DNA of 64,000 nucleotides from Lentzea sp. NEAU-D7 (GTDB taxonomy: Bacteria; Actinomycetota; Actinomycetes; Mycobacteriales; Pseudonocardiaceae), in contig NZ_JAPJDL010000008.1 of NCBI RefSeq assembly GCF_026242055.1, positions 62,001 to 126,000 of the forward strand. The letters run 5' to 3'. The translations under genes were made by a program, and so were the position numbers. Shown one piece after another: positions 1 through 64,000 of the stretch. A model generated the notes under the pieces. The model worked only from the letters and a program-made list of their open reading frames with translations. It had not been told where the DNA came from and did not search any database. How positions within the stretch are numbered: position 1 is the first letter of the stretch; every line of letters starts with the position of its first letter.

Positions 1-12
1 CACAGTGAGGGG

Positions 13-2598
13 ATGGCACCCGCGGTGCGAGCGGCGATCGCGGCGGCCGTGGACCTCGACGACGTGGGCAACGTGCGCACCGGCAAGCACATGATGGAGA
101 TAGCGATCAAGACCGGCGACGCCAACGCGCTCGCGCACGCGATCTCCGGCTACCGCACCACGCTCCAGCAGGACGGTGGCGGCACCCACCCCGACCGTCT
201 GGAGGCGATGTCCAACCTCTCCACCGCGTTGCGCATGAGGTACGAGCGCACCAGGCGCCTCGCCGACCTCGCGGAGGCGTTCGACTGGGCGGAACGTGCC
301 GTCGAGGCCTCCGACCCCGGTTCACCGGCGCGCCCGAACCTTCTGACGACACTGGCCGTCTGCCTTGGCCTGCTAGCCGACCACACCGGAACGGAGGACC
401 TGCGCGACCCCGCGGTCGACCATCTCCGCGAGGCGGTCGCCGCCACACCGGCCGACGATCCTCGGCGAACAGCGCGGCTGACGAACCTGGCGATCACGCT
501 CCGCTCCCGCGCGCAACGGCGCCGATCCGTTCCCGATCTCGACGAGGCGATCGACCTGCTGCGCGCGACCGCGACCGCCGGCCGGCACCAGGAGCGAGCG
601 GTGAGGCTGACCGCACTGGGCGCCGCTCTGGTGCTCAGGTACGAGTGGACCCGGGATCTGTCCGTTCTGGATGAAGCGGTCGAATCTCACCAGGAGGCAC
701 TGCGGATGACACAGCAGGACGACGCCCTGCAGCCGGCGCGGGCGGCCAACCTCGGCCTGACCCTGCGCGGCCGGTTCGAAGCGACCGGAGCGGACGAGGA
801 CCTGGACGCCGCGGTCGACGCGCTTCGCATCGCGTGGGACCATGGGTCGCCCCAGGACGTCCGGTTCGGAGCGTGGGCGTCGGACTTCGGCACCACCCTG
901 CTGACACGCTTCGAACGGCACCGGGACTTCGCGGACCTGGAATTCGCGGTGCGGGCGTGTGATCGCGCGGTCGAGTGCACCGAGCCCGGCTCGCCCGACC
1001 TGGCGCGCCGGCTCTCGAACCTGGGCATGGTGCTCCGCGCGAACTACGACGAGACGTCGTCGGCAGAGGACCTGCGGATCTGCGTGGAACACCACCTGGC
1101 GGCCGTAGAGGCGTTGCCGGAGAACGAACCGGGAGCAGGAGCGATCCTGTCGAACTGCGCGAACGCGCTGCGGACGTCGTTCGAGCTGCTGGGCCGGACC
1201 GATCACCTCGACCTGGCGATCGAGACCGCGCGACGGGCGGTCGCGGCCGTTCCCGGCGGGCATGCGTCGTTGCCCCGTTACCGCTCGAACCTGGGGGCGA
1301 TGCTGCGCGTGCGGTTCGTGCACGGCGGGGATGAGGCCGACCTCGACGCCGCGGTCGAGCATCAGCGGTACGCGGTCGACGAGAGCACGGAACTCGATCC
1401 CAGGCGCAACCGCTACCGGTCGAACCTCAGCAGCATCCTGCTCACCCGCTACGAGCGGACCGGTGGTGCCACGGACCTGGACGAGGCCATCGACGTCGCT
1501 CGGCAGGCCACCGGCACACGGTCGCTCTCGGCCATGGACCGGTTGAGGTGTCTTTCTGTTCTCGCCGCCGGCCTTGTCTCGAGGTTCGAGCGGTTCGGCG
1601 CGCTGGGCGATCTCAACGAGGCGATCGAGGCGAACCGCGAGACGGTGGAGGAACTCCCGCTCGGGCACGTCGACCGCAACCGGGCGTTGACGAACCTCAC
1701 GACACTGGCGATGACCAGGTTCGTCAGGACCGAGTCCGGCGGTGACCTCGACGATGCCGTCCTCTCCGGGCGGGCGGCCGTCGAGAACACGCCGGCGGGA
1801 CATCCGGATCGCGCCGGTCGGATGTCGAACCTTGGCATCGCACTGGAGTTGAGGTACCGGCTGAAGCGAGACCCCGAGGACCTCGACGAGGCCGTCCGGA
1901 TGAGCCGTGGCGCGGTCGAGGCGACACCTGAGAAGGCGATCGGCCGGCCGGGCCGTGCGGCCAACCTAGGACTCGTCCTGCTGCGCAAGTACGAGCGCGA
2001 CGGCGACGACGTGGATCTCGACGATGCCGTGCGCTACTGCACCGAAGCGGTCGATTCGGTTCCGCCGGAGCATCCCGACAGGGCCAAGTCCCTGCTCAAC
2101 CTGGGCAGCGCGTTGCGTGCCCGTTCCGTCCGCGACGGCGCGGCCGATGACGCCGTGCGTGCCGAGCAGGTGTGGGAACAGGCGGGCGGCACGGCAAGCG
2201 CTGCGAGTTCGACGCGGCTGATCGCGTGCGCGGCACGCGGACGCGCCGCTGCGGAGCGCGGGGCGTGGCCGGTTGCGGTCGAGTCCTACGAGGCCGCTGT
2301 GGGCCTGCTGCCGGACCTGGTGTGGGCGGGCGCGCTGCGCAGCGACAGCGAGGACGCACTGGCCGGGTGGTCGAGTCTCGCCGCGGACGCCGGCGCTTCC
2401 GCCGTCGCGGCAGACCTTCCCGAACAGGCCCTCGAACTGCTCGAAGCCGGACGCGGTGTGCTGTGGGCGCGTCAGCTCGACCTCCGGGAGAACCTCGACG
2501 AGCTGGAGACGATCGACCCCGATCTGATCACCCGGATGAGGCACGTGCGAGCCCTTTTGGAAGGAGCGGGAACGCCGCCGGTGCACTATGGCCGGTAG
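13..2598 (+). CDS. TPR-array protein lacking its expected CHAT domain
   Basis: Residues about 65-700 are tandem helical repeats of roughly 50 residues following the pattern 'LSNLGxxLRxRYExTGxxxDLDEAI', the TPR type found in actinobacterial TPR-CHAT proteins. The C-terminal 100 residues contain 'LLEAGRGVLWARQLDLRENL', which in that family leads into a caspase-like CHAT protease. Here the ORF stops at 861 residues, about 50 residues after that point, so no protease is present. The reading frame is open to the left edge, so the true start may lie upstream. Two kinase genes follow 41 bp later, suggesting co-transcription. The likely role is protein-protein scaffolding in a signalling or defence pathway; the partner is unknown. 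Recent loss of the protease domain is possible. Confidence 0.8.
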   Translation: MAPAVRAAIAAAVDLDDVGNVRTGKHMMEIAIKTGDANALAHAISGYRTTLQQDGGGTHPDRLEAMSNLSTALRMRYERTRRLADLAEAFDWAERAVEASDPGSPARPNLLTTLAVCLGLLADHTGTEDLRDPAVDHLREAVAATPADDPRRTARLTNLAITLRSRAQRRRSVPDLDEAIDLLRATATAGRHQERAVRLTALGAALVLRYEWTRDLSVLDEAVESHQEALRMTQQDDALQPARAANLGLTLRGRFEATGADEDLDAAVDALRIAWDHGSPQDVRFGAWASDFGTTLLTRFERHRDFADLEFAVRACDRAVECTEPGSPDLARRLSNLGMVLRANYDETSSAEDLRICVEHHLAAVEALPENEPGAGAILSNCANALRTSFELLGRTDHLDLAIETARRAVAAVPGGHASLPRYRSNLGAMLRVRFVHGGDEADLDAAVEHQRYAVDESTELDPRRNRYRSNLSSILLTRYERTGGATDLDEAIDVARQATGTRSLSAMDRLRCLSVLAAGLVSRFERFGALGDLNEAIEANRETVEELPLGHVDRNRALTNLTTLAMTRFVRTESGGDLDDAVLSGRAAVENTPAGHPDRAGRMSNLGIALELRYRLKRDPEDLDEAVRMSRGAVEATPEKAIGRPGRAANLGLVLLRKYERDGDDVDLDDAVRYCTEAVDSVPPEHPDRAKSLLNLGSALRARSVRDGAADDAVRAEQVWEQAGGTASAASSTRLIACAARGRAAAERGAWPVAVESYEAAVGLLPDLVWAGALRSDSEDALAGWSSLAADAGASAVAADLPEQALELLEAGRGVLWARQLDLRENLDELETIDPDLITRMRHVRALLEGAGTPPVHYGR

Positions 2599-2639
2599 GG
2601 CGGTAGCGCATCGGTCCAAAACGACGGGAACAGCAGAAG

Positions 2640-4118
2640 ATGCAGGTGAGCCTCGAACGCGAGGTGTGGACTCTGGGCAAGCGGCTCGGCCGAGGTGGGT
2701 TTGGCGAGGTGCTGGAGGCGTGGACGGAGCGCGGCGAGATCGCTGCCGCGAAGCTGGTGCTCAAGGAGCCGGGAGCGGAACGCGAGCTCTTGTTCGTCGA
2801 CCTCACCGGAGTGCGCCACGTGGTACCGGTGATCGACAGGGGTGAGACCGAGACGCACCTGGTGATCGTGATGACCAGGGCCGAGAAGTCGTTGCGGCAG
2901 CACCTGGAAGAGCGCGGGGGACCGCTGGACGTCGGTGAGGCCACGGCGATCCTCACCGACGTCGCCGAGACGTTCTCGGACCTCGCCGAGCGCGACGGGA
3001 GTGCGGTGATCCACCGGGACCTGAAGCCGGAGAACGTGCTCATGGTGCACGGCCGTTGGTGCACGTCCGATTTCGGCATCGCCAGGTACGCCGAGTCCAC
3101 AGCCGACTCCAACACGCGCAGCCACGCCAGGTCTTCCGCGTACACCGCGCCCGAGCGGTGGCGGGACGAGGAGGTGACGACCGCAGCGGACGTGTACTCG
3201 TTCGGTGTCATGGCCTACGAGCTGCTCGCGGGCGAGCGGCCGTTCCGCGGCGACACCCACGAACTGCGCGATCAGCACCTGCACAAGGTGCCTCCGGCTC
3301 TGCCGGGTGTTGCCTCCCGGCTCGCGGCTCTGATCGACATGTGTCTGGCCAAACCGTCCGCCGCGCGGCCGCTGTCGGTCGATCTGCCCGGCAGACTCCG
3401 GCGCACCGAGATCATGCCCACCCTCCCCGGTGTGGCCGCGTTGCAGGCGGCGGGCCAGGTCGAGGCACGCAGGCGAGCTCAGCAGGCGGCGGACCTGTCG
3501 CTGGTGCAGACGAGGAGCGAGCAGCGGGAGGACCTGGTCGTTGCGGCGGCGGGAATCCTGAAGTGGATCGTCGCGGAGTTGAAGGCCACGATGTCGGCCG
3601 CGGCCTTTCCTGGAGACGTGGGTGTCACGGATCACGGACTGCGCGTCGGACTGGGCGACGCGACGCTCTCTCTGAACTGGCTCTCCCGTGTGCGGAACAA
3701 CGTGTGGGGCGGCTGGGGCGAGGTTCCCTTCGACGTCGTCGCCTGCACGGAGATCAGCGTCGAGATGCCGGTGAACCACTGCGGCTACGAAGGCCGCTCG
3801 CACTCGCTGTGGTACTGCGACGTGGAGGATGCCGGACGTTTCCAGTGGTACGAAACGGGGTTCATGGTCTTCTCCCGGGACGAGATCGCGTCGGTCACCC
3901 CGTTCTCGATGTCGCCCAGTCCGGAGATCGGCATGGCGCTCAGCGGTGCGAGCGGACAGTGGAGACACGCGTGGCCGTTCATGCCGGTGGTGCCCGGCGA
4001 CATGAACGACTTCGTCGACAGGTGGGCGAACACTCTCGCCCAGGCCATGGACGGCACCCTTACCGCGCCGAACCTGCGGCCTGAACGTCTGGTTGAGGAC
4101 AGTTGGAGGAAGGTGTGA
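2640..4118 (+). CDS. Serine/threonine protein kinase with unknown C-terminal domain
   Basis: A Hanks-type kinase domain occupies about residues 8-260: glycine loop 'GRGGFGEV', Lys38, catalytic loop 'HRDLKPEN' (Asp127, Lys129, Asn132), DFG Asp144 and 'APERW' near residue 170. All key catalytic residues are present, so it should be active. Residues about 265-492 form a second domain I do not recognise. It is rich in Trp and aromatic residues and could be a sensor. No transmembrane segment is seen, so the protein is probably cytoplasmic. It follows the TPR gene, and its stop overlaps the start of a second kinase by one base (TGATG), so the two are almost certainly translated together. Confidence 0.9.
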   Translation: MQVSLEREVWTLGKRLGRGGFGEVLEAWTERGEIAAAKLVLKEPGAERELLFVDLTGVRHVVPVIDRGETETHLVIVMTRAEKSLRQHLEERGGPLDVGEATAILTDVAETFSDLAERDGSAVIHRDLKPENVLMVHGRWCTSDFGIARYAESTADSNTRSHARSSAYTAPERWRDEEVTTAADVYSFGVMAYELLAGERPFRGDTHELRDQHLHKVPPALPGVASRLAALIDMCLAKPSAARPLSVDLPGRLRRTEIMPTLPGVAALQAAGQVEARRRAQQAADLSLVQTRSEQREDLVVAAAGILKWIVAELKATMSAAAFPGDVGVTDHGLRVGLGDATLSLNWLSRVRNNVWGGWGEVPFDVVACTEISVEMPVNHCGYEGRSHSLWYCDVEDAGRFQWYETGFMVFSRDEIASVTPFSMSPSPEIGMALSGASGQWRHAWPFMPVVPGDMNDFVDRWANTLAQAMDGTLTAPNLRPERLVEDSWRKV

Positions 4119-4912
4119 TGGAGGGCGAACTCGTTCGGTGCGAACGGTGGACCTGGCGCGTCGGCAAGAAGATCAAGAAGGGCGGCTGGGCCACCGTGTA
4201 CGAGGCCCTGTCCGAGCCCGGTGGTCTCGTCGGGGCGATCAAGCTCGTGCCGAAGGACCCAGGGGCCGAGCGAGAGCTGCTGTTCGCGAACGTGGCCGGC
4301 GTCCGGAACGTGGTGCCGATCATCGACGACGGTGAGACCGACGAGATGTGGGCGCTGGTCATGCCGAGAGCGGAGAAATCTCTGGACGAGCACCTGGCGG
4401 CGGTAGGAGGACCGCTCGACCTGTTGGCGTGCAAGGAGATCCTCGGCGACGTCGCGGCGACGCTCGCGGACCTGGACGTCGCTGCCCCCAAGGTGGTCCA
4501 CCGCGACGTGAAGCCGCACAACGTGCTGCTCCTGGACGGTCGCTGGTGCACGGCGGACTTCGGTATCGCCCGGTACTCCGAGGCGTCCACCGGGCCGTTC
4601 ACCCGCAAGGACAAGTGGTCTTCGCCGTACGCCGCGCCGGAGAGGTGGAGGAGCGAGCGGGTCACCAGCGCGTCGGACGTCTACTCGTTCGGGGTGATGG
4701 CCTACGAGCTGATGATGGGAAGGTTGCCGTTCGAGGGGAAGCGCGACGAACTCAAGCGTCAGCACCTGACCGTGAAACCCGATGTTCCCGCGACCGCGCC
4801 GCCTTCGCTCGCCTCGCTGGTGGACCAGTGCCTGCAGAAGGCGCCCGGTGGGCGCCCGATCGCGCAGAGCCTGCCGCAGCGGGTCGAGCGGCTCACCGAG
4901 ACGGCGTGGTGA
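4118..4912 (+). CDS. Serine/threonine protein kinase, catalytic domain only
   Basis: This 264-residue protein is essentially only a kinase domain. It has the glycine loop 'KKGGWATV', Lys42, 'HRDVKPHN' (Asp130, Lys132, Asn135) and DFG Asp147. It is a clear paralogue of the kinase upstream: 'PGAERELLF', 'GRWCT.DFGIARY' and 'DVYSFGVMAYEL' are shared, so a tandem duplication with loss or gain of the C-terminal domain is likely. I chose ATG 4118 because GGAGGAAGG lies about 5 bases upstream and the start overlaps the preceding stop; an in-frame TTG at 4103 is less likely. Substrate is unknown. The TPR protein and the facing NB-ARC protein are candidate partners by proximity only. Confidence 0.9.
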   Translation: MEGELVRCERWTWRVGKKIKKGGWATVYEALSEPGGLVGAIKLVPKDPGAERELLFANVAGVRNVVPIIDDGETDEMWALVMPRAEKSLDEHLAAVGGPLDLLACKEILGDVAATLADLDVAAPKVVHRDVKPHNVLLLDGRWCTADFGIARYSEASTGPFTRKDKWSSPYAAPERWRSERVTSASDVYSFGVMAYELMMGRLPFEGKRDELKRQHLTVKPDVPATAPPSLASLVDQCLQKAPGGRPIAQSLPQRVERLTETAW

Positions 4913-5112
4913 GCACGCTCCTGGTGATCATGGAGAGGAACGCCGCCCACTGGTCATGGGGGAGGCGCAGTGCAGGGACGGGATGTTTGCTGTCCCGCAC
5001 GAGCACGCCGTCCGGGGTGAGGCACACCTCGACGCAGTCGTCACCGGACGTCGTGCTGCTCGCTGATGATCTGATCCAACGCGGGCCGGTCGTCATCGTG
5101 TCCTCGTGATCT

Positions 5113-7515
5113 TCATGAGGTGCGGGGACCTCGGTGGCGGTCGATGCGGTCTCTCAGTGCGTCGGCAGCGGGCCAGGACGAGCCTGTGAGAAGCGTCCGC
5201 GCTTCACGCCGCCGCTCCACTGCCTCTCCTGTCCGGCCGGTGTGGTCGAGGGCCGTCGCGAGATGTTCCAGGGAGACCGCGAGTTCCCAGCCGGCCTCAC
5301 GGTCGCGACGCATGCGCACTGCCATGCGGTGAAAGTCGACGGCGTCGGCGTAGCGGTGGAGCTCCTGGTACGCGAGGCCGGTGACGTCGAACGCCTCGGA
5401 CTCGACGGTGTGGTTGCCGAACCGTCGAGCGATCGCCGCGGCGCGCCGGCTCGCCTCCATCGCCCGCTCCGGTGCGTTCATGGCGATCTGGAGCCTGCCG
5501 AGCGCCACGAGACAGCCGCTTTCGAGTGGCAGCGATGTGTGGTCGCGGGCGATCACGAGCGCCCGCTGGATGCTTTCGAACGCCAGGTCGAATCTCCCGA
5601 GTTCCTGCTGCACCAGGCACAGTTCGCGCAGCGCACGGGCTTCGAGCGTTTCATCGCCGATCTCGCGCACCACGGCCACCGCAGCGGTGATGTGGTGTGC
5701 GGCCGCGGCGGGGTCGCCCAGCCGCGACAAGGTCACGCCGAGGTTCACCTCGATCACCGAGACGAGAGGTCGATTGCCCACCTCCGACGCGATCGAGAGG
5801 CTCTCCTCGAACGTGCTGAGCGCCGCGACCGGCCGGTGATCCACCAGGCGGGTCAGCCCGAGGTTGTGCATCGACCTGGCCACCCCGAGCCTGTCTCCGA
5901 CCGCCCGGAACGCCGCGATCGCCGCGTCGAAGCAGTTCGTGGCCGTGCTGATGTCGCGCCGTGCGCGGTGCTTGATACCGATGCGGTCGAGCAGGACCCC
6001 CTCGCCGTACTGGTCGGGGACCTTCCTGGCCGCGTCCAGCGCGATTTGCTCCGCGTCGGCCCAGGTCCGTCCCGAGTCGCGGTTGTCGTAGATCCCGGCG
6101 AGCAGTGCGGGAAGCTGCCAGGCGATCGCCAGGTTTCCAGTGCGGGCCGCGGTTCTCGTCGCGTCGAGGAGGTTCGCCCTTTCGGTCTCGTACCAGTCCG
6201 CGGCGCGGTGGTGGTCGGACAGCGTGAGAGGCGAGACGCCCTCGGGCACGGCCGCGATCCGGATCGGCATGCGGTGCCGGGACGGCGCGAGGACCTGCCG
6301 GGCCGAATCCGCTGCGTGCAGGTACCAGGAGAGCACGCGCCGAGTCGCCGAGACCTGCTCGTCGGGAGGCTCGTCGAGGCGGGCCTGGTCGAGTGCGTAC
6401 GCGCGCAGGAGGTCGTGGAACTGGTATCTGTCCGAGGCGATCTGGTCGATCAGGTGGTTCGCCACCAGGCCGTCCAGCAGGATCCGGGTGGTGCTGCCGT
6501 CCAGCCCCGCCAGGGCGGCGGACGCGGGGAGGCTGAACTGGGCGCCGGGATGCAGGCCGAGCAGCCGGAAGAGACGGGCGGCATCGGCCGTGAGCGCCCG
6601 GTAGGACCACGCGAACACCGCGCGCACCGCGCCCGATTCGTCGCCGTCTGCTGTGGACAGTGCCGTCCACAGCGCCGACTCGTCGCGCAGATCGGCCATG
6701 AGATCCGTGAGTCGTGTCCACGGGTGGGTGATGGCACGGTCGGCGGCGATCCGCAGCGCCAGCGGAAGACCCGCGCACAGCCTTGCCAGCTCGGTGAGGT
6801 CGGCGGGGTCGTCGGCGGACCGGTGCCCCGCCATCACCTCCCGCAGCAACGCGGCAGCCTCGGCCGAGTCGAGCACGTGCAGCGGCACCGACCACGCTCC
6901 CTCCCGAATGGACAGACCGGAGAGCTGGCTCCTGCTGGTGAGGAGCGCGAGGCAGCCGGCCGTGCCGGGCAGCAGCGGACGAACCTGCTCGGGCGAGATC
7001 GCGTTGTCCAACAGGACGAGGACCCGGCGCCCGGCGACGAGCGACCGGAACAGCGCGGCCTTCGCCTGAAGGTCGGCGGGAACATCTTTGGCCGCAACAC
7101 CGAGGCCGCGCAGGAACTGGTCGAGTGCGGCGTCGGGCGCCACCGGCGGCCCAGGATCGTGCCCGCGCAGGTTGATGTAGAACTGACCGTCAGGAAAGCG
7201 GTGCTCGACGAGGTGCGCCCAGTGCACCGCGAGGGACGTCTTGCCCACGCCCGCTGTGCCCGTCACCACGCAGACGGCGGCGGTGTCACGCGCGGCGTCG
7301 AGGACGTCGTCCAGTCGGTCCAGCTCCGCGGTTCTGTTCACGAAGTGCCGCACGGCGCCAGGCAGTTGACGCGGACGGCCGTGCGCGAAACCGCGGTCCT
7401 GGACGTGTACGTCGCCGTAGATGTCCCGGGCCTGGAAGGCGTTGTGAGCGGAACCGCTCATCTCCGAGTGGGTGGTAGCCGCCGTTGCCCGGTCCTCTTC
7501 GTCGTCTCCCGACAT
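5113..7515 (-). CDS. NB-ARC/TPR STAND ATPase
   Basis: An 800-residue signal-transduction ATPase. Residues 24-39 carry a short motif, 'NAFQARDIYGDVHV', ahead of the ATPase. The P-loop 'GTAGVGKT' is at 86-93, Walker B 'RVLVLLDNA' lies near 165, and 'GLPLAL' is the NB-ARC motif. A winged-helix-like region follows, and the C-terminal third consists of TPRs ('GVARSMHNLGLTRL', 'ALRELCLVQQELGRFDLAF'). No SARP or HTH DNA-binding domain precedes the ATPase, unlike AfsR. The start is ATG 7515, preceded by AGGTGG; upstream in-frame codons read into poorly conserved sequence. It is convergent with the kinase pair. The family switches between ADP and ATP states on ligand sensing; the output is unknown. 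Confidence 0.88.
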   Translation of the reverse strand: MSGDDEEDRATAATTHSEMSGSAHNAFQARDIYGDVHVQDRGFAHGRPRQLPGAVRHFVNRTAELDRLDDVLDAARDTAAVCVVTGTAGVGKTSLAVHWAHLVEHRFPDGQFYINLRGHDPGPPVAPDAALDQFLRGLGVAAKDVPADLQAKAALFRSLVAGRRVLVLLDNAISPEQVRPLLPGTAGCLALLTSRSQLSGLSIREGAWSVPLHVLDSAEAAALLREVMAGHRSADDPADLTELARLCAGLPLALRIAADRAITHPWTRLTDLMADLRDESALWTALSTADGDESGAVRAVFAWSYRALTADAARLFRLLGLHPGAQFSLPASAALAGLDGSTTRILLDGLVANHLIDQIASDRYQFHDLLRAYALDQARLDEPPDEQVSATRRVLSWYLHAADSARQVLAPSRHRMPIRIAAVPEGVSPLTLSDHHRAADWYETERANLLDATRTAARTGNLAIAWQLPALLAGIYDNRDSGRTWADAEQIALDAARKVPDQYGEGVLLDRIGIKHRARRDISTATNCFDAAIAAFRAVGDRLGVARSMHNLGLTRLVDHRPVAALSTFEESLSIASEVGNRPLVSVIEVNLGVTLSRLGDPAAAAHHITAAVAVVREIGDETLEARALRELCLVQQELGRFDLAFESIQRALVIARDHTSLPLESGCLVALGRLQIAMNAPERAMEASRRAAAIARRFGNHTVESEAFDVTGLAYQELHRYADAVDFHRMAVRMRRDREAGWELAVSLEHLATALDHTGRTGEAVERRREARTLLTGSSWPAADALRDRIDRHRGPRTS

Positions 7516-7730
7516 GCGCGCACCACCTGACGTCGCCTCCTGAAGTCTGGTAGTGGCGATAAGGGGGCGGCAAGCACCCATTCGAAGTCTTGCCGGAGTC
7601 AGCCTGTCGCGGGGAGCGACAGCACGTGCCGCAGCTTGTCGGACGGCAACCACGCCGTGGGCTTCGCATCCCGGCCCACCGCGAAGCGCGGGATACTAAC
7701 GCCGCGACGTCGGCGAGCGATGGACAGAAC

Positions 7731-8096
7731 GTGAGTGCGTCGACGGAGCGTGCGAAGCTCGCGCAGCGGTTCAGCGGTGACATGCGCCAGGGAGTGAGTG
7801 AGCTCGCTCGTCTTGGCTACCCGGCGACGGTGTTCCAACGCATGATGGCCGACCACGGCGCGGTAGAAGCCGCACGACGGCTCGTGCTCGATCCCACACC
7901 GACCTATGGCTTGTGGCGACTGCAAGAACTGAAGCGACTCGACGCCAGCGTGGAGATGTGGGTTCTCCTGCCCTGGTATGAACCGCTGTTCGACCAGCCG
8001 ATCAGAGACCAGGCGGAACGCAAACTCCGGCTTCTGAAGGTCGATGTCGATCGTGAGCTTCGGCAGCTTGTTGCTCGCCTCACGTCGACCGCGTGA
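7731..8096 (+). CDS. Small conserved helical protein of unknown function
   Basis: A 121-residue product from GTG 7731. Its core 'YPATVFQRMMADHGAVEAAR' followed by 'LDPTPTYGLWRLQELKRLDA' and 'EMWVLLPWYEPLF' resembles a small helical domain that occurs alone or at the C terminus of larger bacterial proteins. That recognition is from memory and gives no enzymatic function. The frame extends upstream to 7590, but residues before GTG are antisense-like and low in pattern, so the short form is preferred. It is divergent from the NB-ARC gene, with 215 bp between the starts. Confidence 0.7.
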   Translation: MSASTERAKLAQRFSGDMRQGVSELARLGYPATVFQRMMADHGAVEAARRLVLDPTPTYGLWRLQELKRLDASVEMWVLLPWYEPLFDQPIRDQAERKLRLLKVDVDRELRQLVARLTSTA

Positions 8097-8544
8097 GCGG
8101 TGAGGATCGCTGAAAGTGCCTGCGGGCATACTCAAGTGATCGTCCATTATGGATAGATCGACGGTGCGGCTAGGTGGTGTTCGCCTGCGCTCGAGGTGGC
8201 TCCAGCTGACAGACCGGTTGTGAGCACCGCTGCGACAGGTCCGTGCGGGCCGGCTCCTGGATGATCGGTTGTGTCCTGACCTCCGCGTCGCGGAAGTGAT
8301 CGTCTCCGTGGCGTTTCTCGCCGGGAGCGACTCTCGCTCCGCACGTTGCGTCAGGGCGGCTCCCTCGTCGTGTTCCCCGGCGCCTGCTGATGGTGGCCCC
8401 GCCCAGGTATTCAGTGCCTGAGTGGGGCTCGGTAAGTGGGCTGCTGTTCGCAGAGTTACGACCGGGTTGTGGTCGCAACCTGAAATAAGATTCCAGTCGT
8501 GGTTGCGCGCTGTGATGGCGTTGACGTTGTCGCTGTGACAACAT
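8097..8544. other. 448-bp intergenic stretch without a recognisable gene
   Basis: No ORF here has a convincing protein pattern on either strand, and no tRNA or IS end was recognised. A short interrupted palindrome around 'GTTGTGGTCGCAAC' near 8465 is too small to interpret. The promoter for the following membrane-anchored gene presumably lies near the right end. Confidence 0.5.
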
Positions 8545-9363
8545 GTGTCCGTGCTGTCATTCTGGCTTGGCGTATTGGGTAACGTGGTGGCGAACGTTGT
8601 CTTCTGGGCTCTTCTGGGTGTCGTGTTCTGGGGGATCGCCAAAGCCTCGCGTGAGAAGATCGCCCGGTTTCTCGGGCTTGGGCGGTCGAATCACGTCAGA
8701 ATCATCTTGTCGAACATATGGCGACCTGAGGGCAGTATGAGACAGGTCGGGTTCAGCATCTCGCGGCATGAGCTGCAGGCGTCGAACATCGTGACCACGT
8801 TTCTTCAGAACAATCAAGGGCGGGCGCCGGACATCGTGCGCGGACTTGTCGACCATCTGTGGTTGCGCGGTCGGATCAACTCCTCCGTCGATGTTTCGCC
8901 TCCGGGTGACGTCGACACGGTCGATGCGACCGAGGCACTCATCGTGATCGGCAGCGCTTGCTGCAACTCCTATCGCAGGCACTACCTCGCGAGTGGGGCA
9001 GTGGCGGCTTCGCTGGAGAATGAGGTGCTCATCGGATATGGCGTCAACGCGGACGACGTGCACCGGGTGTCAATAGATCGCGCGGGCGGTGACAAGCAGC
9101 TCGTGCAGTCCGAGCAGGGGCTTGCCGTGGTGGAGAAGATCGGCCGCCCGGATCGTTCGGGAAGTGTGTTCTTCTGTTATGGGGCGCGGTCGGAGGGGAG
9201 TTGGCTTGCGGCTGATTTCCTGGTCAGGAACTGGAGAAGTCTCGATCGTGAATTCAAGGGTGAGCCATTTGTCGTCTGTCTGGGCTTCCCGTATGCCGAA
9301 AGCTTTTCGTCGATGTACGTGGAGCCCGGTAGCGTGACGGTCCTGGCGAGAATTTCTCCTTGA
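8545..9363 (+). CDS. Membrane-anchored protein with Rossmann-like C-terminal domain
   Basis: 272 residues. One or two hydrophobic segments occupy residues 4-30 ('WLGVLGNVVANVVFWALLGV'), followed by a soluble domain. The motifs 'ALIVIGSACCNSYRRHYL' and 'SVFFCYGARSEGSWLAADFL' fit an alternating beta/alpha pattern with Gly-Ser and Ala-Ala positions typical of nucleotide- or nucleoside-binding folds. I recognise a similar layout in an unnamed actinobacterial family and, more weakly, in the broken ORF at 23.6-24.0 kb of this window. Enzymatic activity is unknown. It starts at GTG 8545 without a strong ribosome site. It lies between the signalling cluster and the asparagine synthetase and could belong to either. 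Confidence 0.65.
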   Translation: MSVLSFWLGVLGNVVANVVFWALLGVVFWGIAKASREKIARFLGLGRSNHVRIILSNIWRPEGSMRQVGFSISRHELQASNIVTTFLQNNQGRAPDIVRGLVDHLWLRGRINSSVDVSPPGDVDTVDATEALIVIGSACCNSYRRHYLASGAVAASLENEVLIGYGVNADDVHRVSIDRAGGDKQLVQSEQGLAVVEKIGRPDRSGSVFFCYGARSEGSWLAADFLVRNWRSLDREFKGEPFVVCLGFPYAESFSSMYVEPGSVTVLARISP

Positions 9364-9567
9364 TAATCTCGGCGCTTCGTGTCGACTTCTTTCTGGACGG
9401 ATGAAGGTCGACCTGCCTGTCGCGGCCGGTGGGGAACTGGAGTAACGGGATCCAGTCAGGATTCGATCCGACGTGGCAACAGGGCTGGTCGAGTCATGGC
9501 ATCTTGAAGCAAAGCCACCCGGAAGCAGCACAGCGCTGCAGCGGCGGAAACCAGTAGGTTGGTCGTC

Positions 9568-11421
9568 GTGTGCGGGATCGGAGGGTGCGTTCTCCGGAAC
9601 GGAGCAGCGCCGTCTCTCGAACGGCTGTCCGCGCTTCGGGCCGCGTTGAGCCACCGCGGTCCGGACGGCTCCGGGACCGAGGTCTTCGGAAACGTGGGTT
9701 TCGTGCACGCACGCCTTGCCATAGTCGACACCACCGACGCGGCGCGGCAACCGATGTGCGACCGTGAAAGCGGCTGGTCGTTGAATTACAACGGCGAGAT
9801 CTACAACCACCTGGAGCTTCGGCGCCGTGGTGGAGGCGCGAGTCTTGCATCCGCGGGGGACACGGCGACTTTGCTGCGTGGGTTCGTCGAACACGGGCCT
9901 GGCTACGTGTCACGGCTCAACGGCCAGTTCGCGCTGGCAGCCCTGGACTCTGCCCGTGGCCGCTTGTGGCTGACACGAGATCGGTTCGGCATCAAGCCTC
10001 TCTACATCGCCGAAGACGACGAGGGGCTGTGGTTCGCGAGCGAGCCTCAGGCTCTCGTCGCCTGCGGAATTCGCCCGGTGTGGCAGGCCGGCGGATTGCA
10101 GTCGATGCTGGAGGGGTCGTGCTACTCCGGCGAGTCGACGCTCGCGGCCGGTATCCGGAGGGTTGCACCTGGTGTGTGGACGTCGGTCGACGTGAACACC
10201 GGAGAGATCGCGCACTCCGCCTGGACGAGGATTGCCGACAGTGTCCAGCGAGGAGCCACAGGGAGGCCTGGGCGTCGACGTCGTTGGACGGACGAACTCG
10301 AGAACGTTCTTCGCAAGGCTGTGCACGATTCGTTGCTCGCCGACGTCCCCATCGGCTCGCTGTGTTCGGGAGGCGTCGATTCGAGCCTGGTCACGGCGTA
10401 CGCGGCGGAGGTGAAGCCAGGTCTCGTGGCATTCGGCGCGCGGCACGCCGGTGACCCCGGTCTGGACGAAGGTCCAGCAGCTCGCCGTGCCGCCGCGGCG
10501 ATCGGTGTGGAGTTGGACCTGCTGGACGTGACCGCGGAGAACTGGCGCGACGGTTTCGTCGAGTCCACTGTGCACTTCGGTGCACCGCTGCCCAACTCAA
10601 GCGCCGTGGTCGTCGCACAGATGGCCGCACGAGCGCGGGAGCGGGGTTTCAAGGTGCTGCTGACCGGAGAAGGCGCCGATGAGCTCTTCGCCGGCTATGG
10701 CGGCCTGCACCGGGCTGCCCTGTCGAGGTTCGGCTCCCCGTGGGCAAGAGCGGTCCGAGCGCTGGAACCACTCCTGGTTCCAGGCCCGGGGGACAACGGG
10801 TCGATCCGGCGCAGAGTCCGAGCGCTGGGAGTGCGCCGGCGCACGGAGCCGACCTGGTCGTCGCTGACGAGCGTGCGGGACGGCCTGGTGACACCCGTCG
10901 AGGCCCGCGCTGCCTACCGCCACCACCCCGGCGCACGTGGGGACCTGGAAGCGGCACTTCTCGCCCGCATGGACTACACCTTGTGTCACCTGTTGAACCG
11001 CATGGACAAGAACATGATGCAGCACTCTGTCGAGGCACGGGTCCCGTTCCTGGACCCTGCTGTGCTCGAACTCGTGCTGAACCTTCCTCTCGAAGTGCGA
11101 ACCGGCCCGTGGAGCAAGGGGATCCTGCGTGACGTCGCCAGGAGGACACTTCCCCGTGAGATCGCGCATCGGCCGAAGATCTACGGAATGGGATTCGCGG
11201 CGGACAGGTGGATCGAGGAGGCGGCCGATCCGGCGTTCATGACGGAGGGAGTGCTGCGCGACGTTCTGGGACTGACACGAGCAGAGATGAGTGAGCAGGT
11301 GGCGAAAGCCGTCAAGGCCACGCGCATCAGGATCTGGTCGGCAGAGGTGTGGTGCAGATCCGTGCTGATGGGCGAATCCACCGCCTCGATCGAAGCCGAC
11401 CTGTGGCTGAACGGGCCCTGA
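9568..11421 (+). CDS. asnB: Asparagine synthetase (glutamine-hydrolysing)
   Basis: 617 residues, the usual AsnB length. The start is fixed at GTG 9568 because the class II glutaminase nucleophile must be Cys2 ('CGIGG'); a TTG 9 bases upstream would bury it. The glutaminase domain (1-200) shows 'SHRGPDGSG', 'LNYNGEIYNH' and 'TRDRFGIKPLY'. The synthetase domain has the ATP-pyrophosphatase loop 'SGGVDSS' near residue 267, plus 'TGEGADELFAGY' and 'MDKNMMQHSVEARVPFLDP'. It makes asparagine or amidates another carboxylate using glutamine and ATP. Such paralogues are common in natural-product clusters, and its neighbours are glycosyltransferases and a sulfotransferase, so a specialised amidation is plausible. 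Confidence 0.95.
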   Translation: MCGIGGCVLRNGAAPSLERLSALRAALSHRGPDGSGTEVFGNVGFVHARLAIVDTTDAARQPMCDRESGWSLNYNGEIYNHLELRRRGGGASLASAGDTATLLRGFVEHGPGYVSRLNGQFALAALDSARGRLWLTRDRFGIKPLYIAEDDEGLWFASEPQALVACGIRPVWQAGGLQSMLEGSCYSGESTLAAGIRRVAPGVWTSVDVNTGEIAHSAWTRIADSVQRGATGRPGRRRRWTDELENVLRKAVHDSLLADVPIGSLCSGGVDSSLVTAYAAEVKPGLVAFGARHAGDPGLDEGPAARRAAAAIGVELDLLDVTAENWRDGFVESTVHFGAPLPNSSAVVVAQMAARARERGFKVLLTGEGADELFAGYGGLHRAALSRFGSPWARAVRALEPLLVPGPGDNGSIRRRVRALGVRRRTEPTWSSLTSVRDGLVTPVEARAAYRHHPGARGDLEAALLARMDYTLCHLLNRMDKNMMQHSVEARVPFLDPAVLELVLNLPLEVRTGPWSKGILRDVARRTLPREIAHRPKIYGMGFAADRWIEEAADPAFMTEGVLRDVLGLTRAEMSEQVAKAVKATRIRIWSAEVWCRSVLMGESTASIEADLWLNGP

Positions 11422-11467
11422 AGGACCGCTCGTCGTGGCGGGATGTCGTCCTGCCTCTCCACGAGCG

Positions 11468-11983
11468 TCACCGCTCTGGATGGCGGTACGCACCGGTCGA
11501 TGCCGGGGAGAAGGCGGGCCACCAGCCGTCGCCGAGTCTTTCGGCGGTGTCGCAACGGTGCCAGTACGGACCCTGAGGCCCGTTGATGTGCGGCAGCACC
11601 GCCAGGCGGCCGTCCTCCGCTCCGACGAAGACGTTGAAGTGCCCGTTGCCCGCGCTGAGCGCCGACAGGTCGCGAGATCCGGACCTGCCGAACGGTGCGC
11701 CGAGCGGGTTGAACCGATCCACGGGCGTCCAGCCGCGGTCGTGCCACCACCACCGGTTCCACACCGTGCCCGACGTGTCCAGCACGAACACCTCGATCTG
11801 TTCGGCCCAGCCGCTGATGGCAGCGACCGCGACCGCCACCGGCTCGAACGGGGCTCTGCGCCACGCGGTCCACTCCGCCGCGGGACGTGTGGTGTCCAGC
11901 CAGCGATGCTCCAGATCTCCGGCCGAGTTGACCTGGAACACCTCGGTCCTGAGGTCGGAAGCCGCCACAGCGCTGATCTTCAC
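11468..11983 (-). CDS. Tectonin/PLL-like lectin-type beta-propeller protein
   Basis: 171 residues with about three repeats of a Trp-rich beta-blade: 'VFVLDTSGTVWNRWWWHD', 'FNVFVGAEDGRLAVLP', 'TEVFQVNSAGDLEHRW'. This pattern matches the PLL/tectonin lectin-like repeats found in many actinobacterial secreted proteins. No signal peptide is visible, and three blades are too few for a closed propeller unless the protein oligomerises or has lost repeats. It begins 6 bp after the aldo/keto reductase stop and ends the four-gene minus-strand operon, converging on asnB. A glycan-binding role is inferred from the fold only. Confidence 0.7.
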   Translation of the reverse strand: MKISAVAASDLRTEVFQVNSAGDLEHRWLDTTRPAAEWTAWRRAPFEPVAVAVAAISGWAEQIEVFVLDTSGTVWNRWWWHDRGWTPVDRFNPLGAPFGRSGSRDLSALSAGNGHFNVFVGAEDGRLAVLPHINGPQGPYWHRCDTAERLGDGWWPAFSPASTGAYRHPER

Positions 11984-11989
11984 CTGCCG

Positions 11990-12838
11990 TCACTCCTTCA
12001 GTTCTCGCCCGTCCAGGAGATCGAGATCAGCCCCAGTGAGGGTCAGGTCGCCCGCTGACAGGTTCTCGTCGAGATGGTCGAGCGATCCCGTACCGGGTAT
12101 CGGCACCACAGCCGGAGATCTGCTCAGCAGCCAGGCAAGGGCAACACGGGCCGTCGAGGTCCGGTGCCTTCGCGCGACGAGTGCGAGCGGGCCGGCGACC
12201 GCTCGCGCCAGTGAACCACGCTGGAGCGGGAACCAGGGAAGAAAGGCGATGCCCTCAGAGGTACATCGATCGACCAGGGCGTCGTCACCGCGATCGGCAA
12301 CGCTGTACCTGTTCTGCACCGACGCTATCGGGACGATTCGACGTGCTCGTTCGAGCTGGCTCATGGTGATGTTGCACAGCCCGACGTGGCGGATGGAGCC
12401 CTCCTCGCGGAGGCGGGCCATCGCTTCGACGGACTGCTCGAACTGCACCGCCGGATCCACGGCGTGCAGTTGGTAGAGCTCGATTCGATCGAGCCGGAGG
12501 CGGGTGAGCGACTCCTCGCAGCAGCGCTTGAGCCTGTCCGGTGCCGCGTCGGGGATCCAGGTTCCGGGGCTCGGGCACGTCAGTCCTCCCTTGGTCGCGA
12601 TCACCAGACCTTCGCGGTACGGCCACAGTGTTCGAGCGATCATTTCCTCGGACAGGTGCGGGCCGTAGCAGTCCGCGGTGTCGATGACGTCGGCCTTCCG
12701 CGCTGCGGCGAGAAGCACCGATTCGGAGTTCTCCGGCACCTCGGGACCGCCGAAGCCGTTGGGGCCCAGCAGACGCAAGGCGCCGAAGCCGATGCGTCGC
12801 ACGTCGCGATCGCCGAGCCGCGTCAGGCTGCCGTTCAC
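11990..12838 (-). CDS. Aldo/keto reductase
   Basis: 282 residues with the full AKR catalytic tetrad: Asp53 ('VIDTADCYG'), Tyr58, Lys83 ('VIATKGG') and His125 ('LYQLHAVDP'). The NADP-binding C-terminal signature is 'VVPIPGTGSLDHLDENL'. It reduces an aldehyde or ketone with NADPH; in this context sugar or sugar-nucleotide intermediates are possible substrates, but that is inference. It starts at GTG 12838, overlapping the stop of the preceding gene by four bases (GTGA), with 6 bp to the lectin-like gene downstream. Confidence 0.92.
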   Translation of the reverse strand: MNGSLTRLGDRDVRRIGFGALRLLGPNGFGGPEVPENSESVLLAAARKADVIDTADCYGPHLSEEMIARTLWPYREGLVIATKGGLTCPSPGTWIPDAAPDRLKRCCEESLTRLRLDRIELYQLHAVDPAVQFEQSVEAMARLREEGSIRHVGLCNITMSQLERARRIVPIASVQNRYSVADRGDDALVDRCTSEGIAFLPWFPLQRGSLARAVAGPLALVARRHRTSTARVALAWLLSRSPAVVPIPGTGSLDHLDENLSAGDLTLTGADLDLLDGRELKE

Positions 12839-13974
12839 GGGTGTCCGGTTCGATCGGCTTCGTGCCCGCCCTTCAACAGCGCCGAATCGGGGAACCTGAC
12901 GTGCCGGGCGATCGCGGCCGCTCGACGGTGGCGGATACGTCTGAGCGAGGACACCGCGTTCTCGGTGCTCTTGCCGGTCTGGATCAGCGACCGTGAGTCA
13001 CCGACGAGCGGTTCGACCGAGGTGATGTGCCGCTCGACGTCGATCAAGTCTGCTTCCACGAGCCGTTCGACGGCGAGCGCGAGCCTCGGCTGCGCCGCGG
13101 CGAGCTTCTCGGCCGGCTGGGGAACCAGACACAGCAGTTCCTCCATGCGACGCCGGTAGCCCTGGTACTCGACGTGCATTCGTCCGCTGAGCGGTACTTC
13201 CGTGAGCGGAGGAAGCATCGTCGGGCGCAGCACTTCCTGGTAGAAGTCTGCGGGAATGGCCAACGCGTGCGCCCGCGCGCCCGCGAACCCCTCGACGATG
13301 GACGTGGCGGAGCAGACGGCCGCCACGGCGGCGTTGTAGCTGCCGCGACGCAGTGCCTCGGCGGCGTCGTTCACCGCGTAGGCGGCGTGGACGTTCAGCA
13401 AGGCGTGCAGCTGATGACCGATGATCCAGCGGCGGAGCCACACCTCCTCGATCGCCAGATCACGCCGGGGCGAGGGCGGTGGCGGTGTCGAGGACTCGTG
13501 CCGTGGTCCGGAATCGCCGTCGAGCACCGCGATGACCGCGGACCCGAGTCGCCCGAGATCACTGCCCGACATCGGCGCGTCGACCAGGTCTTCTGCCGTG
13601 TCGGCGATAACCCGGAGACAGTGCCAGAGCAGCTGATCGGCCGTGAGGGCCGCGGTGCGGATTCGGAAGTACTGCTGGATCGGGGACCGTGTCGGTGGTG
13701 GCGGTTCTCCGCGCTGAGCCTTCAGCTCGATCGCCAGCCCGTCCGCCTCACTCGCGGCGACCGTGCGGATCGTGGTCACGCTGTTCATGCGGTGTGCGGT
13801 TTCGGTGAAACCGTTGAGTCCGGCCAGAGCCGCCTTCACCGCGGGCACGTCGACCGGAGCTCTGCGACCGGTGGGGCGGTCCCGCAGTGGATCACCGAAG
13901 ATCGCCACGGCCGGCAGGAGGCGGTCCAGTTCCTCGGCCGCCGGCGGCAGGCTGGGTGTGCGGTCCTGGACCAT
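12835..13974 (-). CDS. Conserved hypothetical protein, cluster-associated
   Basis: 379 residues, mostly alpha-helical in appearance, with no motif I recognise. A proline-rich linker near residues 160-172 ('STPPPPSPRRD') separates an N-terminal helical region from a C-terminal one with 'WIIGHQLHALLNVHAAYAVN'. It could be a helical scaffold or an uncharacterised enzyme. ATG 13974 overlaps the glycosyltransferase stop by one base (TGATG), and its own stop overlaps the reductase start, so it is a fixed member of the operon. A TTG one codon earlier is the alternative start. Confidence 0.75.
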   Translation of the reverse strand: MVQDRTPSLPPAAEELDRLLPAVAIFGDPLRDRPTGRRAPVDVPAVKAALAGLNGFTETAHRMNSVTTIRTVAASEADGLAIELKAQRGEPPPPTRSPIQQYFRIRTAALTADQLLWHCLRVIADTAEDLVDAPMSGSDLGRLGSAVIAVLDGDSGPRHESSTPPPPSPRRDLAIEEVWLRRWIIGHQLHALLNVHAAYAVNDAAEALRRGSYNAAVAAVCSATSIVEGFAGARAHALAIPADFYQEVLRPTMLPPLTEVPLSGRMHVEYQGYRRRMEELLCLVPQPAEKLAAAQPRLALAVERLVEADLIDVERHITSVEPLVGDSRSLIQTGKSTENAVSSLRRIRHRRAAAIARHVRFPDSALLKGGHEADRTGHP

Positions 13975-15368
13975 CAACGTCCCCCCGGTGGCGCATCGCA
14001 GGGAGGCATCTCCGCCACGGCGTCGATCACGGCGTTCAGATGTCTGTCGACGGTGTGATGCTCGAGCACGTCGCCCAGTGCCCGCGTGCCGAGACGTGAC
14101 CGAAGATCGTTGTTACTGACCAGTTCGTGCAGGTGATCAGCCCACGAGGTCTCGTCGGAGCCCGGATCGACGAGCACTCCGTTGTGTCGATCGTGCAGCT
14201 GCAGCGGGATACCGCCGACCGCGGCGGCGACCACCGGTTTTCCTCGGAGCATCGCTTCGGTCACCGTGAGCCCGAAGCCTTCCTGCACGCTCTTCTGCAG
14301 GATCACGTCCGCGGCCGACTGGACGGTTCGCACGGCGTCGTCGTGCTCGGCGGTGCCGCAGTTCTCGATCACTCCGATGTGGACTCGGGACGAGATGTCC
14401 GGCGCGGCCTTCTTCCATTCTTCCAAGCAGAGTTCGAGTTCTGCCCGCTCGGACGCGGACTGGGCGCTCGGTCCCACCACCAGCCCCACGAACGACGGCA
14501 CTCGTGCGGCGACTTCGGCGAAGACGCGAAACGCTCCGGACATGTCTTTCAGCGGATCCCAGCGGGAGAGTTGCGCCGCGACAACCTGATGCGGTTCGTC
14601 GAACAGGCGGTCCTGCCCGGTCAGCCACGTCAACGGCCACGCCGCCGGCGGCGAGGAGAGCGCTCGTCTTGCCTCGTCGCGGTCGAGCGGGATGCTCTTC
14701 GGCGCGGACGGATCGACCCCTGGCGAGGCGAAGATGCTGCTGTCACGCAACGCCGGAGGCGCGTATTCGGGACGGTAGAACACTCTTCCGCCCGCGGCGG
14801 CCACGTTCGGACCGACGATCTCCCAGTAGCCGTCGACCAGTTCGTTCTGGTCACCGGTTCCGATGTGGGCGTGCCACAGGAGGGAGTCTCGCCACGGACG
14901 CAGCTCGGGCAGGACCGGCGCCGTCTGGGTGTCGTGCAACACGAGGAAGTCCGAAGGACGGAGGAGCTGCACCAGTTCGGGAGCGGCCGCACGACCGAAC
15001 TCGACGAACTCTGCTGTCCGGACTGGGAATTCCGCGCGCCAGTCCGCTGCCACTGACCGCCCGTGCGCCAGGAGGTGGAAGAACTCCAGTGAGGGCCGAG
15101 CCTTCGGTGAGGTGGTGAGATCGACCCAGAGAACGTCGATGCCCGCGCCCCGCAGATAGGGGATCGTGCCTCGCATGATCTCGTACACGCCGCCCTTGCG
15201 CTGGTCGTCGCCGGTGACGTTGACCAGCCGCCGGCCTTTCAACGCGCCGGCGGCCCACTCGAGCCGTTCGTTGAACGCCCGCACTCGGTCGGCGCCGAGA
15301 ACGGATTCCAGCCGACCTGTGTCATATGCCAACACTTCGTGGTGACGCACTCGGCCTCCGTCCGGCAT
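13974..15368 (-). CDS. GT4-type glycosyltransferase, TreT-like
   Basis: 464 residues with the two-domain GT-B layout. The N-terminal domain has 'GGVYEIMRGTIPYLRGAGID' and 'LLWHAHIGTGDQNE'; the C-terminal domain has 'AAQLSRWDPLKDM' and 'QKSVQEGFGLTVTEAMLRGK', the donor-nucleotide site of GT4 enzymes. The overall pattern resembles trehalose synthase TreT, which couples a sugar nucleotide to glucose. Exact donor and acceptor cannot be read from sequence. ATG 15368 is preferred to an in-frame start 21 bases upstream. It is the first gene of a tightly overlapping minus-strand operon and diverges from a second glycosyltransferase across 162 bp, which should hold promoters for both directions. Confidence 0.9.
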   Translation of the reverse strand: MPDGGRVRHHEVLAYDTGRLESVLGADRVRAFNERLEWAAGALKGRRLVNVTGDDQRKGGVYEIMRGTIPYLRGAGIDVLWVDLTTSPKARPSLEFFHLLAHGRSVAADWRAEFPVRTAEFVEFGRAAAPELVQLLRPSDFLVLHDTQTAPVLPELRPWRDSLLWHAHIGTGDQNELVDGYWEIVGPNVAAAGGRVFYRPEYAPPALRDSSIFASPGVDPSAPKSIPLDRDEARRALSSPPAAWPLTWLTGQDRLFDEPHQVVAAQLSRWDPLKDMSGAFRVFAEVAARVPSFVGLVVGPSAQSASERAELELCLEEWKKAAPDISSRVHIGVIENCGTAEHDDAVRTVQSAADVILQKSVQEGFGLTVTEAMLRGKPVVAAAVGGIPLQLHDRHNGVLVDPGSDETSWADHLHELVSNNDLRSRLGTRALGDVLEHHTVDRHLNAVIDAVAEMPPCDAPPGGR

Positions 15369-15530
15369 CGACCGTCTCCAGCCAGCCAAACAGACGGCGA
15401 AGTGATGTCGCTAGCGCCATATCGGTCAATGCGGCGGCGGTCTCGGGGCTGCTGTCTCGTGACGGGAACGGTTGACTGCGGCCGCTCTTGACGACTAGAA
15501 CCGATTGTCGGACCTTCAGGAGCGTGGCCC

Positions 15531-16274
15531 TTGCAGAGCAACGATCTACGGCGCCGGCAACAGTACGGTCTGACCACGGACGCTGTCGTTCTTCATTGTC
15601 CTGGCCCCCTGCGAAGGCGGGACAATCCAGTCCATGTCGAGTGGGAACAGGCGCAGCTTTCGTTCTTCGCCGACGCGTCGCTGGGGAAGTCCTTTCAGGA
15701 CGATCCGAGACTCACCGTGATCACGTACAACGCCAGTGGCAGGGAATCACTCCTGGAGAGGTGCGGGGCCCATCTCGGCATCACCGTTGTCGTGCTCGGC
15801 CGTACCGTGCGCGATTGGTCGTGGGAGCACAAGATCACCCTGGTGCGTGACTACCTCGAGTCGGCCGAGCCGGCTGAGAACGTGATGTGCCTTGATGCGT
15901 TCGACACGCTGATTCTCGACGGCCCGCAGATGATCCTTGAACGATTTCACGCCACCTCGGCGGAGATTCTCTTCGGCTGCACCGCCACTGACTGGCCACC
16001 CTCACGGGAGCACGAGCGGTTCGAGGCCGACGTGTACCGCGATGCGTCGTGGGCGCACCGCCACCTCAACGCGAGCTACATCGGCAAGACGGCGGAGGTA
16101 CGCCGCTGTCTGGAGCAGATCGTGCACGGGATCGAGGCAGGTGAACCATGGTGCAGAACGGACACGGGCTTCGATGATCAACTTGCCTGGCGTGAGATGC
16201 ACCGTCAGCGTCATCCGTGCCTGAAGATCGACGTGAACTGTTCGATCTTCGTTCGGTTCGACGAGGACCGATGA
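15531..16274 (+). CDS. Putative glycosyltransferase (PLOD-type fold)
   Basis: 247 residues. 'ITYNASGRESLLERCGAHLG', 'EHKITLVRDYLES' and 'NVMCLDAFDTLIL' match the layout of glycosyltransferases related to the collagen-hydroxylysine (PLOD) group, in which the acidic 'DAFDT' element serves as the metal-binding DxD-like motif. It also has 'HLNASYIGKT' and 'DDQLAWREM' in the expected order. It starts at TTG 15531, with AGGAG eight bases upstream. It is the first gene of a plus-strand trio with ATGA overlaps (this gene, sulfotransferase, dehydrogenase), so the product probably receives a sugar and a sulfate. Family assignment is from pattern memory. Confidence 0.75.
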   Translation: MQSNDLRRRQQYGLTTDAVVLHCPGPLRRRDNPVHVEWEQAQLSFFADASLGKSFQDDPRLTVITYNASGRESLLERCGAHLGITVVVLGRTVRDWSWEHKITLVRDYLESAEPAENVMCLDAFDTLILDGPQMILERFHATSAEILFGCTATDWPPSREHERFEADVYRDASWAHRHLNASYIGKTAEVRRCLEQIVHGIEAGEPWCRTDTGFDDQLAWREMHRQRHPCLKIDVNCSIFVRFDEDR

Positions 16275-16927
16275 CGATGAGGCCCGCTTCCCGGGACGCG
16301 AGCGGCAGCCCGCGAAAGGTGTTCGGCATCGGGCTCAGCAGAACCGGGACCCTGAGTCTCACCCGCGCGCTTCAGTGGCTCGGATTCGCGACGGAGCACT
16401 TCCCGGATGACGACGTGTCACGGGCGGAACTGACCCGATTTCTCGAAGCACCGGTGGATCGACTGAGGCTGGCGCTGCTCAGGAACAGGGATGCTCTCAC
16501 CGACACGCCGGTCAGTGCCGCGTACCGGGCGTTGGACCGAGCGTATCCAGGCAGTCGCTTCATCCTCACCACGCGGGACAGAAGGGCGTGGCTGTCTTCG
16601 TGCGAGGTCTACTGGCGCGAGATTCTGCGTCCCCTGTTACAGCGTATGGACGTAGGGGAGTCCACCTACGTGAACCGGGTCAACCGAGCGGTCTACGGCG
16701 TCGAGGACTTCGACGCCGTCTCCTTCGGTGACGCTTACGACTCCCATGTTCGAGGCGTGTGCGAGTACTTCGCCGTTCGTCCTGATGACCTACTGGAAAT
16801 CGACATCTGTGCCGGCGAAGGCTGGGCTCGGCTGTGCCCGTTCCTGGACGCCGGGCAACCGGATGAAGACTTTCCGCACGTCAACGCGGCCAGCCAACGA
16901 GATGAACCGAAAGGTACCGGACCATGA
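16271..16927 (+). CDS. Sulfotransferase family protein
   Basis: 218 residues. The 5'-phosphosulfate-binding loop 'FGIGLSRTGTLSLTRAL' (residues 18-34) and the 3'-phosphate region 'YPGSRFILTTRDRRAWLSS' are typical of the Sulfotransfer_4 group in bacteria. The enzyme should transfer sulfate from PAPS to a hydroxyl or amine acceptor, presumably on the glycan or small molecule built by this locus. ATG 16271 overlaps the preceding stop (ATGA), and its own stop overlaps the next start in the same way. No PAPS-synthesis gene is in the window, so PAPS must come from general metabolism. Confidence 0.88.
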   Translation: MTMRPASRDASGSPRKVFGIGLSRTGTLSLTRALQWLGFATEHFPDDDVSRAELTRFLEAPVDRLRLALLRNRDALTDTPVSAAYRALDRAYPGSRFILTTRDRRAWLSSCEVYWREILRPLLQRMDVGESTYVNRVNRAVYGVEDFDAVSFGDAYDSHVRGVCEYFAVRPDDLLEIDICAGEGWARLCPFLDAGQPDEDFPHVNAASQRDEPKGTGP

Positions 16928-17769
16928 CTCGAATCGGGTTCCTCGGCCTCGGACGAATGGGTGCGCCGATGGCGGAACGGCTCGCAAAGGCAGGACATGA
17001 CCTCGCCGTCTGGAACCGCACCGCGCACCGGGCGGCGACGATTGCGGCGAGCGCGCCGTTGACGGTCGCCACCTCCGCACAGGACGCGGTGACCGGTCGA
17101 GACCTGGTGATCACGATGTTGAGCGACAGGCGCGCTGTCGCCGAGGTCCTCGGTCCGCTCAAGGTCGATGCCGGCACGACGGTCGTGGAAATGTCCACCA
17201 CGGGTCCCGACGCGGTGCGGTCGTTGCGGCGGACACTGCCTTCGCAGGTCGGCCTGATCGACGCGCCGGTGCTGGGGAGCATCCCTCAGGTCAACGCCGG
17301 CGAGCTGCACATCTTCGTGGGCGGAAGTCAGGACGAAGTCGCACGGTGTCAGGACGTCCTGGCCGTGCTGGGCCAGGTCGAGCACTGCGGGCCCCTGGGA
17401 GCCGGTGCGGCCATGAAGCTCGTCGTGAACCTCGCCAACCTCACCGCGATCGTCGCGCTCGGTGAGTCGCTCGGCCTTGCCCGTGTACTCGACGTGGACC
17501 GCGACAGCGCGTTCGACGCACTCGCGCGAACGGCGCTGGGGAAACTGGTCGGCGGATTGCGCGGCCGGATCGAGGATCCCGCCTCGCCCGTCGTGTTCGA
17601 CGCGCGGCTGGCGGTGGAGAGCCTGAGGCTCGTCCTCGAGGCGGGGGCGCTCGAAGCCGGTGTGGTGGGCGGGGCGTTGCGACAGTTGTCCGAACACGCT
17701 GACCAAGAGCGTGACATCAGTGCGGTGATTCGGGCGATCGCGACGGGTCCGGAGCCGCGAGGTGCTTGA
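16924..17769 (+). CDS. NAD(P)-dependent beta-hydroxyacid-type dehydrogenase
   Basis: 281 residues, the usual size for the 3-hydroxyisobutyrate/6-phosphogluconate dehydrogenase superfamily. The Rossmann motif 'GFLGLGRMGAPMA' is at residues 5-17, the substrate loop 'DAPVLGS' is present, and the catalytic Lys sits in 'GAAMKLVVNLAN' near residue 165. Some members act as imine reductases, so oxidation of a hydroxyacid or reduction of an imine are both possible. It is third in the plus-strand operon by ATGA overlap and converges with the sugar-nucleotide decarboxylase gene, overlapping its 3' end by 53 bp. Confidence 0.9.
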   Translation: MTRIGFLGLGRMGAPMAERLAKAGHDLAVWNRTAHRAATIAASAPLTVATSAQDAVTGRDLVITMLSDRRAVAEVLGPLKVDAGTTVVEMSTTGPDAVRSLRRTLPSQVGLIDAPVLGSIPQVNAGELHIFVGGSQDEVARCQDVLAVLGQVEHCGPLGAGAAMKLVVNLANLTAIVALGESLGLARVLDVDRDSAFDALARTALGKLVGGLRGRIEDPASPVVFDARLAVESLRLVLEAGALEAGVVGGALRQLSEHADQERDISAVIRAIATGPEPRGA

Positions 17770-18709
17770 TCCCGTCCGATTCGCGGTACCAGTCGATGGT
17801 TCGCCTGAGCCCCGCGTCCAGCCCGATCCTCGGCTCCCAGTCGAGGAGTTTGCTCGCCAGTGAGATGTCCGGGCGGCGCAGCGAGGGGTCGTCGACCGGC
17901 CTCGGTACGTATTCCACGGTCGAGGCCGAACCTGCGAGTTCTCTGATCCTGTTCGCCAGGTCGAGCACCGACATCTCCTCCGTGCCACCGATGTTGATCG
18001 GGCCGGCGACATCCGTCTCGATCGTCCGCACCACTGCCTCGACCAGGTCGTCGACGTGGCACACGGACCTCGTCTGGCTGCCGTCGCCTGCGACGGTCAA
18101 CGGTTGTGACGTCAGTGCCTGGCATATGAAGGTGGGGACCATGCGACCGTCGCTCGGCCTCATCCGCGGCCCGTACGTGTTGAAGATCCGCAGTATCGCG
18201 CTGTTGACCTCACGGGTGCGCCGGTATGCCGACGTCAGCGCTTCCGCGAACCGCTTGGCCTCGTTGTAGACGCTGCGCGGCCCCACGGGGTTGACCCTTC
18301 CCCAGTAGTCCTCGCGCTGCGGATGCTCTTCAGGATCGCCGTAGACCTCGGAAGACGAGGCCAGCACGTACCTCGCACCTTTCTCCCGCGCGAGATCAAG
18401 TGTGCGCTGGGTCCCTACCGCGCCGGTTTCGAGTGTCTCGACGGGGAGACGGAGGTAGTCGGTGGGCGACGCCGGTGAAGCGAAGTGCAACACCACGTCG
18501 ACGTCGCCTGGGATGTCGATCGGTGACGTGATGTCCTGCCGCAGTTCGGTGAAAGCTCCCCTCTCGCGCAGATGCGCGACGTTCTCGGGTGAGCTGGTGA
18601 CGTGGTTGTCGACGCAGACCACCTCCATGCCGTCCAGCAATAGCCGCTCACACAGGTGAGACCCCAGAAAACCTGCTCCACCCACCACAACCGCTCGTCG
18701 AGGAGACAA
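17717..18709 (-). CDS. UDP-glucuronate decarboxylase-like NAD-dependent epimerase/dehydratase
   Basis: 330 residues from TTG 18709, chosen because AAGGAG lies 5 bases upstream and the protein then begins directly at the Rossmann strand 'RRAVVVGGAGFLGSH' (Gly10/13/16). The catalytic set is Ser119-Ser120-Glu121 ('SSSEVYGDPEEHPQ'), Tyr148 and Lys152 ('YNEAK'). The stretch 'EDYWGRVNPVGPRS' is close to UDP-xylose synthases, which convert UDP-glucuronate to UDP-xylose, so I expect a pentose donor for one of the neighbouring glycosyltransferases. In-frame starts at 18748 and 18853 lack a comparable ribosome site. Confidence 0.9.
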   Translation of the reverse strand: MSPRRAVVVGGAGFLGSHLCERLLLDGMEVVCVDNHVTSSPENVAHLRERGAFTELRQDITSPIDIPGDVDVVLHFASPASPTDYLRLPVETLETGAVGTQRTLDLAREKGARYVLASSSEVYGDPEEHPQREDYWGRVNPVGPRSVYNEAKRFAEALTSAYRRTREVNSAILRIFNTYGPRMRPSDGRMVPTFICQALTSQPLTVAGDGSQTRSVCHVDDLVEAVVRTIETDVAGPINIGGTEEMSVLDLANRIRELAGSASTVEYVPRPVDDPSLRRPDISLASKLLDWEPRIGLDAGLRRTIDWYRESDGIKHLAAPDPSRSPESPH

Positions 18710-18815
18710 GCTTGCTCCTTCCGGGCATTTCGTTCGGCGAACCGCCATCGTGGCGACGAACTGTCGGAACCGACAGGTGGCAGGCCCCGCGGGGGACCCG
18801 TGTCGAAAGGTCGTC

Positions 18816-20702
18816 CTACGGCCTCCGACTGTCGATGTTAGGGACTCGGACATTTGCCGTCGTGGGCCTTCTGGCTGAACGCGGAACAGGCGCGTGATCG
18901 AGGCGAACCGGCGGCAGGTGTGGAAACGGTGCAGACAGTCGGCTATGGGCTGGACAAGCGAGCATGGTTTGGGTTAGTGCCGTGCAACCCGTATGGATGC
19001 AGGTTGCACGGCACCTTGGCCTGGCACTTACATCGCGGTCCAGTTCCACATGCCGACGCCGGTACGCCACAGGAACCTCGGTGTGCCCGCCGCCGTTGGC
19101 GCTGGGCAGTTGCCATGCGCCGAGGTCGTCGTTGCCGTAGTTGTAGAACGCGGTCAGTTCGGACCCGCTGGTGACCACCCACTTGCTGCTGCTGGGGTTC
19201 CACATGCCTGGGCCGGTGCGCCAGCGGAAGGTTTGCTGGTCCACGCCGTTTCCGTTGCCGCGGAACGACCACTGTGCCAGTTCGTCGCTTCCGTAGTCGT
19301 ACAGTGCGACCACGTCGGTCAGGTTGTCGTCGCCGAAGTCGCCTGCCAGGTAGTAGGCCGACTGGTGTCGCCAGGTGCCTTGGCCGCTGCGCCAGGAGAT
19401 GCGGCCCTGGCCGATTCCGTCGCCGCTGCCGGGGAAGAGCCAGGTGCCGAGGTCGTCGTTGCCGTAGTCGTAGAACGCGACCAGGTCTGTGCCTGGGGTG
19501 CCGGTGAACTCGCCCGCGACGAATTTGGAGCTCTTCATGTTCCACATGCCCGGGCCTGTGCGCCAGTTGAACGTTTGTGGGTCTACGCCTTTTCCGTTGC
19601 CGTGCATAGACCACACGCCCATGTCGTCGCCGCCGTAGTTGTACAGAGCGAGGACGTCGTCCTGGTCGTCGTTGCCCGCGAAGTCGCCTACCAGGAACGT
19701 GCGGCCGTTGAGCATGTTCCAGCGTCCTGGGCCGGTGCGCCAGAGCAGGCGTTCCCGTTCCAGGCCGTTGCCGGTGCCGCGGAACAGCCACGCGCCCATT
19801 TCGTCGTTGCCGTAGTCGTAGAAGCCGATGACGTCGGTCTTTCCGTCGTTGTCGGCGAAGTCGCCGGCCACGAATACGGCGCTGCTCCAGTTCCACGTGC
19901 CTACCGGTGTGCGCCAGAGGTGCACGGCTGGGCCGGTGCCGGTCGCGGTGCCGGGGAAGGTCCAGGCGCCCAGGCTGTCGTCGCCGTAGTCGTAGAACGA
20001 CACCACGTCGAGTTTGTCGTCGTTGCCGTAGAAGTATCCGGAGACGGTGTGCTCGTCGGTGGGGCAGCCGCGGTTGTTGGTCTTGCCGGGTACGAGCGGG
20101 CATCTGTCGATCGCGTCCGGCACCCCGTCGCCGTCGGTATCGCTCGGCGGGTTGTTCGGTGGTGGCGGTGGAGTGGGGGTGACGTCCTTGAAGTGGATGA
20201 ACTCCGCCGGGTAGCGGTCGCCCGGAGTGAGCCTCTTCCAGTGGAATTCGCCGCTGCTGCCGGCGATCGGGTAGTTGTCCTCGGAGACGATGATGAAACC
20301 GGCGCCGACTTCTTCGACGTACGCGACGTGGCCCGCGCCGGTGCCCCACCAGGCGATCGAGCCGACGGCCGGTGTCTGGTTCACCGCAACGCCGAACTGG
20401 CGGGCGCGGGACGCCCACTGGTTGGCGTTGCCGTGGCCCCGCAGGTAACTCGCGTCCGCGCCGTTGCGGGACAGCCGGTACGCGGCGTAGTTGGTGCAGT
20501 TGTGGCCGGGGGTCATGCCCCAGTAGGAAGTGCTGCTGTTCGCGCTGTACCCGGAGTCGCTGCGGTTGACCGCGGCACAACCGCCGTAGCCGGTGCACAA
20601 CGTGGTCGACGCCGCTGACGCCGGAGCCGTGAAACCGGCCAGCACCACCGCGAGCACCGCCAACAAAGCGAAACGTCTTCGCAGGACATGAGCAATCCGC
20701 AC
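18816..20702 (-). CDS. Secreted CHAP-domain enzyme with VCBS-like propeller, frameshifted 3' end
   Basis: A signal peptide spans residues 1-30 ('VLAVVLAGFTAPASA'). A CHAP cysteine amidase domain follows, with Cys69 ('GHNCTNYAAYRL') and His125 ('GAGHVAYVEE'), then a proline linker, a type-3 calcium motif 'DTDGDGVPDAIDRCP', and about seven 45-residue blades 'DVVxFYDYGNDDLGxWLFPG'. It should be exported and act on peptidoglycan. GTG 20702 has GAGGAG upstream. Near 19060 the frame slips: another frame gives 'GVGMWNWTAM' and a TAA at 19028, the natural blade ending. As written, the ORF reads on through about 75 unrelated residues. Either a real recent frameshift or an assembly error explains this. 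Confidence 0.85.
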   Translation of the reverse strand: MRIAHVLRRRFALLAVLAVVLAGFTAPASAASTTLCTGYGGCAAVNRSDSGYSANSSTSYWGMTPGHNCTNYAAYRLSRNGADASYLRGHGNANQWASRARQFGVAVNQTPAVGSIAWWGTGAGHVAYVEEVGAGFIIVSEDNYPIAGSSGEFHWKRLTPGDRYPAEFIHFKDVTPTPPPPPNNPPSDTDGDGVPDAIDRCPLVPGKTNNRGCPTDEHTVSGYFYGNDDKLDVVSFYDYGDDSLGAWTFPGTATGTGPAVHLWRTPVGTWNWSSAVFVAGDFADNDGKTDVIGFYDYGNDEMGAWLFRGTGNGLERERLLWRTGPGRWNMLNGRTFLVGDFAGNDDQDDVLALYNYGGDDMGVWSMHGNGKGVDPQTFNWRTGPGMWNMKSSKFVAGEFTGTPGTDLVAFYDYGNDDLGTWLFPGSGDGIGQGRISWRSGQGTWRHQSAYYLAGDFGDDNLTDVVALYDYGSDELAQWSFRGNGNGVDQQTFRWRTGPGMWNPSSSKWVVTSGSELTAFYNYGNDDLGAWQLPSANGGGHTEVPVAYRRRHVELDRDVSARPRCRATCIHTGCTALTQTMLACPAHSRLSAPFPHLPPVRLDHAPVPRSARRPTTANVRVPNIDSRRP

Positions 20703-20869
20703 AACCGGCTCCTCTTTCCGTGGAACGACAGGGGAACTGTCGCGGCGCCGAGCCCATCGGTTAGCGATGAGACCGCGAGTCCACACGAACCGCCCAACCG
20801 AAAACCCGATACAGGAACAAAAGTGGACATCCGGGTAACGTGCCCGCGCCCGCCTGCGACACGCCGGTC

Positions 20870-21286
20870 ATGTCGAGACGAGCCTGGATCGCGCTCGTTG
20901 TCGTGGTGGTGGGCGCCGCGACGGCGCTGACGCTGTACTTCGTGCGGTCCGCTCCACCGCAGGCCTCACCGCCTCCCACGTCCTCGGCTCCCGCCGCGCC
21001 GACGCTTTCCGAGCAGCAGGCGGCGTTCCTGACCACGGAGCTGACGAGCGGCGACGAGAAGCGGTTGCGCGCGGTGGTCGCGGTGGCGGACGGGCAGCAG
21101 ATCGAATCGGCCGCCGTGGCGCAGTTCGCCACGCTGGCGCCGCTGACGTTCGACGTGAGTTCGTTCCAGGACAACGGTGACGGCACAGCGAAAGTGACGG
21201 CGCTGCGCGGTGGGAGTCCCATGTGGACGGTCTACCTCGTCCTGGTCGGCGAGGCGTGGAAGATCAGCAGCACGGAGGCGTTGTGA
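20870..21286 (+). CDS. Small membrane-anchored or secreted protein
   Basis: 138 residues. A single N-terminal hydrophobic segment ('AWIALVVVVVGAATALTLYF') is followed by a Pro/Ser-rich linker ('PPPTSSAPAAP') and a compact domain of about 85 residues ending in 'MWTVYLVLVGEAWKISS'. The ending resembles the last strands of NTF2-like or DUF4878-type lipid-associated domains, but this is weak. ATG 20870 is preferred to 20840 because it places the hydrophobic segment at the N terminus. Its stop overlaps the GTG of the next gene (GTGA), linking it to the lipase-like protein. Confidence 0.75.
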   Translation: MSRRAWIALVVVVVGAATALTLYFVRSAPPQASPPPTSSAPAAPTLSEQQAAFLTTELTSGDEKRLRAVVAVADGQQIESAAVAQFATLAPLTFDVSSFQDNGDGTAKVTALRGGSPMWTVYLVLVGEAWKISSTEAL

Positions 21287-22751
21287 GAGCGGTGGTGCTG
21301 GCGGTCGTGCTCAGCCTGCTGCCGATCGCGTGGGGAGGGGCGGTCGCGGCGCCCTCCTGCGTGGAACGAACAGGCGACGTGCCCGCCGACCGCAGGCCCG
21401 TGGTCCTGGTGCACGGGTGGATGGGCGACCCGATGGCGCCGGTCGCCGGCGTGCTGGAGCAACGGCTCGGTTCGCGCGTCTCCACCTTCACCTTCGACTA
21501 CCGGGCCCGGGCGATGTTCTGGGCATCGGACGACTCGATAGCCGGGTGCCTCGCCGCGTTCGTCGCCAGCGTGGCCGAGGTCCACCGGAACAACGGTGGT
21601 GACGGCAAGGTCGTCGTGGTCGCGCACTCGATGGGCGGGCTGGCGATCCGGTACGCGTTGCGCGGTCAGAGTGACGTGGTGTCGGAGGTAATCACCGTGG
21701 GCACGCCGGCACTCGGCTCGCCCTGGGGTGGCACCGGACTGGCCACGGGCTACGCATCGGCGCACGCCCAGGGGCGCGAGGTACCGAAGGCAGGCGACGC
21801 GACGGGTGCGACGTGCCTGGCGAAGCACGCCGACGGCGCACCGTTGGTGTCAGGCTGCGGGGATCTGCCGCCCTGGCTTCCGGCGGCCACGCGCGTCACT
21901 CAGATCGCCGGTGACGTGTCCATCGACCGGAACCTGTTCGGGTTCCGCCTGTACTCGCTTCCTCTGTCCAGCGACGGGATCGTGCCCGTCAGCTCGGCAC
22001 TCGGCTACGCGCGTTCCGGTCCGGGCACTCCACTGGGTGCGAAGACCGTTACGGCCAGCGAGAGCTGCCGGGTGGACCACGGCGTGCTCGGCCGTGCCCT
22101 CTCCGTGGCGTTCGGCGGCCGGGCCGGGACCGTGGCGGCCGCGGACCTCCTCACCCTGCCCGCGCTCCAGGAGGAAGAGCTTTCCCCCACCGCCATCGCG
22201 TACCTGCTCGAAGCGACGAAGTTCGCGCCCTGCTCGCACAGCAACCAGCTCGGCGACGAGAAGGTGCTCACCCGCCTGGTCGCCGCCGTGTCCCAGGCCG
22301 CCACTCCGGTGAAGCGGGCGGTCCTCGCCGACGGCTACGACGGGATCAAGCTCGGCATGACCGCCGCCGAAGCCATCAAAGCGAGCAAGGTGGCGCTGAC
22401 CCAGCGCACGAGTGGCGTGTGCACCTACCTCCAGGGGCCGGCACCGCAGGACGTGTTCGCGTTGCTCAACCGCTCTGGCCGGGTGCTGGGCGTACGGATC
22501 CCGCGTGGCGGGAAGACCGAGCGCGAGGTCGGGTGGGCAGCACCTTCGCCGCGGTCCGTCAGGCGTACGCGGGCAGTCCGATGGAGGAGGGCTACAGCGT
22601 CAGCGGCTACTTCGTCACGGTCACCGGCACGTCGGGCACGCTGGGTTTCCTGTCCGGCGAGCCGACCGGGACCGTGGAAGACGTGCGGGTGGGGACGATG
22701 GAGTTCGCGAGGGCGTACGAGCTGTGCTCTGGAATGCAGCCGCCGGAGTAG
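21283..22751 (+). pseudogene. Secreted alpha/beta hydrolase (lipase-like), interrupted by a frameshift
   Basis: A signal peptide ('AVVLAVVLSLLPIAWGGAVA') leads into an alpha/beta hydrolase: oxyanion region 'VVLVHGWMGDP' (His44) and nucleophile Ser116 in 'VVVVAHSMGGLAIRYA'. These fit extracellular triacylglycerol lipase or PGAP1-like enzymes. A C-terminal region begins with 'DGYDGIKLGMTAAEAI'. Around 22530 the frame must drop by one base: the first frame becomes Arg-rich noise, while the -1 frame gives 'GSTFAAVRQAYAGSPMEEG' through to 'ELCSGMQPPE' and a stop at 22751. The slip lies in a G-rich run. The catalytic domain is upstream of the slip, so activity may be retained. Confidence 0.75.
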
Positions 22752-22872
22752 GTGTGGTGCCGGGCAGTGCGGCACTGAGCCGTCCGACGTGGAATCGGTG
22801 CGGCGTAACGAACATCGCGCCAATGCGATCAAACGTCTGCTGTGGAAGGACGCCGCCCAGAGGAGGGACCGC

Positions 22873-23555
22873 ATGACCTTCTCGCGCAGTGCCGACCCGT
22901 TCTTCAACGATCCCGAGACCTACACCCTGATCGAACGCGTCGCCGACCAGCAGTCGCTCGTGATCTACGCCGGCGCGGGTGTCACGATCGACCGCACGGG
23001 GTTGTCGTGGCCCGCGCTCGTGCAGAAGTTGCTGCGCAAGCACAAGGACAGTGATGAGGCCTGCCGGGCGATCATGGCCACGAACACGCCGTTGCAGGCC
23101 GGGTCGATCGTCATCCAGCTCTACTCGAACCGGTCGGACGGCTGGCAGGGCGAGCTGGGCAACGACATCCGGGGCTTTCTCTACGAGGGGCGGGCGTGGC
23201 GGCAGGGGCGTTGGCGACGGCGGTGGTGAAGCTCGCGGCCGCGTTGGCTGACCACGGCAAGAGTTGTTGTGTGGTCACCACGAACTACGACGAGTTCATC
23301 GAAGAGGAAGCCGGTGTGCTGGCGCAGAACCGGAAGCGGCGCGGACTGCCCCCGGTCGAGCTGCGGACCTCGGTGATCGAGTTGCGGGACCCGCATCCTG
23401 ACTTCGAGATCGCCGACCACGTCGAACCCGGTCAGATCCTGCACCTGCACGGGTTCGTGCCGAATCGGGCTGGTGAGGCCACGGACGTCGTGCTGAGCGA
23501 GAAGGACTACATGGCCTCGCAGGCAGCCATCAAGATCGCGCTGCACACAGCTGTT
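22873..23555 (+). pseudogene. SIR2-like NADase domain, frameshifted
   Basis: It begins at ATG 22873 with AGGAGG six bases upstream. The first frame gives 'QSLVIYAGAGVTIDRTGLSW', the SIR2 NAD-binding 'GAG' region. Near 23205 the frame slips by one base in a run of G, after which the other frame gives 'CCVVTTNYDEFIEE' and 'GQILHLHGFV', the SIR2 'TTNYD' and His-Gly motifs. Together they form a nearly complete SIR2-like domain of the kind used as an NAD-depleting effector in phage defence. As written the protein is broken after about 119 residues. The end of the module is approximate because sequence of a different character takes over near 23555. Confidence 0.7.
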
Positions 23556-24039
23556 GTTGAGGGTGTCGGAGATCAGGTCGAGTTTTGCGTAGGTGGTCCG
23601 TCGTCGAACCATCGCACCGCTGCACACCTGCGTTGGCTATTGCCGGGTGTCTCTCAGGCGTCCTATGAGGAGGATCCGAAGGGACTGGCACTGCGGCGTG
23701 GGTGACCGAGCTTTCACTCGTGAACAGGGCGTGTCGGAGTACGTGCTGTTGGCCCGCGTCGTAGTCCCAGGCAAACACCACCCGCTGTTCCTAGTCTGTG
23801 GTCAATCTGCTGTCACCAACCGCGCGGCAGCGCAATACCTGGTGGAGCAGCAAGATTCGCTGTACTCCCAGTACGGTGCACTGACGTCGTTTTGCCTGGT
23901 GCTGCGTGTCGTCAACCACGATGCGTACGGTGGCGACGTAGTGGAACTAGCCGCAGATGTAACAGAGGCGTCAGGCTTGCTGGCTACCACCAAACCTAAG
24001 CCCGGAGCTGCGGTCGAGCCTGATCCGACTGGCAAGTAG
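23556..24039 (+). pseudogene. Rossmann-like sensor module joined to the SIR2 fragment, frameshifted
   Basis: In one frame 'FCVGGPSSNHRTAAHLRWLL' runs to a stop at 23705. In the next frame 'DRAFTREQGVSEYVLLARVV' and 'PLFLVCGQSAVTNRAAAQYL' run to 24039. The two read as one continuous domain if one G is removed near 23698. The alternating strand/helix pattern with 'VGGPxSN' and 'VCGQxAxTNRAA' resembles the soluble part of the membrane-anchored protein at 8.5 kb. It may have been the C-terminal sensor of the SIR2 protein or a separate gene fused by deletion. Base composition is less GC-rich than in flanking genes. Confidence 0.55.
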
Positions 24040-24178
24040 CTACCGTTGATTAATCTCCCTTGGCGTGGTGTCGTCGAGCGCGGGACAGTCACGGGACGCA
24101 GGAACGTTGCGTATGTGTTAGTGCAGTTCGGCGACTTACAGGGTCTGTATCCAAACGCCGCACGATGGAACTTCGGGA

Positions 24179-26767
24179 TCATCCCTCGGCGATGGTGCGA
24201 AGCGATTCGTGGAAGTCTGGCAGGTTTAGCTCAGTGGCCAGTCGTTCCATCTGACTCTTGTGCTCGGTGTGCTGTTCGTTATCTGTGGTGCGTGCGAGCC
24301 ACGCGTGTGTGATTGCTGCCGAGTGTCGATCTTGAAGGCGCTGGTAGAGGGGTAGTGCCTGGTTGAACAGCCCACGGGCTTGCTCGTTGTCGGACTCGCG
24401 GAACGCCAGCCGGCCGAGATTGATCAGGCAGTTGGCTTCGCCCAAGACTGAGCCGATGCGCTGGTAGAGGGGTAGTGCCTGGTTGAACAGTCCACGGGCT
24501 TGCTCGTTGTCGGACTCGCTGAACGCCAGCCGGCCGAGGTTGCTCAGGCAGTTGGCTTCGCCCAAGACGTCGCCAACGCGCTGGGAGAGGGGTAGTGCCT
24601 GGTTGAACAGCCCACGGGCTTGCTCGTTGTCGGACTCGCGGAACGCCAGCTCGCCGAGGTTGATCAGGCAGTTGGCTTCGCCCAAGACTGAGCCGATGCG
24701 CTGGGAGAGGGGTAGTGCCTGGTTGAACAGCCCACGGGCTTGCTCGTTGTCGGACTCGCGGAACGCCAGCTCGCCGAGGTTGATCAGGCAGTTGGCTTCA
24801 CCCAAGACGTCGCCGACGCGCTGGTAGAGGGGTAGTGCCTGGTTGAACAGCCCACGGGCTTGCTCGTTGTCGGACTCGCGGAACGCCAGCCGGCCGAGGT
24901 TGATCAGGCAGTTGGCTTCGCCCAAGACGTCGCCGACGCGCTGGTAGAGGGGTAGTGCCTGGTTGAACAGTCCACGGGCTTGCTCGTTGTCGGACTCGCG
25001 GAACGCCAGCCGGCCGAGATTATTCAGGCAGTTGGCTTCGCCCAGGACTGAGCCGATGCGCTGGTAGAGGGGTAGTGCCTGGTTGAACAGCCCACGCGCC
25101 TGCTCGTTGTTGCTGCGGCGGAGGTAGAGCTGAGCGAGCGCACTGGCTTGTCTTGCACGGGAAGTTGGTGACTTGGCATGAGCGAGTGCGGCTACGCCGA
25201 TCTGGTCATCTCCGAGGCCTGTCAAGCGTTGGAATTCCAGTAGGTCGGGCACCGCGTCGCCCAGGTCGGATGTGCTGGGAAGTCCGGCTCGGATGATTTC
25301 GGTCAGGTTGGTCAGTTCAGGAGCAACGTCTTTTGCGGCTTCAGCGCCTCCCACACGGCCCACCTGTACGGCGCGCGAGGTGAGCCTGTGGACTTGCGCG
25401 GTGAGCAAACCGACTTGTGCGGGGCCGGGTGGGTGTCGTGCGAGGACGTGTTGGCGTAGGGGGGCCAGGCATCGTTGCCGGAGTTCGTCGTCATGCAGTA
25501 GTGCCCGATGGCTGAGTTCAATCACTCCGGCCGCCAGTTCGTCCGGCAGGTACATCCCGGCCTTGTTGTGGGGCCAGCCATCGGGCAGAAGCGCGGCCAG
25601 TGACAGTGCTGTGTGCCCGTCTGGGCTCAGCTGGTCCCAGGACAGTTCAATCGACACCGGCAGGCTGGATGTCCGGTCGGAATTAGCACTGTGTTGAAGA
25701 AGGTCGGTGCGTTTGGAACGCCACGCCGCGGCCAGGGTGTCCAGGCGAGACTCTGAGCGGGCGAGAGAGGCCATCAGCACGATGGCCAACGGCACCCCGT
25801 CCAAATCCGCCATCAACGCTTCCAATGCGGGATCGGCACGATGGTGCTCGTCTGCGACAGCCACGAATACGTCCACTGCGGCTTCCTGGGGCAGTGGGCC
25901 CAGGTTGATCTCACGTAGTCCGACAAGGCCTGCGGGTACATGTGCGCCACGTGATCCGATCCCTGCAACAAGACCTGGGACTGCGCGCAGTGTCGACAGC
26001 AACTCTGCAGCCCCCGCCGGATCGGCATCGGTTACGGTCTCGAAGTTGTCCAGCACGAGCGCGCAAGGCGCAGCACGCAGGAATGACACCACTCGGTTCC
26101 GCAAGTGCTCACCCAGGCCAACACCCAGCGCCGTCGCCATCTTGTCGATCACTGCACCTGGAGCATTGGCGCCATCGCAAGACACCACAAACCTGCGTTC
26201 CCCGAACGCCGTGACGATCACATCCAGACCGATCGCGCGGCCCAGCAGCGTGGACTTACCAATCCCCGGTCCACCAGTTACGACAGCCCACTGACCGGTC
26301 CTCCATGCCCTGGACACCGCGTGAATCTGCTCGTTGCGCCCTATACACAGCTCAACCGCTGGAGGAGGCAACGGCTCGGCCGCCACAGCCGACGTGTGCG
26401 GCCCTACCGGTTCCACGCGGCCGATGATGGTGCTGCCCGGTCCTGCGACCACCGGGTTTGCGCCACTGATGCTCATCCCACCCATCACCAAGTCGCGGCT
26501 GACCGAACCGACCTGGGTGACGCCACCCGTGACGCTTGAACCAGATGCCGAGTTCGTCACGGAGGTGTGCGCCCCCGGTGCCGTCTGTCGGTCCGCAGAA
26601 CGCGCCACGACCAATCCATAGGCCGACATGCCGAGGCCAACCATGCCGCACACAGCACCGACGACGCTGCCGATCTTGTCCGCGGTGTCCAACCCGACTG
26701 CCAGCATCACTCCGCCAACAGCTAGCACGGCCACACCGGCCAGGATCACCATGACCCACCTACGCAT
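24179..26767 (-). CDS. Membrane-anchored STAND ATPase with recently amplified TPRs
   Basis: 862 residues from ATG 26767. Two transmembrane segments are followed by a Gly/Ser/Val-rich linker (70-135), a STAND NTPase with P-loop 'GGPGIGKS' at 165-172 and Walker B 'CALVLDNFE', and a C-terminal TPR domain. Seven 40-residue repeats ('ARGLFNQALPLYQRIGSVLG') are nearly identical in protein and DNA. The frame stays open to 26944, but that part reads into an IS end, so the original N terminus may have been altered by insertion. The likely role is sensing at the membrane with oligomerisation on ligand binding, as for NLR-like defence proteins; no effector domain is visible. Confidence 0.85.
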   Translation of the reverse strand: MRRWVMVILAGVAVLAVGGVMLAVGLDTADKIGSVVGAVCGMVGLGMSAYGLVVARSADRQTAPGAHTSVTNSASGSSVTGGVTQVGSVSRDLVMGGMSISGANPVVAGPGSTIIGRVEPVGPHTSAVAAEPLPPPAVELCIGRNEQIHAVSRAWRTGQWAVVTGGPGIGKSTLLGRAIGLDVIVTAFGERRFVVSCDGANAPGAVIDKMATALGVGLGEHLRNRVVSFLRAAPCALVLDNFETVTDADPAGAAELLSTLRAVPGLVAGIGSRGAHVPAGLVGLREINLGPLPQEAAVDVFVAVADEHHRADPALEALMADLDGVPLAIVLMASLARSESRLDTLAAAWRSKRTDLLQHSANSDRTSSLPVSIELSWDQLSPDGHTALSLAALLPDGWPHNKAGMYLPDELAAGVIELSHRALLHDDELRQRCLAPLRQHVLARHPPGPAQVGLLTAQVHRLTSRAVQVGRVGGAEAAKDVAPELTNLTEIIRAGLPSTSDLGDAVPDLLEFQRLTGLGDDQIGVAALAHAKSPTSRARQASALAQLYLRRSNNEQARGLFNQALPLYQRIGSVLGEANCLNNLGRLAFRESDNEQARGLFNQALPLYQRVGDVLGEANCLINLGRLAFRESDNEQARGLFNQALPLYQRVGDVLGEANCLINLGELAFRESDNEQARGLFNQALPLSQRIGSVLGEANCLINLGELAFRESDNEQARGLFNQALPLSQRVGDVLGEANCLSNLGRLAFSESDNEQARGLFNQALPLYQRIGSVLGEANCLINLGRLAFRESDNEQARGLFNQALPLYQRLQDRHSAAITHAWLARTTDNEQHTEHKSQMERLATELNLPDFHESLRTIAEG
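24338..25115. repeat. Seven tandem 120-bp coding repeats
   Basis: The sequence 'GGTAGTGCCTGGTTGAACAG' recurs with exact 120-bp spacing (copies ending near 24380, 24500, 24620, 24740, 24860, 24980 and 25100). Each unit encodes one 40-residue TPR of the STAND protein on the minus strand. Copies differ at few positions, mainly switching 'RIGSV' and 'RVGDV', so the array is young or kept uniform by gene conversion. Copy number is likely to vary between strains. Confidence 0.95.
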
Positions 26768-26873
26768 CGTGCGATGGTGCACCGCGACGTCACCAGCAAC
26801 GTCTATCAACGCGCCTCTACGCCCCGAACGGACCAACGCACATGCCAATGCCGCAGAGTGTGACTCCGGGGGC

Positions 26874-27625
26874 CTGTGCGTGCCGAGAACTACGTCCGGG
26901 CAGGTCAGCAGGCATCGACATGTTGCCGAATCATCTTCGGGCATGATCGCGGCCGTGCTGGTCCGCTTCGCCTACCTTGCCGTCTCTCAAGCCTTTGCCG
27001 CGCTGTGGCTCTTGCGCATGACCGATCGGGAGAAGGACGTGGAGATCCTCGCGTTACGCCACCAACTCGCGGGCCTGCGCAGGCAATTCGGCGATGAGCG
27101 CCCACGGTTGTGGCCTGAGGACAGGGCTTTGCTCGCAGCCTTGCTCGTACCCTTGGCCCGCGCGTCGCTGCGCCGGCTTCGGCTGTTGGTCAGCCCGGAC
27201 ACGGTGCTGAGGTGGCATCGCGACCTGATCAAGCGGCGCCACGCTCGCGTGAGCGTGAACCGGGCGCCCAGACGCCCGCGCACTGTCGCTTCGATCAGAC
27301 GCCTCGTCCTGCGCCTGGCGGCCGAGAACCCGTCGTGGGGGTATCGACGTATCCACGGTGAACTCGCGCTGCTCGGTGTCGCGATCGCCGCTTCGACGGT
27401 GTGGGAGATCCCCAAGACCGCTGGCGCCGATCCGGCCCCGCGTCGGACGACCGTTATTCCGAGGACAGACGCCGTCAATGCGAAGAAGCGTGCTCACGGC
27501 TACCAGAGCGTGTTCGGCTGCTCGAGCGGTTGCAGCTGACCCGTTGATATGGTCGTCCGCACTTGTCGGCATTCGTGGTAACACATGCTGATCTGCTGCC
27601 GAAGGAGTAGTCGTCGGCACGTCGT
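26874..27625 (+). mobile_element. Decayed IS copy 1 (integrase-type transposase)
   Basis: The left end begins 'CTGTGCGTGCCGAGAACTAC'. The same end, with small changes, recurs at 35372 and 43215 and inverted at 43755, defining a terminal repeat of roughly 28 bp. The transposase gene is truncated (see next entry). A sequence similar to the inverted end, 'GTAGTCGTCGGCACG' at 27607-27621, may mark the right end, which would make this a 750-bp internally deleted copy; that boundary is uncertain. The insertion lies between two membrane-anchored NTPase genes. Confidence 0.65.
26943..27539 (+). pseudogene. Truncated IS transposase, N-terminal half
   Basis: It reads 'VEILALRHQLAGLRRQFGDE', 'LLVSPDTVLRWHRDLIKRRH' and 'ENPSWGYRRIHGELALLG', the N-terminal helix-turn-helix region of an integrase-type transposase family common in actinomycetes. 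After 'GADPAPRR' the expected DDE catalytic core is missing and the sequence changes character before a stop at 27539. With 199 residues and no catalytic triad it cannot transpose. Confidence 0.85.
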
Positions 27626-27648
27626 GCTGGGGGAGGTGCGACCCAACG

Positions 27649-30558
27649 GTGCGCAGATGGTTGTGGGGATTGGTTTCCGCGGTACTGGCCAGTGCCGCGG
27701 GTGTGTTCATCAACCTGGCCACCGATTCCGACAGCAAGCCATGGACTTGGTTCGTGGTCGTCGCACTCACACTTCTCATCGGCGCACTTACGGCCCGCGC
27801 CGTGCCCTCCGAGAACGGCCGGGACGACGTTGAGACGTTGCGCGATGTCACCGAAGCCAATCTGCGAGCCTTGGCGGACCATAGTGGCCTTCCTGCTCGC
27901 GGTGTTGGCCGATCCCGAGTGGACCGCGCGGAGCTGGAAGAGCTGCTCCGTACTGAGCGCAGCTTTGTGATCACTGGGGAGCCCGGAAGTGGCAAGTCGG
28001 GTGCGTTGTACGGGATCGCGGAGTCCCTGCGGCAACGTGGCGAGGACGTCGTTTTGCTGACGGTGGAGACCCTAGGCGAGGCAGCTGGGGCGGTGCGTGG
28101 TGACGTGACACTGACGCGCCCTGCACTTGAGGTGCTCAACGGCTGGCAGAGTGAAGAGCGGGGCACGCTGCTAATCGACGGGCTGGACGCGTCGAGGCAG
28201 GGTTCGCTCACCTGGCTGGCGAACCTCGTCGGCGATTTGAATGGGTCTCGCTGGCGGACTATCGCGACGATGCGCAGCTTCGATCTTCGCTATGCCCAGG
28301 TGTGGCGCAATGCGTTCGCCGGGGTGCCGATCTCTGCACGTCGCGCACGACGCGACCCTGAGCTCCGCGATGTCAGGCACGTCGTTCTCGGCGACTTCGC
28401 TGCGGAAGACCTCGAACGGCTGGCGCTTGAGGATGCCACTGTCCGGGCTCTCGTCGAGTACGCCGACGAGGACTTCCTCCAGCTAATCAGGAACCCGTTC
28501 AACCTCAGGCTCGCGTGTCAGCTGCTTCCGTCCGCCGAACCGGTGGCTGCACGCGATCGGCTCGACCTGTTGCAGCGGTACTGGCGCAGGCGGGTGCTGG
28601 ACCAGCCGGACGGTGAGGAACGCGGCCGAGTATTGGGTGCGGTGAGCCAGGAGATGGTGAGGCAGCGCGCGTTGCGGGTGCGGTCGTCGATCATCCCGGA
28701 ATCGTCGCTTGCCGCCCGGCGAGCGGTACTGCGTGACGGCGTGCTGAGGGAGAGCCCGGCGCGGCTGGCGCTGGGAGGAGCAGACATGCTCGTGTTCTCC
28801 CACCACGTCCTGTTCGACTACGCCGTCGCGGCGCTGCTGCTAGCGGAGGGCGACCGGTCACGGCTTCGCGATGCGCTCGACGGCGATCCGAACCTCGTGT
28901 TGGTCGCGCGTCCCAGCATCGACCTCCACCTGGCCGCCGTGTGGCACGCCGACCGCACCCGGCAGGTGTTCGCGGAGGTGGTGATCGGCTTGGCCGAAGC
29001 AGGTCACAGCATCGCTGGCCTCGCGGCCGCATCCGTGCTGGTGCGCGAAACACGTCGTGGCGAAGACCTGCGATGGCTGATCGAGCTACCGGCCGGTCCT
29101 GCGTACTGCGCGATCATCGGCTGGATCGCGGGAGTGATGAGTGCTGCCGAGGACAGGGTGAAGAAGCGTGTTCGTGGCGTATTGGCCCTGTGGGCCTCGA
29201 TCCTGGCCACCGCCGGCACGAGCCTTGCCGACGAATTCGACCATGACCTCGCGAGCCAGTCTCTCCGGCTGATGCACGCCCTGGATGATCTGGATCCGCT
29301 GGGGCCGGGCGTCTCCGGGGCCGAGGAGCGGGCGTTGTTCCTGGTCCAGTTGATGACGGCCTCGCTGCAACAGCCTGCCGAACGGGAGTGGTACGGGCAG
29401 CAGGTGGCCCGCTACCTGCCCAGGGCCTTGGGAGTGAGTCCTGAACCGGCGAACGTCCTACGACGGACTCTCGCCCCAGAGGTCATAAGCGGGTGGCTCA
29501 CGCGCTACCTCGAGTTCTACGTAGACAACGTCGCGCTGATCGCTACGACGGATGCCCAGTTGGCAGAGGACGTGCTGCTGTCGTCCTGGCGTCTGCATGA
29601 CAACAGCGAGGAGATCACGTCGGTGTTGCGAGGCGTTGTGGCGATCACGAGCACGCGAAACCAGGATATCGGGCACGTGAAGTGGCTGATCGGACGGAAG
29701 TTCGAGGCCTACATCGCAGTGGTGGGACTCGAGCGAGCAGTTCCGGTACTGGCCGCCGCGACCACTGCCGAGGCTCCGTATGTGCTCACGCCCGCTTCGT
29801 CTTATCCGGTGGAGGTAGCGACGGCCAGCGGTCGTATCGACGTGGTGGTTGGGTCGCTGAGGCATACCGTTGCCCGGGAGTCTCCGGCGTTGGTGGACGC
29901 TTTCGCGGAGGCCATGCGCGCGAGCAAGTTGTCCGGTTCCGATGCTGACCGACTCGTGGCAGCCATGGTGCGATTGATCAGGCACCCCGAGGCATGGAGC
30001 GGAGTTCTGCACGCGGCCGCGGAAAACTTCGACGTAATCGGCCGCGCGTTCGTTCCAACGTTGCTGGCTGGCGGGCTGTTCATCCACTCGGGCACGCGCG
30101 AGTCCGCCTGCGCACTCGTGCGGGCCGCAGTACCACGGCTCTCCCCATCGGAGCGTCACGTTGTCGACGCGGCGATCCGGGATCTTCCGGCGGACATTGC
30201 GGACAGGATTGCCGAGCTGATCGTGATCGCCGAGCCACTCCCGCCCACCGTCGTCGACGCTGATGAAGCAGCCGTTCCGTTGCCTGAACAGGTGGTCGAC
30301 GACCCGCTCAGACAAGCAATCGATGCGGCCAGCGTCGAGGATGCGGATCCGTCCGCGGTTGGCGCGCTGGAGGCCGAGTTGTGGCGCACGGTCCACGACG
30401 GGCCGGATGAGCGCACTGCGAGCCTCGTCATCTGGGCGGCCGATCTGCTGGTCACGCATCGTCGACCGGATCCAGGCACACCGCTGGGCGAGCTGGTCGT
30501 CAAGCTCTGCCTGGCCGCAGCAGAGACGGAGTCTCCCGAGGACGGAGCGTTGAAGTAG
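27649..30558 (+). CDS. Membrane-anchored NACHT/STAND-like NTPase with helical repeats
   Basis: 969 residues from GTG 27649. Two transmembrane segments (about 5-24 and 32-50) precede an NTPase with P-loop 'GEPGSGKS' (110-117) and Walker B 'TLLIDGLDA' (173-181), then 'TIATMRSFDLRY', a typical sensor strand. The remaining 650 residues look like long helical repeats. Residues that would define an effector are not visible. The stop (30558) lies 2 bp before the next ORF, whose helical pattern looks like a continuation. The upstream GGGGGAGG is about 12 bases from the start. It is probably a ligand-sensing ATPase of the defence type, anchored in the membrane. Confidence 0.8.
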   Translation: MRRWLWGLVSAVLASAAGVFINLATDSDSKPWTWFVVVALTLLIGALTARAVPSENGRDDVETLRDVTEANLRALADHSGLPARGVGRSRVDRAELEELLRTERSFVITGEPGSGKSGALYGIAESLRQRGEDVVLLTVETLGEAAGAVRGDVTLTRPALEVLNGWQSEERGTLLIDGLDASRQGSLTWLANLVGDLNGSRWRTIATMRSFDLRYAQVWRNAFAGVPISARRARRDPELRDVRHVVLGDFAAEDLERLALEDATVRALVEYADEDFLQLIRNPFNLRLACQLLPSAEPVAARDRLDLLQRYWRRRVLDQPDGEERGRVLGAVSQEMVRQRALRVRSSIIPESSLAARRAVLRDGVLRESPARLALGGADMLVFSHHVLFDYAVAALLLAEGDRSRLRDALDGDPNLVLVARPSIDLHLAAVWHADRTRQVFAEVVIGLAEAGHSIAGLAAASVLVRETRRGEDLRWLIELPAGPAYCAIIGWIAGVMSAAEDRVKKRVRGVLALWASILATAGTSLADEFDHDLASQSLRLMHALDDLDPLGPGVSGAEERALFLVQLMTASLQQPAEREWYGQQVARYLPRALGVSPEPANVLRRTLAPEVISGWLTRYLEFYVDNVALIATTDAQLAEDVLLSSWRLHDNSEEITSVLRGVVAITSTRNQDIGHVKWLIGRKFEAYIAVVGLERAVPVLAAATTAEAPYVLTPASSYPVEVATASGRIDVVVGSLRHTVARESPALVDAFAEAMRASKLSGSDADRLVAAMVRLIRHPEAWSGVLHAAAENFDVIGRAFVPTLLAGGLFIHSGTRESACALVRAAVPRLSPSERHVVDAAIRDLPADIADRIAELIVIAEPLPPTVVDADEAAVPLPEQVVDDPLRQAIDAASVEDADPSAVGALEAELWRTVHDGPDERTASLVIWAADLLVTHRRPDPGTPLGELVVKLCLAAAETESPEDGALK

Positions 30559-30560
30559 CG

Positions 30561-31646
30561 ATGATGACTTGGTCTCCTACACCGCGTCGCAGAGCGATAT
30601 CGGGACTCGTCAACCTACAGTGCCGCGCGGAGTGGCGGTCGTCGGAGTACGGCGACGAGATCAGGCGACGCCTGCTGGACGCCGTAGCTGACGAGGACCC
30701 TGTGATCCGGTGGTACGCCGCACATAGCTTGGTCTTCCTCGGTGACGGCGAGGTGGAAAGCCTAGAACTTCTCCAGACCCGATTGCTCGCTGAGCCGCAC
30801 CGTGAGGTGGCGGCTGTGTTGATTCGGCAGATTGCGAGGTTCCAGGACTCCTCCCACGAGAAAATCGACACCGTGCTCAGTGCGGTGCTCGATGTCGAGC
30901 ACTGGCGGACTGTGCTGCAGACGAGAACCCACGAAGGTCACGACGATCGTATCGAGCTGCTATGCGATCTGGTTCTATATCTGGCTTTGCGGTGGCGGAC
31001 GCCCACTGCGACTGCACTTGCTGACAGTTGGTTCAGGTCTCCATCCGACACCGATGCGGCGGGACAGGCGGCGGACCAGTTGCGGCCATGGCTGGAGCTC
31101 GGTGACTACCGGGCCCAAGAACGTGCTCGTGCGTTCGATTTGCTGAAGCTTGGTGCGGCGGCGCTTGAGCAGTCGCGTAATGCGGACCCGACAGCCCGGA
31201 ACGTGCACAGGTGTGCGGATGCGTTGGTCTCTGAGATCTACTTCGCGTCAGGAGCGCACACGAACGGTGACGAGCCGGCGCGGGACCCTGATCCCGGGTT
31301 CGCCCGCGAGGTGTTCGCAGCGTTGGCTCTGCTGACCGGTTTCAAGAGCCCCTCGACCGTGCATCACGCTGTTCGTACACTGTCGCATCTGGCGCCGGTG
31401 GATCCTGCTCGGGCTCTGCGGCTGGTTCAGGACTACGTAAGGTCTGGTGACGCCTACACCTACGACCCGATGGCGTCAGACGTGGTCATCGGGCTCATCG
31501 AACGGTACCTCGCTGAGTTCCGCGACCACCTGACCTCGAACGCCGATCTGCTAACCGCGATTCATTCGTTGCTCGAGGCGTTCGTTCGCGTTGGCTGGCC
31601 TGAAGGTGTGGCTCTGACCTACCGGCTAGGTGACGCGTTCCGCTGA
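30561..31646 (+). CDS. HEAT-like helical-repeat protein, partner or detached C terminus of the NTPase
   Basis: 361 residues of alpha-helical repeats, such as 'RRRLLDAVADEDPVIRWYAA' and 'VHHAVRTLSHLAPVDPARAL', similar to HEAT repeats. It lies in another frame and starts 2 bp after the stop of the NTPase gene. Either it is a separate, translationally coupled subunit, or it is the C-terminal part of one long protein split by a small indel and nonsense codon. The repeat pattern flows across the junction, and 'TWSPTPRRRAISGLVNL' looks like mid-protein sequence, so I lean slightly to a split gene. No catalytic motif was seen. Confidence 0.65.
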   Translation: MMTWSPTPRRRAISGLVNLQCRAEWRSSEYGDEIRRRLLDAVADEDPVIRWYAAHSLVFLGDGEVESLELLQTRLLAEPHREVAAVLIRQIARFQDSSHEKIDTVLSAVLDVEHWRTVLQTRTHEGHDDRIELLCDLVLYLALRWRTPTATALADSWFRSPSDTDAAGQAADQLRPWLELGDYRAQERARAFDLLKLGAAALEQSRNADPTARNVHRCADALVSEIYFASGAHTNGDEPARDPDPGFAREVFAALALLTGFKSPSTVHHAVRTLSHLAPVDPARALRLVQDYVRSGDAYTYDPMASDVVIGLIERYLAEFRDHLTSNADLLTAIHSLLEAFVRVGWPEGVALTYRLGDAFR

Positions 31647-31732
31647 CGGTTTCCTACCTGCGGACAGTTGAGCCAGAACAACGTCAATGCCCAAAGACAG
31701 GGGGTCGAATGTGTTCGACCGGTACGAGGGAG

Positions 31733-31855
31733 GACACCCAGTAGCGCAACCCGATCGACCACCTCTTCGGCAGTGAACATCAACTGCTTCGGGTTGGTGT
31801 AACCACGGACCTCGTCCCACGTAGCTGGCGTGGCGACACGCGGATCGACCAGTGG
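31733..31855 (-). pseudogene. Fragment of a LigD-type ATP-dependent DNA ligase
   Basis: On the minus strand, 'VDPRVATPATWDEVRGYTNP' followed by 'QLMFTAEEVVDRVALLGVLP' matches the C-terminal end of the NHEJ polymerase/ligase family, where 'ATPxxWDEV' and 'FTADxVLDRVxxxGDLF' are usual. Only about 40 residues remain, with no catalytic lysine region. It abuts an IS630 fragment, so it is debris carried by or left after transposition. Confidence 0.6.
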
Positions 31856-31985
31856 GATGGCCTGTTGGACGAGGCACGTCCGGGTCGTCCGCGCACGATC
31901 ACCGATGATCAGGTCGAGGCGGTCATCACCGCGACGCTGGAGTCGGCCCCGGCCACCGCCACGCACTGGTCGACCCGGTCGTCGA
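31856..31985 (+). pseudogene. IS630-family transposase fragment
   Basis: 'GLLDEARPGRPRTITDDQVE' and 'LESAPATATHWSTRS' are the conserved helix-turn-helix linker of IS630 transposases ('GRPRTITDExVxxVVxxTLExxPxxATHWSTRxxA'). Only about 43 residues survive, and the DDE core is absent. No intact inverted repeats were recognised around it. Confidence 0.8.
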
Positions 31986-32199
31986 ATTGCGCTGCGCGAT
32001 CGGGTCGCGCTGCGATCTTATCCCTGCTGACATCGGTGCTGGCGGTTCGCGCCTTCTCCGGCTCGGGAGGTAGGTCCTTGGCTGAGAGGCCCGCGATCGC
32101 ACGAGTTGTGAGGGCGTCCGGATCACGCGAATCACCCTGCACCATTCCAAAGGGCCGTGTTGTCGCTGTGCCTGGCTGTGGGAAGGCTAGGGTGCTGCC

Positions 32200-34893
32200 G
32201 TGGGGCGCACATACCAGGAGCGAACGCTCAAGATTCTGTTCGGCCGTGCGAACAGGTGCGCCTACCCAGGCTGTGGTCAACAGCTGATCTTCGAAGATCG
32301 TGGCCGCGTCTCCGTCGTTGCCCAGATCGCGCACATCAGGTCTGAGTCGTTCAAAGGCCCAAGGCATGTACCCGGCTACAGAAAGGTCAACTCCGAAGAG
32401 AACCTATTGCTGTTGTGCGGTGTGCACCATAAGCCTGTGGACGACCACGAGTCGACCTATTCCATCGATGAACTCCTCGACTGGAAACGGCTTCAGACCG
32501 CCGGGGGGACTGGACTCGAACTTGCCGATCACCAGCTCTCCCAGGTCATCCGGTTCCTTTCGGAAGTAGCGAGGGGCGTGGTGCAGTCCGGTCTCCGGAT
32601 GCGGAGTCGAGCGGATGCATTGGATATCGCTGCCCGCAAGGCGCGTGCTCGGCGGGTGGATCGCTTGATTCCGTTCGTGCCGGAGGAGCGGTTGGATGCA
32701 GTGCTGGCCTGGATGAAGGGCCTTGACGATCCGATTGTGGACGTCCCGGCCGGCAGCGTCCGAGTGCTCGTGGCACCGCTCGGTGCAGGGAAATCGGAGC
32801 AGGCACTTCGCTGGTGGGAGGACGGCCTGCAGACAGCCGCCGATGATCCTGAACACGAGCTCCCTCAGTACTTCACCGCTCGCACGGTAGTAGACGTACT
32901 GGAGCAGTCGATCGCGGATAACCTGGGTGGGGATCCGGTGCGTCGCTGTCGCGTCGTCGTCGACGAGCTCGACGGCGTGTCGATCGCAGAAGCCTCAGGC
33001 ATCTTGAGCGAAGCACGGCAACTGGTGCAAGTGTGGCCCCAAGTCAGCATTCTCGCCACCACGCGTCCAGGTATTCCGTTGGGGGACAAGGAGAAGATTG
33101 TCGTTCCGCGATGGACTGTCGACCGCGGGGCGGCCCTTGTTGAACTCGCGCTCGGCGACTACGTTCCTCACCGCTTGTGGACCGCCGAGACGTCTGATCT
33201 CTTGACGAGCCCGTTGACCGCCTTGGCACTGGCTGCCCGTGTACATGCCGGTCGGGACACCAAGGTGACGAGATCTCAGCTTCTCGCAGATCTTGCTACT
33301 CAAGTCCTGGAATCACACGGCAAAGATGTCTCCGACGACACGTGGAACGATCTCGCCAGGCTTGCTGTCGCCGTCCTGGAGGAGCCGTACCTCGCCGAAG
33401 GCCGTCGGTTCGGACCGCCGCCACGGGTGCGCCGGCTCATAGAGACTGGTCTCGTCGTCCATGACGGACGCCAACTGACGTTCGCGCTGCCTGTGTTCGA
33501 GCAGTACTTCGCTTCCCAGGCTATCGCGTTGGGACTGGTGAGCTTGAACGACGCAGCTGGGGCGCGAGCGTTTCCCCGATGGCGATATGCACTGGCCTTC
33601 GCCGTCACAACTGCGGCACCGCGTCGGCAGGAGGAACTGCTGACGACCCTCGCGAGGGTGAACCCGGCCGCCGCGTTCTGGGTGCTCGGTGAGATCGCCT
33701 CCAAGGAGCACCAGTCGCTGGAGGGACCGCCCGAGGAGGCGATCGCGGCCTTGCTCCGACGCCGCGACGTCACAGGCGGCGCGGTGGAGCCTGATCTTGC
33801 GATCAGGGCTGGTCTGTGGCTCCGTGACGCGGAGAAGGCCTTGCTCCAAGGGATCGGCCCGCTCGCGCATCGACTCGCTCGCCATCGTGACGGGCAATTG
33901 ACGCAGTGGGGCGCCTGGCTGAAAGGCGGCCGGTTCACGCTCGCCCGCGCCCGTGACAGAGTGCCGCCTCCGGAAGTGATCAGGCTCGCCGAACCTCGCG
34001 CGCACCTATCCCAGGGATGGCATCGATCGACCAATTTCAGTTTTCCGACGGCGGACTTCGGGCGTTGGCAGCTTGCGCAGGACAGCCTGCAGAGGGAGCT
34101 GAACACCACGATCACACGCCGGAAGTTGCAGGTGCCGCCGAATTCGTGGCTCGCGCGTGAACGCACGTTCTGGCTCGGGAAGTTCGTGGTCGACCACGGT
34201 CGCGGCAGACCGAGCCGGTTCATCAACGTAGCCGAGCTCCGGGAAACGGTTGCTGCTTGGAAGGAACGAGCGGACGCGGCACAGTTGATGAGGTGGGGCT
34301 CGAGCAGTGGTCGCGAAGTCGATGGTGATGATGACATCCGGTGGTTGTCCGCCCAGCTCGCGACCGAGGAGAGCGACGTGCTGGCGGCGCCTTGGCCAGA
34401 AGGGGACATAGATCATCGCGGAAGGTGGGTCTGGCAGGGATACTCGCCAGAGCTCACTTTGACCTTGGCCACGGCAGTGGTGCGTGAGGCGTTGGTCGGC
34501 TATCGGCAACTCGTGGAGCAGAACTTTCCGACGTTTGGCGACGCGCTGGGCCTGTACAGCATGATGCCGCTTCGAGTCGACGGCCTGGTAGGCAGATTCG
34601 CTGAGGACGAAGACGCAACCGCTGTCGAGCTGCGACTCCTTCTCGATCCCACGCCGACGTCCGCAGACAACGAAAGCCCGCCGGTCCACATGCGACTGAT
34701 CACCAGCCGCGATGACCAAACCTTCTGGGAGTTCGGACGCGATCGCCAGCAGATCACGCGTGCCGCGTTCAAGCAGCACGTTGTCCAGGACATCGATCTG
34801 CCGTTGCACGACTCCTGCGCCGCAACGACCGTCGCTTACGAATGGTTGGCTCGCGATCTCGCGGCTGTCGGTTGGCTCAAGGAGCGCTGGTAG
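32200..34893 (+). CDS. HNH nuclease fused to a STAND-like NTPase
   Basis: 897 residues. The N terminus is a zinc-stabilised HNH domain: Cys20/Cys25 ('CAYPGCGQQ'), catalytic His45 ('AQIAHIRSES'), Asn68 ('EENLLLLCGVHHKPVDD') and Cys73/His76. A linker follows, then an NTPase with a slightly degenerate P-loop 'APLGAGKS' (192-199), Walker B 'RVVVDELD' (251-258) and 'SILATTRPG'. The last 500 residues look helical and may form the sensor; 'LVVHDGRQLTFALPVFEQYF' resembles the winged-helix end of NACHT/STAND modules. The architecture suggests a nuclease held inactive until the NTPase senses a trigger. GTG 32200 starts directly before the HNH domain. A strong hairpin follows the stop. Confidence 0.85.
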   Translation: MGRTYQERTLKILFGRANRCAYPGCGQQLIFEDRGRVSVVAQIAHIRSESFKGPRHVPGYRKVNSEENLLLLCGVHHKPVDDHESTYSIDELLDWKRLQTAGGTGLELADHQLSQVIRFLSEVARGVVQSGLRMRSRADALDIAARKARARRVDRLIPFVPEERLDAVLAWMKGLDDPIVDVPAGSVRVLVAPLGAGKSEQALRWWEDGLQTAADDPEHELPQYFTARTVVDVLEQSIADNLGGDPVRRCRVVVDELDGVSIAEASGILSEARQLVQVWPQVSILATTRPGIPLGDKEKIVVPRWTVDRGAALVELALGDYVPHRLWTAETSDLLTSPLTALALAARVHAGRDTKVTRSQLLADLATQVLESHGKDVSDDTWNDLARLAVAVLEEPYLAEGRRFGPPPRVRRLIETGLVVHDGRQLTFALPVFEQYFASQAIALGLVSLNDAAGARAFPRWRYALAFAVTTAAPRRQEELLTTLARVNPAAAFWVLGEIASKEHQSLEGPPEEAIAALLRRRDVTGGAVEPDLAIRAGLWLRDAEKALLQGIGPLAHRLARHRDGQLTQWGAWLKGGRFTLARARDRVPPPEVIRLAEPRAHLSQGWHRSTNFSFPTADFGRWQLAQDSLQRELNTTITRRKLQVPPNSWLARERTFWLGKFVVDHGRGRPSRFINVAELRETVAAWKERADAAQLMRWGSSSGREVDGDDDIRWLSAQLATEESDVLAAPWPEGDIDHRGRWVWQGYSPELTLTLATAVVREALVGYRQLVEQNFPTFGDALGLYSMMPLRVDGLVGRFAEDEDATAVELRLLLDPTPTSADNESPPVHMRLITSRDDQTFWEFGRDRQQITRAAFKQHVVQDIDLPLHDSCAATTVAYEWLARDLAAVGWLKERW

Positions 34894-34915
34894 ACAGGTT
34901 GATGCCGAGGCGCAT

Positions 34916-34966
34916 GGGTCTGCTGCACCGATAGGTGACAGTGTCACCTACTCGTGCAGCAGACCC
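34916..34966 (+). terminator. Strong two-step hairpin after the HNH-NTPase gene
   Basis: A perfect 13-bp inverted repeat (34916-34928 with 34954-34966, 'GGGTCTGCTGCAC') encloses a second palindrome, GGTGAC-agt-GTCACC (34934-34948). It lies 23 bp after the stop codon. There is no long T run, so it would act as a GC-rich actinobacterial-type terminator, or possibly as a protein-binding palindrome. Confidence 0.75.
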
Positions 34967-35144
34967 CTCGGTGTTCACCGGGGCGCTGAGTCACTGCACG
35001 AAATACTCCGAGACCTGCGTGGGCGTCGCCAGCCGACAGTATGGGCGCCGTACTTCCACTGTGGAGTGTGACTGGTCGCTTGTGGGGTGCCGAAACTCTG
35101 CACTTGCCCGTTGAGCTGAGGTGACCACGTTGATGGCCTGACAG

Positions 35145-35360
35145 CATGATCGTGGGCGTGGCGCTGCGACTGCTATGCCTCGTCTTTGTTCAGCTGGTGG
35201 CTGGCTGGTTCTGATCGGCCGGTCCTCGTCGGCCAAGGACGTCGAGTTGCTCGGTGTTGTGCACGAGGTCGCGGTGTTGTGTTGTGGCTATCGGCATCAG
35301 AGGTTGGATTGGGCTGATCGCGCGGTGCTGGCCGCGTTGACGCGGCGGTTACGTGTCTGA
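35145..35360 (+). mobile_element. Remnant of a second integrase-type IS
   Basis: 'GWLVLIGRSSSAKDVELLGV' followed by 'HEVAVLCCGYRHQRLDWADR' matches the N terminus of another actinobacterial integrase-like transposase ('RSSxAKDVELLVLRHEVAVLRR...PRLDWADRAVLAAL'). Its start region (ATG 35145) is in a different frame, so at least one frameshift is present. It ends where the left end of the 26.9-kb IS family begins. Confidence 0.7.
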
Positions 35361-35371
35361 ATGCGAGAGCG

Positions 35372-35540
35372 CTGTGCGTGCCGAGAAACACGTCCGTGCA
35401 GGTCAGCGGGCATCTGCGAGTTGCCGATCATCATCCGGCATGATCGCGGTCGTACTGGTCCGCTTTGCCTACCTCGCCGTCTGCCCGCCGTCGCCGCGCT
35501 GTGGCTCCCTGCGCATGACTGGTCGTGAGAAGGTCGTGGC
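35372..35540 (+). mobile_element. Left-end fragment, IS copy 2
   Basis: 'CTGTGCGTGCCGAGAAACAC' through 'GGCATGATCGCGGTCGTACT' aligns with the left end and transposase start at 26874. The encoded 'MIAVVLVRFAYLAV' matches 'MIAAVLVRFAYLAV' there, then shifts frame before 'LRMTGREK'. Nothing recognisable of the element follows 35540. Confidence 0.8.
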
Positions 35541-35671
35541 CGCAGTGGAGCGTGTTCTCGGAAAGGGTGTCGGATCGCCCGCTTTAGATCTAGGAACTGC
35601 TCCGTCCCGTCGGCCGGCGTGCTCGCTGGCCGACGGGACAGCGAGGCGAACCGCACCTGTGTGAACTTCGT

Positions 35672-36964
35672 TCAGGAGTCGGTCCAGGGAGGAAGAAACG
35701 AGGGCACCTGGACCTCTGGCGGTGTCAGGGGAGCGGTGTCGAGTCCGATGTGGGCGGCGTATTGGAGGATCGTGCGCCAGTCGCCCTGGGCGACGGTATG
35801 GGTTGGGCAGTTGCGGCATTCGCCGCGGCGTGCGCAGGCGCTGGTGCGGTCAGTCTGGTTTCGGATGTGGTTGAACGCACTGAGCGGGTCGTCGGCTTTG
35901 ACGAGGAACCAGGTGCCGCTGCGCCGGTCGGTGGGCAGTCCGGCGGTCACCGCAGTGCTGCGGGGCGGGTCGATGTGGTCACCGTGGTGACGAATCGCAA
36001 AGTGGCGGTCGAGCATGTCGGCCTTGTCGCCCTCGGGCTGGTGCGTCTGGGTCCAAGCATGCGCATGGTCGATGGAACCAGGTCCCCATAGCAGTTGCAC
36101 TGGACGGTGTGTGGACTCGAACCGAGGGTCGTATCCGAGCAACTGCTCGAGGTCCTCGGCTACCGCGCGCACGAGTACGCAGGTCGAATCTGGTGCCATC
36201 TTCCCGGTTGGCTTGTAGTCGTCGCCGCCGATTTCCACTCGTCCGGTGTTGTCCCAGGCGATGAGCAGCACCGACCTGTGCACGGGCGCGGGGTGCAGAC
36301 GCCCACCGGGAGTCCGAACGCCCCATAGGCAGTTGATGATCTCGGCCAGGTCGCGGATGACCCGTGCCGCGTCGCCAGGAGTTCCAAGGTGATATCCGGA
36401 AGGGTGCGCGACTATGTTGCGCAGCGAGACCTGTACACGCTGCATGCTTCTGGCCCGCTGGCCGGGCAGAAGCCCTTCCCGTCGTGCCCACTCCCACAAG
36501 GCGCTCAACATGCCGTCGAACACCATCGGCTTGCCGGGCGCGGCTAGCTTGAGCCGCCATGGAGTGCGCCGCTGCTTGAAGGCGGCCAGCACTTGGTCGA
36601 ACGTGGACGCGTCCACGGTACGTTCCAGCCCGCTGGAAGCGTGTACCTGGACGATGCGGTGTTCGTAGAAGGCCAGGAACCGGTCGCGCAGAGCGTGCTC
36701 GACGACTAGGCGCGCGGTGTCTCCGGCGAGGGTGAAGAACTCATACCGCAGCACGCCGTAGAGGTAGAGAGTGCGCAGGGCCTCGAAGTGTTGGCGAGTG
36801 CCCTCGGCGACCTCGTCGACCAAGTCGGTGCCGGTCAGCAACGTGTGCTGATAGGCCAGGGCAGCTTCCGGCGTGAGCATGTGAGTGATACCCAAGCCGA
36901 AGGGGGTGCAGTGCTGTGTGCGCTCGTCGGGTGCGCGCAGCTCCTCCATGGTGGGAGCGATCAC
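35672..36964 (-). CDS. Unknown protein with a HEPN-like Rx4H motif
   Basis: 430 residues from GTG 36964, which has GAGGAG seven bases upstream; ATG 36949 is an alternative. A mostly helical N-terminal half ends in 'QRVQVSLRNIVAHPSGYHLG', where Arg182-Asn-Ile-Val-Ala-His187 fits the Rx4-6H active-site motif of HEPN ribonucleases. The C-terminal half contains 'GPGSIDHAHAWTQTHQPEGD', 'GTWFLVKADDPLSAFNHIRN' and a Cys-rich segment 'CARRGECRNCPTHT' that could bind zinc. HEPN assignment rests on one motif in a helical context and needs structure prediction. It stands alone between IS debris in the island, which fits a toxin or defence role. Confidence 0.65.
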   Translation of the reverse strand: MIAPTMEELRAPDERTQHCTPFGLGITHMLTPEAALAYQHTLLTGTDLVDEVAEGTRQHFEALRTLYLYGVLRYEFFTLAGDTARLVVEHALRDRFLAFYEHRIVQVHASSGLERTVDASTFDQVLAAFKQRRTPWRLKLAAPGKPMVFDGMLSALWEWARREGLLPGQRARSMQRVQVSLRNIVAHPSGYHLGTPGDAARVIRDLAEIINCLWGVRTPGGRLHPAPVHRSVLLIAWDNTGRVEIGGDDYKPTGKMAPDSTCVLVRAVAEDLEQLLGYDPRFESTHRPVQLLWGPGSIDHAHAWTQTHQPEGDKADMLDRHFAIRHHGDHIDPPRSTAVTAGLPTDRRSGTWFLVKADDPLSAFNHIRNQTDRTSACARRGECRNCPTHTVAQGDWRTILQYAAHIGLDTAPLTPPEVQVPSFLPPWTDS

Positions 36965-37087
36965 AGGCTTTCTCCTCAACGTGTCCGCTGCCGGCTGTGG
37001 CGGCCGTGCCGACCGGAGGTCAGCTGAGCAGGATGCCATACCCCTCCGGCTTCTGCTCATCAAAGCGCCGGGGTGGCGACGAACCGA

Positions 37088-37284
37088 TCGGGTGGGATCG
37101 CCGCTCCTGGCGCACCCGCGACGAGGCCGAGAACGAGCTCTTCCGCTATATCGACGGGTTCTACAACACCGAACGCATCCAGAAGGACCTCGGCTGGCTC
37201 AGCCCCGACGAGTACGAAACCGCCTGGCACACCACCCGAACGGAACCGACTACCATCCCGGCATCACCGACCGCAGTCAGGTAA
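37088..37284 (+). pseudogene. IS3-family OrfB transposase, C-terminal fragment
   Basis: 'RTRDEAENELFRYIDGFYNT' followed by 'RIQKDLGWLSPDEYETAW' is the typical end of IS3-family OrfB proteins (final Glu of the DDE triad lost upstream; 'YNxxRxxxxLGxxSPxEYE'). About 60 residues remain. The stretch from 37285 to about 37530 has no recognisable gene and may contain the IS right end. Confidence 0.85.
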
Positions 37285-37529
37285 CAACCGCCTCGGTTAT
37301 CGGGGAAGCTCACCTGGGCGCGACCGCTGCTTTCCTGGCATGCTCTTGTCCCCTTCGCATTTCGGCTCCAGGTAAGCCATCGGACCCAAGAACCATCCTC
37401 CGAGTTCCTCCCGGCTGAACCGGGGATACAACAAGGCGCCACGTGGCGCACGCGGCTTGATCAACGAGTACGAACCTGTAGCGGCTTGATGCGCAGGTCA
37501 GGTCTATCGGGCCGTGTTTTGGCACCCCA

Positions 37530-37780
37530 CAGGGAGTTCGGCGGGGCGTACAGCGGCCACCTGATCGACCAGTTCCCGCACGAGACCACCGACGGCGCCA
37601 AGATCGCCTCGTACATCGCCCCCGGTAACGACCAGCTGATGCGCCGCACCGACCGCAACGGCCAGATCTGCCACTGGATCCTGGAGATCGACCTCGTCGA
37701 CCGGGACAAGGAGATCGGCGGGTTCTACGAGGAACTACTGGACCTCGGCCCTTCGGAGTTCACGCTCAAGTCGTCCGCGC
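37530..37780 (+). pseudogene. C-terminal fragment of an M24 (Xaa-Pro) peptidase
   Basis: 'REFGGAYSGHLIDQFPHETT', 'YIAPGNDQLMRRTDRNGQIC' and 'HWILEIDLVDRDKEIGGFYE' follow the C-terminal pattern of bacterial M24-family aminopeptidase P homologues ('SGHLIGxFPHE...PMRxxDxxGxxRHWILEIHLVDR...IGGFFE'). No start or N-terminal metal-binding part is present. The fragment runs into the end of the HNH gene on the other strand. Recognition is from memory. Confidence 0.6.
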
Positions 37781-38767
37781 GCCTTTTCGGACATTGCACA
37801 GCCAGTGGGCGAGCTGTGTATTGGCGCGACAGTGGTTGCCACCCGCCACGAGTGGCAACACGTGGTCGAGGCTCTTGCTCTCGGGATGCGGCCACGCCAG
37901 CGTGCGGTCCACGGGCCGGAGGCACAGCTGGCAGACCCACCCGTCCCGCTCATAGATCTCCTCAGGATCGAACCGCTCGACGACAGCGTCTTCGAGCCTG
38001 ACCCGTCGCGCGTGCCGAGACTTCGTGGACGTCTCGCGCTTGCGCTTCTCGCTCAACGCGGTACGTGCCGGCGACCACCAGTCGCCGCGGTACGGCGAGT
38101 CGGCGGGCGCAGCGACCAACGCTTCCCAGTTGAACTCCTGGCCGTCTGGGGTGACGTCGCGGATGCGTTCCCAATGCCATCGGAGCAGCTGGCCGCCGCT
38201 CGTGAACGTCGCCTCGTTGCGTGGCTCGCCTTGCGGCCCGAAGTAGCCGATCTGCAGGCGCGTGAGGTCCCAATCGGCGGTGGCGCCGCAGATGAACTGT
38301 TGTCTGCTCCGCAGCTCCATTGCGATCAGCACGTGGTCCGGCCACCAGTTCGGCCACGCCTCCTCGGTGGCGCGACTGAGCAACGCGTACCCGACCAGGA
38401 CGCCATAGCGCTCAACCAGATCTCCTTGGCGGACACCGAACCCTTCCCACTCGAACGGTGGTTCCTGCCCGTTGATCGTGCGGAAGATCCGCGGACCGCT
38501 CGTCCGCGGATTCGTCATCTTCGCGGGAGCACCGAGTTCGCGGCCGTGTAGATCCAGGTCGCCGGTGTTCTTGATGAGTCGGTTGATCTGTCGACCCAGG
38601 TTGGAGTTGCAGCGCGTACCGCAGACATGCCGGTCTCGATGCTTCCAATGCGCGTTGGCCGGGACCGGTTCCGAGCACTTGACGCAGGGCTCGCCACCCT
38701 TCGCGCGTCCTTCCGGGTGCATCAGCAACGCGTCGCGCCAGTCCCAGTACGACAGATCGTCGGGCAT
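37766..38767 (-). CDS. HNH endonuclease with N-terminal zinc ribbon
   Basis: 333 residues. Residues 28-53 hold a zinc-ribbon-like set Cys28/Cys31 ('CVKCSEPV') and Cys49/Cys53 ('CGTRCNSN'). The middle region has no known pattern ('GFGVRQGDLVERYGVLVGYA'). The C-terminal 60 residues are an HNH domain: 'WVCQLCLRPVD', 'SLDHVLPLVAGGNHCRANTQ' and 'AHWLCNVRKG', with the metal-site His, Asn and final His in place. It probably cleaves DNA; a role in defence is suggested only by location. No methylase gene is adjacent, so a classic restriction-modification pair is not supported. Confidence 0.85.
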   Translation of the reverse strand: MPDDLSYWDWRDALLMHPEGRAKGGEPCVKCSEPVPANAHWKHRDRHVCGTRCNSNLGRQINRLIKNTGDLDLHGRELGAPAKMTNPRTSGPRIFRTINGQEPPFEWEGFGVRQGDLVERYGVLVGYALLSRATEEAWPNWWPDHVLIAMELRSRQQFICGATADWDLTRLQIGYFGPQGEPRNEATFTSGGQLLRWHWERIRDVTPDGQEFNWEALVAAPADSPYRGDWWSPARTALSEKRKRETSTKSRHARRVRLEDAVVERFDPEEIYERDGWVCQLCLRPVDRTLAWPHPESKSLDHVLPLVAGGNHCRANTQLAHWLCNVRKGARTT

Positions 38768-38832
38768 CCGATCAGCCTCGCAAAGAGTTGATCACGTGAC
38801 AACGATGCATGCGTGCAGGAATCTGGAGGTAA

Positions 38833-38870
38833 CCCGATCGGCCTAACGTCGCGCGTCAGAGCCGATCGGG
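38833..38870. terminator. 10-bp inverted repeat, possible terminator
   Basis: CCCGATCGGC (38833-38842) and GCCGATCGGG (38861-38870) form a perfect stem with an 18-base loop. It lies just downstream of the minus-strand remnant ending at 38884 and between oppositely placed genes, which suits a terminator. No T tract is present. Confidence 0.5.
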
Positions 38871-38883
38871 ATCGCCAGGACGG

Positions 38884-39075
38884 CTAGAGCTTTCGGAGTA
38901 CGTGGAACGGCACCAGCTGATCGACCAGGTACGGCTTGTCCCGGCGGCGTAGTCGATCTCGTAGCTCACGACGCCGAGCCAATCGCCCTCGACACCGGGG
39001 AAGCGACCGTGGAGCCGAGCATCGGGTCGATCCAGGCGGGAACGGAGCCGTGAGCCACGCGCATGGCGACCTCCT
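38884..39075 (-). pseudogene. Short decayed ORF of unknown family
   Basis: Protein-like sequence on the minus strand is split over frames: one gives 'GDWLGVVSYEIDYA' and another gives 'RDKPYLVDQLVPFHVLRKL', ending in TAG at 38884. Together they read like one short C-terminal stretch with at least one frameshift. The family is not recognised. The remaining bases between 38768 and 39130 contain no other gene-like pattern. Confidence 0.4.
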
Positions 39076-39133
39076 CCAGGCGCGCCTTGAGCGGTCTCGC
39101 ATCGGCTTAGTGCGTAGGCGTCGGCGTGGTCTG

Positions 39134-39184
39134 TTACCCGTGGGGACGTCCGGCCGTAGAATCAGTCGGACATTTCGTGAGGAG
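39134..39184 (+). promoter_or_regulatory. Likely promoter and ribosome site of the REase-TPR-PIN gene
   Basis: TTACCC (39134-39139) and TAGAAT (39157-39162) are separated by 17 bases, a sigma70-like arrangement with a good -10 and weak -35. GAGGAG (39179-39184) sits five bases before ATG 39190. The leader would be short, about 20 bases. Confidence 0.5.
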
Positions 39185-39189
39185 CGCCC

Positions 39190-42100
39190 ATGCCGATGGC
39201 CGGGGGCCCGGCCGACAAGGTGGGCAACCGATACGAGCGGCGCTGGGCGGTACGCGCGATGCTCGATGTGATCGCCGGCGTCGCCGAGTCACTGCGCATC
39301 GAGGTGCCCGGCGAGGAGGGCGCGGGTGCCGAGTTTCGACTAATCGTCGGCGGAACGCCGTACTGGTACCAGTCCAAGCGGCAACGCGACACGGGGGCTT
39401 GGACGATCGCGGCGATGGCCAACGAGGGCTTCCTCCAAGCCTGGCTCCCAAAGCTCCAGGCAGGTGGGCACTGCGTCTTTGCCTCGGGTACTAGTGCTGA
39501 TGAACTGCGCGAATTGTGTGAACGAGCGAGAGATGCCCAAACATGGGCGGAGTACGACGAACATTTCCTCGTCGCGGAGCAGCAGCGAACCAGATTCACT
39601 CGCTTACGCAACCTTTGGGTCGGAATCGACGACGAGCACGTCTTCAAGAACCTACGACGGGTTGACGTCCAAACCATGGACGAACGCAACCTCGCTGAGC
39701 TGGTCCGGATACGCCTGGGCGGCCTTGTCGACGGCCATCCCGACACGGTCAACGACATCCTGGGGCAGTTCGCCGATGACCAGATCCATCGGGAGTTGGA
39801 AGCGGCTGATCTTTGGCGACATCTTGAAGGCCGAGGCATACACCCGACGGCGCGGGCCGCGCCCACAGCACGTCGATCAGGTGGCCTACCAATCGCTGCC
39901 ACAGCACCATCGACGCAGGCAGCTGCCGATGAACAGCAACTGCGGGATCGCCTTGATCAGCTGCCACCACTAACCCATTCCAGACTCGAGGCCTCCTGGC
40001 ACGACGATCAGGCACGAACATGGAGACTAGTCACCACCCTGACCAGTATGGACGCCCTGCCCCGCGACGTGGTCGACGAATGGCAGGACGCCGCACCGCA
40101 ATGGCTGATCGACGCACCTTGGCAAGTCCAGATTGCGGCCGGTGAACTCGCCACTGCATACGGGGCACGGCGCCTCGCTGGCGACCTGTTCGTTCGGGCC
40201 GCTCGGGAAGGAGTCCCGCGCCGTCATCGCTGGCTTGCCCGGGCCGCGCTACTGTTCGACAACATTGACGACCCAGGTCGTCGCGACGCGGCCCTGACCG
40301 CGAACGGCCGATGCGCCGACAGCACGGACCCGTTAGCGCGTGCGGTTGCTGCCCTGTTCGAGGGCGACCTTGCAGGGGCATCGGCCCACCTGCAGGAGTG
40401 GGTTCCCGATGACCCTATGGAGCAGGCCGTCCGGTCAGGCTTTGCACTGCGATTGGCTGTTGGCGATCCGGAGGAACCCTTCAGCGTGGCTTCGCTGGAG
40501 GCCGCCCTAGAGGTGACCGGCCGCGCCCTCGACCAGCAGTGGACGTCGGGTTTGGCCATTGCCCGGGCTCGGATGCTGATGTACCGCGCACGGCTGGGCG
40601 ACTCACCGGCACTGTATCGGGACCTGCAGCAAGCCCGCGATCTTGCAGTTCGTGCCCGCGATGAACGGCGCGCTTGGCGTGGCGACAGCGCCGAGCCCAC
40701 GGCTCTCGCCTGCCAGGCGGCGGTTCTCTCGATCGATCTCGTCGGTGCTATCCGCCTGGGCACGCCTGGCGAGGACGGCGCAACCGCGGCAGAGGCGAAT
40801 ACGCCCGAGGTGCGCGAGTACGTGGCCGTCGCGGCAAGCCAACTTGGCGATCTTTCCTTGGCACGGGCGTCGGCCGAACACCTCACAGACCCGTTCGCCC
40901 GGGCCCGCGTTGACGCGCTTCTCGCTGAGGCGAGTGGCACCGACTCCGTACCTCACTGGCGGCAAGCCGTTGCCCTCGCCGGTGATAACGACGAGCGGCT
41001 TGCCCAAGCACTTACCGGATACGCGATGGCTGCCCAAAGCCAGGACGTACCTGGGCTCGACCAGTTCGCGGCACGCTATCCCGAGGCGGGCGAACAGATC
41101 CGGGCCATGGCCGAACTGTCCGCAGGCAATCCAGGTGCGGCCATTAACCGGCTGCGAGGTCAGCGGCGCACCTCGATCACTGCCGCGCTGAGTCTCGCCC
41201 AGGCATACAGGACCTCCGGACAGATCGATCGCTGCGTAACCACGCTATTGGAGGCCGCAGGCGACTTCCACGACCCTTCCCTGCGCTACAGCGCGGCAAC
41301 CACCCTCGCCGAAGCCGGTCGGACCATCGAAGCTGAGCAGGAGCTGCAGTCACTGTTGGCCGTGACAGCAGATGACTGGCCGGGAAGGGCCGACGCGGTC
41401 AGATCCGCCGCGCAGCTCGCTTACGGACGTCACGACCTTCATCGTGCCACCGAACTACTGCAGACCTTGATGCGGCTCGCGCCGACCGACGAGTCGAGTC
41501 GCTGGGCCCTTGTCCATATCCTCATGCGACGCAGCGACCTCGCCGCCGCGTGGCGCACACTCACCACGGCCCCGCACCCACTGGAAGCGCGCAACGTCGG
41601 CGAAGCGCAGATGTGGATCGAGCTTCACCGTCGCTTCGGCCCGGCTGACGAGACGGTTAACGGATCGATTGCTCTGCTACGCCGTTTCGGCACGTCAGAA
41701 CAATTCAGCGCCTACGTCCTCACGTCGCTACTGGCTCCCGGTTCCTCACGAGACCCGCTGCCACCCGCAGTCCTCGCCGACTTCCACCGGGCGATCGACG
41801 CCTTCTTCCAGCAGTGGCCCGACAGCCCCTACCTGCGCAGGATCAGCACCGACGACACCACCGAACTCCTCGCTCGCCTCACCGAGATGGTCACACCGTC
41901 TGAGGAAGAACTCGTTCGCCGGCGGCGTTTGACCCGAGATCTCATGATCGGACGTCTTCCGCTGGGCATCCTCACCCAGGCAATCAAACGGAGTTACACG
42001 GAGATCATTGTCCGTCGAGGCGTCGGGATCATTCCTGCGCTCCATCCCGACCAGCGCGAGTTCACCGCTTCCATGGCTGCGGTCAGGCGGGCCATCGACA

Positions 42101-43155
42101 AGGACGTAGCGATCGGAATCGACGCAGTCGCCGTTTTCGCCACGCTGCCAGCCGACGTTCAGGAGTTGGCCGCGCGCAGCTTCAGTCGGCTCGTCACCAC
42201 CGATGACGTTTTGCGCGACGTCCGCAACGGTCACGACAGTCTTACCCAGCGGACCACGGCGACCTGGTTCTATGACGTTCATGCCCGGTCTGGGCGGATG
42301 GCCGAGGTGTCGGAGGCCGAGGCCGACCGGCTCGCTCGTCAATCAGCCCAGTTGCTGGCAATGATCCAGGGACTCACCCGTTACCCGCGGCCGGCCTGCC
42401 GCGCGGTCCTGGATACCGATGAGCCGGCCTTCGCCGGTTGGATGTCTGTTATCGACCTGGCGCTCGACCAACAGATACCCATTTGGACAGACGATCACGT
42501 GTTGCGGTCCATTGCGCGTCAAGTTGGGCTCTCCGCTCTATCCACCCCAGCGCTACTCGCTTACCTGTTCGAGCAAAGCGTCCTGACGTCCGATCGCCAC
42601 GAGGATGCCGTTCGCTCAATGATCAAAGCGCGGGTGGGTGACTTTCCCGTCAACGGCCAGCGCCTCATGGAGCTCGCTGAGGACGAAGAATGGGCACCGG
42701 TGTCAGTCGCGGTTGTCCTTTCACGTCCGGCGGCATGGACCAACAGGTCACGTACCGTCACCCTGTTCGCCGACCTGCTCCAATCCTCGCGCCCATATCG
42801 CCCCATGGACGCGCCGGACTGGCTCTACGCCGCCATTGTTGGCGCAACACTCGCCGCCGCCGATCCCTTCACGGCCACCGACATCGCCGCACGCTTGCTC
42901 GCCCTCGCACTTGAGAACACGGCCGCCCAAGGCGCACTAGCGTCCAAGCTCGTGACGGCCGCCCGACGAGCGCTTGCTGACAGCGACGATGTTGACCAGC
43001 ACGCCTCCGACCCGCTACCACTGAGCGCCACCCTTCTCCGTAACGCCTATTCGATCGCCCTTCCACCGTCCATCGCCACCAGCTACGTACTTGCAAGCCT
43101 CAGCGAGCTGAGCGATACCGACCGCCAAACGGTGCTGCGAGCCCTGCTGCAGTAA
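39190..43155 (+). CDS. Giant REase-like / TPR / PIN-like fusion protein
   Basis: 1,321 residues. The N terminus resembles Cap4/DUF4297-type PD-(D/E)XK nucleases: 'GNRYERRW' (Glu16), 'GAEFRLIV' (Glu48) and 'YWYQSKRQ' (Gln61, Lys63). Residues about 240-960 are helical, TPR-like repeats ('AYRTSGQIDRCVTTLLEAAG'). Near 970-1140 is a PIN-like pattern: 'VAIGIDAVAVFATLP' (Asp978), 'RLVTTDDVLRDVR' and 'PIWTDDHVLRSIARQVGLSA' (Asp1101, Asp1102). No ATPase is present. Two nuclease-like ends joined by a sensor-like middle suggest a self-contained defence protein. Domain ends are approximate, and PIN and REase assignments are inferred from motifs only. Confidence 0.8.
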   Translation: MPMAGGPADKVGNRYERRWAVRAMLDVIAGVAESLRIEVPGEEGAGAEFRLIVGGTPYWYQSKRQRDTGAWTIAAMANEGFLQAWLPKLQAGGHCVFASGTSADELRELCERARDAQTWAEYDEHFLVAEQQRTRFTRLRNLWVGIDDEHVFKNLRRVDVQTMDERNLAELVRIRLGGLVDGHPDTVNDILGQFADDQIHRELEAADLWRHLEGRGIHPTARAAPTARRSGGLPIAATAPSTQAAADEQQLRDRLDQLPPLTHSRLEASWHDDQARTWRLVTTLTSMDALPRDVVDEWQDAAPQWLIDAPWQVQIAAGELATAYGARRLAGDLFVRAAREGVPRRHRWLARAALLFDNIDDPGRRDAALTANGRCADSTDPLARAVAALFEGDLAGASAHLQEWVPDDPMEQAVRSGFALRLAVGDPEEPFSVASLEAALEVTGRALDQQWTSGLAIARARMLMYRARLGDSPALYRDLQQARDLAVRARDERRAWRGDSAEPTALACQAAVLSIDLVGAIRLGTPGEDGATAAEANTPEVREYVAVAASQLGDLSLARASAEHLTDPFARARVDALLAEASGTDSVPHWRQAVALAGDNDERLAQALTGYAMAAQSQDVPGLDQFAARYPEAGEQIRAMAELSAGNPGAAINRLRGQRRTSITAALSLAQAYRTSGQIDRCVTTLLEAAGDFHDPSLRYSAATTLAEAGRTIEAEQELQSLLAVTADDWPGRADAVRSAAQLAYGRHDLHRATELLQTLMRLAPTDESSRWALVHILMRRSDLAAAWRTLTTAPHPLEARNVGEAQMWIELHRRFGPADETVNGSIALLRRFGTSEQFSAYVLTSLLAPGSSRDPLPPAVLADFHRAIDAFFQQWPDSPYLRRISTDDTTELLARLTEMVTPSEEELVRRRRLTRDLMIGRLPLGILTQAIKRSYTEIIVRRGVGIIPALHPDQREFTASMAAVRRAIDKDVAIGIDAVAVFATLPADVQELAARSFSRLVTTDDVLRDVRNGHDSLTQRTTATWFYDVHARSGRMAEVSEAEADRLARQSAQLLAMIQGLTRYPRPACRAVLDTDEPAFAGWMSVIDLALDQQIPIWTDDHVLRSIARQVGLSALSTPALLAYLFEQSVLTSDRHEDAVRSMIKARVGDFPVNGQRLMELAEDEEWAPVSVAVVLSRPAAWTNRSRTVTLFADLLQSSRPYRPMDAPDWLYAAIVGATLAAADPFTATDIAARLLALALENTAAQGALASKLVTAARRALADSDDVDQHASDPLPLSATLLRNAYSIALPPSIATSYVLASLSELSDTDRQTVLRALLQ

Positions 43156-43214
43156 GGCGTCACCGAGCTCAGTAAAGTCGACCACCTGAATGCATGGGCG
43201 TAGCGGCGTCGGCC

Positions 43215-43755
43215 CTGTGCGTGCCGGGAAATGCGTCCGTGCAGGTCAGCAGGCGTCGGTGGATAGCGGTCATCATCCGGCATGATCGCGGCCGCGATGG
43301 TCCGCTTCGCCTATCTCGTCGTCTCCCAGGATTATGACGGGATCTGTTGTGATCAGCAGCCGTCGCTGACGGCTTGTCGCGGCGACTGGCAAGATGGTGA
43401 TCTCCGGCTGGCAAGGGAGGCAGGCTGGGATGGAAGAGGGCCGGTCGACACGATTCAATCTTTCGTCGCTAGGTTCTGGTGACTGAGGTCAAGAACGTTC
43501 GCGGCGAACTGCTGGACGGCACGCTGATGCGGAATCAGGCCCACCTGCGCAAGCACTGTGTGAGTACGAGCGGCACCACAACGAGCACCGCACCACCGAT
43601 CACTCTGGCGCGGCACTCCTGTAGATCCGGCCTCAGCCTGTCGAACCCGCTCAGATCGAACGCTTGGCCACAGACCGACTAGATCTTCTCGGCAGAGTCA
43701 TCCAGGACTATCGCCATGCCTCGAATTGCATGGACGTAGTTTTCGGCACGCACAG
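43215..43755 (+). mobile_element. Internally deleted IS copy 3 with both ends
   Basis: The left end 'CTGTGCGTGCCGGGAAATGC' (43215) and transposase start 'MIAAAMVRFAYLVVSQ' (from 43283) match the copy at 26.9 kb. The right end is the inverted sequence ending at 43755 ('TTCGGCACGCACAG'). Just before it, one frame reads 'CEYERHHNEHRT', a stop, then 'PQPVEPAQIERLATDRLDLL', the C-terminal end of the transposase. The middle, including the catalytic core, is deleted. This copy defines the terminal inverted repeat of the family. No target duplication was seen. The rest of 43156-44009 has no recognisable gene. Confidence 0.8.
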
Positions 43756-44009
43756 GTTCGGACAGGGACCAGCGTCAGCCGGGCTGGCGCGTGGTGGATA
43801 GTCGGCTGCGTGACTACCGCCGCTGAGAGGATCAGTTCCGAAGGAGGGCAGAGCCAGGCATCCATGTCAGTTTGTGTCGGGAGAGATGGGGTCCTCAGAC
43901 AACAGGAATTTGACCAGTCCAGCTCCTGATCTCGTCAGGGTGAAGCGTTTCTGTCCGCCTACGCCGGCCCACTCTTGACGACCTGTGGGGTCTTGAAGTC
44001 GCTGAGGAC

Positions 44010-45698
44010 GTGTTGGACGGCATCGGGCCGGTGGCGCTCTACGGGCGCTGTTCGACCGAGGACAACCAGGATCCGAAGACCTCTCGCGGCTGGCAGTTCG
44101 GGAACGCGACGAAGTTCGTAGAGCCCTTCGGCGCGGAAGTTGTCGCGGAGTTCTTCGACATTGGCCAGTCGCGTTCGGTGCCCTGGGATCGGCGGCACGA
44201 GGCATCGCGACTGCTGGCGGAGTTGAAGAATCCGCGCCGCGGCTGGCACGCGGTGGTAGTGGGTGAGGGGACGCGGTGCTGGTTCGGCAACCAGTTCTCG
44301 CTGATCGCTCCGCGGTTCGAGGCGTACGGCGTGGACCTGTGGGTGCCGGAGTTGGGCGGCAAATACGACCCGCGAAACCCCTCGCACAAGATGCTCATGA
44401 GCGTGCTCGGAGGTATGAGCGAGTCCGAGCGCCAGCACGTGCAGGCACGCGTCCGCGCCGCGATGGACGCCCAGGTGGTCAACGAGGGGCGACATCAGGG
44501 CGGCCGAGCGCCCTACGGGTTCGTCACGGTGGACGGCGGGCCGCATCCGAACCCAAAGAAGGCTGCTGAGGGGTTCCGGCTGCGAGTTCTGGCGGTCGAT
44601 GAGTTCTGCGCGGCGGTCGTTCGGCGCATCTTTGCCGAGTACATCGCGGGCATGGGAGACCGTGCTATCGCGGAGGGGCTCAACCGGGATGGGATTCCGT
44701 GCCCGTCGAGGCAGAAGCCTGAGCAGAACAAGCATCGCCTTGCGGACGGCTGGCAGGGCAGCACTGTCCGGGTGATTGTCGAGAACCCGAAGTACACGGG
44801 GTATGCGTTCTTTGGGCGTTGGACGCGTCACGAGGTGCTGCTTGATCCCGATGACGTGGCCGCTGGTCACGTGGTGCGATTCCGTCGCGCGGCGCCGGAC
44901 AAGGTTGTTCGGTCGAGGATGCCGGCGCATCCGCAGATCATCAGCGTGGAGGAGTTCACACAGGCGCAATTGATCCGGCAGGGCAAGGGCGCTGGTGGGC
45001 TGGCGACAGCGTGCAAAGCGGAACGGTCGGGACGGCCGACGAAACGGCCGTACTTGTTCCGCGGTCGACTGCGGCATGCCGAATGCCAGCGAAAGATGGA
45101 GGGTGCTCCGCGCAAGGCCATGTACTACCGGTGCGCCAGCCGGACGTTGGTCCCAGGCTCTGAGGTGGCTGGCGAACATCCTCCGTCGGTCTATTTGCGC
45201 GAGGACGTGTTGACCGAGGCGGTCAATGCCTGGATCGGCGGTTTGTTCGCACCCGAGAACGTGGATCGAACGGTCGCGGCGCTGCTGGAGGCGCAGGAAC
45301 CCGAGAAGCGGAGCGAGACTAAGCACGGTTCGGCCCGTCAGCGGCTGACAAAGGCGGAGGAGGAATTGAAGAGGTTCCAGAACGCGATCAAGGCGGGCGT
45401 CGATCCGGCGGCACTGGTCGAGGGGATCAACGAGGCACAGGCGAGTCGGGCGGTTGCTCAGGCTGAACTCGTGGACGTGCCGACCGCGCGCGGGTTCGAG
45501 GCTGCCGAGATCCAGGCCATGATCGATGCGCTCGGGGACGTGGGCGCCAAGCTGGCTGACGCCAAGCCTGAGAGCCTCGCTGACGTCTACAAGCGGCTTG
45601 ACCTGCAAGTCCTCTATACGCACATTGGCCGTGAGGCTGATGTTTCCATCAATCTCACGGCCAATGTGGGTAATGCTTATGTCCGAGGGGGGACTTGA
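44010..45698 (+). CDS. Large serine recombinase (integrase)
   Basis: 562 residues. The resolvase-type catalytic domain begins 'VALYGRCSTEDNQDPKTSRG' with nucleophile Ser15, followed by 'SVLGGMSESERQHVQARVRA'. The recombinase domain has 'GGRAPYGFVTVDGG', 'AIAEGLNRDGIPCPS' and 'WQGSTVRVIVENPKYTGY'. A reduced zinc-ribbon region ('LRHAECQRKM', 'YYRCASR') and a coiled coil near 430-480 complete the family layout. GTG 44010 starts it. The last six codons lie inside the 3' end of the tRNA-Leu gene on the other strand. This is the expected position for the integrase of the element to its left and implies site-specific insertion at the tRNA. Confidence 0.92.
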   Translation: MLDGIGPVALYGRCSTEDNQDPKTSRGWQFGNATKFVEPFGAEVVAEFFDIGQSRSVPWDRRHEASRLLAELKNPRRGWHAVVVGEGTRCWFGNQFSLIAPRFEAYGVDLWVPELGGKYDPRNPSHKMLMSVLGGMSESERQHVQARVRAAMDAQVVNEGRHQGGRAPYGFVTVDGGPHPNPKKAAEGFRLRVLAVDEFCAAVVRRIFAEYIAGMGDRAIAEGLNRDGIPCPSRQKPEQNKHRLADGWQGSTVRVIVENPKYTGYAFFGRWTRHEVLLDPDDVAAGHVVRFRRAAPDKVVRSRMPAHPQIISVEEFTQAQLIRQGKGAGGLATACKAERSGRPTKRPYLFRGRLRHAECQRKMEGAPRKAMYYRCASRTLVPGSEVAGEHPPSVYLREDVLTEAVNAWIGGLFAPENVDRTVAALLEAQEPEKRSETKHGSARQRLTKAEEELKRFQNAIKAGVDPAALVEGINEAQASRAVAQAELVDVPTARGFEAAEIQAMIDALGDVGAKLADAKPESLADVYKRLDLQVLYTHIGREADVSINLTANVGNAYVRGGT

Positions 45699-45730
45699 AC
45701 CCCCACCCCCTTTCGGGGACTAGCACCTCA
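45680..45730. other. Probable attachment site (tRNA-Leu 3' half)
   Basis: The recombinase ends within the 3' end of the tRNA, the usual outcome when an element integrates there and its arm restores the gene. The core of the duplicated att sequence should lie in this stretch. I found no second copy of it by eye to the left in the window, so the other end of the element is unlocated or degraded. Confidence 0.4.
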
Positions 45731-45762
45731 AGCTAGCGCGTCTGCCATTCCGCCACCCGGAC
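45680..45762 (-). tRNA. tRNA-Leu (GAG anticodon)
   Basis: The minus-strand sequence folds as a class II tRNA: acceptor GTCCGGG pairs with CTCGGAC (45681-45687); anticodon stem CTAGC/GCTAG encloses TTGAGGT (anticodon GAG); variable arm CCCC-GAAA-GGGG; T arm GGGGG-TTCAAGT-CCCCC. No CCA is encoded. The gene appears intact even though the recombinase ORF runs 19 bases into its 3' end. Confidence 0.95.
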
Positions 45763-45888
45763 GTATTCGGTTGTGCCCCGGCTCGCGCCGTGGTGTGTGC
45801 ATAGGTTACATGATCGTCAGCGCGCGCCAAAATCGGGGGGACCTGGTTGTGTCTGTGCTGGTCGGCGGGCTGCAGTTAGGGTCGTGGT

Positions 45889-46815
45889 GTGGTTGAGGTT
45901 ACTGGGTGGTTGCTTGACTCCGACCCTGCGCTTCGGTGGCAGGTCGAGCGGGATTTGGTGGGGGCACCTGAGGCTGTTTGGCGTGCTACTCGGGCTCGGG
46001 TGGGTCTTGAGGGGTTCGGGGCTCGGTTGGTTGGGCTTCAGGGTGCGGATGGGATGTGGGGTGGTGGGGCCTTCTTTCCCGCTGGGTTCGACGGGAAGGA
46101 GGAGGGGCAGCCCTGGACGGCCACTACCTGGTCGTTGACTTCGTTGCGGGAGTGGGGGCTTGAGCCGGCGGTGCTGGAGGGGACCGTTGAGTTGCTTGCG
46201 GCCGGGTGTCGGTGGGAGTACCAGGACCTGCCCTACTGGGGTGGCGAGGTTGACTGCTGCATCAATTCGTGGACCTTGGCCAACGGGCTGTGGCTTGGGG
46301 CTCCTGTCGAGGGGATCGCCGACTGGTTTGTCGAGCACCAGCTTGGGGACGGCGGGTGGAACTGCGAGTGGGTTGAGGGGTCGGTTCGGTCTTCGTTCCA
46401 CTCGACGCTCAACTCGTTGAAGGGGTTGCTGGCTCACGAGGTTGCCACTGGTGGGAGTGTGGCTACTCGGGCTGCTCGGGAGCGTGGGGACGAGTACCTG
46501 TTGGAGCGCGCGCTCTTCAAACGGCTTTCTACCGGGGAGGCTGTGGGGGAGTGGGCCTTTGTATTTCGGTCCCCGTTTCGGTGGGGGTACAGCGTGCTCA
46601 ACGCCTTGGACTACTTCCGGGCCGCCGGGAAGAAGGATCCTCGGATGGCGGAGGCCGTTGAGGTGGTTCGGGCTGCTCGGCAGGAGGACGGGACCTGGTT
46701 GCAGGGTGGGCGGCACCCTGGGCGGGTCTGGTTCGAGATCGACGTGGAGAAGGGGTTGCCGTCGAAGTGGCTCACCTTCTACGCGCTGAGGGTTCTTCGG
46801 TGGTGGGAGAGCTAG
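45889..46815 (+). CDS. Prenyltransferase/squalene-cyclase-repeat protein
   Basis: 308 residues with QW-like alpha/alpha repeats: 'LQGADGMWGGGAFFP', 'EHQLGDGGWNCEW' and 'ARQEDGTWLQGG'. It is half the length of real squalene-hopene cyclases and lacks the DxDD protonation motif, so a binding or structural role is more likely than cyclisation. Starts at GTG 45889. Its stop overlaps the stop of the response regulator on the other strand by three to four bases. It lies outside the tRNA-bordered island. Confidence 0.8.
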   Translation: MVEVTGWLLDSDPALRWQVERDLVGAPEAVWRATRARVGLEGFGARLVGLQGADGMWGGGAFFPAGFDGKEEGQPWTATTWSLTSLREWGLEPAVLEGTVELLAAGCRWEYQDLPYWGGEVDCCINSWTLANGLWLGAPVEGIADWFVEHQLGDGGWNCEWVEGSVRSSFHSTLNSLKGLLAHEVATGGSVATRAARERGDEYLLERALFKRLSTGEAVGEWAFVFRSPFRWGYSVLNALDYFRAAGKKDPRMAEAVEVVRAARQEDGTWLQGGRHPGRVWFEIDVEKGLPSKWLTFYALRVLRWWES

Positions 46816-47417
46816 ATCCAGCCCTTCGCCCTGGCGAAGCGGGCTGCTTCGTGGCGGTTCGAGGCTCCGGTCTTGCCCACGGCTGAGGAGAGGTAGTTGC
46901 GGACCGTGCCTGGGGACAGGGAGGCGCGGCGGGCTATCTCCTCGATGGGGGCGCCTTCCAGTGCCAGTTCCAGGACGTCTGCTTCTCGTGGGGTCAGGGG
47001 GCTGTCGCCTGCGCTGATGGCCTCGGCGGCGAGGGCCGGGTCCACGTAGCGGCCGCCTGTGTGGACGGTTCTGACCACTGTGGCCAGGACGTCCGAGGAG
47101 ACGGTTTTCGGGAGGAAGCCTCGTACTCCTGCCGCCAGGGCGCGTTTCAGGTGTCCTGGGCGGCCGTGGCTGGTGACGATCATGGTGGAGCAGGTGGGTA
47201 GTTCGACGGCCAGGGACTGGGCTACCGCTACGCCGTCGAGGTCCGGCATCTGCAGGTCGATGACGGCCACGTCGGGGCGGACGACTCGGGCGGTGGCTAT
47301 GGCTTCGGCGCCGGTGGCGGCTTGGGCTACTACCTCCAGGTCGTCTTCCAGCGACAGCAAGGCCGCCATGGCGCCTCGGATCAGGTGTTCGTCGTCGGCC
47401 AGGAGGATGCGGATCAC
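46812..47417 (-). CDS. LuxR/NarL-type response regulator
   Basis: 201 residues from GTG 47417. The receiver domain has Asp8/Asp9, phosphoacceptor Asp54 ('VAVIDLQMPDLDG') and Lys in 'FLPKTVSSD'. The C-terminal LuxR-type helix-turn-helix reads 'LTPREADVLELALEGAPIEE' and 'SLSPGTVRNYLSSAVGKTGA'. The GTG overlaps the histidine kinase stop (GTGA), so it pairs with that kinase. It probably controls the adjoining ABC transporter, as in DesKR/LiaRS-like systems. Confidence 0.93.
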   Translation of the reverse strand: MIRILLADDEHLIRGAMAALLSLEDDLEVVAQAATGAEAIATARVVRPDVAVIDLQMPDLDGVAVAQSLAVELPTCSTMIVTSHGRPGHLKRALAAGVRGFLPKTVSSDVLATVVRTVHTGGRYVDPALAAEAISAGDSPLTPREADVLELALEGAPIEEIARRASLSPGTVRNYLSSAVGKTGASNRHEAARFARAKGWI

Positions 47418-48556
47418 GGGAGCTCCACGGTCAGGACGAAGCGGTTGGGGGCTTCCGGGGCCGCGGTCACGGAGCCGCCCAGGGCCGCCACGCGTTCGTG
47501 CAAGCCCGTCAGCCCGCTGCCGAAGCGGAACGCGTTCTGCGAGACGCCGTCGTTCGTCATCGTGAGGACCTTGCCGCGCAACGTGATCGTGCACCTCTTG
47601 GCCTCGCTGTGGCGCAGGACGTTGGTCACGCCCTCGCGGACCGCCCAGCCGAGGGCGCCGGCCGGTTCGCCGTCGAACGTCACGTCGCCTATCACCCGGC
47701 AGTCGATGCCGGCGGAGGCGAGCAGTGAGCGGGCGCCCGCGAGCTCCACGGAGAGGTCGGCGGTGCGGTAGCCGCTGACCACCTCGCGGAGTTCGTCCAG
47801 GGAGTCCTGGGCGATCTGGCGGACCTCCAGCATCTCGTCCACCGCCGACGAGGAACGGCCGCGGCGGGCCAGCTGGGCCGCCAGGTCGGCCTTCAGGGCG
47901 ACGGCGGAGAGGTTGCGGCCCACCACGTCGTGCAGGTCGCGGGCGAAGCGGAGGCGTTCTTCGGCCACGGCCAGGTTCGCGCGGACTTCGCGGGAGCGGT
48001 CGAGCTCCCAGACGATCGCGAGCATCCAGAGGGTCGAGCGGAACGCGACCACCAGGAACTGCAGCATGAGGCTGACGAACAGGGCGTGGCCGGGCGGGGC
48101 GGTGAGCAGCATCCAGGCGCCGCCCGCCAGCGCCGCCAGCACGAGGTAGCGCGGGCGGAGCACGGCGGACAGGGTGGTGATCGCCAGGACCAGGAAGATA
48201 ACCGAGATGCCGTCGCCCGGGCTGTCGGGCTTGCCGGGCAACGGATCCGGGTAGGCCAGCGCGCCGGCGGCCAGCGCCGCGCAGGTGGCGATCAGGTAGG
48301 TCGTCAGCAGGGTGCGCGGGAACGGGCCCCGGCCGAGGTGGTGCTCGATGCCGAGGTGGACCAGGCGGCAGCTGAGGGCCACGTAGACCAGCAGCCCGGC
48401 GACGAGCACGACCAGGGCGGCCGTGCTGATCTCCGGGGCCAGGCTGGTGATCAGCAGCGGCGGCAGGAACACGTAGCTGAGGTAGAACGTGTAGCGGACG
48501 AACAGGTCGAACCGCGCCGCGTTGCCCCGCGACCGCCACCAGCCGAGCAAGTTCAC
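47414..48556 (-). CDS. DesK/LiaS-type sensor histidine kinase
   Basis: 380 residues with about five transmembrane segments in the first 170, no large extracellular domain, a HisKA_3 H-box 'FARDLHDVVGRNLSAVALKA' (His near 208) and a C-terminal ATPase with 'GWAVREGVTNVLRHSEAKRC' and 'GSGLTGLHERVAALGG'. Sensing probably occurs within the membrane, for example lipid state or antibiotic stress. GTG 48556 overlaps the permease stop (GTGA). It is operonic with the ABC transporter and the response regulator. Confidence 0.92.
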   Translation of the reverse strand: MNLLGWWRSRGNAARFDLFVRYTFYLSYVFLPPLLITSLAPEISTAALVVLVAGLLVYVALSCRLVHLGIEHHLGRGPFPRTLLTTYLIATCAALAAGALAYPDPLPGKPDSPGDGISVIFLVLAITTLSAVLRPRYLVLAALAGGAWMLLTAPPGHALFVSLMLQFLVVAFRSTLWMLAIVWELDRSREVRANLAVAEERLRFARDLHDVVGRNLSAVALKADLAAQLARRGRSSSAVDEMLEVRQIAQDSLDELREVVSGYRTADLSVELAGARSLLASAGIDCRVIGDVTFDGEPAGALGWAVREGVTNVLRHSEAKRCTITLRGKVLTMTNDGVSQNAFRFGSGLTGLHERVAALGGSVTAAPEAPNRFVLTVELP

Positions 48557-49260
48557 CTCCGCGGATCCCACCTGAACCACCGCTGCACAGCGTAGGTCCC
48601 CAGGACGATCCACACCGCCAGGACGATCACCGGCTTCAGCACGGGCCCGTCGGCCCACCCCGCGCGCAGCAGTTCGAGCACCGGCGTCAGCGGCAGGTAC
48701 TGCAGCACGGACGCGACCTCGTCGGGCAGCACGGAGAGCGGGAACACCAGGCCGGAGCCGAACAGGCACGCCATCAGCACCGGCAACGACGTCACCTGCG
48801 CCATCTCCACGGTCCGGGTGAACGCCGAGGACGCCGCCGCGAGCAGCACGAACACCGCGACGCCGCCGAGCACACCGAGCAGCAGGAACCACGGCCGCGA
48901 CGGCAGCGCGACGCCGGTGACCACCCCGACGACCACGGTGTACAGCACCATCTGACCCAACGCCACCACGACGGACGGCAGGGCGGCGCCCGCCAGGATC
49001 TCCGGGTCGGTCAGCTCACCGACGCGCAGCCGCTTGAGCACCAGCTCCTCGCGTCGCGCGACGAACGTGGTCACGAGGTTGTAGTACACCGCCTTCAGCA
49101 GCGCGAACCCGATGAGCCCGACGACGAGCGGCACGCCGTCCGCGTCCACCGAGTACAGCACCGGCGCCAGCAACAACGGCAGCAGCAGCGAGTTGAACAG
49201 CGCGGTCCGGTTGCGCCAGAACAACTTCAGCTCGGCCTGTCCCACAGCCACGGCCCTCAT
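48553..49260 (-). CDS. ABC-2 type transporter permease
   Basis: 235 residues with six hydrophobic segments ('LFNSLLLPLLLAPVLYSV', 'WFLLLGVLGGVAVFVLLAAA', 'VLMACLFGSGLVFPLSVLP'). This is the usual size of an ABC-2 half transporter. It pairs with the ATPase encoded immediately upstream (ATGA overlap) and exports an unknown substrate, often drugs or lipids when next to a DesKR-like pair. Confidence 0.9.
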   Translation of the reverse strand: MRAVAVGQAELKLFWRNRTALFNSLLLPLLLAPVLYSVDADGVPLVVGLIGFALLKAVYYNLVTTFVARREELVLKRLRVGELTDPEILAGAALPSVVVALGQMVLYTVVVGVVTGVALPSRPWFLLLGVLGGVAVFVLLAAASSAFTRTVEMAQVTSLPVLMACLFGSGLVFPLSVLPDEVASVLQYLPLTPVLELLRAGWADGPVLKPVIVLAVWIVLGTYAVQRWFRWDPRR

Positions 49261-50141
49261 GCCGCCTCCTCCGCGATCGCCAGGAACGCCTCTTCGAGCG
49301 ACGCCGACCGGGCGTCCAATCCGGACAGTTCGACGTTGTTGCGCTCAGCCCACACCAGCAGCTCGTGCAGGGTGGCCTGCAGCTCGTTCGTCCGCACGGT
49401 CGCGCGCCCCGACGAGTCCACGTCGGCGACGACGGGCAGCGCGATCCCCTCGGGCGGCACGAAGGAGATGCGCGACGGATACGCGTCGACCACCTCGGAC
49501 ACCGTTCCCTGCGCCACGATCCGGCCGCGGTGCATGATCGCCAGCCGATCGGCCAGCGCCTGCGCCTCCTCCAGGTAGTGCGTGGTCAGCAGCACGGTCA
49601 CTCCCTCCCGCAACAGGGCACGGATCAACTCCCACGTGTTGCGCCGGCTCTCCGGGTCGAGCCCGGTCGTCGGCTCGTCGAGGAACAGCACCTCCGGCTT
49701 CCCCAGCAACGCGAGCGCCAGGTCCAGCCGCCGCCGCTCACCCCCGGAGAGCTGCTTGACCCGCACCGACGCCCGATGCGCCAGGTCGACGAGGGACAAC
49801 GCCTCGTCGACGGGCCGCGGCGACGTCAGCGTCCCCGCCCACATCCGGGCAGCCTCGACCACGGTCAGGTCGGGCGGGAAACCGCCCTCCTGCAGCATCA
49901 CGCCCATCCGCGGCCGCACGAGCTTGCGCTCCGCGAACGGGTCGTGCCCCAGCACGCGCACGGACCCCTCGGCCGGGCGCGACAGTCCTTCCACGACCTC
50001 CACCGTCGAGGTCTTCCCCGCTCCGTTCGTGCCGAGCAGCGCGAACATCTCGCCCCGCTCCACGTCGAATGACACGCCCCGCACAGCTTCGAAACCCCCG
50101 CTGTACCGGCGAGTCAGCCCCCGCACCTCGATCGCTGTCAT
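49257..50141 (-). CDS. ABC transporter ATP-binding protein
   Basis: 294 residues from ATG 50141. Walker A 'GTNGAGKT' is at 37-44, the signature 'LSGGERRRLDLALALLGKPE' and Walker B 'VLFLDEPTTGLDPESRR' are present, and 'TTHYLEEAQALADR' provides the switch His. A C-terminal regulatory extension of about 80 residues follows, typical of the DrrA/CcmA drug-export group. It is the first gene of a four-gene overlapping operon (ATPase, permease, sensor kinase, regulator). The 136 bp to the divergent TetR gene should hold its promoter. Confidence 0.93.
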   Translation of the reverse strand: MTAIEVRGLTRRYSGGFEAVRGVSFDVERGEMFALLGTNGAGKTSTVEVVEGLSRPAEGSVRVLGHDPFAERKLVRPRMGVMLQEGGFPPDLTVVEAARMWAGTLTSPRPVDEALSLVDLAHRASVRVKQLSGGERRRLDLALALLGKPEVLFLDEPTTGLDPESRRNTWELIRALLREGVTVLLTTHYLEEAQALADRLAIMHRGRIVAQGTVSEVVDAYPSRISFVPPEGIALPVVADVDSSGRATVRTNELQATLHELLVWAERNNVELSGLDARSASLEEAFLAIAEEAA

Positions 50142-50277
50142 GGGTGAACGATCTCGGGAGAAACGGCGGACCGGCAGTGCCGTCCCACACCAGTTCCCCA
50201 TGACAGATGTCATGACTCTCGCCGTTGGCGTCGGCCGCAGGTTGCAGTGATCAGATTAAGGACGTAATCTCACGACT

Positions 50278-50844
50278 GTGCCAAAACGCGCGGATCCCGT
50301 CGAACGGCGTCAGCAGGTGGTGGCCGCCCTCTACCGGGTGGTCGACACCGAGGGCCTGGACGCGGCGAGCCTCCCCAGGATCGCCAGGGAGCTGGGTGCC
50401 ACCACGGGCCTGCTGCAGAAGTACTTCCGCAGCAAGGACGAGCTGCTGCTGTTCGCGCAGGACCAGCTCACCGAGGAGCTCACGGCCAGCGTGCAGGCGG
50501 TCTTGGAGGAGGAGGGGAGCCTCCAGGAACGGCTGCACAAGGCGTTGTGCGCCATCGCGCTCGTGGACAACGCGGCGCGCGCACGGGTGTGGCTCGCGTT
50601 CGCTGCTCGTGCGGCCGCAAGTCCGGTGCTGCTTCAACGGCACGTGGAGGGCGCCCGTGTGATCAGGGATCTGTGCCGGCACGTGCTGGAGCTCGCGGAC
50701 CTGGACGGCGGGGAGGCCGTCGGGCTCGCGGCTCTGGTGGACGGGGTGACGGTGCAACGGGCGCTGGAGCCCGAGGTGATGACGGAGGAGGTGGCCGCGC
50801 AGGTGATCGGCCGCCACCTCGAACAACTGTGGGGGAGCACATGA
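50278..50844 (+). CDS. TetR-family transcriptional regulator
   Basis: 188 residues. The N-terminal helix-turn-helix reads 'ASLPRIARELGATTGLLQKY' followed by 'FRSKDELLLFA'; the C-terminal ligand domain has the TetR_C_6-like pattern. GTG 50278. It diverges from the ABC/two-component operon and overlaps the GAP-family gene (ATGA), so it may regulate either or both. Confidence 0.9.
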   Translation: MPKRADPVERRQQVVAALYRVVDTEGLDAASLPRIARELGATTGLLQKYFRSKDELLLFAQDQLTEELTASVQAVLEEEGSLQERLHKALCAIALVDNAARARVWLAFAARAAASPVLLQRHVEGARVIRDLCRHVLELADLDGGEAVGLAALVDGVTVQRALEPEVMTEEVAAQVIGRHLEQLWGST

Positions 50845-51509
50845 CTCTGGGACTGGTGGCGGCGCTGGCGGGACTGGCGCTGCTCGACTCGACGAGCATC
50901 GGGACGTTGTTCATCCCGATCTGGCTGATGCTCACGCCGGGGCGGCTGAAGGTGAGCAGGCTCGCCGTCTACCTCGGCACGATCACGGTCTTCTACTTCG
51001 TGATCGGCGTTCTGCTCGTGCTGGGCGCCTCGCAGGTGGTCGGCCACCTCGATGGACCTGTCGCGCTGTGGATCCAGCTGGTGATCGGCGTCTTGCTGTT
51101 CGCGGTCAGCTTCCGGTTCGACGGCAAGAAGAAGGCGAACACCGGCAAGTGGCAGAACCGGATCAACGCCAACGGGTCGGTGGCCGCGCTGGCGGGGATC
51201 GCGGTGCTGGCGGGCGTGGTCGAGCTCGCGACGATGCTGCCGTACCTCGGCGCGATCGGGATGATGAGCACCGCGAACCTCGACGCGGGCCAGATCGGGT
51301 TGCTGCTCGCCGGGTACTGCCTGGTCATGATCGTGCCGGCGCTCGTCCTGCTCGTCGCCAGGCTCGCCGTGCGGGAGCGGATCGAGCCGTTCCTCACGAA
51401 GATCAGCACGTGGTTCGCGGAGAAGGGTGCGAGCACGACGGGCTGGATTCTCGGCATCGCCGGGTTCCTGGTCGCCCGCGACGCCATCGCGCGGTTGTTC
51501 TTCGTGTGA
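50841..51509 (+). CDS. GAP/Sap-family membrane protein
   Basis: 222 residues with six transmembrane segments ('LVAALAGLALLDSTSIGTLF', 'VVELATMLPYLGAIGMMS'). This is the pattern of the GAP family (sulfolipid-1-addressing protein, glycopeptidolipid addressing protein), implicated in lipid export in mycobacteria. The substrate here is unknown. It starts at ATG 50841 within the TetR stop overlap, so the TetR protein probably controls it. Confidence 0.85.
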   Translation: MTLGLVAALAGLALLDSTSIGTLFIPIWLMLTPGRLKVSRLAVYLGTITVFYFVIGVLLVLGASQVVGHLDGPVALWIQLVIGVLLFAVSFRFDGKKKANTGKWQNRINANGSVAALAGIAVLAGVVELATMLPYLGAIGMMSTANLDAGQIGLLLAGYCLVMIVPALVLLVARLAVRERIEPFLTKISTWFAEKGASTTGWILGIAGFLVARDAIARLFFV

Positions 51510-51567
51510 ACCGGTTGGCCCGGTTGGCTGAACGACCCGGTTTCGTTTTCCTTCTACACTTGCCAGG

Positions 51568-52725
51568 GTGACTGGGCTGGACGATCCGCGCAGATCGGTC
51601 CCGCGCGAACTGGCGCCGTTGCTCCGGGTGGAAGTGACGCCGGTTTCGGTGAGCATTTTCGAGGCGATCGAGAAATCGATTCCGGAATACAGCGCGTTCC
51701 GGGACAACGTGGTCGACGGAATCCGCCAGGCGTTGGTGAAGTTCGTCGACCGCATCGCCGCGCCGGATGCGGAACCCGATCCGCACGACGACATCCACCG
51801 CAAGCTCGGGGCGTGGGAGTTCAAGTCCGGGCGCAGCCTCGACAGCCTGCAGGCCGCCTACCGGATCGGCGCGCGGGTGGCGTGGCGGCACGTCTGCGGG
51901 TTCGCCGAGCGGCGCGAACTGTCGCTTCGCCTCATGTCGGTGCTGGGAGAGGCGATGTTCGCCCACGTCGACGAGCTGGTGAGCCTGTCGGTCGAGGGGT
52001 ACGCGGCCGCGCAGGCGAGTGCGGCCGGCACGCTGGAACGCAAGCGGCGCAAGCTGATGGAGCTGCTCGTCGGCGACTCGGCCGGCAACTGGCAGGCGGT
52101 GCTGGACGCGGCGCGGGCGGCGGTCTGGCCGATGCCGGACAGGCTGGTGGCCGTCGCGCTCGAGCCGTCCGCCGCGCCCGCGGACGACCTGCCGGCCGAC
52201 GTGCTGGTCAACTTCGAGGACGCCACGCCCTACCTGCTGGTGCCGAACCCGGCCGCGGTGACGCGCTGGCTGCGCAGGGCACTGCCGGGATGGCGCGCCG
52301 CGGTCGGTCTGCCCGTGGCTCCTCAGGACGTGCGCAGGTCACTGGCCTGCGCACGCAGGGTCCTCGCCCTGTCCAGGGAGAAGGTGCTGCCGGACCGGCC
52401 GGTCCTCGACTGCGCCGACCACATCGTCGAACTGACCGTGCTCGCGGACGAGTTCCTGGCCCGGCAGCTCGCCGAACGGGCGCTGGCGCCGCTCGCCTCG
52501 CTCACCGATCTGCAACGCACCAAGCTCGCCGAGACCCTCCTGGTGTGGCTGTCGGCTCGGGGCGGGGCGCCCGAGGTCGCCGCCCGGCTGAAGGTGCATC
52601 CGCAGACCGTGCGCTACCGCGTCAACCAATTGGACGAACTCTTCGGCGACCGGATGCACGACGCGGAGGAGCGCTTCAACCTCGAACTCGCCCTGCGCGC
52701 GCACTATTTGTTGCTGCGCGACTGA
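51568..52725 (+). CDS. PucR-family transcriptional regulator
   Basis: 385 residues. The N-terminal helical RsbRD-like region (about 1-150, 'EFKSGRSLDSLQAAYRIGAR') precedes a GGDEF-like degenerate middle, and the C-terminal PucR helix-turn-helix reads 'VAARLKVHPQTVRYRVNQL'. It begins at GTG 51568. Proteins of this layout are abundant in actinomycetes; targets are unknown. It stands alone with 58 bp upstream. Confidence 0.9.
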   Translation: MTGLDDPRRSVPRELAPLLRVEVTPVSVSIFEAIEKSIPEYSAFRDNVVDGIRQALVKFVDRIAAPDAEPDPHDDIHRKLGAWEFKSGRSLDSLQAAYRIGARVAWRHVCGFAERRELSLRLMSVLGEAMFAHVDELVSLSVEGYAAAQASAAGTLERKRRKLMELLVGDSAGNWQAVLDAARAAVWPMPDRLVAVALEPSAAPADDLPADVLVNFEDATPYLLVPNPAAVTRWLRRALPGWRAAVGLPVAPQDVRRSLACARRVLALSREKVLPDRPVLDCADHIVELTVLADEFLARQLAERALAPLASLTDLQRTKLAETLLVWLSARGGAPEVAARLKVHPQTVRYRVNQLDELFGDRMHDAEERFNLELALRAHYLLLRD

Positions 52726-52868
52726 CAAACACCCGTAAGTCATTTCGTACGCAGGTGACAAAAGCCGGTTTTCGCTTGCCTTGCCGAATCGGAGCTGGCT
52801 ACTTTACTGACGAGTAACGCAACATCGCCTTCTTGCAGTTCAATGACGTACTCAGGAGGTCCCTGCAG

Positions 52869-53462
52869 ATGAAGACCGGACTTTTCACGCGCGCAGCCGC
52901 AGTTCTGATGGTTGCCGGAGCGCTGAGCGTGGCGACGGCCGGCACGAGTTCCGCCGCGACCGCCGAGCTGAGCCTCACCTACTCGTGCCAGTTCTCGGTT
53001 GCGGGCACGCACGACGTGCCGACCGTGGTCAGCTCACCGAACATGCCGGACTCGGCCGCCGTCGGGGTGCCGACCGCGCCGGCGTCGGCGTCGGTGACGT
53101 CCACCGTGTCCGACGACGTCCGCAACACGCTGTGGTGGATCGGCGGCCGCTCCGTCGACGGCACGCTCACCACGAACATCGCCGTGGACAACGCGGGCAG
53201 CGTCCAGAACCTGTCGTCGACGCTGACCATCCCGAACACGCCGGTTCCCTCGTCCGGCACGTTCCAGGTCGTCGCCACCGGCACCCTGCCCGCGCTGACG
53301 CTGGCCAACGCCGGCACGACGTCGATCAACCTCGGCAACGCTGACCTGGCGCTGACGCCGCGCTACGACAACGGGGAGCCGACCTGGATCGGTGTCGTCC
53401 ACGTCCCCTGCACCGTCGTCGCGGGCCAGCCGACCAAGTTCTACGAGTTCACGGTGGCGTGA
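52869..53462 (+). CDS. Secreted protein, DUF6801-like
   Basis: 197 residues. A signal peptide (1-30, 'AVLMVAGALSVATAGTSSAA') is followed by a beta-rich domain beginning 'ELSLTYSCQFSVAG' and ending with 'VHVPCTVVAGQPTKFYEF'. Two cysteines, near each end, may form a disulfide. The layout resembles DUF6801 proteins. AGGAGGT eight bases before ATG 52869 is a near-consensus ribosome site, suggesting strong expression. TTGCCT and TACTTT 18 bases apart near 52775-52805 may be its promoter. Confidence 0.8.
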   Translation: MKTGLFTRAAAVLMVAGALSVATAGTSSAATAELSLTYSCQFSVAGTHDVPTVVSSPNMPDSAAVGVPTAPASASVTSTVSDDVRNTLWWIGGRSVDGTLTTNIAVDNAGSVQNLSSTLTIPNTPVPSSGTFQVVATGTLPALTLANAGTTSINLGNADLALTPRYDNGEPTWIGVVHVPCTVVAGQPTKFYEFTVA

Positions 53463-53488
53463 TCCTCGTCCCGTGATGGGATGAGCGC

Positions 53489-54379
53489 ATGGAGCTGCAG
53501 CAGTTGGTGGACCGCATCGCATCGGAGGTCACGCCAGGTGGTGCCGTAGCCGACTACATCCCCGCACTGGCCAGGATCGACCCGCACGCCTTCGGCCTCG
53601 CCGTCGCCACACTGGACGGCGAGGTCTTCGGCGCGGGGCAGTGCGACAGGCCGTTCTCGATCCAGAGCATCTCCAAGGTGTTCACTCTGGCTCTGGCCCT
53701 CGCCGAGAACGACGACGTGTGGACCCGCGTCGGCCGCGAGCCGTCCGGGTCGCCGTTCAACTCGCTGGTCCAGCTGGAGACCGAGCAGGGCATCCCGCGC
53801 AACCCGTTCATCAACGCGGGCGCGGTCGTCGTCACCGACCACCTGGGCCTCGGCGCCGCGGACCGGCTGCTCGAGTTCCTGCGGCAGGAGAGCGGCAACC
53901 CGGCGCTGGACGTCGACCCCGAGGTCGCCAAGTCCGAACTGGACCACAGCGACCGCAACCGCGCGCTCGCGCACTTCATGGCCTCCTACGGCAACATGCG
54001 CAACCCCGTCGACGTGGTGCTGCACGAGTACGTGCGGCAGTGCTCGATCGCGATGAGCTGCGCCGACCTCGCCCGCGCCACCCTGTTCCTCGCCCGCCAT
54101 GGCGTCCGCAACGACGGCACCCGGCTGCTCGGCGTCAGCGGCGCCAAGCGCGTCAACGCCGTGATGCTCACGTGCGGCACCTACGACGCCGCCGGCCAGT
54201 TCGCCTACCGGGTCGGCCTGCCCGGCAAGAGCGGCGTCGGCGGCGGGATCATCGCCGTCGTCCCCGGGAAGTGCGCGATCTGCGTCTGGAGTCCAGCATT
54301 GGACGCACGCGGCAACTCCGTCGCGGGCGTCGACGCGCTGGACCGCTTCACCACTCTCACGGGCTGGTCGGTGTTCTGA
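53489..54379 (+). CDS. glsA: Glutaminase A
   Basis: 296 residues, full family length. The serine-dependent beta-lactamase-like fold has catalytic Ser60-x-x-Lys63 ('FSIQSISKVFTLALAL'), 'NPFINAGAVVV', and 'GVGGGIIAVVPGKCAICVWS' near the end. It hydrolyses glutamine to glutamate and ammonia in the cytoplasm. It lies 26 bp after the secreted-protein gene and just before the M20 peptidase gene, possibly in one transcript. Confidence 0.95.
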   Translation: MELQQLVDRIASEVTPGGAVADYIPALARIDPHAFGLAVATLDGEVFGAGQCDRPFSIQSISKVFTLALALAENDDVWTRVGREPSGSPFNSLVQLETEQGIPRNPFINAGAVVVTDHLGLGAADRLLEFLRQESGNPALDVDPEVAKSELDHSDRNRALAHFMASYGNMRNPVDVVLHEYVRQCSIAMSCADLARATLFLARHGVRNDGTRLLGVSGAKRVNAVMLTCGTYDAAGQFAYRVGLPGKSGVGGGIIAVVPGKCAICVWSPALDARGNSVAGVDALDRFTTLTGWSVF

Positions 54380-54398
54380 CTGATGGTAGGAAGACGGG

Positions 54399-55724
54399 GT
54401 GAGCACAACGGGGAACGCACTGGCACTGGCGGAGGACGAGGTCGTCACCCTCGTCAGCGAGCTGATCAGGATCGACACGACGAACACGGGTGACCCCGCG
54501 ACGGTCGTGGGGGAGCGCGCGGCCGCCGAGTGGGTGGCCGAGAAGCTGTCCGAGGTCGGTTACGAGACGACCTACGTGGAGTCGGGCGCCAAAGGCCGCG
54601 GCAACGTCGTCGCGCGCCTTCAGGGATCCGATCCCAGCCGCGGCGCGCTGCTCGTGCACGGCCACCTCGACGTGGTGCCCGCCGACGCCTCGGAGTGGTC
54701 GGTGCACCCGTTCTCCGGCGCCGTGCAGGACGGGTACGTGTGGGGCCGCGGCGCGGTCGACATGAAGGACATGGTCGGCATGACGCTGGCCCTGGCCCGG
54801 CACTTCAAGCGCGAGAACGTCGTGCCGCCGCGCGACATCGTGTTCGCGTTCCTCGCCGACGAGGAGGCGGGCGGCCTGTACGGCGCGAAGTGGCTGGTGG
54901 AGAACCGGCCCGAGCTGTTCGAGGGCGTCACCGAGGCGATCAGCGAGGTCGGCGGCTTCTCGATCACGCTCAAGGACGACGTCCGCGCCTACCTCGTCGA
55001 GACCGCGGAGAAGGGCATCCGCTGGCTCAAGCTGCGCGTCAAGGGCACCGCCGGGCACGGCAGCATGATCCACCGCGACAACGCCGTGGCGAAGCTCGCC
55101 GCCGCCGTCACCAAGCTCGACCAGCACCAGTGGCCGTTGATCATCCGGCCGTCCGTGCGCGAGTTCCTCGACGGCGTCACCGAGATCACCGGCCTCGACT
55201 TCCCCGACGACGACATCGAGGGGTCGATCGGCAAGCTCGGCGCGCTGTCGCGGATGATCGGCGCGACGCTGCGCGACACGGCGAACCCGACGATGCTCTC
55301 CGCCGGGTACAAGGCGAACGTCATCCCGTCGACCGCCGAGGCCACTGTGGACTGCCGGATCCTGCCGGGCCGCGAGGAGGCGTTCGACCGCGAGCTCGCC
55401 GAGCTCCTCGGCCCGGACGTCGAACGCGAGTGGATCGGCCTCCCGCCGGTCGAGACGACGTTCGACGGCGCCTTGGTCGACGCCATGACGGCGTCGATCA
55501 TCGCCGAGGACCCCGGCGCCCGCGTGCTGCCCTACATGCTCTCCGGCGGCACGGACGCCAAGTCGTTCCAGACGCTCGGCATCCGCAACTTCGGCTTCGC
55601 GCCCCTGAAGCTGCCCGCCGACCTCGACTTCTCCGGGCTCTTCCACGGCGTGGACGAGCGCGTTCCGGTGGACGCCCTGAAGTTCGGCGTCCGGGTCCTC
55701 GACCGATTCCTGCGCAACAGCTGA
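54399..55724 (+). CDS. M20-family metallopeptidase
   Basis: 441 residues. The metal and catalytic residues are all present: His89/Asp91 ('LLVHGHLDVVPAD'), bridging Asp121 ('GRGAVDMKD'), and Glu155/Glu156 ('AFLADEEAGG'); the dimerisation domain begins 'KGTAGHGSMIHRDN'. It is a zinc aminoacylase/carboxypeptidase-type enzyme of the DapE/ArgE/CPG2 group. Starts at GTG 54399. The SDR gene follows 9 bp later. Confidence 0.93.
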   Translation: MSTTGNALALAEDEVVTLVSELIRIDTTNTGDPATVVGERAAAEWVAEKLSEVGYETTYVESGAKGRGNVVARLQGSDPSRGALLVHGHLDVVPADASEWSVHPFSGAVQDGYVWGRGAVDMKDMVGMTLALARHFKRENVVPPRDIVFAFLADEEAGGLYGAKWLVENRPELFEGVTEAISEVGGFSITLKDDVRAYLVETAEKGIRWLKLRVKGTAGHGSMIHRDNAVAKLAAAVTKLDQHQWPLIIRPSVREFLDGVTEITGLDFPDDDIEGSIGKLGALSRMIGATLRDTANPTMLSAGYKANVIPSTAEATVDCRILPGREEAFDRELAELLGPDVEREWIGLPPVETTFDGALVDAMTASIIAEDPGARVLPYMLSGGTDAKSFQTLGIRNFGFAPLKLPADLDFSGLFHGVDERVPVDALKFGVRVLDRFLRNS

Positions 55725-55733
55725 GGAGACGCC

Positions 55734-56519
55734 ATGTCCACTGTGGACCTGACCGGCCGGGTCGCGCTGGTCACCGGCGGCGCGGGAGGCATCGGCGCCG
55801 CCGTGGCGCGCCGGCTCGCGAAGCTCGGGGCGCGGGTCGCGGTGCTCGACCTCGACGCCGCCGGCGCGCACCAGGTCGCGTCCGCGGTGGGCGGCATCGC
55901 CATCACCGGTGACGTCAGCGATCCGGCGACCATGCCCGCCGCCGTGGCACAGGTGGAGGAGGAGCTCGGCCGCCTCGACGTCGTGCACCTCAACGCCGGG
56001 ATCGGCGGCGGGCAGAGCGGTGTGGACGCGCTGGACGTCGCCCGCTACCGCAAACTGGTCGGCGTCAACGTCGACCACGTCGTGTACGGGCTCTGCGCGG
56101 CCGTGCCGGCGTTGCGGCGGCAGGGCGGCGGCAAGGTCGTGATCACGGCGTCGCTGGCGGGGATCACCCCGATGCCGTCCGATCCGCTGTACACGCTGAC
56201 CAAGCACGCGGTTGTCGGGTACGCGCGGGCGGCGGGCAAGGCGCTGGCGGGCGACAACATCACGGTCTCCGCGCTGTGCCCCGGGTTCGTCGACACGTTG
56301 CTGCTGGGCGCGGCGAAGGAGGAGTTCGCCGCGGCCTCGTTCCCGTTGCTGACGCCCGCGGACGTCGCGGAGGCCGTGCAGTCGGTGCTGGCCGAGGGCG
56401 GGCCGGGGGAGGCGTGGATCATCCAGCCCGGTGGCAAGGCGACGGCCTACGACTTCCGCGGTGTGCCGGGCGTCGGTGGCGGGCAGCTGCCACCTCCTGT
56501 GGTGCTCGGCCGCGTTTAG
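55734..56519 (+). CDS. Short-chain dehydrogenase/reductase
   Basis: 261 residues. The nucleotide-binding motif 'TGGAGGIGAAV' is at 14-24, 'HLNAGIGG' provides the NAG motif, and the active site includes Ser in 'ITASLAG' and Tyr153-x-x-x-Lys157 ('YTLTKHAVV'). It is a classical SDR. Substrate unknown. It is likely co-transcribed with the M20 peptidase, with a strong hairpin 8 bp after its stop. Confidence 0.93.
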   Translation: MSTVDLTGRVALVTGGAGGIGAAVARRLAKLGARVAVLDLDAAGAHQVASAVGGIAITGDVSDPATMPAAVAQVEEELGRLDVVHLNAGIGGGQSGVDALDVARYRKLVGVNVDHVVYGLCAAVPALRRQGGGKVVITASLAGITPMPSDPLYTLTKHAVVGYARAAGKALAGDNITVSALCPGFVDTLLLGAAKEEFAAASFPLLTPADVAEAVQSVLAEGGPGEAWIIQPGGKATAYDFRGVPGVGGGQLPPPVVLGRV

Positions 56520-56526
56520 GGCGTGT

Positions 56527-56575
56527 CCTTTCGCCGTGTCGTCTCGTTAGGACGAACAGACGACACGGCGAAAGG
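56527..56575 (+). promoter_or_regulatory. 18-bp perfect inverted repeat covering a ribosome site
   Basis: Arms 56527-56544 and 56558-56575 ('CCTTTCGCCGTGTCGTCT' and its complement) are perfectly complementary with a 13-base loop. The right arm contains the AAAGG of the AAAGGA ribosome site for ATG 56584. The hairpin could end the SDR transcript, hide the ribosome site of the hydrolase, or act as a dyad operator. Confidence 0.75.
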
Positions 56576-56583
56576 AACTCCGC

Positions 56584-57417
56584 ATGGTGCGGCTGGAAGA
56601 CGGAACCGAGCTCAACGTGCTGCGCGCGGGCGACCCCGAGTCACCGGTGACGGTCGTGCTCGCCCACGGCTACGCCCTCGACCACCGCACCTGGCACAAG
56701 GTCGTCGAGCAGCTGAGCCCCGAGTTCCAGGTCATCGCCTACGACCACCGCGGCCACGGCAAGTCGGACGGCGCCTCCAAGGAGACGGCCACGATCGACC
56801 AGCTCGGCGAGGACCTGGGCGAACTCATCGAACGTGCGGTGCCGCAGGGCCAGGTCGTGATCGCCGGGCACTCGATGGGCGGCATGGCGGCGCTCGCGAT
56901 GGCCGAGCGCAGGCCGCGGCTGTTCCGGCAACGGGTGCTGGGCAACGTCTTCGTGTCCACGGCGGCGAGCGGCCTGTCCGAGACGTCGCTCGCGTGGCCC
57001 AAGGCCGTCGGGAAGCTCGTGCGGGAGCTGGAACGGGCGTTCGGGCCGATCGTGCGCGCGGTGCGGGAGAAGATCGAGCCGACCAAGACCGCCGGGCTGC
57101 GCTGGTGGCTGTTCGGTGACGAGCCGTCGGACGAGGACGTCGACCTGACGGCGGACATGGTGTGGGGGCACTGGCCGGAGACCGTCGCGCTGTTCCGGCC
57201 CGCCGTCGACCGCTACGACCGCGAGGCCGGGCTGATGGTGGCCAAGGAGAAGGCCGTCGTCGCCGTGGTGGGGGACGAAGATCGTCTCGTCTCCGAGACG
57301 GACGCTGTGAGGTTCGGCGGAACATCGGTGGTCCTGCCCGATGCCGGACATATGCTCCCCCTGGAGCGGCCGGCCGAACTCGCGAACCTGATCCGGGAGG
57401 TCGCCGCCAAGGCATAG
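56584..57417 (+). CDS. Alpha/beta hydrolase
   Basis: 277 residues. 'VVLAHGYALDHRTWHKVVEQ' is the oxyanion-hole region, 'IAGHSMGGMAALAMAERRP' carries the nucleophile Ser near residue 97, and 'VGDEDRLVSETDAV' with 'LPDAGHMLPLERP' give the acid and His. The AAAGGA ribosome site lies within the upstream hairpin. The substrate is unknown; the family includes esterases and haloperoxidase-like enzymes. Confidence 0.92.
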   Translation: MVRLEDGTELNVLRAGDPESPVTVVLAHGYALDHRTWHKVVEQLSPEFQVIAYDHRGHGKSDGASKETATIDQLGEDLGELIERAVPQGQVVIAGHSMGGMAALAMAERRPRLFRQRVLGNVFVSTAASGLSETSLAWPKAVGKLVRELERAFGPIVRAVREKIEPTKTAGLRWWLFGDEPSDEDVDLTADMVWGHWPETVALFRPAVDRYDREAGLMVAKEKAVVAVVGDEDRLVSETDAVRFGGTSVVLPDAGHMLPLERPAELANLIREVAAKA

Positions 57418-57428
57418 CTGGGGGGCTG

Positions 57429-58520
57429 GTGCTGCACCACCTGGAGCCGCGGACGGACGTGCCCGCGAAGGACGACTGGTCGACCCGTCTCGCGCTCGCC
57501 GATGTCCGCATCGGCGTGCGCCAGCGCGTGGAGTCGCTCTTCGCGGCCGTCGCGCTCGTCGTCACCTTCCTGGTGCCGGAGACACCGGGGAACACGGTGG
57601 CGCGGATCGTGCTCGGCGTGATGGTGGTGGTGTCGTTGCTGGCGTTGCTGCCGAACCGGTCCGTGCGTCGTGCGCTGCGTAGCGGCCTGCTGGACGAACC
57701 GTGGCGACGCGAGGCGGCGGCGGTGGCGCAGGAGCACGAGAACGACCCCGTGAACCGCCTGCTGCTGAGCGGGCTGGTCCTCAAGGGGTGGTTCCACGAC
57801 CTGATCCCGGTGGTGCTCGACCGGGGAGACGTCTTCGTGTGCGGCCCCGACGCCGACGGCCGCGCGATGGTCAGGGCCGCTGGATCGACGTCGATGTACA
57901 AGGCCGTGGTCGACGAGGGCGACTTCCAGGCCAGGGAACGCGAGGAGCGGGTGCTCGGCCGTCCTGGCGACGACGAGGAGGTCCGGGACGGCCTGCTCAT
58001 GTCCCGAGCACTGGTGCGCTGGTTCTGGGTCTTCCCGGCGGTGGCACTGGTGTGCGCGGGCGTGCTGGTCGCGGTGAGCATCTCGCCGTTCGCACCGACG
58101 GGCCTGGTCGCGGCCGCTCTGCTGGCGCCGGTGCTGCTCGACGTTCCCCTCGCGGTCGAGATAGCGCGCCGGCAACGGGACGTGGCCCGAGCCGTGGAGA
58201 CCGCGGAAACCTGGACCGCAGTGCCGGTCAGGCTGTTCCCGTGGCGGCGCGGGCATCACGTCGCCGGGATCGCGGACCTGCCGGAGGGCCGTGCGCTGGT
58301 GCGGTTCCCGGCACCGTCGTACGACGTCGTCGCGAACATCGCCGGCACCGGTGCCATGTGGGTCGCGGGCACGCATCGCGGCATCCTCGTCGTGGGAGTG
58401 CCTGGGACGGTTCAGCTGATGTTCGCCGTCGTGGACGCGGATCGGGTGGACCGGACGAGCGATCCGATGTCGTGGTGGAGAAGGATCAGCCCGCGCGACT
58501 ACAGCGCGCTGCCGCACTAG
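57429..58520 (+). CDS. Membrane protein of unknown function
   Basis: 363 residues from GTG 57429, 11 bp after the hydrolase stop. Two pairs of hydrophobic segments (about 35-75, 'ARIVLGVMVVVSLLALL'; about 200-245, 'WVFPAVALVCAGVLVAVSIS') alternate with soluble regions. The C terminus ('HVAGIADLPEGRALVRFPAP') is globular. I do not recognise the family. The 118 bp up to 58638 continue in frame after the stop with a hydrophobic stretch and may be coding debris or chance. Confidence 0.65.
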   Translation: MLHHLEPRTDVPAKDDWSTRLALADVRIGVRQRVESLFAAVALVVTFLVPETPGNTVARIVLGVMVVVSLLALLPNRSVRRALRSGLLDEPWRREAAAVAQEHENDPVNRLLLSGLVLKGWFHDLIPVVLDRGDVFVCGPDADGRAMVRAAGSTSMYKAVVDEGDFQAREREERVLGRPGDDEEVRDGLLMSRALVRWFWVFPAVALVCAGVLVAVSISPFAPTGLVAAALLAPVLLDVPLAVEIARRQRDVARAVETAETWTAVPVRLFPWRRGHHVAGIADLPEGRALVRFPAPSYDVVANIAGTGAMWVAGTHRGILVVGVPGTVQLMFAVVDADRVDRTSDPMSWWRRISPRDYSALPH

Positions 58521-58638
58521 CTGGCGCTGGTCACGCTCGTGGGCGTGCCGGTGCTGACGTTCGCCGCGGTCCAGCCGGATCGGGACACCCCGAAGGAGGT
58601 CCCGATCCCCTGGATCCAGCGGTGGTGCCGGCCCGACT

Positions 58639-59082
58639 TCAGCGGCCTGCCGCGCTGGGGCGGCGCCGTCCCGGCGGCCGGCCGAAGAGCCGCACGTGCT
58701 CGTCGACGAGCCAGTCCTTGAGCGGTGACCACTCCGGGTGGTGGTTGAGGACCAGCAGGCGGTGCATCCACCAGTTCGGGTCGTCGTGGCGGGGGAACGC
58801 GGTGAGCCACGCGGCCCGCTCGTCCGCCGTGAGTCCCCAGAGGTGCTGCAACTGGCCCTCTGCGTCCGTGTCGAGCTGGGCGGTGATGCGGCCGTCCTCC
58901 GTCTGCCATTCCGCGCGCAGTTCGCGCAGCACGGCGATCGCGCGCTCGTCACCTTCCTCGGCGGTGACGACGACTGTGTGCAGGCCCTGGGCCGCGGCTT
59001 GCGCGAGCAGGGCACGGGCGGATGTTTCGTCGTGCGGCAGTGCGCTGTGAGCGACCCCGACTTCGTGCGGCACGAGCTCCAT
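58639..59082 (-). CDS. Hypothetical protein downstream of an 18-bp palindrome
   Basis: 147 residues with an N-terminal alternating strand/helix pattern ('HTVVVTAEEGDERAIAVLRE') and a Trp-rich C-terminal part ('DDPNWWMHRLLVLNHHPEWS'). No known motif. Its upstream region has an AT-rich stretch (TAATAAAAT on the minus strand) directly after an 18-bp palindrome identical to one upstream of the nSTAND-WD40 gene. Confidence 0.6.
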   Translation of the reverse strand: MELVPHEVGVAHSALPHDETSARALLAQAAAQGLHTVVVTAEEGDERAIAVLRELRAEWQTEDGRITAQLDTDAEGQLQHLWGLTADERAAWLTAFPRHDDPNWWMHRLLVLNHHPEWSPLKDWLVDEHVRLFGRPPGRRRPSAAGR

Positions 59083-59129
59083 GACTCAGAATCTGATCAT
59101 ATCGACAACCAGTTCGGTAAATTTTATTA

Positions 59130-59147
59130 CTTCAGTGTTGACTGAAG
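59130..59147. promoter_or_regulatory. Palindromic operator candidate, copy 1
   Basis: CTTCAGT-GTTG-ACTGAAG, a perfect 7-bp inverted repeat with a 4-base spacer. On the minus strand it is followed within two bases by TAATAAAAT, a likely -10 region for the gene starting at 59082. An identical 18-mer is at 62956. Confidence 0.65.
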
Positions 59148-59269
59148 AGTCACCTTCGACCGGTAGGCGCCTCACGTTGCACGGACGTTGTTGTACGGCG
59201 CCCGGACATCGACACCGCACAACGTTTTCGCACTACAAATGCGGTGAGAGGAAAGGTGAAGGGTGTTGT

Positions 59270-62200
59270 TCAGCAGAGAGGCCTCGGTTCGACGCCGGGG
59301 AAGTACTGGTCCCAATGACGACTGGACAGGTGCGCCGTCGTAGTGGCGCACACGCGCGCTGCGGTCGCCTCGACGTCGATGTCCCACACGCGGACGGTGC
59401 GGTCCGCGCCGGTGGTGGCCAGGGTGCGGTTGTCGGGCGCGAAGCCCACACCCCACACCCGTTCCGTGTGACCGTGCAGCACTGCCCGGACCTGGGGGTT
59501 TCGGGGATCGCTCACGTCCCACACGCGGATCACGTCGTCGGTCGTCCCGGCCGCGACGGTGGTGCCATCGGGGGAGAACGCGAGGCGCTGCAGCGGCCCG
59601 CCGTCGTTCTGCAGGGAGCTGAGCTTGCGCGGCTGTGCGGGATCACTGATGTCGTACAGCGCGCCGCTGCCGCCCTGGTTCGCGATGGCCATCACGGTGC
59701 CGTGGATCACGACGGTGTAGACCTCGTCCCGGCCCGCCTGCCCTCCGCGGCGGATGGGACTCGGGTTGTCGTCGGTCTTCAGCGCCGGGTGGGCCCGTGG
59801 CCGGGCGGGGTCGCTGACGTCCCACAGGTGGAGCTCGCGGCTGCCGTTCGCGATGGCCAGCGTGCGGTCGTCCTCCGACAGCTCGACCTGCCAGACGGTG
59901 TTCGTCCTGGGAACGGCGAAACCGCCGGCCTTGACCGGGTTGCGCGGGTCGGTGACGTTCCACAGCCCCACGCCGCCGTCCTCGTCGGCGGCGACGAGCA
60001 TCCTGCCGTCGTGGCTGAAGGTGGCGGAGACGATCGGGGCGTCGAACGTGATCGCCCTGGTCAGTTCCCGCGGTGCGGCGGGGTCGCTGACGTCCCACAG
60101 GGCGGCGCCGGCCGTGGTCGAGCCGAACAGGACGTCGCCCACTGGGCTGACGTCGATGGTCTGCCCCTCGTCGTCCGGTGCGAACGCCGGGAGGGTCGAG
60201 ATCTCCTCGGCGTGCCGGTCCTCCGGCCGCCACAGCTTGATGGCGCCGTCGGAGGACACGGTCGCGAAGTAGCGTCCGCGCTTGTCGTAGTCGAGCTTCC
60301 ACGCGGTCTGCTCGTGCCGCGGGTAGGTGAGGTTGTCCACGTCGAGCACGCGGAACTCCGTGTCGTTGGTGGCCGCGACCATGTGGCGCGAGTCGGAGCT
60401 GAAGGTCACCGAGGTGAGAGCGTCGCCGTGCCCGCCGATCACGGAGGCGAGTGCGACGTTGCGCGGGTCGCTCACGTCCCACAGGCGTGTGCCCTTGTCG
60501 CCGCCGGCGCTGGCGAGGAACCTCCCGTCGGGGGAGAAGGCCACGGTGTGGACGGAGAACGTGTGTCCAGCGGCGACGCTGAGCAGTGCGGGTTTGCGCA
60601 CGTCGCTGACGTCCCACAGCCGCACGTCGCCGTTGTCCGCGCCCGTGGCGATGGTGCGGCCGTCGGGGGAGAAGGCCACGCCGTCCACCGCGACGTCACC
60701 GGGCACGGGGTCGATGGTGGCGAGAGGTGCGCCGGTCGCGAGCTCCCAGAGCTTGACGGTGCCGTCCCAGGAGGCGGACGCGATCGTGGAGCCGTCGGGG
60801 CTGAGCGAGATGCCGTGCGCGTTGTCGTCGTGGGCCTGGATGGTGCGGATCGCGGTGGCGGGGCCGGAGACGTCCCAGACCTTGATCGTCTTGTCCTCGC
60901 CGCTGCTGACCAGCGAGCGGCCGTCAGGGGTGAACTGCACGGCCTGCACCTGGCCGGTGTGACCGGCGATGCGCGCCCTCTCGAAGGGCTTGCGCGCGTC
61001 GGAGACGTCGAACAGGCGGATGAAGCCGTCCCAGCCGGCCGTGGCGACGGTCCTGCCGTCCGGGCTGAACGACATCCCGTGGGTGGCGTGGTCGCCCGCG
61101 CGGACGCGGCCCAGCTCCGTGGGGTGGTAGGAGTCGGTGAAGTCCCACATGATCAGCATCCGGTCGTCACCGGAGGTGGCGAGGAGCTTGGCGTCGGGGC
61201 TGAAGACGGCGTACGAAGCCGGTTCGTCGTGGCCGCTGACGACGGTGACCTGAGGTGACGAGAACGTGCTGAGCAGGCTGTCGCGGGCGGCGGGCAGGCC
61301 GCTGAGGCGGTAGGCGGCCAGCCGGAGCTGGTTGGCCAGGCCGGGATCGCGCTCCTGCAGGCCGTTGGCGTCGGAGATCGCCTTCTGGGCGAGTGCGATG
61401 GTGCGCTGCTCGGTGGTCTGGCGTTGCGCCCGTATGGCGAACACCGTCGCGGTGGTGGCGACCAGCAGCAGTGCGGCGAGCAACGCGACCACGCGGCGAA
61501 GATTGTTGGTGCGGCGCCTGCCGGTGGCCAGGTCGTGCTCGACCGCGGTCCTGCTGGCGTCGAGGAACGCCTTCTCCCCGGCGTTCAGGGCATCGGGTTC
61601 GCGTTCGGCCCACTCGGTGGCCTGGGTGAACGGCACGCCCCGGTACAGCGAGCCCGGGTCGCGGCCGTGCGCCTCCCAGTCGGCGGCGGCAGCGGTGAGC
61701 CTGCGGTGCACGCGCAGGTCGTCGCGCGTCTCGGCGAGCCAGTCCCTGAGGCGCGGCCAGCTGCGGATGACCGCTTCGTGGCTGATCTCGACGCTGTCGT
61801 CGTCGACGGTGAGGATGCGTGCGCCGGCGAGGTGTTCGACGACGTCGTCGGCCGCGAGCTCGGACCGCGTGACGCGGCGTTTGGTGTCCTCGGTGCCGTC
61901 GCCGGGGTTCACGAGGCGCAGGAACACCTGGCGCGCCTGGGCCTGTTGGTGTTCGTCGAGGCCGGTGAACGCGTGCTCGGCGGTGTTGGCGATGGCGCGG
62001 GCGATGCCGCCGCTCTCGTGGTAGCTGGAGAGCGTGAGGGTGTTGCCGCGCTTGCGCCGCCAGGTCTCGAGCAGCGCGTGGCTGACGTGGGGGAGGACGC
62101 CGGGTTCGCCGGTGGCGTCGGCGATGAGGCGGGCGACGAGACCGGTCTCCAGGGCGCAGCCGACCTCGACGGCGGGCTGGGTGATGGCCTTGCGCAGCTC

Positions 62201-62911
62201 GTCGGTGCTCATCGGGCCGACCAGGACCTGGGCGTCCTCGACCGCCCCGGCGAGGCCGGGGTAGCGGGCGCAGTGGCCGTAGAAGTCGGCGCGCATGCCG
62301 ATCACGGTCTGGCCGTCGCGGCGGGTGAGGGCGGCGATGAACTCGTCGCGGTGGGGGAGCGCGAAGATCTCCTCGAACTGGTCGACCACCAGCAGGCCGT
62401 CGGTGGCGGGGACCGTCTCGTGGGTGCCCGGGGTGATCAGCTCACCCTGCACGCGTGCCAGCAGACCGGCCCTGAGCAGCGACGACTTGCCCGAACCGGA
62501 TGCGCCGACGACGAGCACGGTGTCGTGGTGCTCCAGCTTGCCCAGCAGCTTGCCGACGAGCCGTTCCCGTCCGAAGAAGCGGTCGGCGTCGTGCTCGGTG
62601 AACGCCTTGAGGCCGACGTAGGGGGAGTCGCCCTCGGGGTGCCGCGGTTCGGCCTCGCTGATCTCGCGCCAGCGTTGTTCCCACACCTCTTCGTCGCCGC
62701 CGCAGGCGCGGACGAACGCGAGTGACACGGCGAGGCTGGGCAGCCGCTGGCCGCGGGCTGCGTCGGCGAGGGTGCTGGCGGAGTAGTGGCTGAGCCTGCC
62801 GAGTTCGCGGTAGCCGGGGGAGCCGGCCTTCTCGCGGAGTTTGCGCAGGTCGAACGCGAACTGTTCAACAGGCCCGGCGAACGGGTCGAGCGGTTTTTCC
62901 GGGCGAGGCAT
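59270..62911 (-). CDS. XRE-nSTAND1-WD40 signalling protein
   Basis: 1,213 residues from ATG 62911. An XRE-like helix-turn-helix (15-70, 'YRELGRLSHYSASTLADAAR') is followed by an nSTAND1 NTPase ('YVGLKAFTEHDADRFFGRER', P-loop 'GASGSGKS' at 136-143, Walker B 'GLLVVDQFEEIFAL'), a transmembrane helix near 475-500 ('VVALLAALLLVATTATVFAI') and about 14 WD40 repeats ('VAFSPDGRTIATGADNGDVR'). It is a standard actinobacterial architecture: NTPase and HTH in the cytoplasm, propeller on the other side of the membrane helix. The output is unknown. A palindrome shared with another promoter lies 45 bp upstream. Confidence 0.93.
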   Translation of the reverse strand: MPRPEKPLDPFAGPVEQFAFDLRKLREKAGSPGYRELGRLSHYSASTLADAARGQRLPSLAVSLAFVRACGGDEEVWEQRWREISEAEPRHPEGDSPYVGLKAFTEHDADRFFGRERLVGKLLGKLEHHDTVLVVGASGSGKSSLLRAGLLARVQGELITPGTHETVPATDGLLVVDQFEEIFALPHRDEFIAALTRRDGQTVIGMRADFYGHCARYPGLAGAVEDAQVLVGPMSTDELRKAITQPAVEVGCALETGLVARLIADATGEPGVLPHVSHALLETWRRKRGNTLTLSSYHESGGIARAIANTAEHAFTGLDEHQQAQARQVFLRLVNPGDGTEDTKRRVTRSELAADDVVEHLAGARILTVDDDSVEISHEAVIRSWPRLRDWLAETRDDLRVHRRLTAAAADWEAHGRDPGSLYRGVPFTQATEWAEREPDALNAGEKAFLDASRTAVEHDLATGRRRTNNLRRVVALLAALLLVATTATVFAIRAQRQTTEQRTIALAQKAISDANGLQERDPGLANQLRLAAYRLSGLPAARDSLLSTFSSPQVTVVSGHDEPASYAVFSPDAKLLATSGDDRMLIMWDFTDSYHPTELGRVRAGDHATHGMSFSPDGRTVATAGWDGFIRLFDVSDARKPFERARIAGHTGQVQAVQFTPDGRSLVSSGEDKTIKVWDVSGPATAIRTIQAHDDNAHGISLSPDGSTIASASWDGTVKLWELATGAPLATIDPVPGDVAVDGVAFSPDGRTIATGADNGDVRLWDVSDVRKPALLSVAAGHTFSVHTVAFSPDGRFLASAGGDKGTRLWDVSDPRNVALASVIGGHGDALTSVTFSSDSRHMVAATNDTEFRVLDVDNLTYPRHEQTAWKLDYDKRGRYFATVSSDGAIKLWRPEDRHAEEISTLPAFAPDDEGQTIDVSPVGDVLFGSTTAGAALWDVSDPAAPRELTRAITFDAPIVSATFSHDGRMLVAADEDGGVGLWNVTDPRNPVKAGGFAVPRTNTVWQVELSEDDRTLAIANGSRELHLWDVSDPARPRAHPALKTDDNPSPIRRGGQAGRDEVYTVVIHGTVMAIANQGGSGALYDISDPAQPRKLSSLQNDGGPLQRLAFSPDGTTVAAGTTDDVIRVWDVSDPRNPQVRAVLHGHTERVWGVGFAPDNRTLATTGADRTVRVWDIDVEATAARVCATTTAHLSSRHWDQYFPGVEPRPLC

Positions 62912-62955
62912 GACGGGGATTCTTTCATCCGTTCGTGTCTCGTCAGACTCTATAG

Positions 62956-62973
62956 CTTCAGTGTTGACTGAAG
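62956..62973. promoter_or_regulatory. Palindromic operator candidate, copy 2
   Basis: It is identical to the 18-mer at 59130-59147. It overlaps the last codons of the MmyB-type regulator gene and sits 45 bp upstream of the nSTAND-WD40 start, with CTATAG next to it on the minus strand. The neighbouring regulator is a candidate binder. Confidence 0.65.
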
Positions 62974-63680
62974 TAAGCCACCAACCGGTGCTCGCCTTCA
63001 CCCGCGAACCACAACGTCTCGTACGCCAAGAGGTGCGGACCCCAGCGCTCGGTGCCGAAGGCTGGAGGCAGGGACGCCACGGTGTCGTAGCGGTCCGAGA
63101 ACGCGGCGCCGGCGGTGACGGAGAGTTCGAAAGCTAGCGCCGCGGCGGAGTGATCGCCCAGGTCAGCGGCCGCGCGGAGGGTGGCGGCGCGGTCGTTCGC
63201 GACCTGGTCCCAGTCGGGGTAGTGGGCCTTCGCGCGCGGGCTGAAGGCGAAGCGGACGAGGTTGCGTTCGTCCTCCAGACCGGAGATCTCGTGGAACCGC
63301 GCGGTGCTCGCGAGGACGTCGCCGGAGGGGGAGAGCACGGCGGCCGCGGCGGCTTCGAGAGTGGCCAACATCGCCTTCACGGTGGGCCGCAGCTGCGGAG
63401 GCGGGGGAGGGGAGCAGGTCGTGCCGGCCTTGATCAGGCGGTACAGGTGGACGCGTTCGTCGGCTGTCATGGCCAGGGCGTCCGCGAGGGCGGACAGGAC
63501 CTGGCCGGAGGGGGAGCGGTCGGTGCCGCGTTCGAGGCGGGTCAGGTACTCGACGCTGATGCCGGCGCGGTCGGCGAGCTCGCCGCGGCGCAGGCCGGGG
63601 GTGCGGCGGCGCCCGGTGGCCGGGGGAGTGGTGGCTTCACGGCGGGCGCGCAGGAAGCGGCCCAGTGCGTTGTCGGCCAT
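62958..63680 (-). CDS. XRE regulator with MmyB-like ligand-binding domain
   Basis: 240 residues. The N-terminal helix-turn-helix reads 'LRRGELADRAGISVEYLTRL' followed by 'ERGTDRSPSGQVLSALADAL'. The C-terminal MmyB-type PAS-like domain has 'FAFSPRAKAHYPDWDQVAND', which in this family binds a fatty acid. It often regulates the gene beside it. Its 3' end overlaps the second palindrome, and on the other side a divergent aldo/keto reductase begins 70 bp away, the usual target for this regulator type. Confidence 0.92.
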   Translation of the reverse strand: MADNALGRFLRARREATTPPATGRRRTPGLRRGELADRAGISVEYLTRLERGTDRSPSGQVLSALADALAMTADERVHLYRLIKAGTTCSPPPPPQLRPTVKAMLATLEAAAAAVLSPSGDVLASTARFHEISGLEDERNLVRFAFSPRAKAHYPDWDQVANDRAATLRAAADLGDHSAAALAFELSVTAGAAFSDRYDTVASLPPAFGTERWGPHLLAYETLWFAGEGEHRLVAYFSQH

Positions 63681-63749
63681 GATCGGCGAGTTTAGAGGGG
63701 CCCTGAGCCGGTCTCCCTCGGTTCGCCGGTCGCGGTGATGCTGTGGATC

Positions 63750-64000
63750 ATGAGATACCGACTGTTCGGCCGGACCGGCCTGCGCGTCTCGGAGTTGTTG
63801 CTGGGCACGATGACGCTGCGTTCCGAGGACCTCGCGCGGCGGGTGGTCGACGCCTACGCCGACGCCGGTGGGAACTTCCTCGACACCGCTTCGGCCTACG
63901 GCGAGAGCGAGGAGGTCCTGGGCGCGGTCCTGACGCGGCGGGACCGGTTCGTGGTGGCGACGAAGTACGCGTTGTCGCGGGACGCGGGGGATCCGAACGC
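63750..64000 (+). CDS. Aldo/keto reductase, cut by the window edge
   Basis: ATG 63750 opens a frame reading 'MRYRLFGRTGLRVSELLLGT' followed by 'GGNFLDTASAYGESEEVLGA' and 'RFVVATKYALSRD', the start of an AKR with catalytic Asp, Tyr and Lys in place. It continues past the window. It diverges from the MmyB-type regulator, which probably controls it. Confidence 0.9.
   Translation, partial: MRYRLFGRTGLRVSELLLGTMTLRSEDLARRVVDAYADAGGNFLDTASAYGESEEVLGAVLTRRDRFVVATKYALSRDAGDPN

Follow-up and report, generated by a model that had tools for sequence, protein, structure and literature searches.

The window analysed here, a 64,000-nucleotide stretch of a contig of Lentzea sp. NEAU-D7, carries on its forward strand a gene for a single protein of 1,321 residues (Table 1). 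The frame is open from an ATG codon, and the ribosome site that a preliminary description of this DNA had ascribed to it is present as a ribosome-binding-site-like AGGAG. Eighteen homologues of the core of the protein (residues 250–1321) are found in actinobacterial genomes and plasmids (L005, L020, L021, L022, L027, L062–L069 and L086–L090). In 16 of them the alignment spans 986–1,069 core residues, with 601 in L067 and 854 in L089, so that the frame is not a chance one. The GC contents at the three codon positions, 0.72/0.51/0.72, are similar to those of three other genes of the putative island described below, the third-position value being the lowest of the four. The gene had also been credited with its own promoter. 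This claim finds no backing in a scan covering the sigma-70 type alone, which gave 0 sites in 38700–44100 for 0.5 expected by chance. No ATPase or NTPase family of Pfam matches the protein at E ≤ 1, in agreement with the absence of an ATPase switch noted earlier. Neither PADLOC nor PHROGs has a model for it.

Table 1. Coordinates of the gene, its parts and its neighbours in the window
Feature	Position	Strand	Basis or remark
PDC-M54A-like pieces	27649–30558 and 30561–31646		profile positions 261–1088 and about 1252–1657
Gene with HNH-effector-like start	32200–34893		first 100 residues match PDC-M68A and SAVED-HNH effector models
IS remnant, rve_2	36916–37284		Pfam match
HNH endonuclease gene	37766–38767	-	just upstream of the gene at 39190–43155
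Ribosome-binding-site-like AGGAG	39180–39184	+	direct reading of the sequence; 5 bases ahead of the ATG
Whole gene (1,321 residues)	39190–43155	+	ATG start; homologues of the core
Residues 1–225, Cap4/DUF4297-like PD-(D/E)XK nuclease (predicted)	39190–39864	+	AF2 model; Foldseek/VIA
Active-site motif E38 ... E48 ... Q61-x-K63	39301–39378	+	alignment
Residues 250–900, TPR-like helical repeat region	39937–41889	+	weak TPR matches; TPR matches of homologues; partial model
Residues 901–968, helical linker with conserved P924-x-G926...Y936...R943; expected place of GreA/B-C	41890–42093	+	model, alignment
Residues 970–1135, PIN domain	42097–42594	+	PF20698, predicted fold
Codon of G976, first PIN acid position	42115–42117	+	alignment; D/E in 17/17 relatives
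Residues 1155–1321, helical C-terminal region	42652–43152	+	AF2 model
Large serine recombinase at island end	44010–45698	+	PF07508, PF00239
tRNA-Leu (GAG), putative integration site	45680–45762	-	3′ end repeated ~60 kb upstream, same contig

A putative island at a tRNA-Leu gene

The surroundings of the gene had been described as containing IS remnants and a recombinase, and both are indeed present, in the form of the rve_2 remnant and of the large serine recombinase. The recombinase gene overlaps the tRNA-Leu gene. Further upstream on the same contig (C42:47666–47706), 41 bases are 93% identical to the 3′ end of this tRNA and the bases preceding it, with 28 consecutive identities. This repetition points to an island of about 60 kb lying between the two repeats and taking in positions 1–45680 of the window. 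Ahead of the left repeat, in turn, lies a copy of the 3′ end of the recombinase gene (353 bases at 80%), which suggests that two elements were inserted in tandem at one tRNA.

In the closest relative at the site (G411), similarity begins exactly at 45680 and continues rightward at 93%, and the 11.9 kb examined leftward have only short repeats in common with the window or the stretch upstream of it. In another genome (G405), a homologue of the N-terminus of the protein (L024) sits between its own tRNA and a 27-base tRNA-like repeat. The site of the island has the appearance of a defence hot spot. Some 300 bases at 43435–43756, perhaps a transposase remnant, recur several times in the island and also near the G405 repeat (L103 1769–2091, L104 6881–7156, L106 207–530).

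Other defence candidates are found on the putative island within a few kilobases of the gene. Judging from their profile matches, the two PDC-M54A-like pieces look like one receptor split into two genes and devoid of its N-terminal effector. The product of the gene with the HNH-effector-like start displays a GxGKS-like (P-loop-like) stretch, read by eye, and no NTPase family in Pfam; it is perhaps an HNH-STAND defence protein.

The N-terminal domain and its exchange between cores

The N-terminus had been proposed to be REase-like, with a PD-(D/E)XK fold. Pfam detects no nuclease family in this region and PADLOC gives no match. The AF2 model of the domain has a mean pLDDT of 84, and the Foldseek/VIA search relates it to LmuA, Avs3, Cap4 and HerA-DUF4297. 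Modelling and structural matches agree in supporting a Cap4/DUF4297-like PD-(D/E)XK fold. Residues E38, E48, Q61 and K63 are invariant in all 11 aligned N-terminal sequences, which upholds the earlier choice of E48 and K63 as active-site residues. A profile of the N-terminus (A5) also matches, at the same place, a solved structure, that of an AAA family ATPase (9n00_A, E 0.0035). The latter protein has 1,523 residues and is described in entries 9n00, 9n01 and 9yix.

The relatives of the N-terminal domain continue differently from the window protein. The two sequences with 46–47% identity to it in alignment, L071 and L072, both run on into AAA/STAND-type domains. Among the 13 N-terminal relatives found, seven were scanned with Pfam and all seven have NTPase matches at E ≤ 0.1, above the curated cut-off in three of them (L073, L023 and L007). 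One effector domain is thus common to NTPase receptors and to the core of the window protein, where no ATPase is detected.

Conversely, homologues of the core begin with other domains. A DUF4365 N-terminus is found in L020, L022, L062, L067 and L068, an Aga-REase match in L021, a phosphorylase (PNP) with an HTH in L069, and a PDC-M54A-like start in L089; no family matches the N-termini of the remaining ten. Besides that of the window protein, at least three N-terminal types thus occur among the 18 homologues. The core is 46.6, 45.0, 43.9 and 45.8% identical to those of L063, L064, L086 and L089, respectively, whereas their N-termini are unlike that of the window protein (12.6–24.9% over a forced alignment). 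These comparisons indicate that the putative N-terminal effector is exchanged between similar cores. For L063, L064 and L086, three of the nearest core relatives, the N-terminus has no library match in the scans made (L063 also has no PADLOC match), and L086 is seemingly shortened at its start.

The window protein is rare in the genus and phylum samples. In the phylum sample, the whole protein used as query matched 4 of 396 genomes, two of them by the N-terminus only, and PF20698 matched 2 of 296. The C-terminal profile at E ≤ 1e-10 matched 6 of 394 genomes of the class sample, and the N-terminus 6 of 298 of the order sample. All these counts include the genome itself. A first six-row profile reached 32 of 298 order-sample genomes at E ≤ 0.001, many of the matches being partial. 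Within the genus, 7 of 24 genomes, own included, have a match of any kind; the core is confined to the genome itself and to G402. Six plasmid records were matched: four through the N-terminus, one from Arthrobacter through the core and one from Streptomyces through the PIN region. The Arthrobacter plasmid is mobilizable.

The TPR-like and PIN regions

A conflict system with TPR, GreA/B-C and PIN domains, of which PF20698 is the PIN, was predicted by Kaur et al. (2021; PMC8195603). As described there, these three domains form a constant core that is combined with EAD10 or with an effector from a set of 13 that includes REase, and an action on RNA polymerase was proposed on the basis of computational prediction; WP_017307658.1 is a canonical member (PMC8195603). 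The locus had been put forward as a candidate for an undescribed system. This no longer holds, given that a TPR–GreA/B-C–PIN system whose N-terminal effectors are interchangeable, and count an REase among them, had already been predicted (PMC8195603).

The TPR-like middle proposed in the preliminary description is probable. Taken alone, the window protein gives TPR signals under the Pfam cut-offs (ANAPC3, E 5e-4; TPR_19, E 0.0022), whereas TPR models exceed the cut-off in homologues L067 and L068. An AF2 model covering residue 815 onward is helical over residues 815–900.

At the expected place of the GreA/B-C domain, nothing of the kind was detected. PF01272 gives no match at E ≤ 1 in the window protein or in any of the 17 homologues scanned with Pfam (all 18 but L021), and does detect two GreA-type genes elsewhere in the same genome. 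Profile comparison with these two GreA-type sequences gives probabilities of 0.09% and 0.04%, a weak comparison resting on just two rows. In the model, the region ahead of the PIN domain (815–968) is helical. A strongly diverged GreA/B-C domain is conceivable, the positive control being limited to these two GreA-type genes and the evidence from the model to residues 815–968. Because GreA/B-C was not found, the window protein is placed in a PF20698 TPR–PIN family rather than as a full member of the TPR–GreA/B-C–PIN system; for the same reason, the action on RNA polymerase proposed in print may not hold for it.

The PIN-like C-terminus is upheld. PF20698 scores 37.2 bits for a cut-off of 27.8 (E 4.3e-9), and together with the fold of the model this supports a PIN domain on the C-terminal side. 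In the 17 homologues scanned, PF20698 is above its cut-off in 14, below it in L068 and L089, and missing in L067, which is without PIN. In L089 (4815–10265) the frame breaks within the PIN domain, and a separate frame encodes what remains of the C-terminus.

The active site of this PIN domain lacks one expected residue. At the first acid position the window protein has a glycine, G976, for a D in 15 (L063 among them) and an E in 2 of the 17 relatives having the region. D978, earlier proposed as a catalytic acid, lies two residues past this usual place and is therefore not the expected residue. Of the other acids, D1010 and D1102 are conserved in 18/18 sequences and D1101 in 17/18; at position 1089, 11 of the 18 have D, 3 have E and 4 have Q, L or T. 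Judging from these residue states, PIN catalysis may be weak or lost in the window protein. Both nuclease-like ends announced by the preliminary description are thus retained as folds, and it is the role of the PIN domain as a working second nuclease that G976, set against D or E in 17/17 relatives, makes doubtful.

Proposed mode of action and relation to described systems

What the analysis shows are the modelled folds, the exchange of domains, the state of the active-site residues and the position on the putative island; activation, substrate and antiviral effect are inferred, as follows. The window protein would probably act on its own as an antiviral (conflict) system of the PF20698 TPR–PIN family, in which a constant core is joined to a swappable Cap4/DUF4297-like nuclease. 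The TPR-like solenoid and the PIN-bearing C-terminus would form the sensing and regulatory core, and would keep inactive an N-terminal effector whose relatives are borne by STAND/AAA-type NTPases, as in Avs receptors. Binding of a phage product (a protein, a nucleic acid or an altered transcription complex) to the solenoid/PIN region would cause a conformational change or multimerisation without an ATPase. The N-terminal domain would then cut DNA and thereby end the infection, with the cell probably lost in the process. Since the first PIN acid is a glycine in this copy, the PIN domain may have no activity, which would make the N-terminal DNase the likely weapon; RNA binding or a structural role would be likelier for the PIN domain than cleavage.

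A different division of labour may be envisaged, in which the target of the core is RNA polymerase or transcripts, RNA cleavage falls to the PIN domain and the N-terminal nuclease acts as a back-up. Either D978 or the set D1010/D1089/D1101/D1102 would then suffice for catalysis. This scheme matches the published model (PMC8195603) and is in line with the conservation of D1010, D1102 and D1101. Against it speak G976, a position occupied by D or E in all 17 others, and the failure of Pfam to detect GreA/B-C either here or in the 17 homologues scanned, the region expected to hold it being helical in the model; we regard it as unlikely. The same glycine might mark a decaying gene, an island copy in which the PIN active site would be the first function to go, and relatives that are broken (L089) or short of a PIN domain (L067) do exist. 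Against decay, 1,321 codons are open behind a ribosome site, E38, E48, Q61 and K63 are intact, and codon-position GC resembles that of other island genes, which leaves this explanation quite improbable.

The island itself might be the beneficiary, the protein serving for instance to exclude plasmids or rival elements rather than phages. The adjoining recombinase, the island ends and the core homologue on a mobilizable plasmid of Arthrobacter are consistent with such a role, but the other island genes match phage-defence candidates and we give the idea little credit. The rarity of the protein and the lack of a PADLOC or PHROGs model for it weigh against an antiviral system, and the core could also be a regulator that merely happens to sit on the island.

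Returning to the favoured reading, that of a constant core with a swappable nuclease, the window protein belongs to an already-predicted kind. It shares with the TPR–GreA/B-C–PIN system the PF20698 PIN, a probably TPR-like core, a swappable N-terminal effector and a single-gene organisation (PMC8195603). It is a variant in three respects: the effector is of a type common to STAND/AAA-type (Avs-like) receptors, GreA/B-C is detected neither in it nor in its scanned relatives, and a glycine, G976, takes the place of the first PIN acid. The same fold of N-terminal nuclease, with a long body behind it, is found in Avs-type STAND receptors with Cap4-like N-termini (Avs3, 8dgc) and in PDC-M54A; in the window protein, however, this body is of the TPR–PIN type and no STAND/AAA domain is detected. 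Sequence identity to Cap4 (CBASS), LmuA (Lamassu), HerA-DUF4297 and the nuclease subunit of Hachiman (HamA) is just ~8–13%, and, unlike in these systems, neither a SAVED domain nor a helicase or SMC partner was recognised for the window protein. Finally, DS-3, a one-protein PIN system of DefensePredictor, likewise has its PIN domain in a single protein without antitoxin, likened here by description only, but this PIN is split between the N and C termini (PMC13092281).

In a bolder version, the TPR–PIN core, free of GreA/B-C and, here, of PIN catalysis, would be a pure sensor unleashing an interchangeable STAND-type DNase, that is, an ATPase-free counterpart of Avs. We advance this tentatively and hold it to be rather doubtful. 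If it were true, the same effector domains would plug into ATP-driven and ATP-free sensors in actinobacterial islands.

Among the matches listed in the open-licence PMC literature, no experimental work on the TPR–GreA/B-C–PIN system was found. The branch to which the window protein belongs sits badly with the mechanism published for that system, since no RNA-polymerase-binding domain was detected and the PIN domain of the window protein is without an expected acid. A direct test therefore becomes possible, of whether the PIN domain or the swapped N-terminal effector is the weapon and of any role of transcription. The value of the variant is that it separates the PIN domain from the swapped effector. 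By joining a nuclease domain common to STAND/AAA-type receptors to an ATPase-free core, it also bears on the exchange of effectors among bacterial immune receptors.
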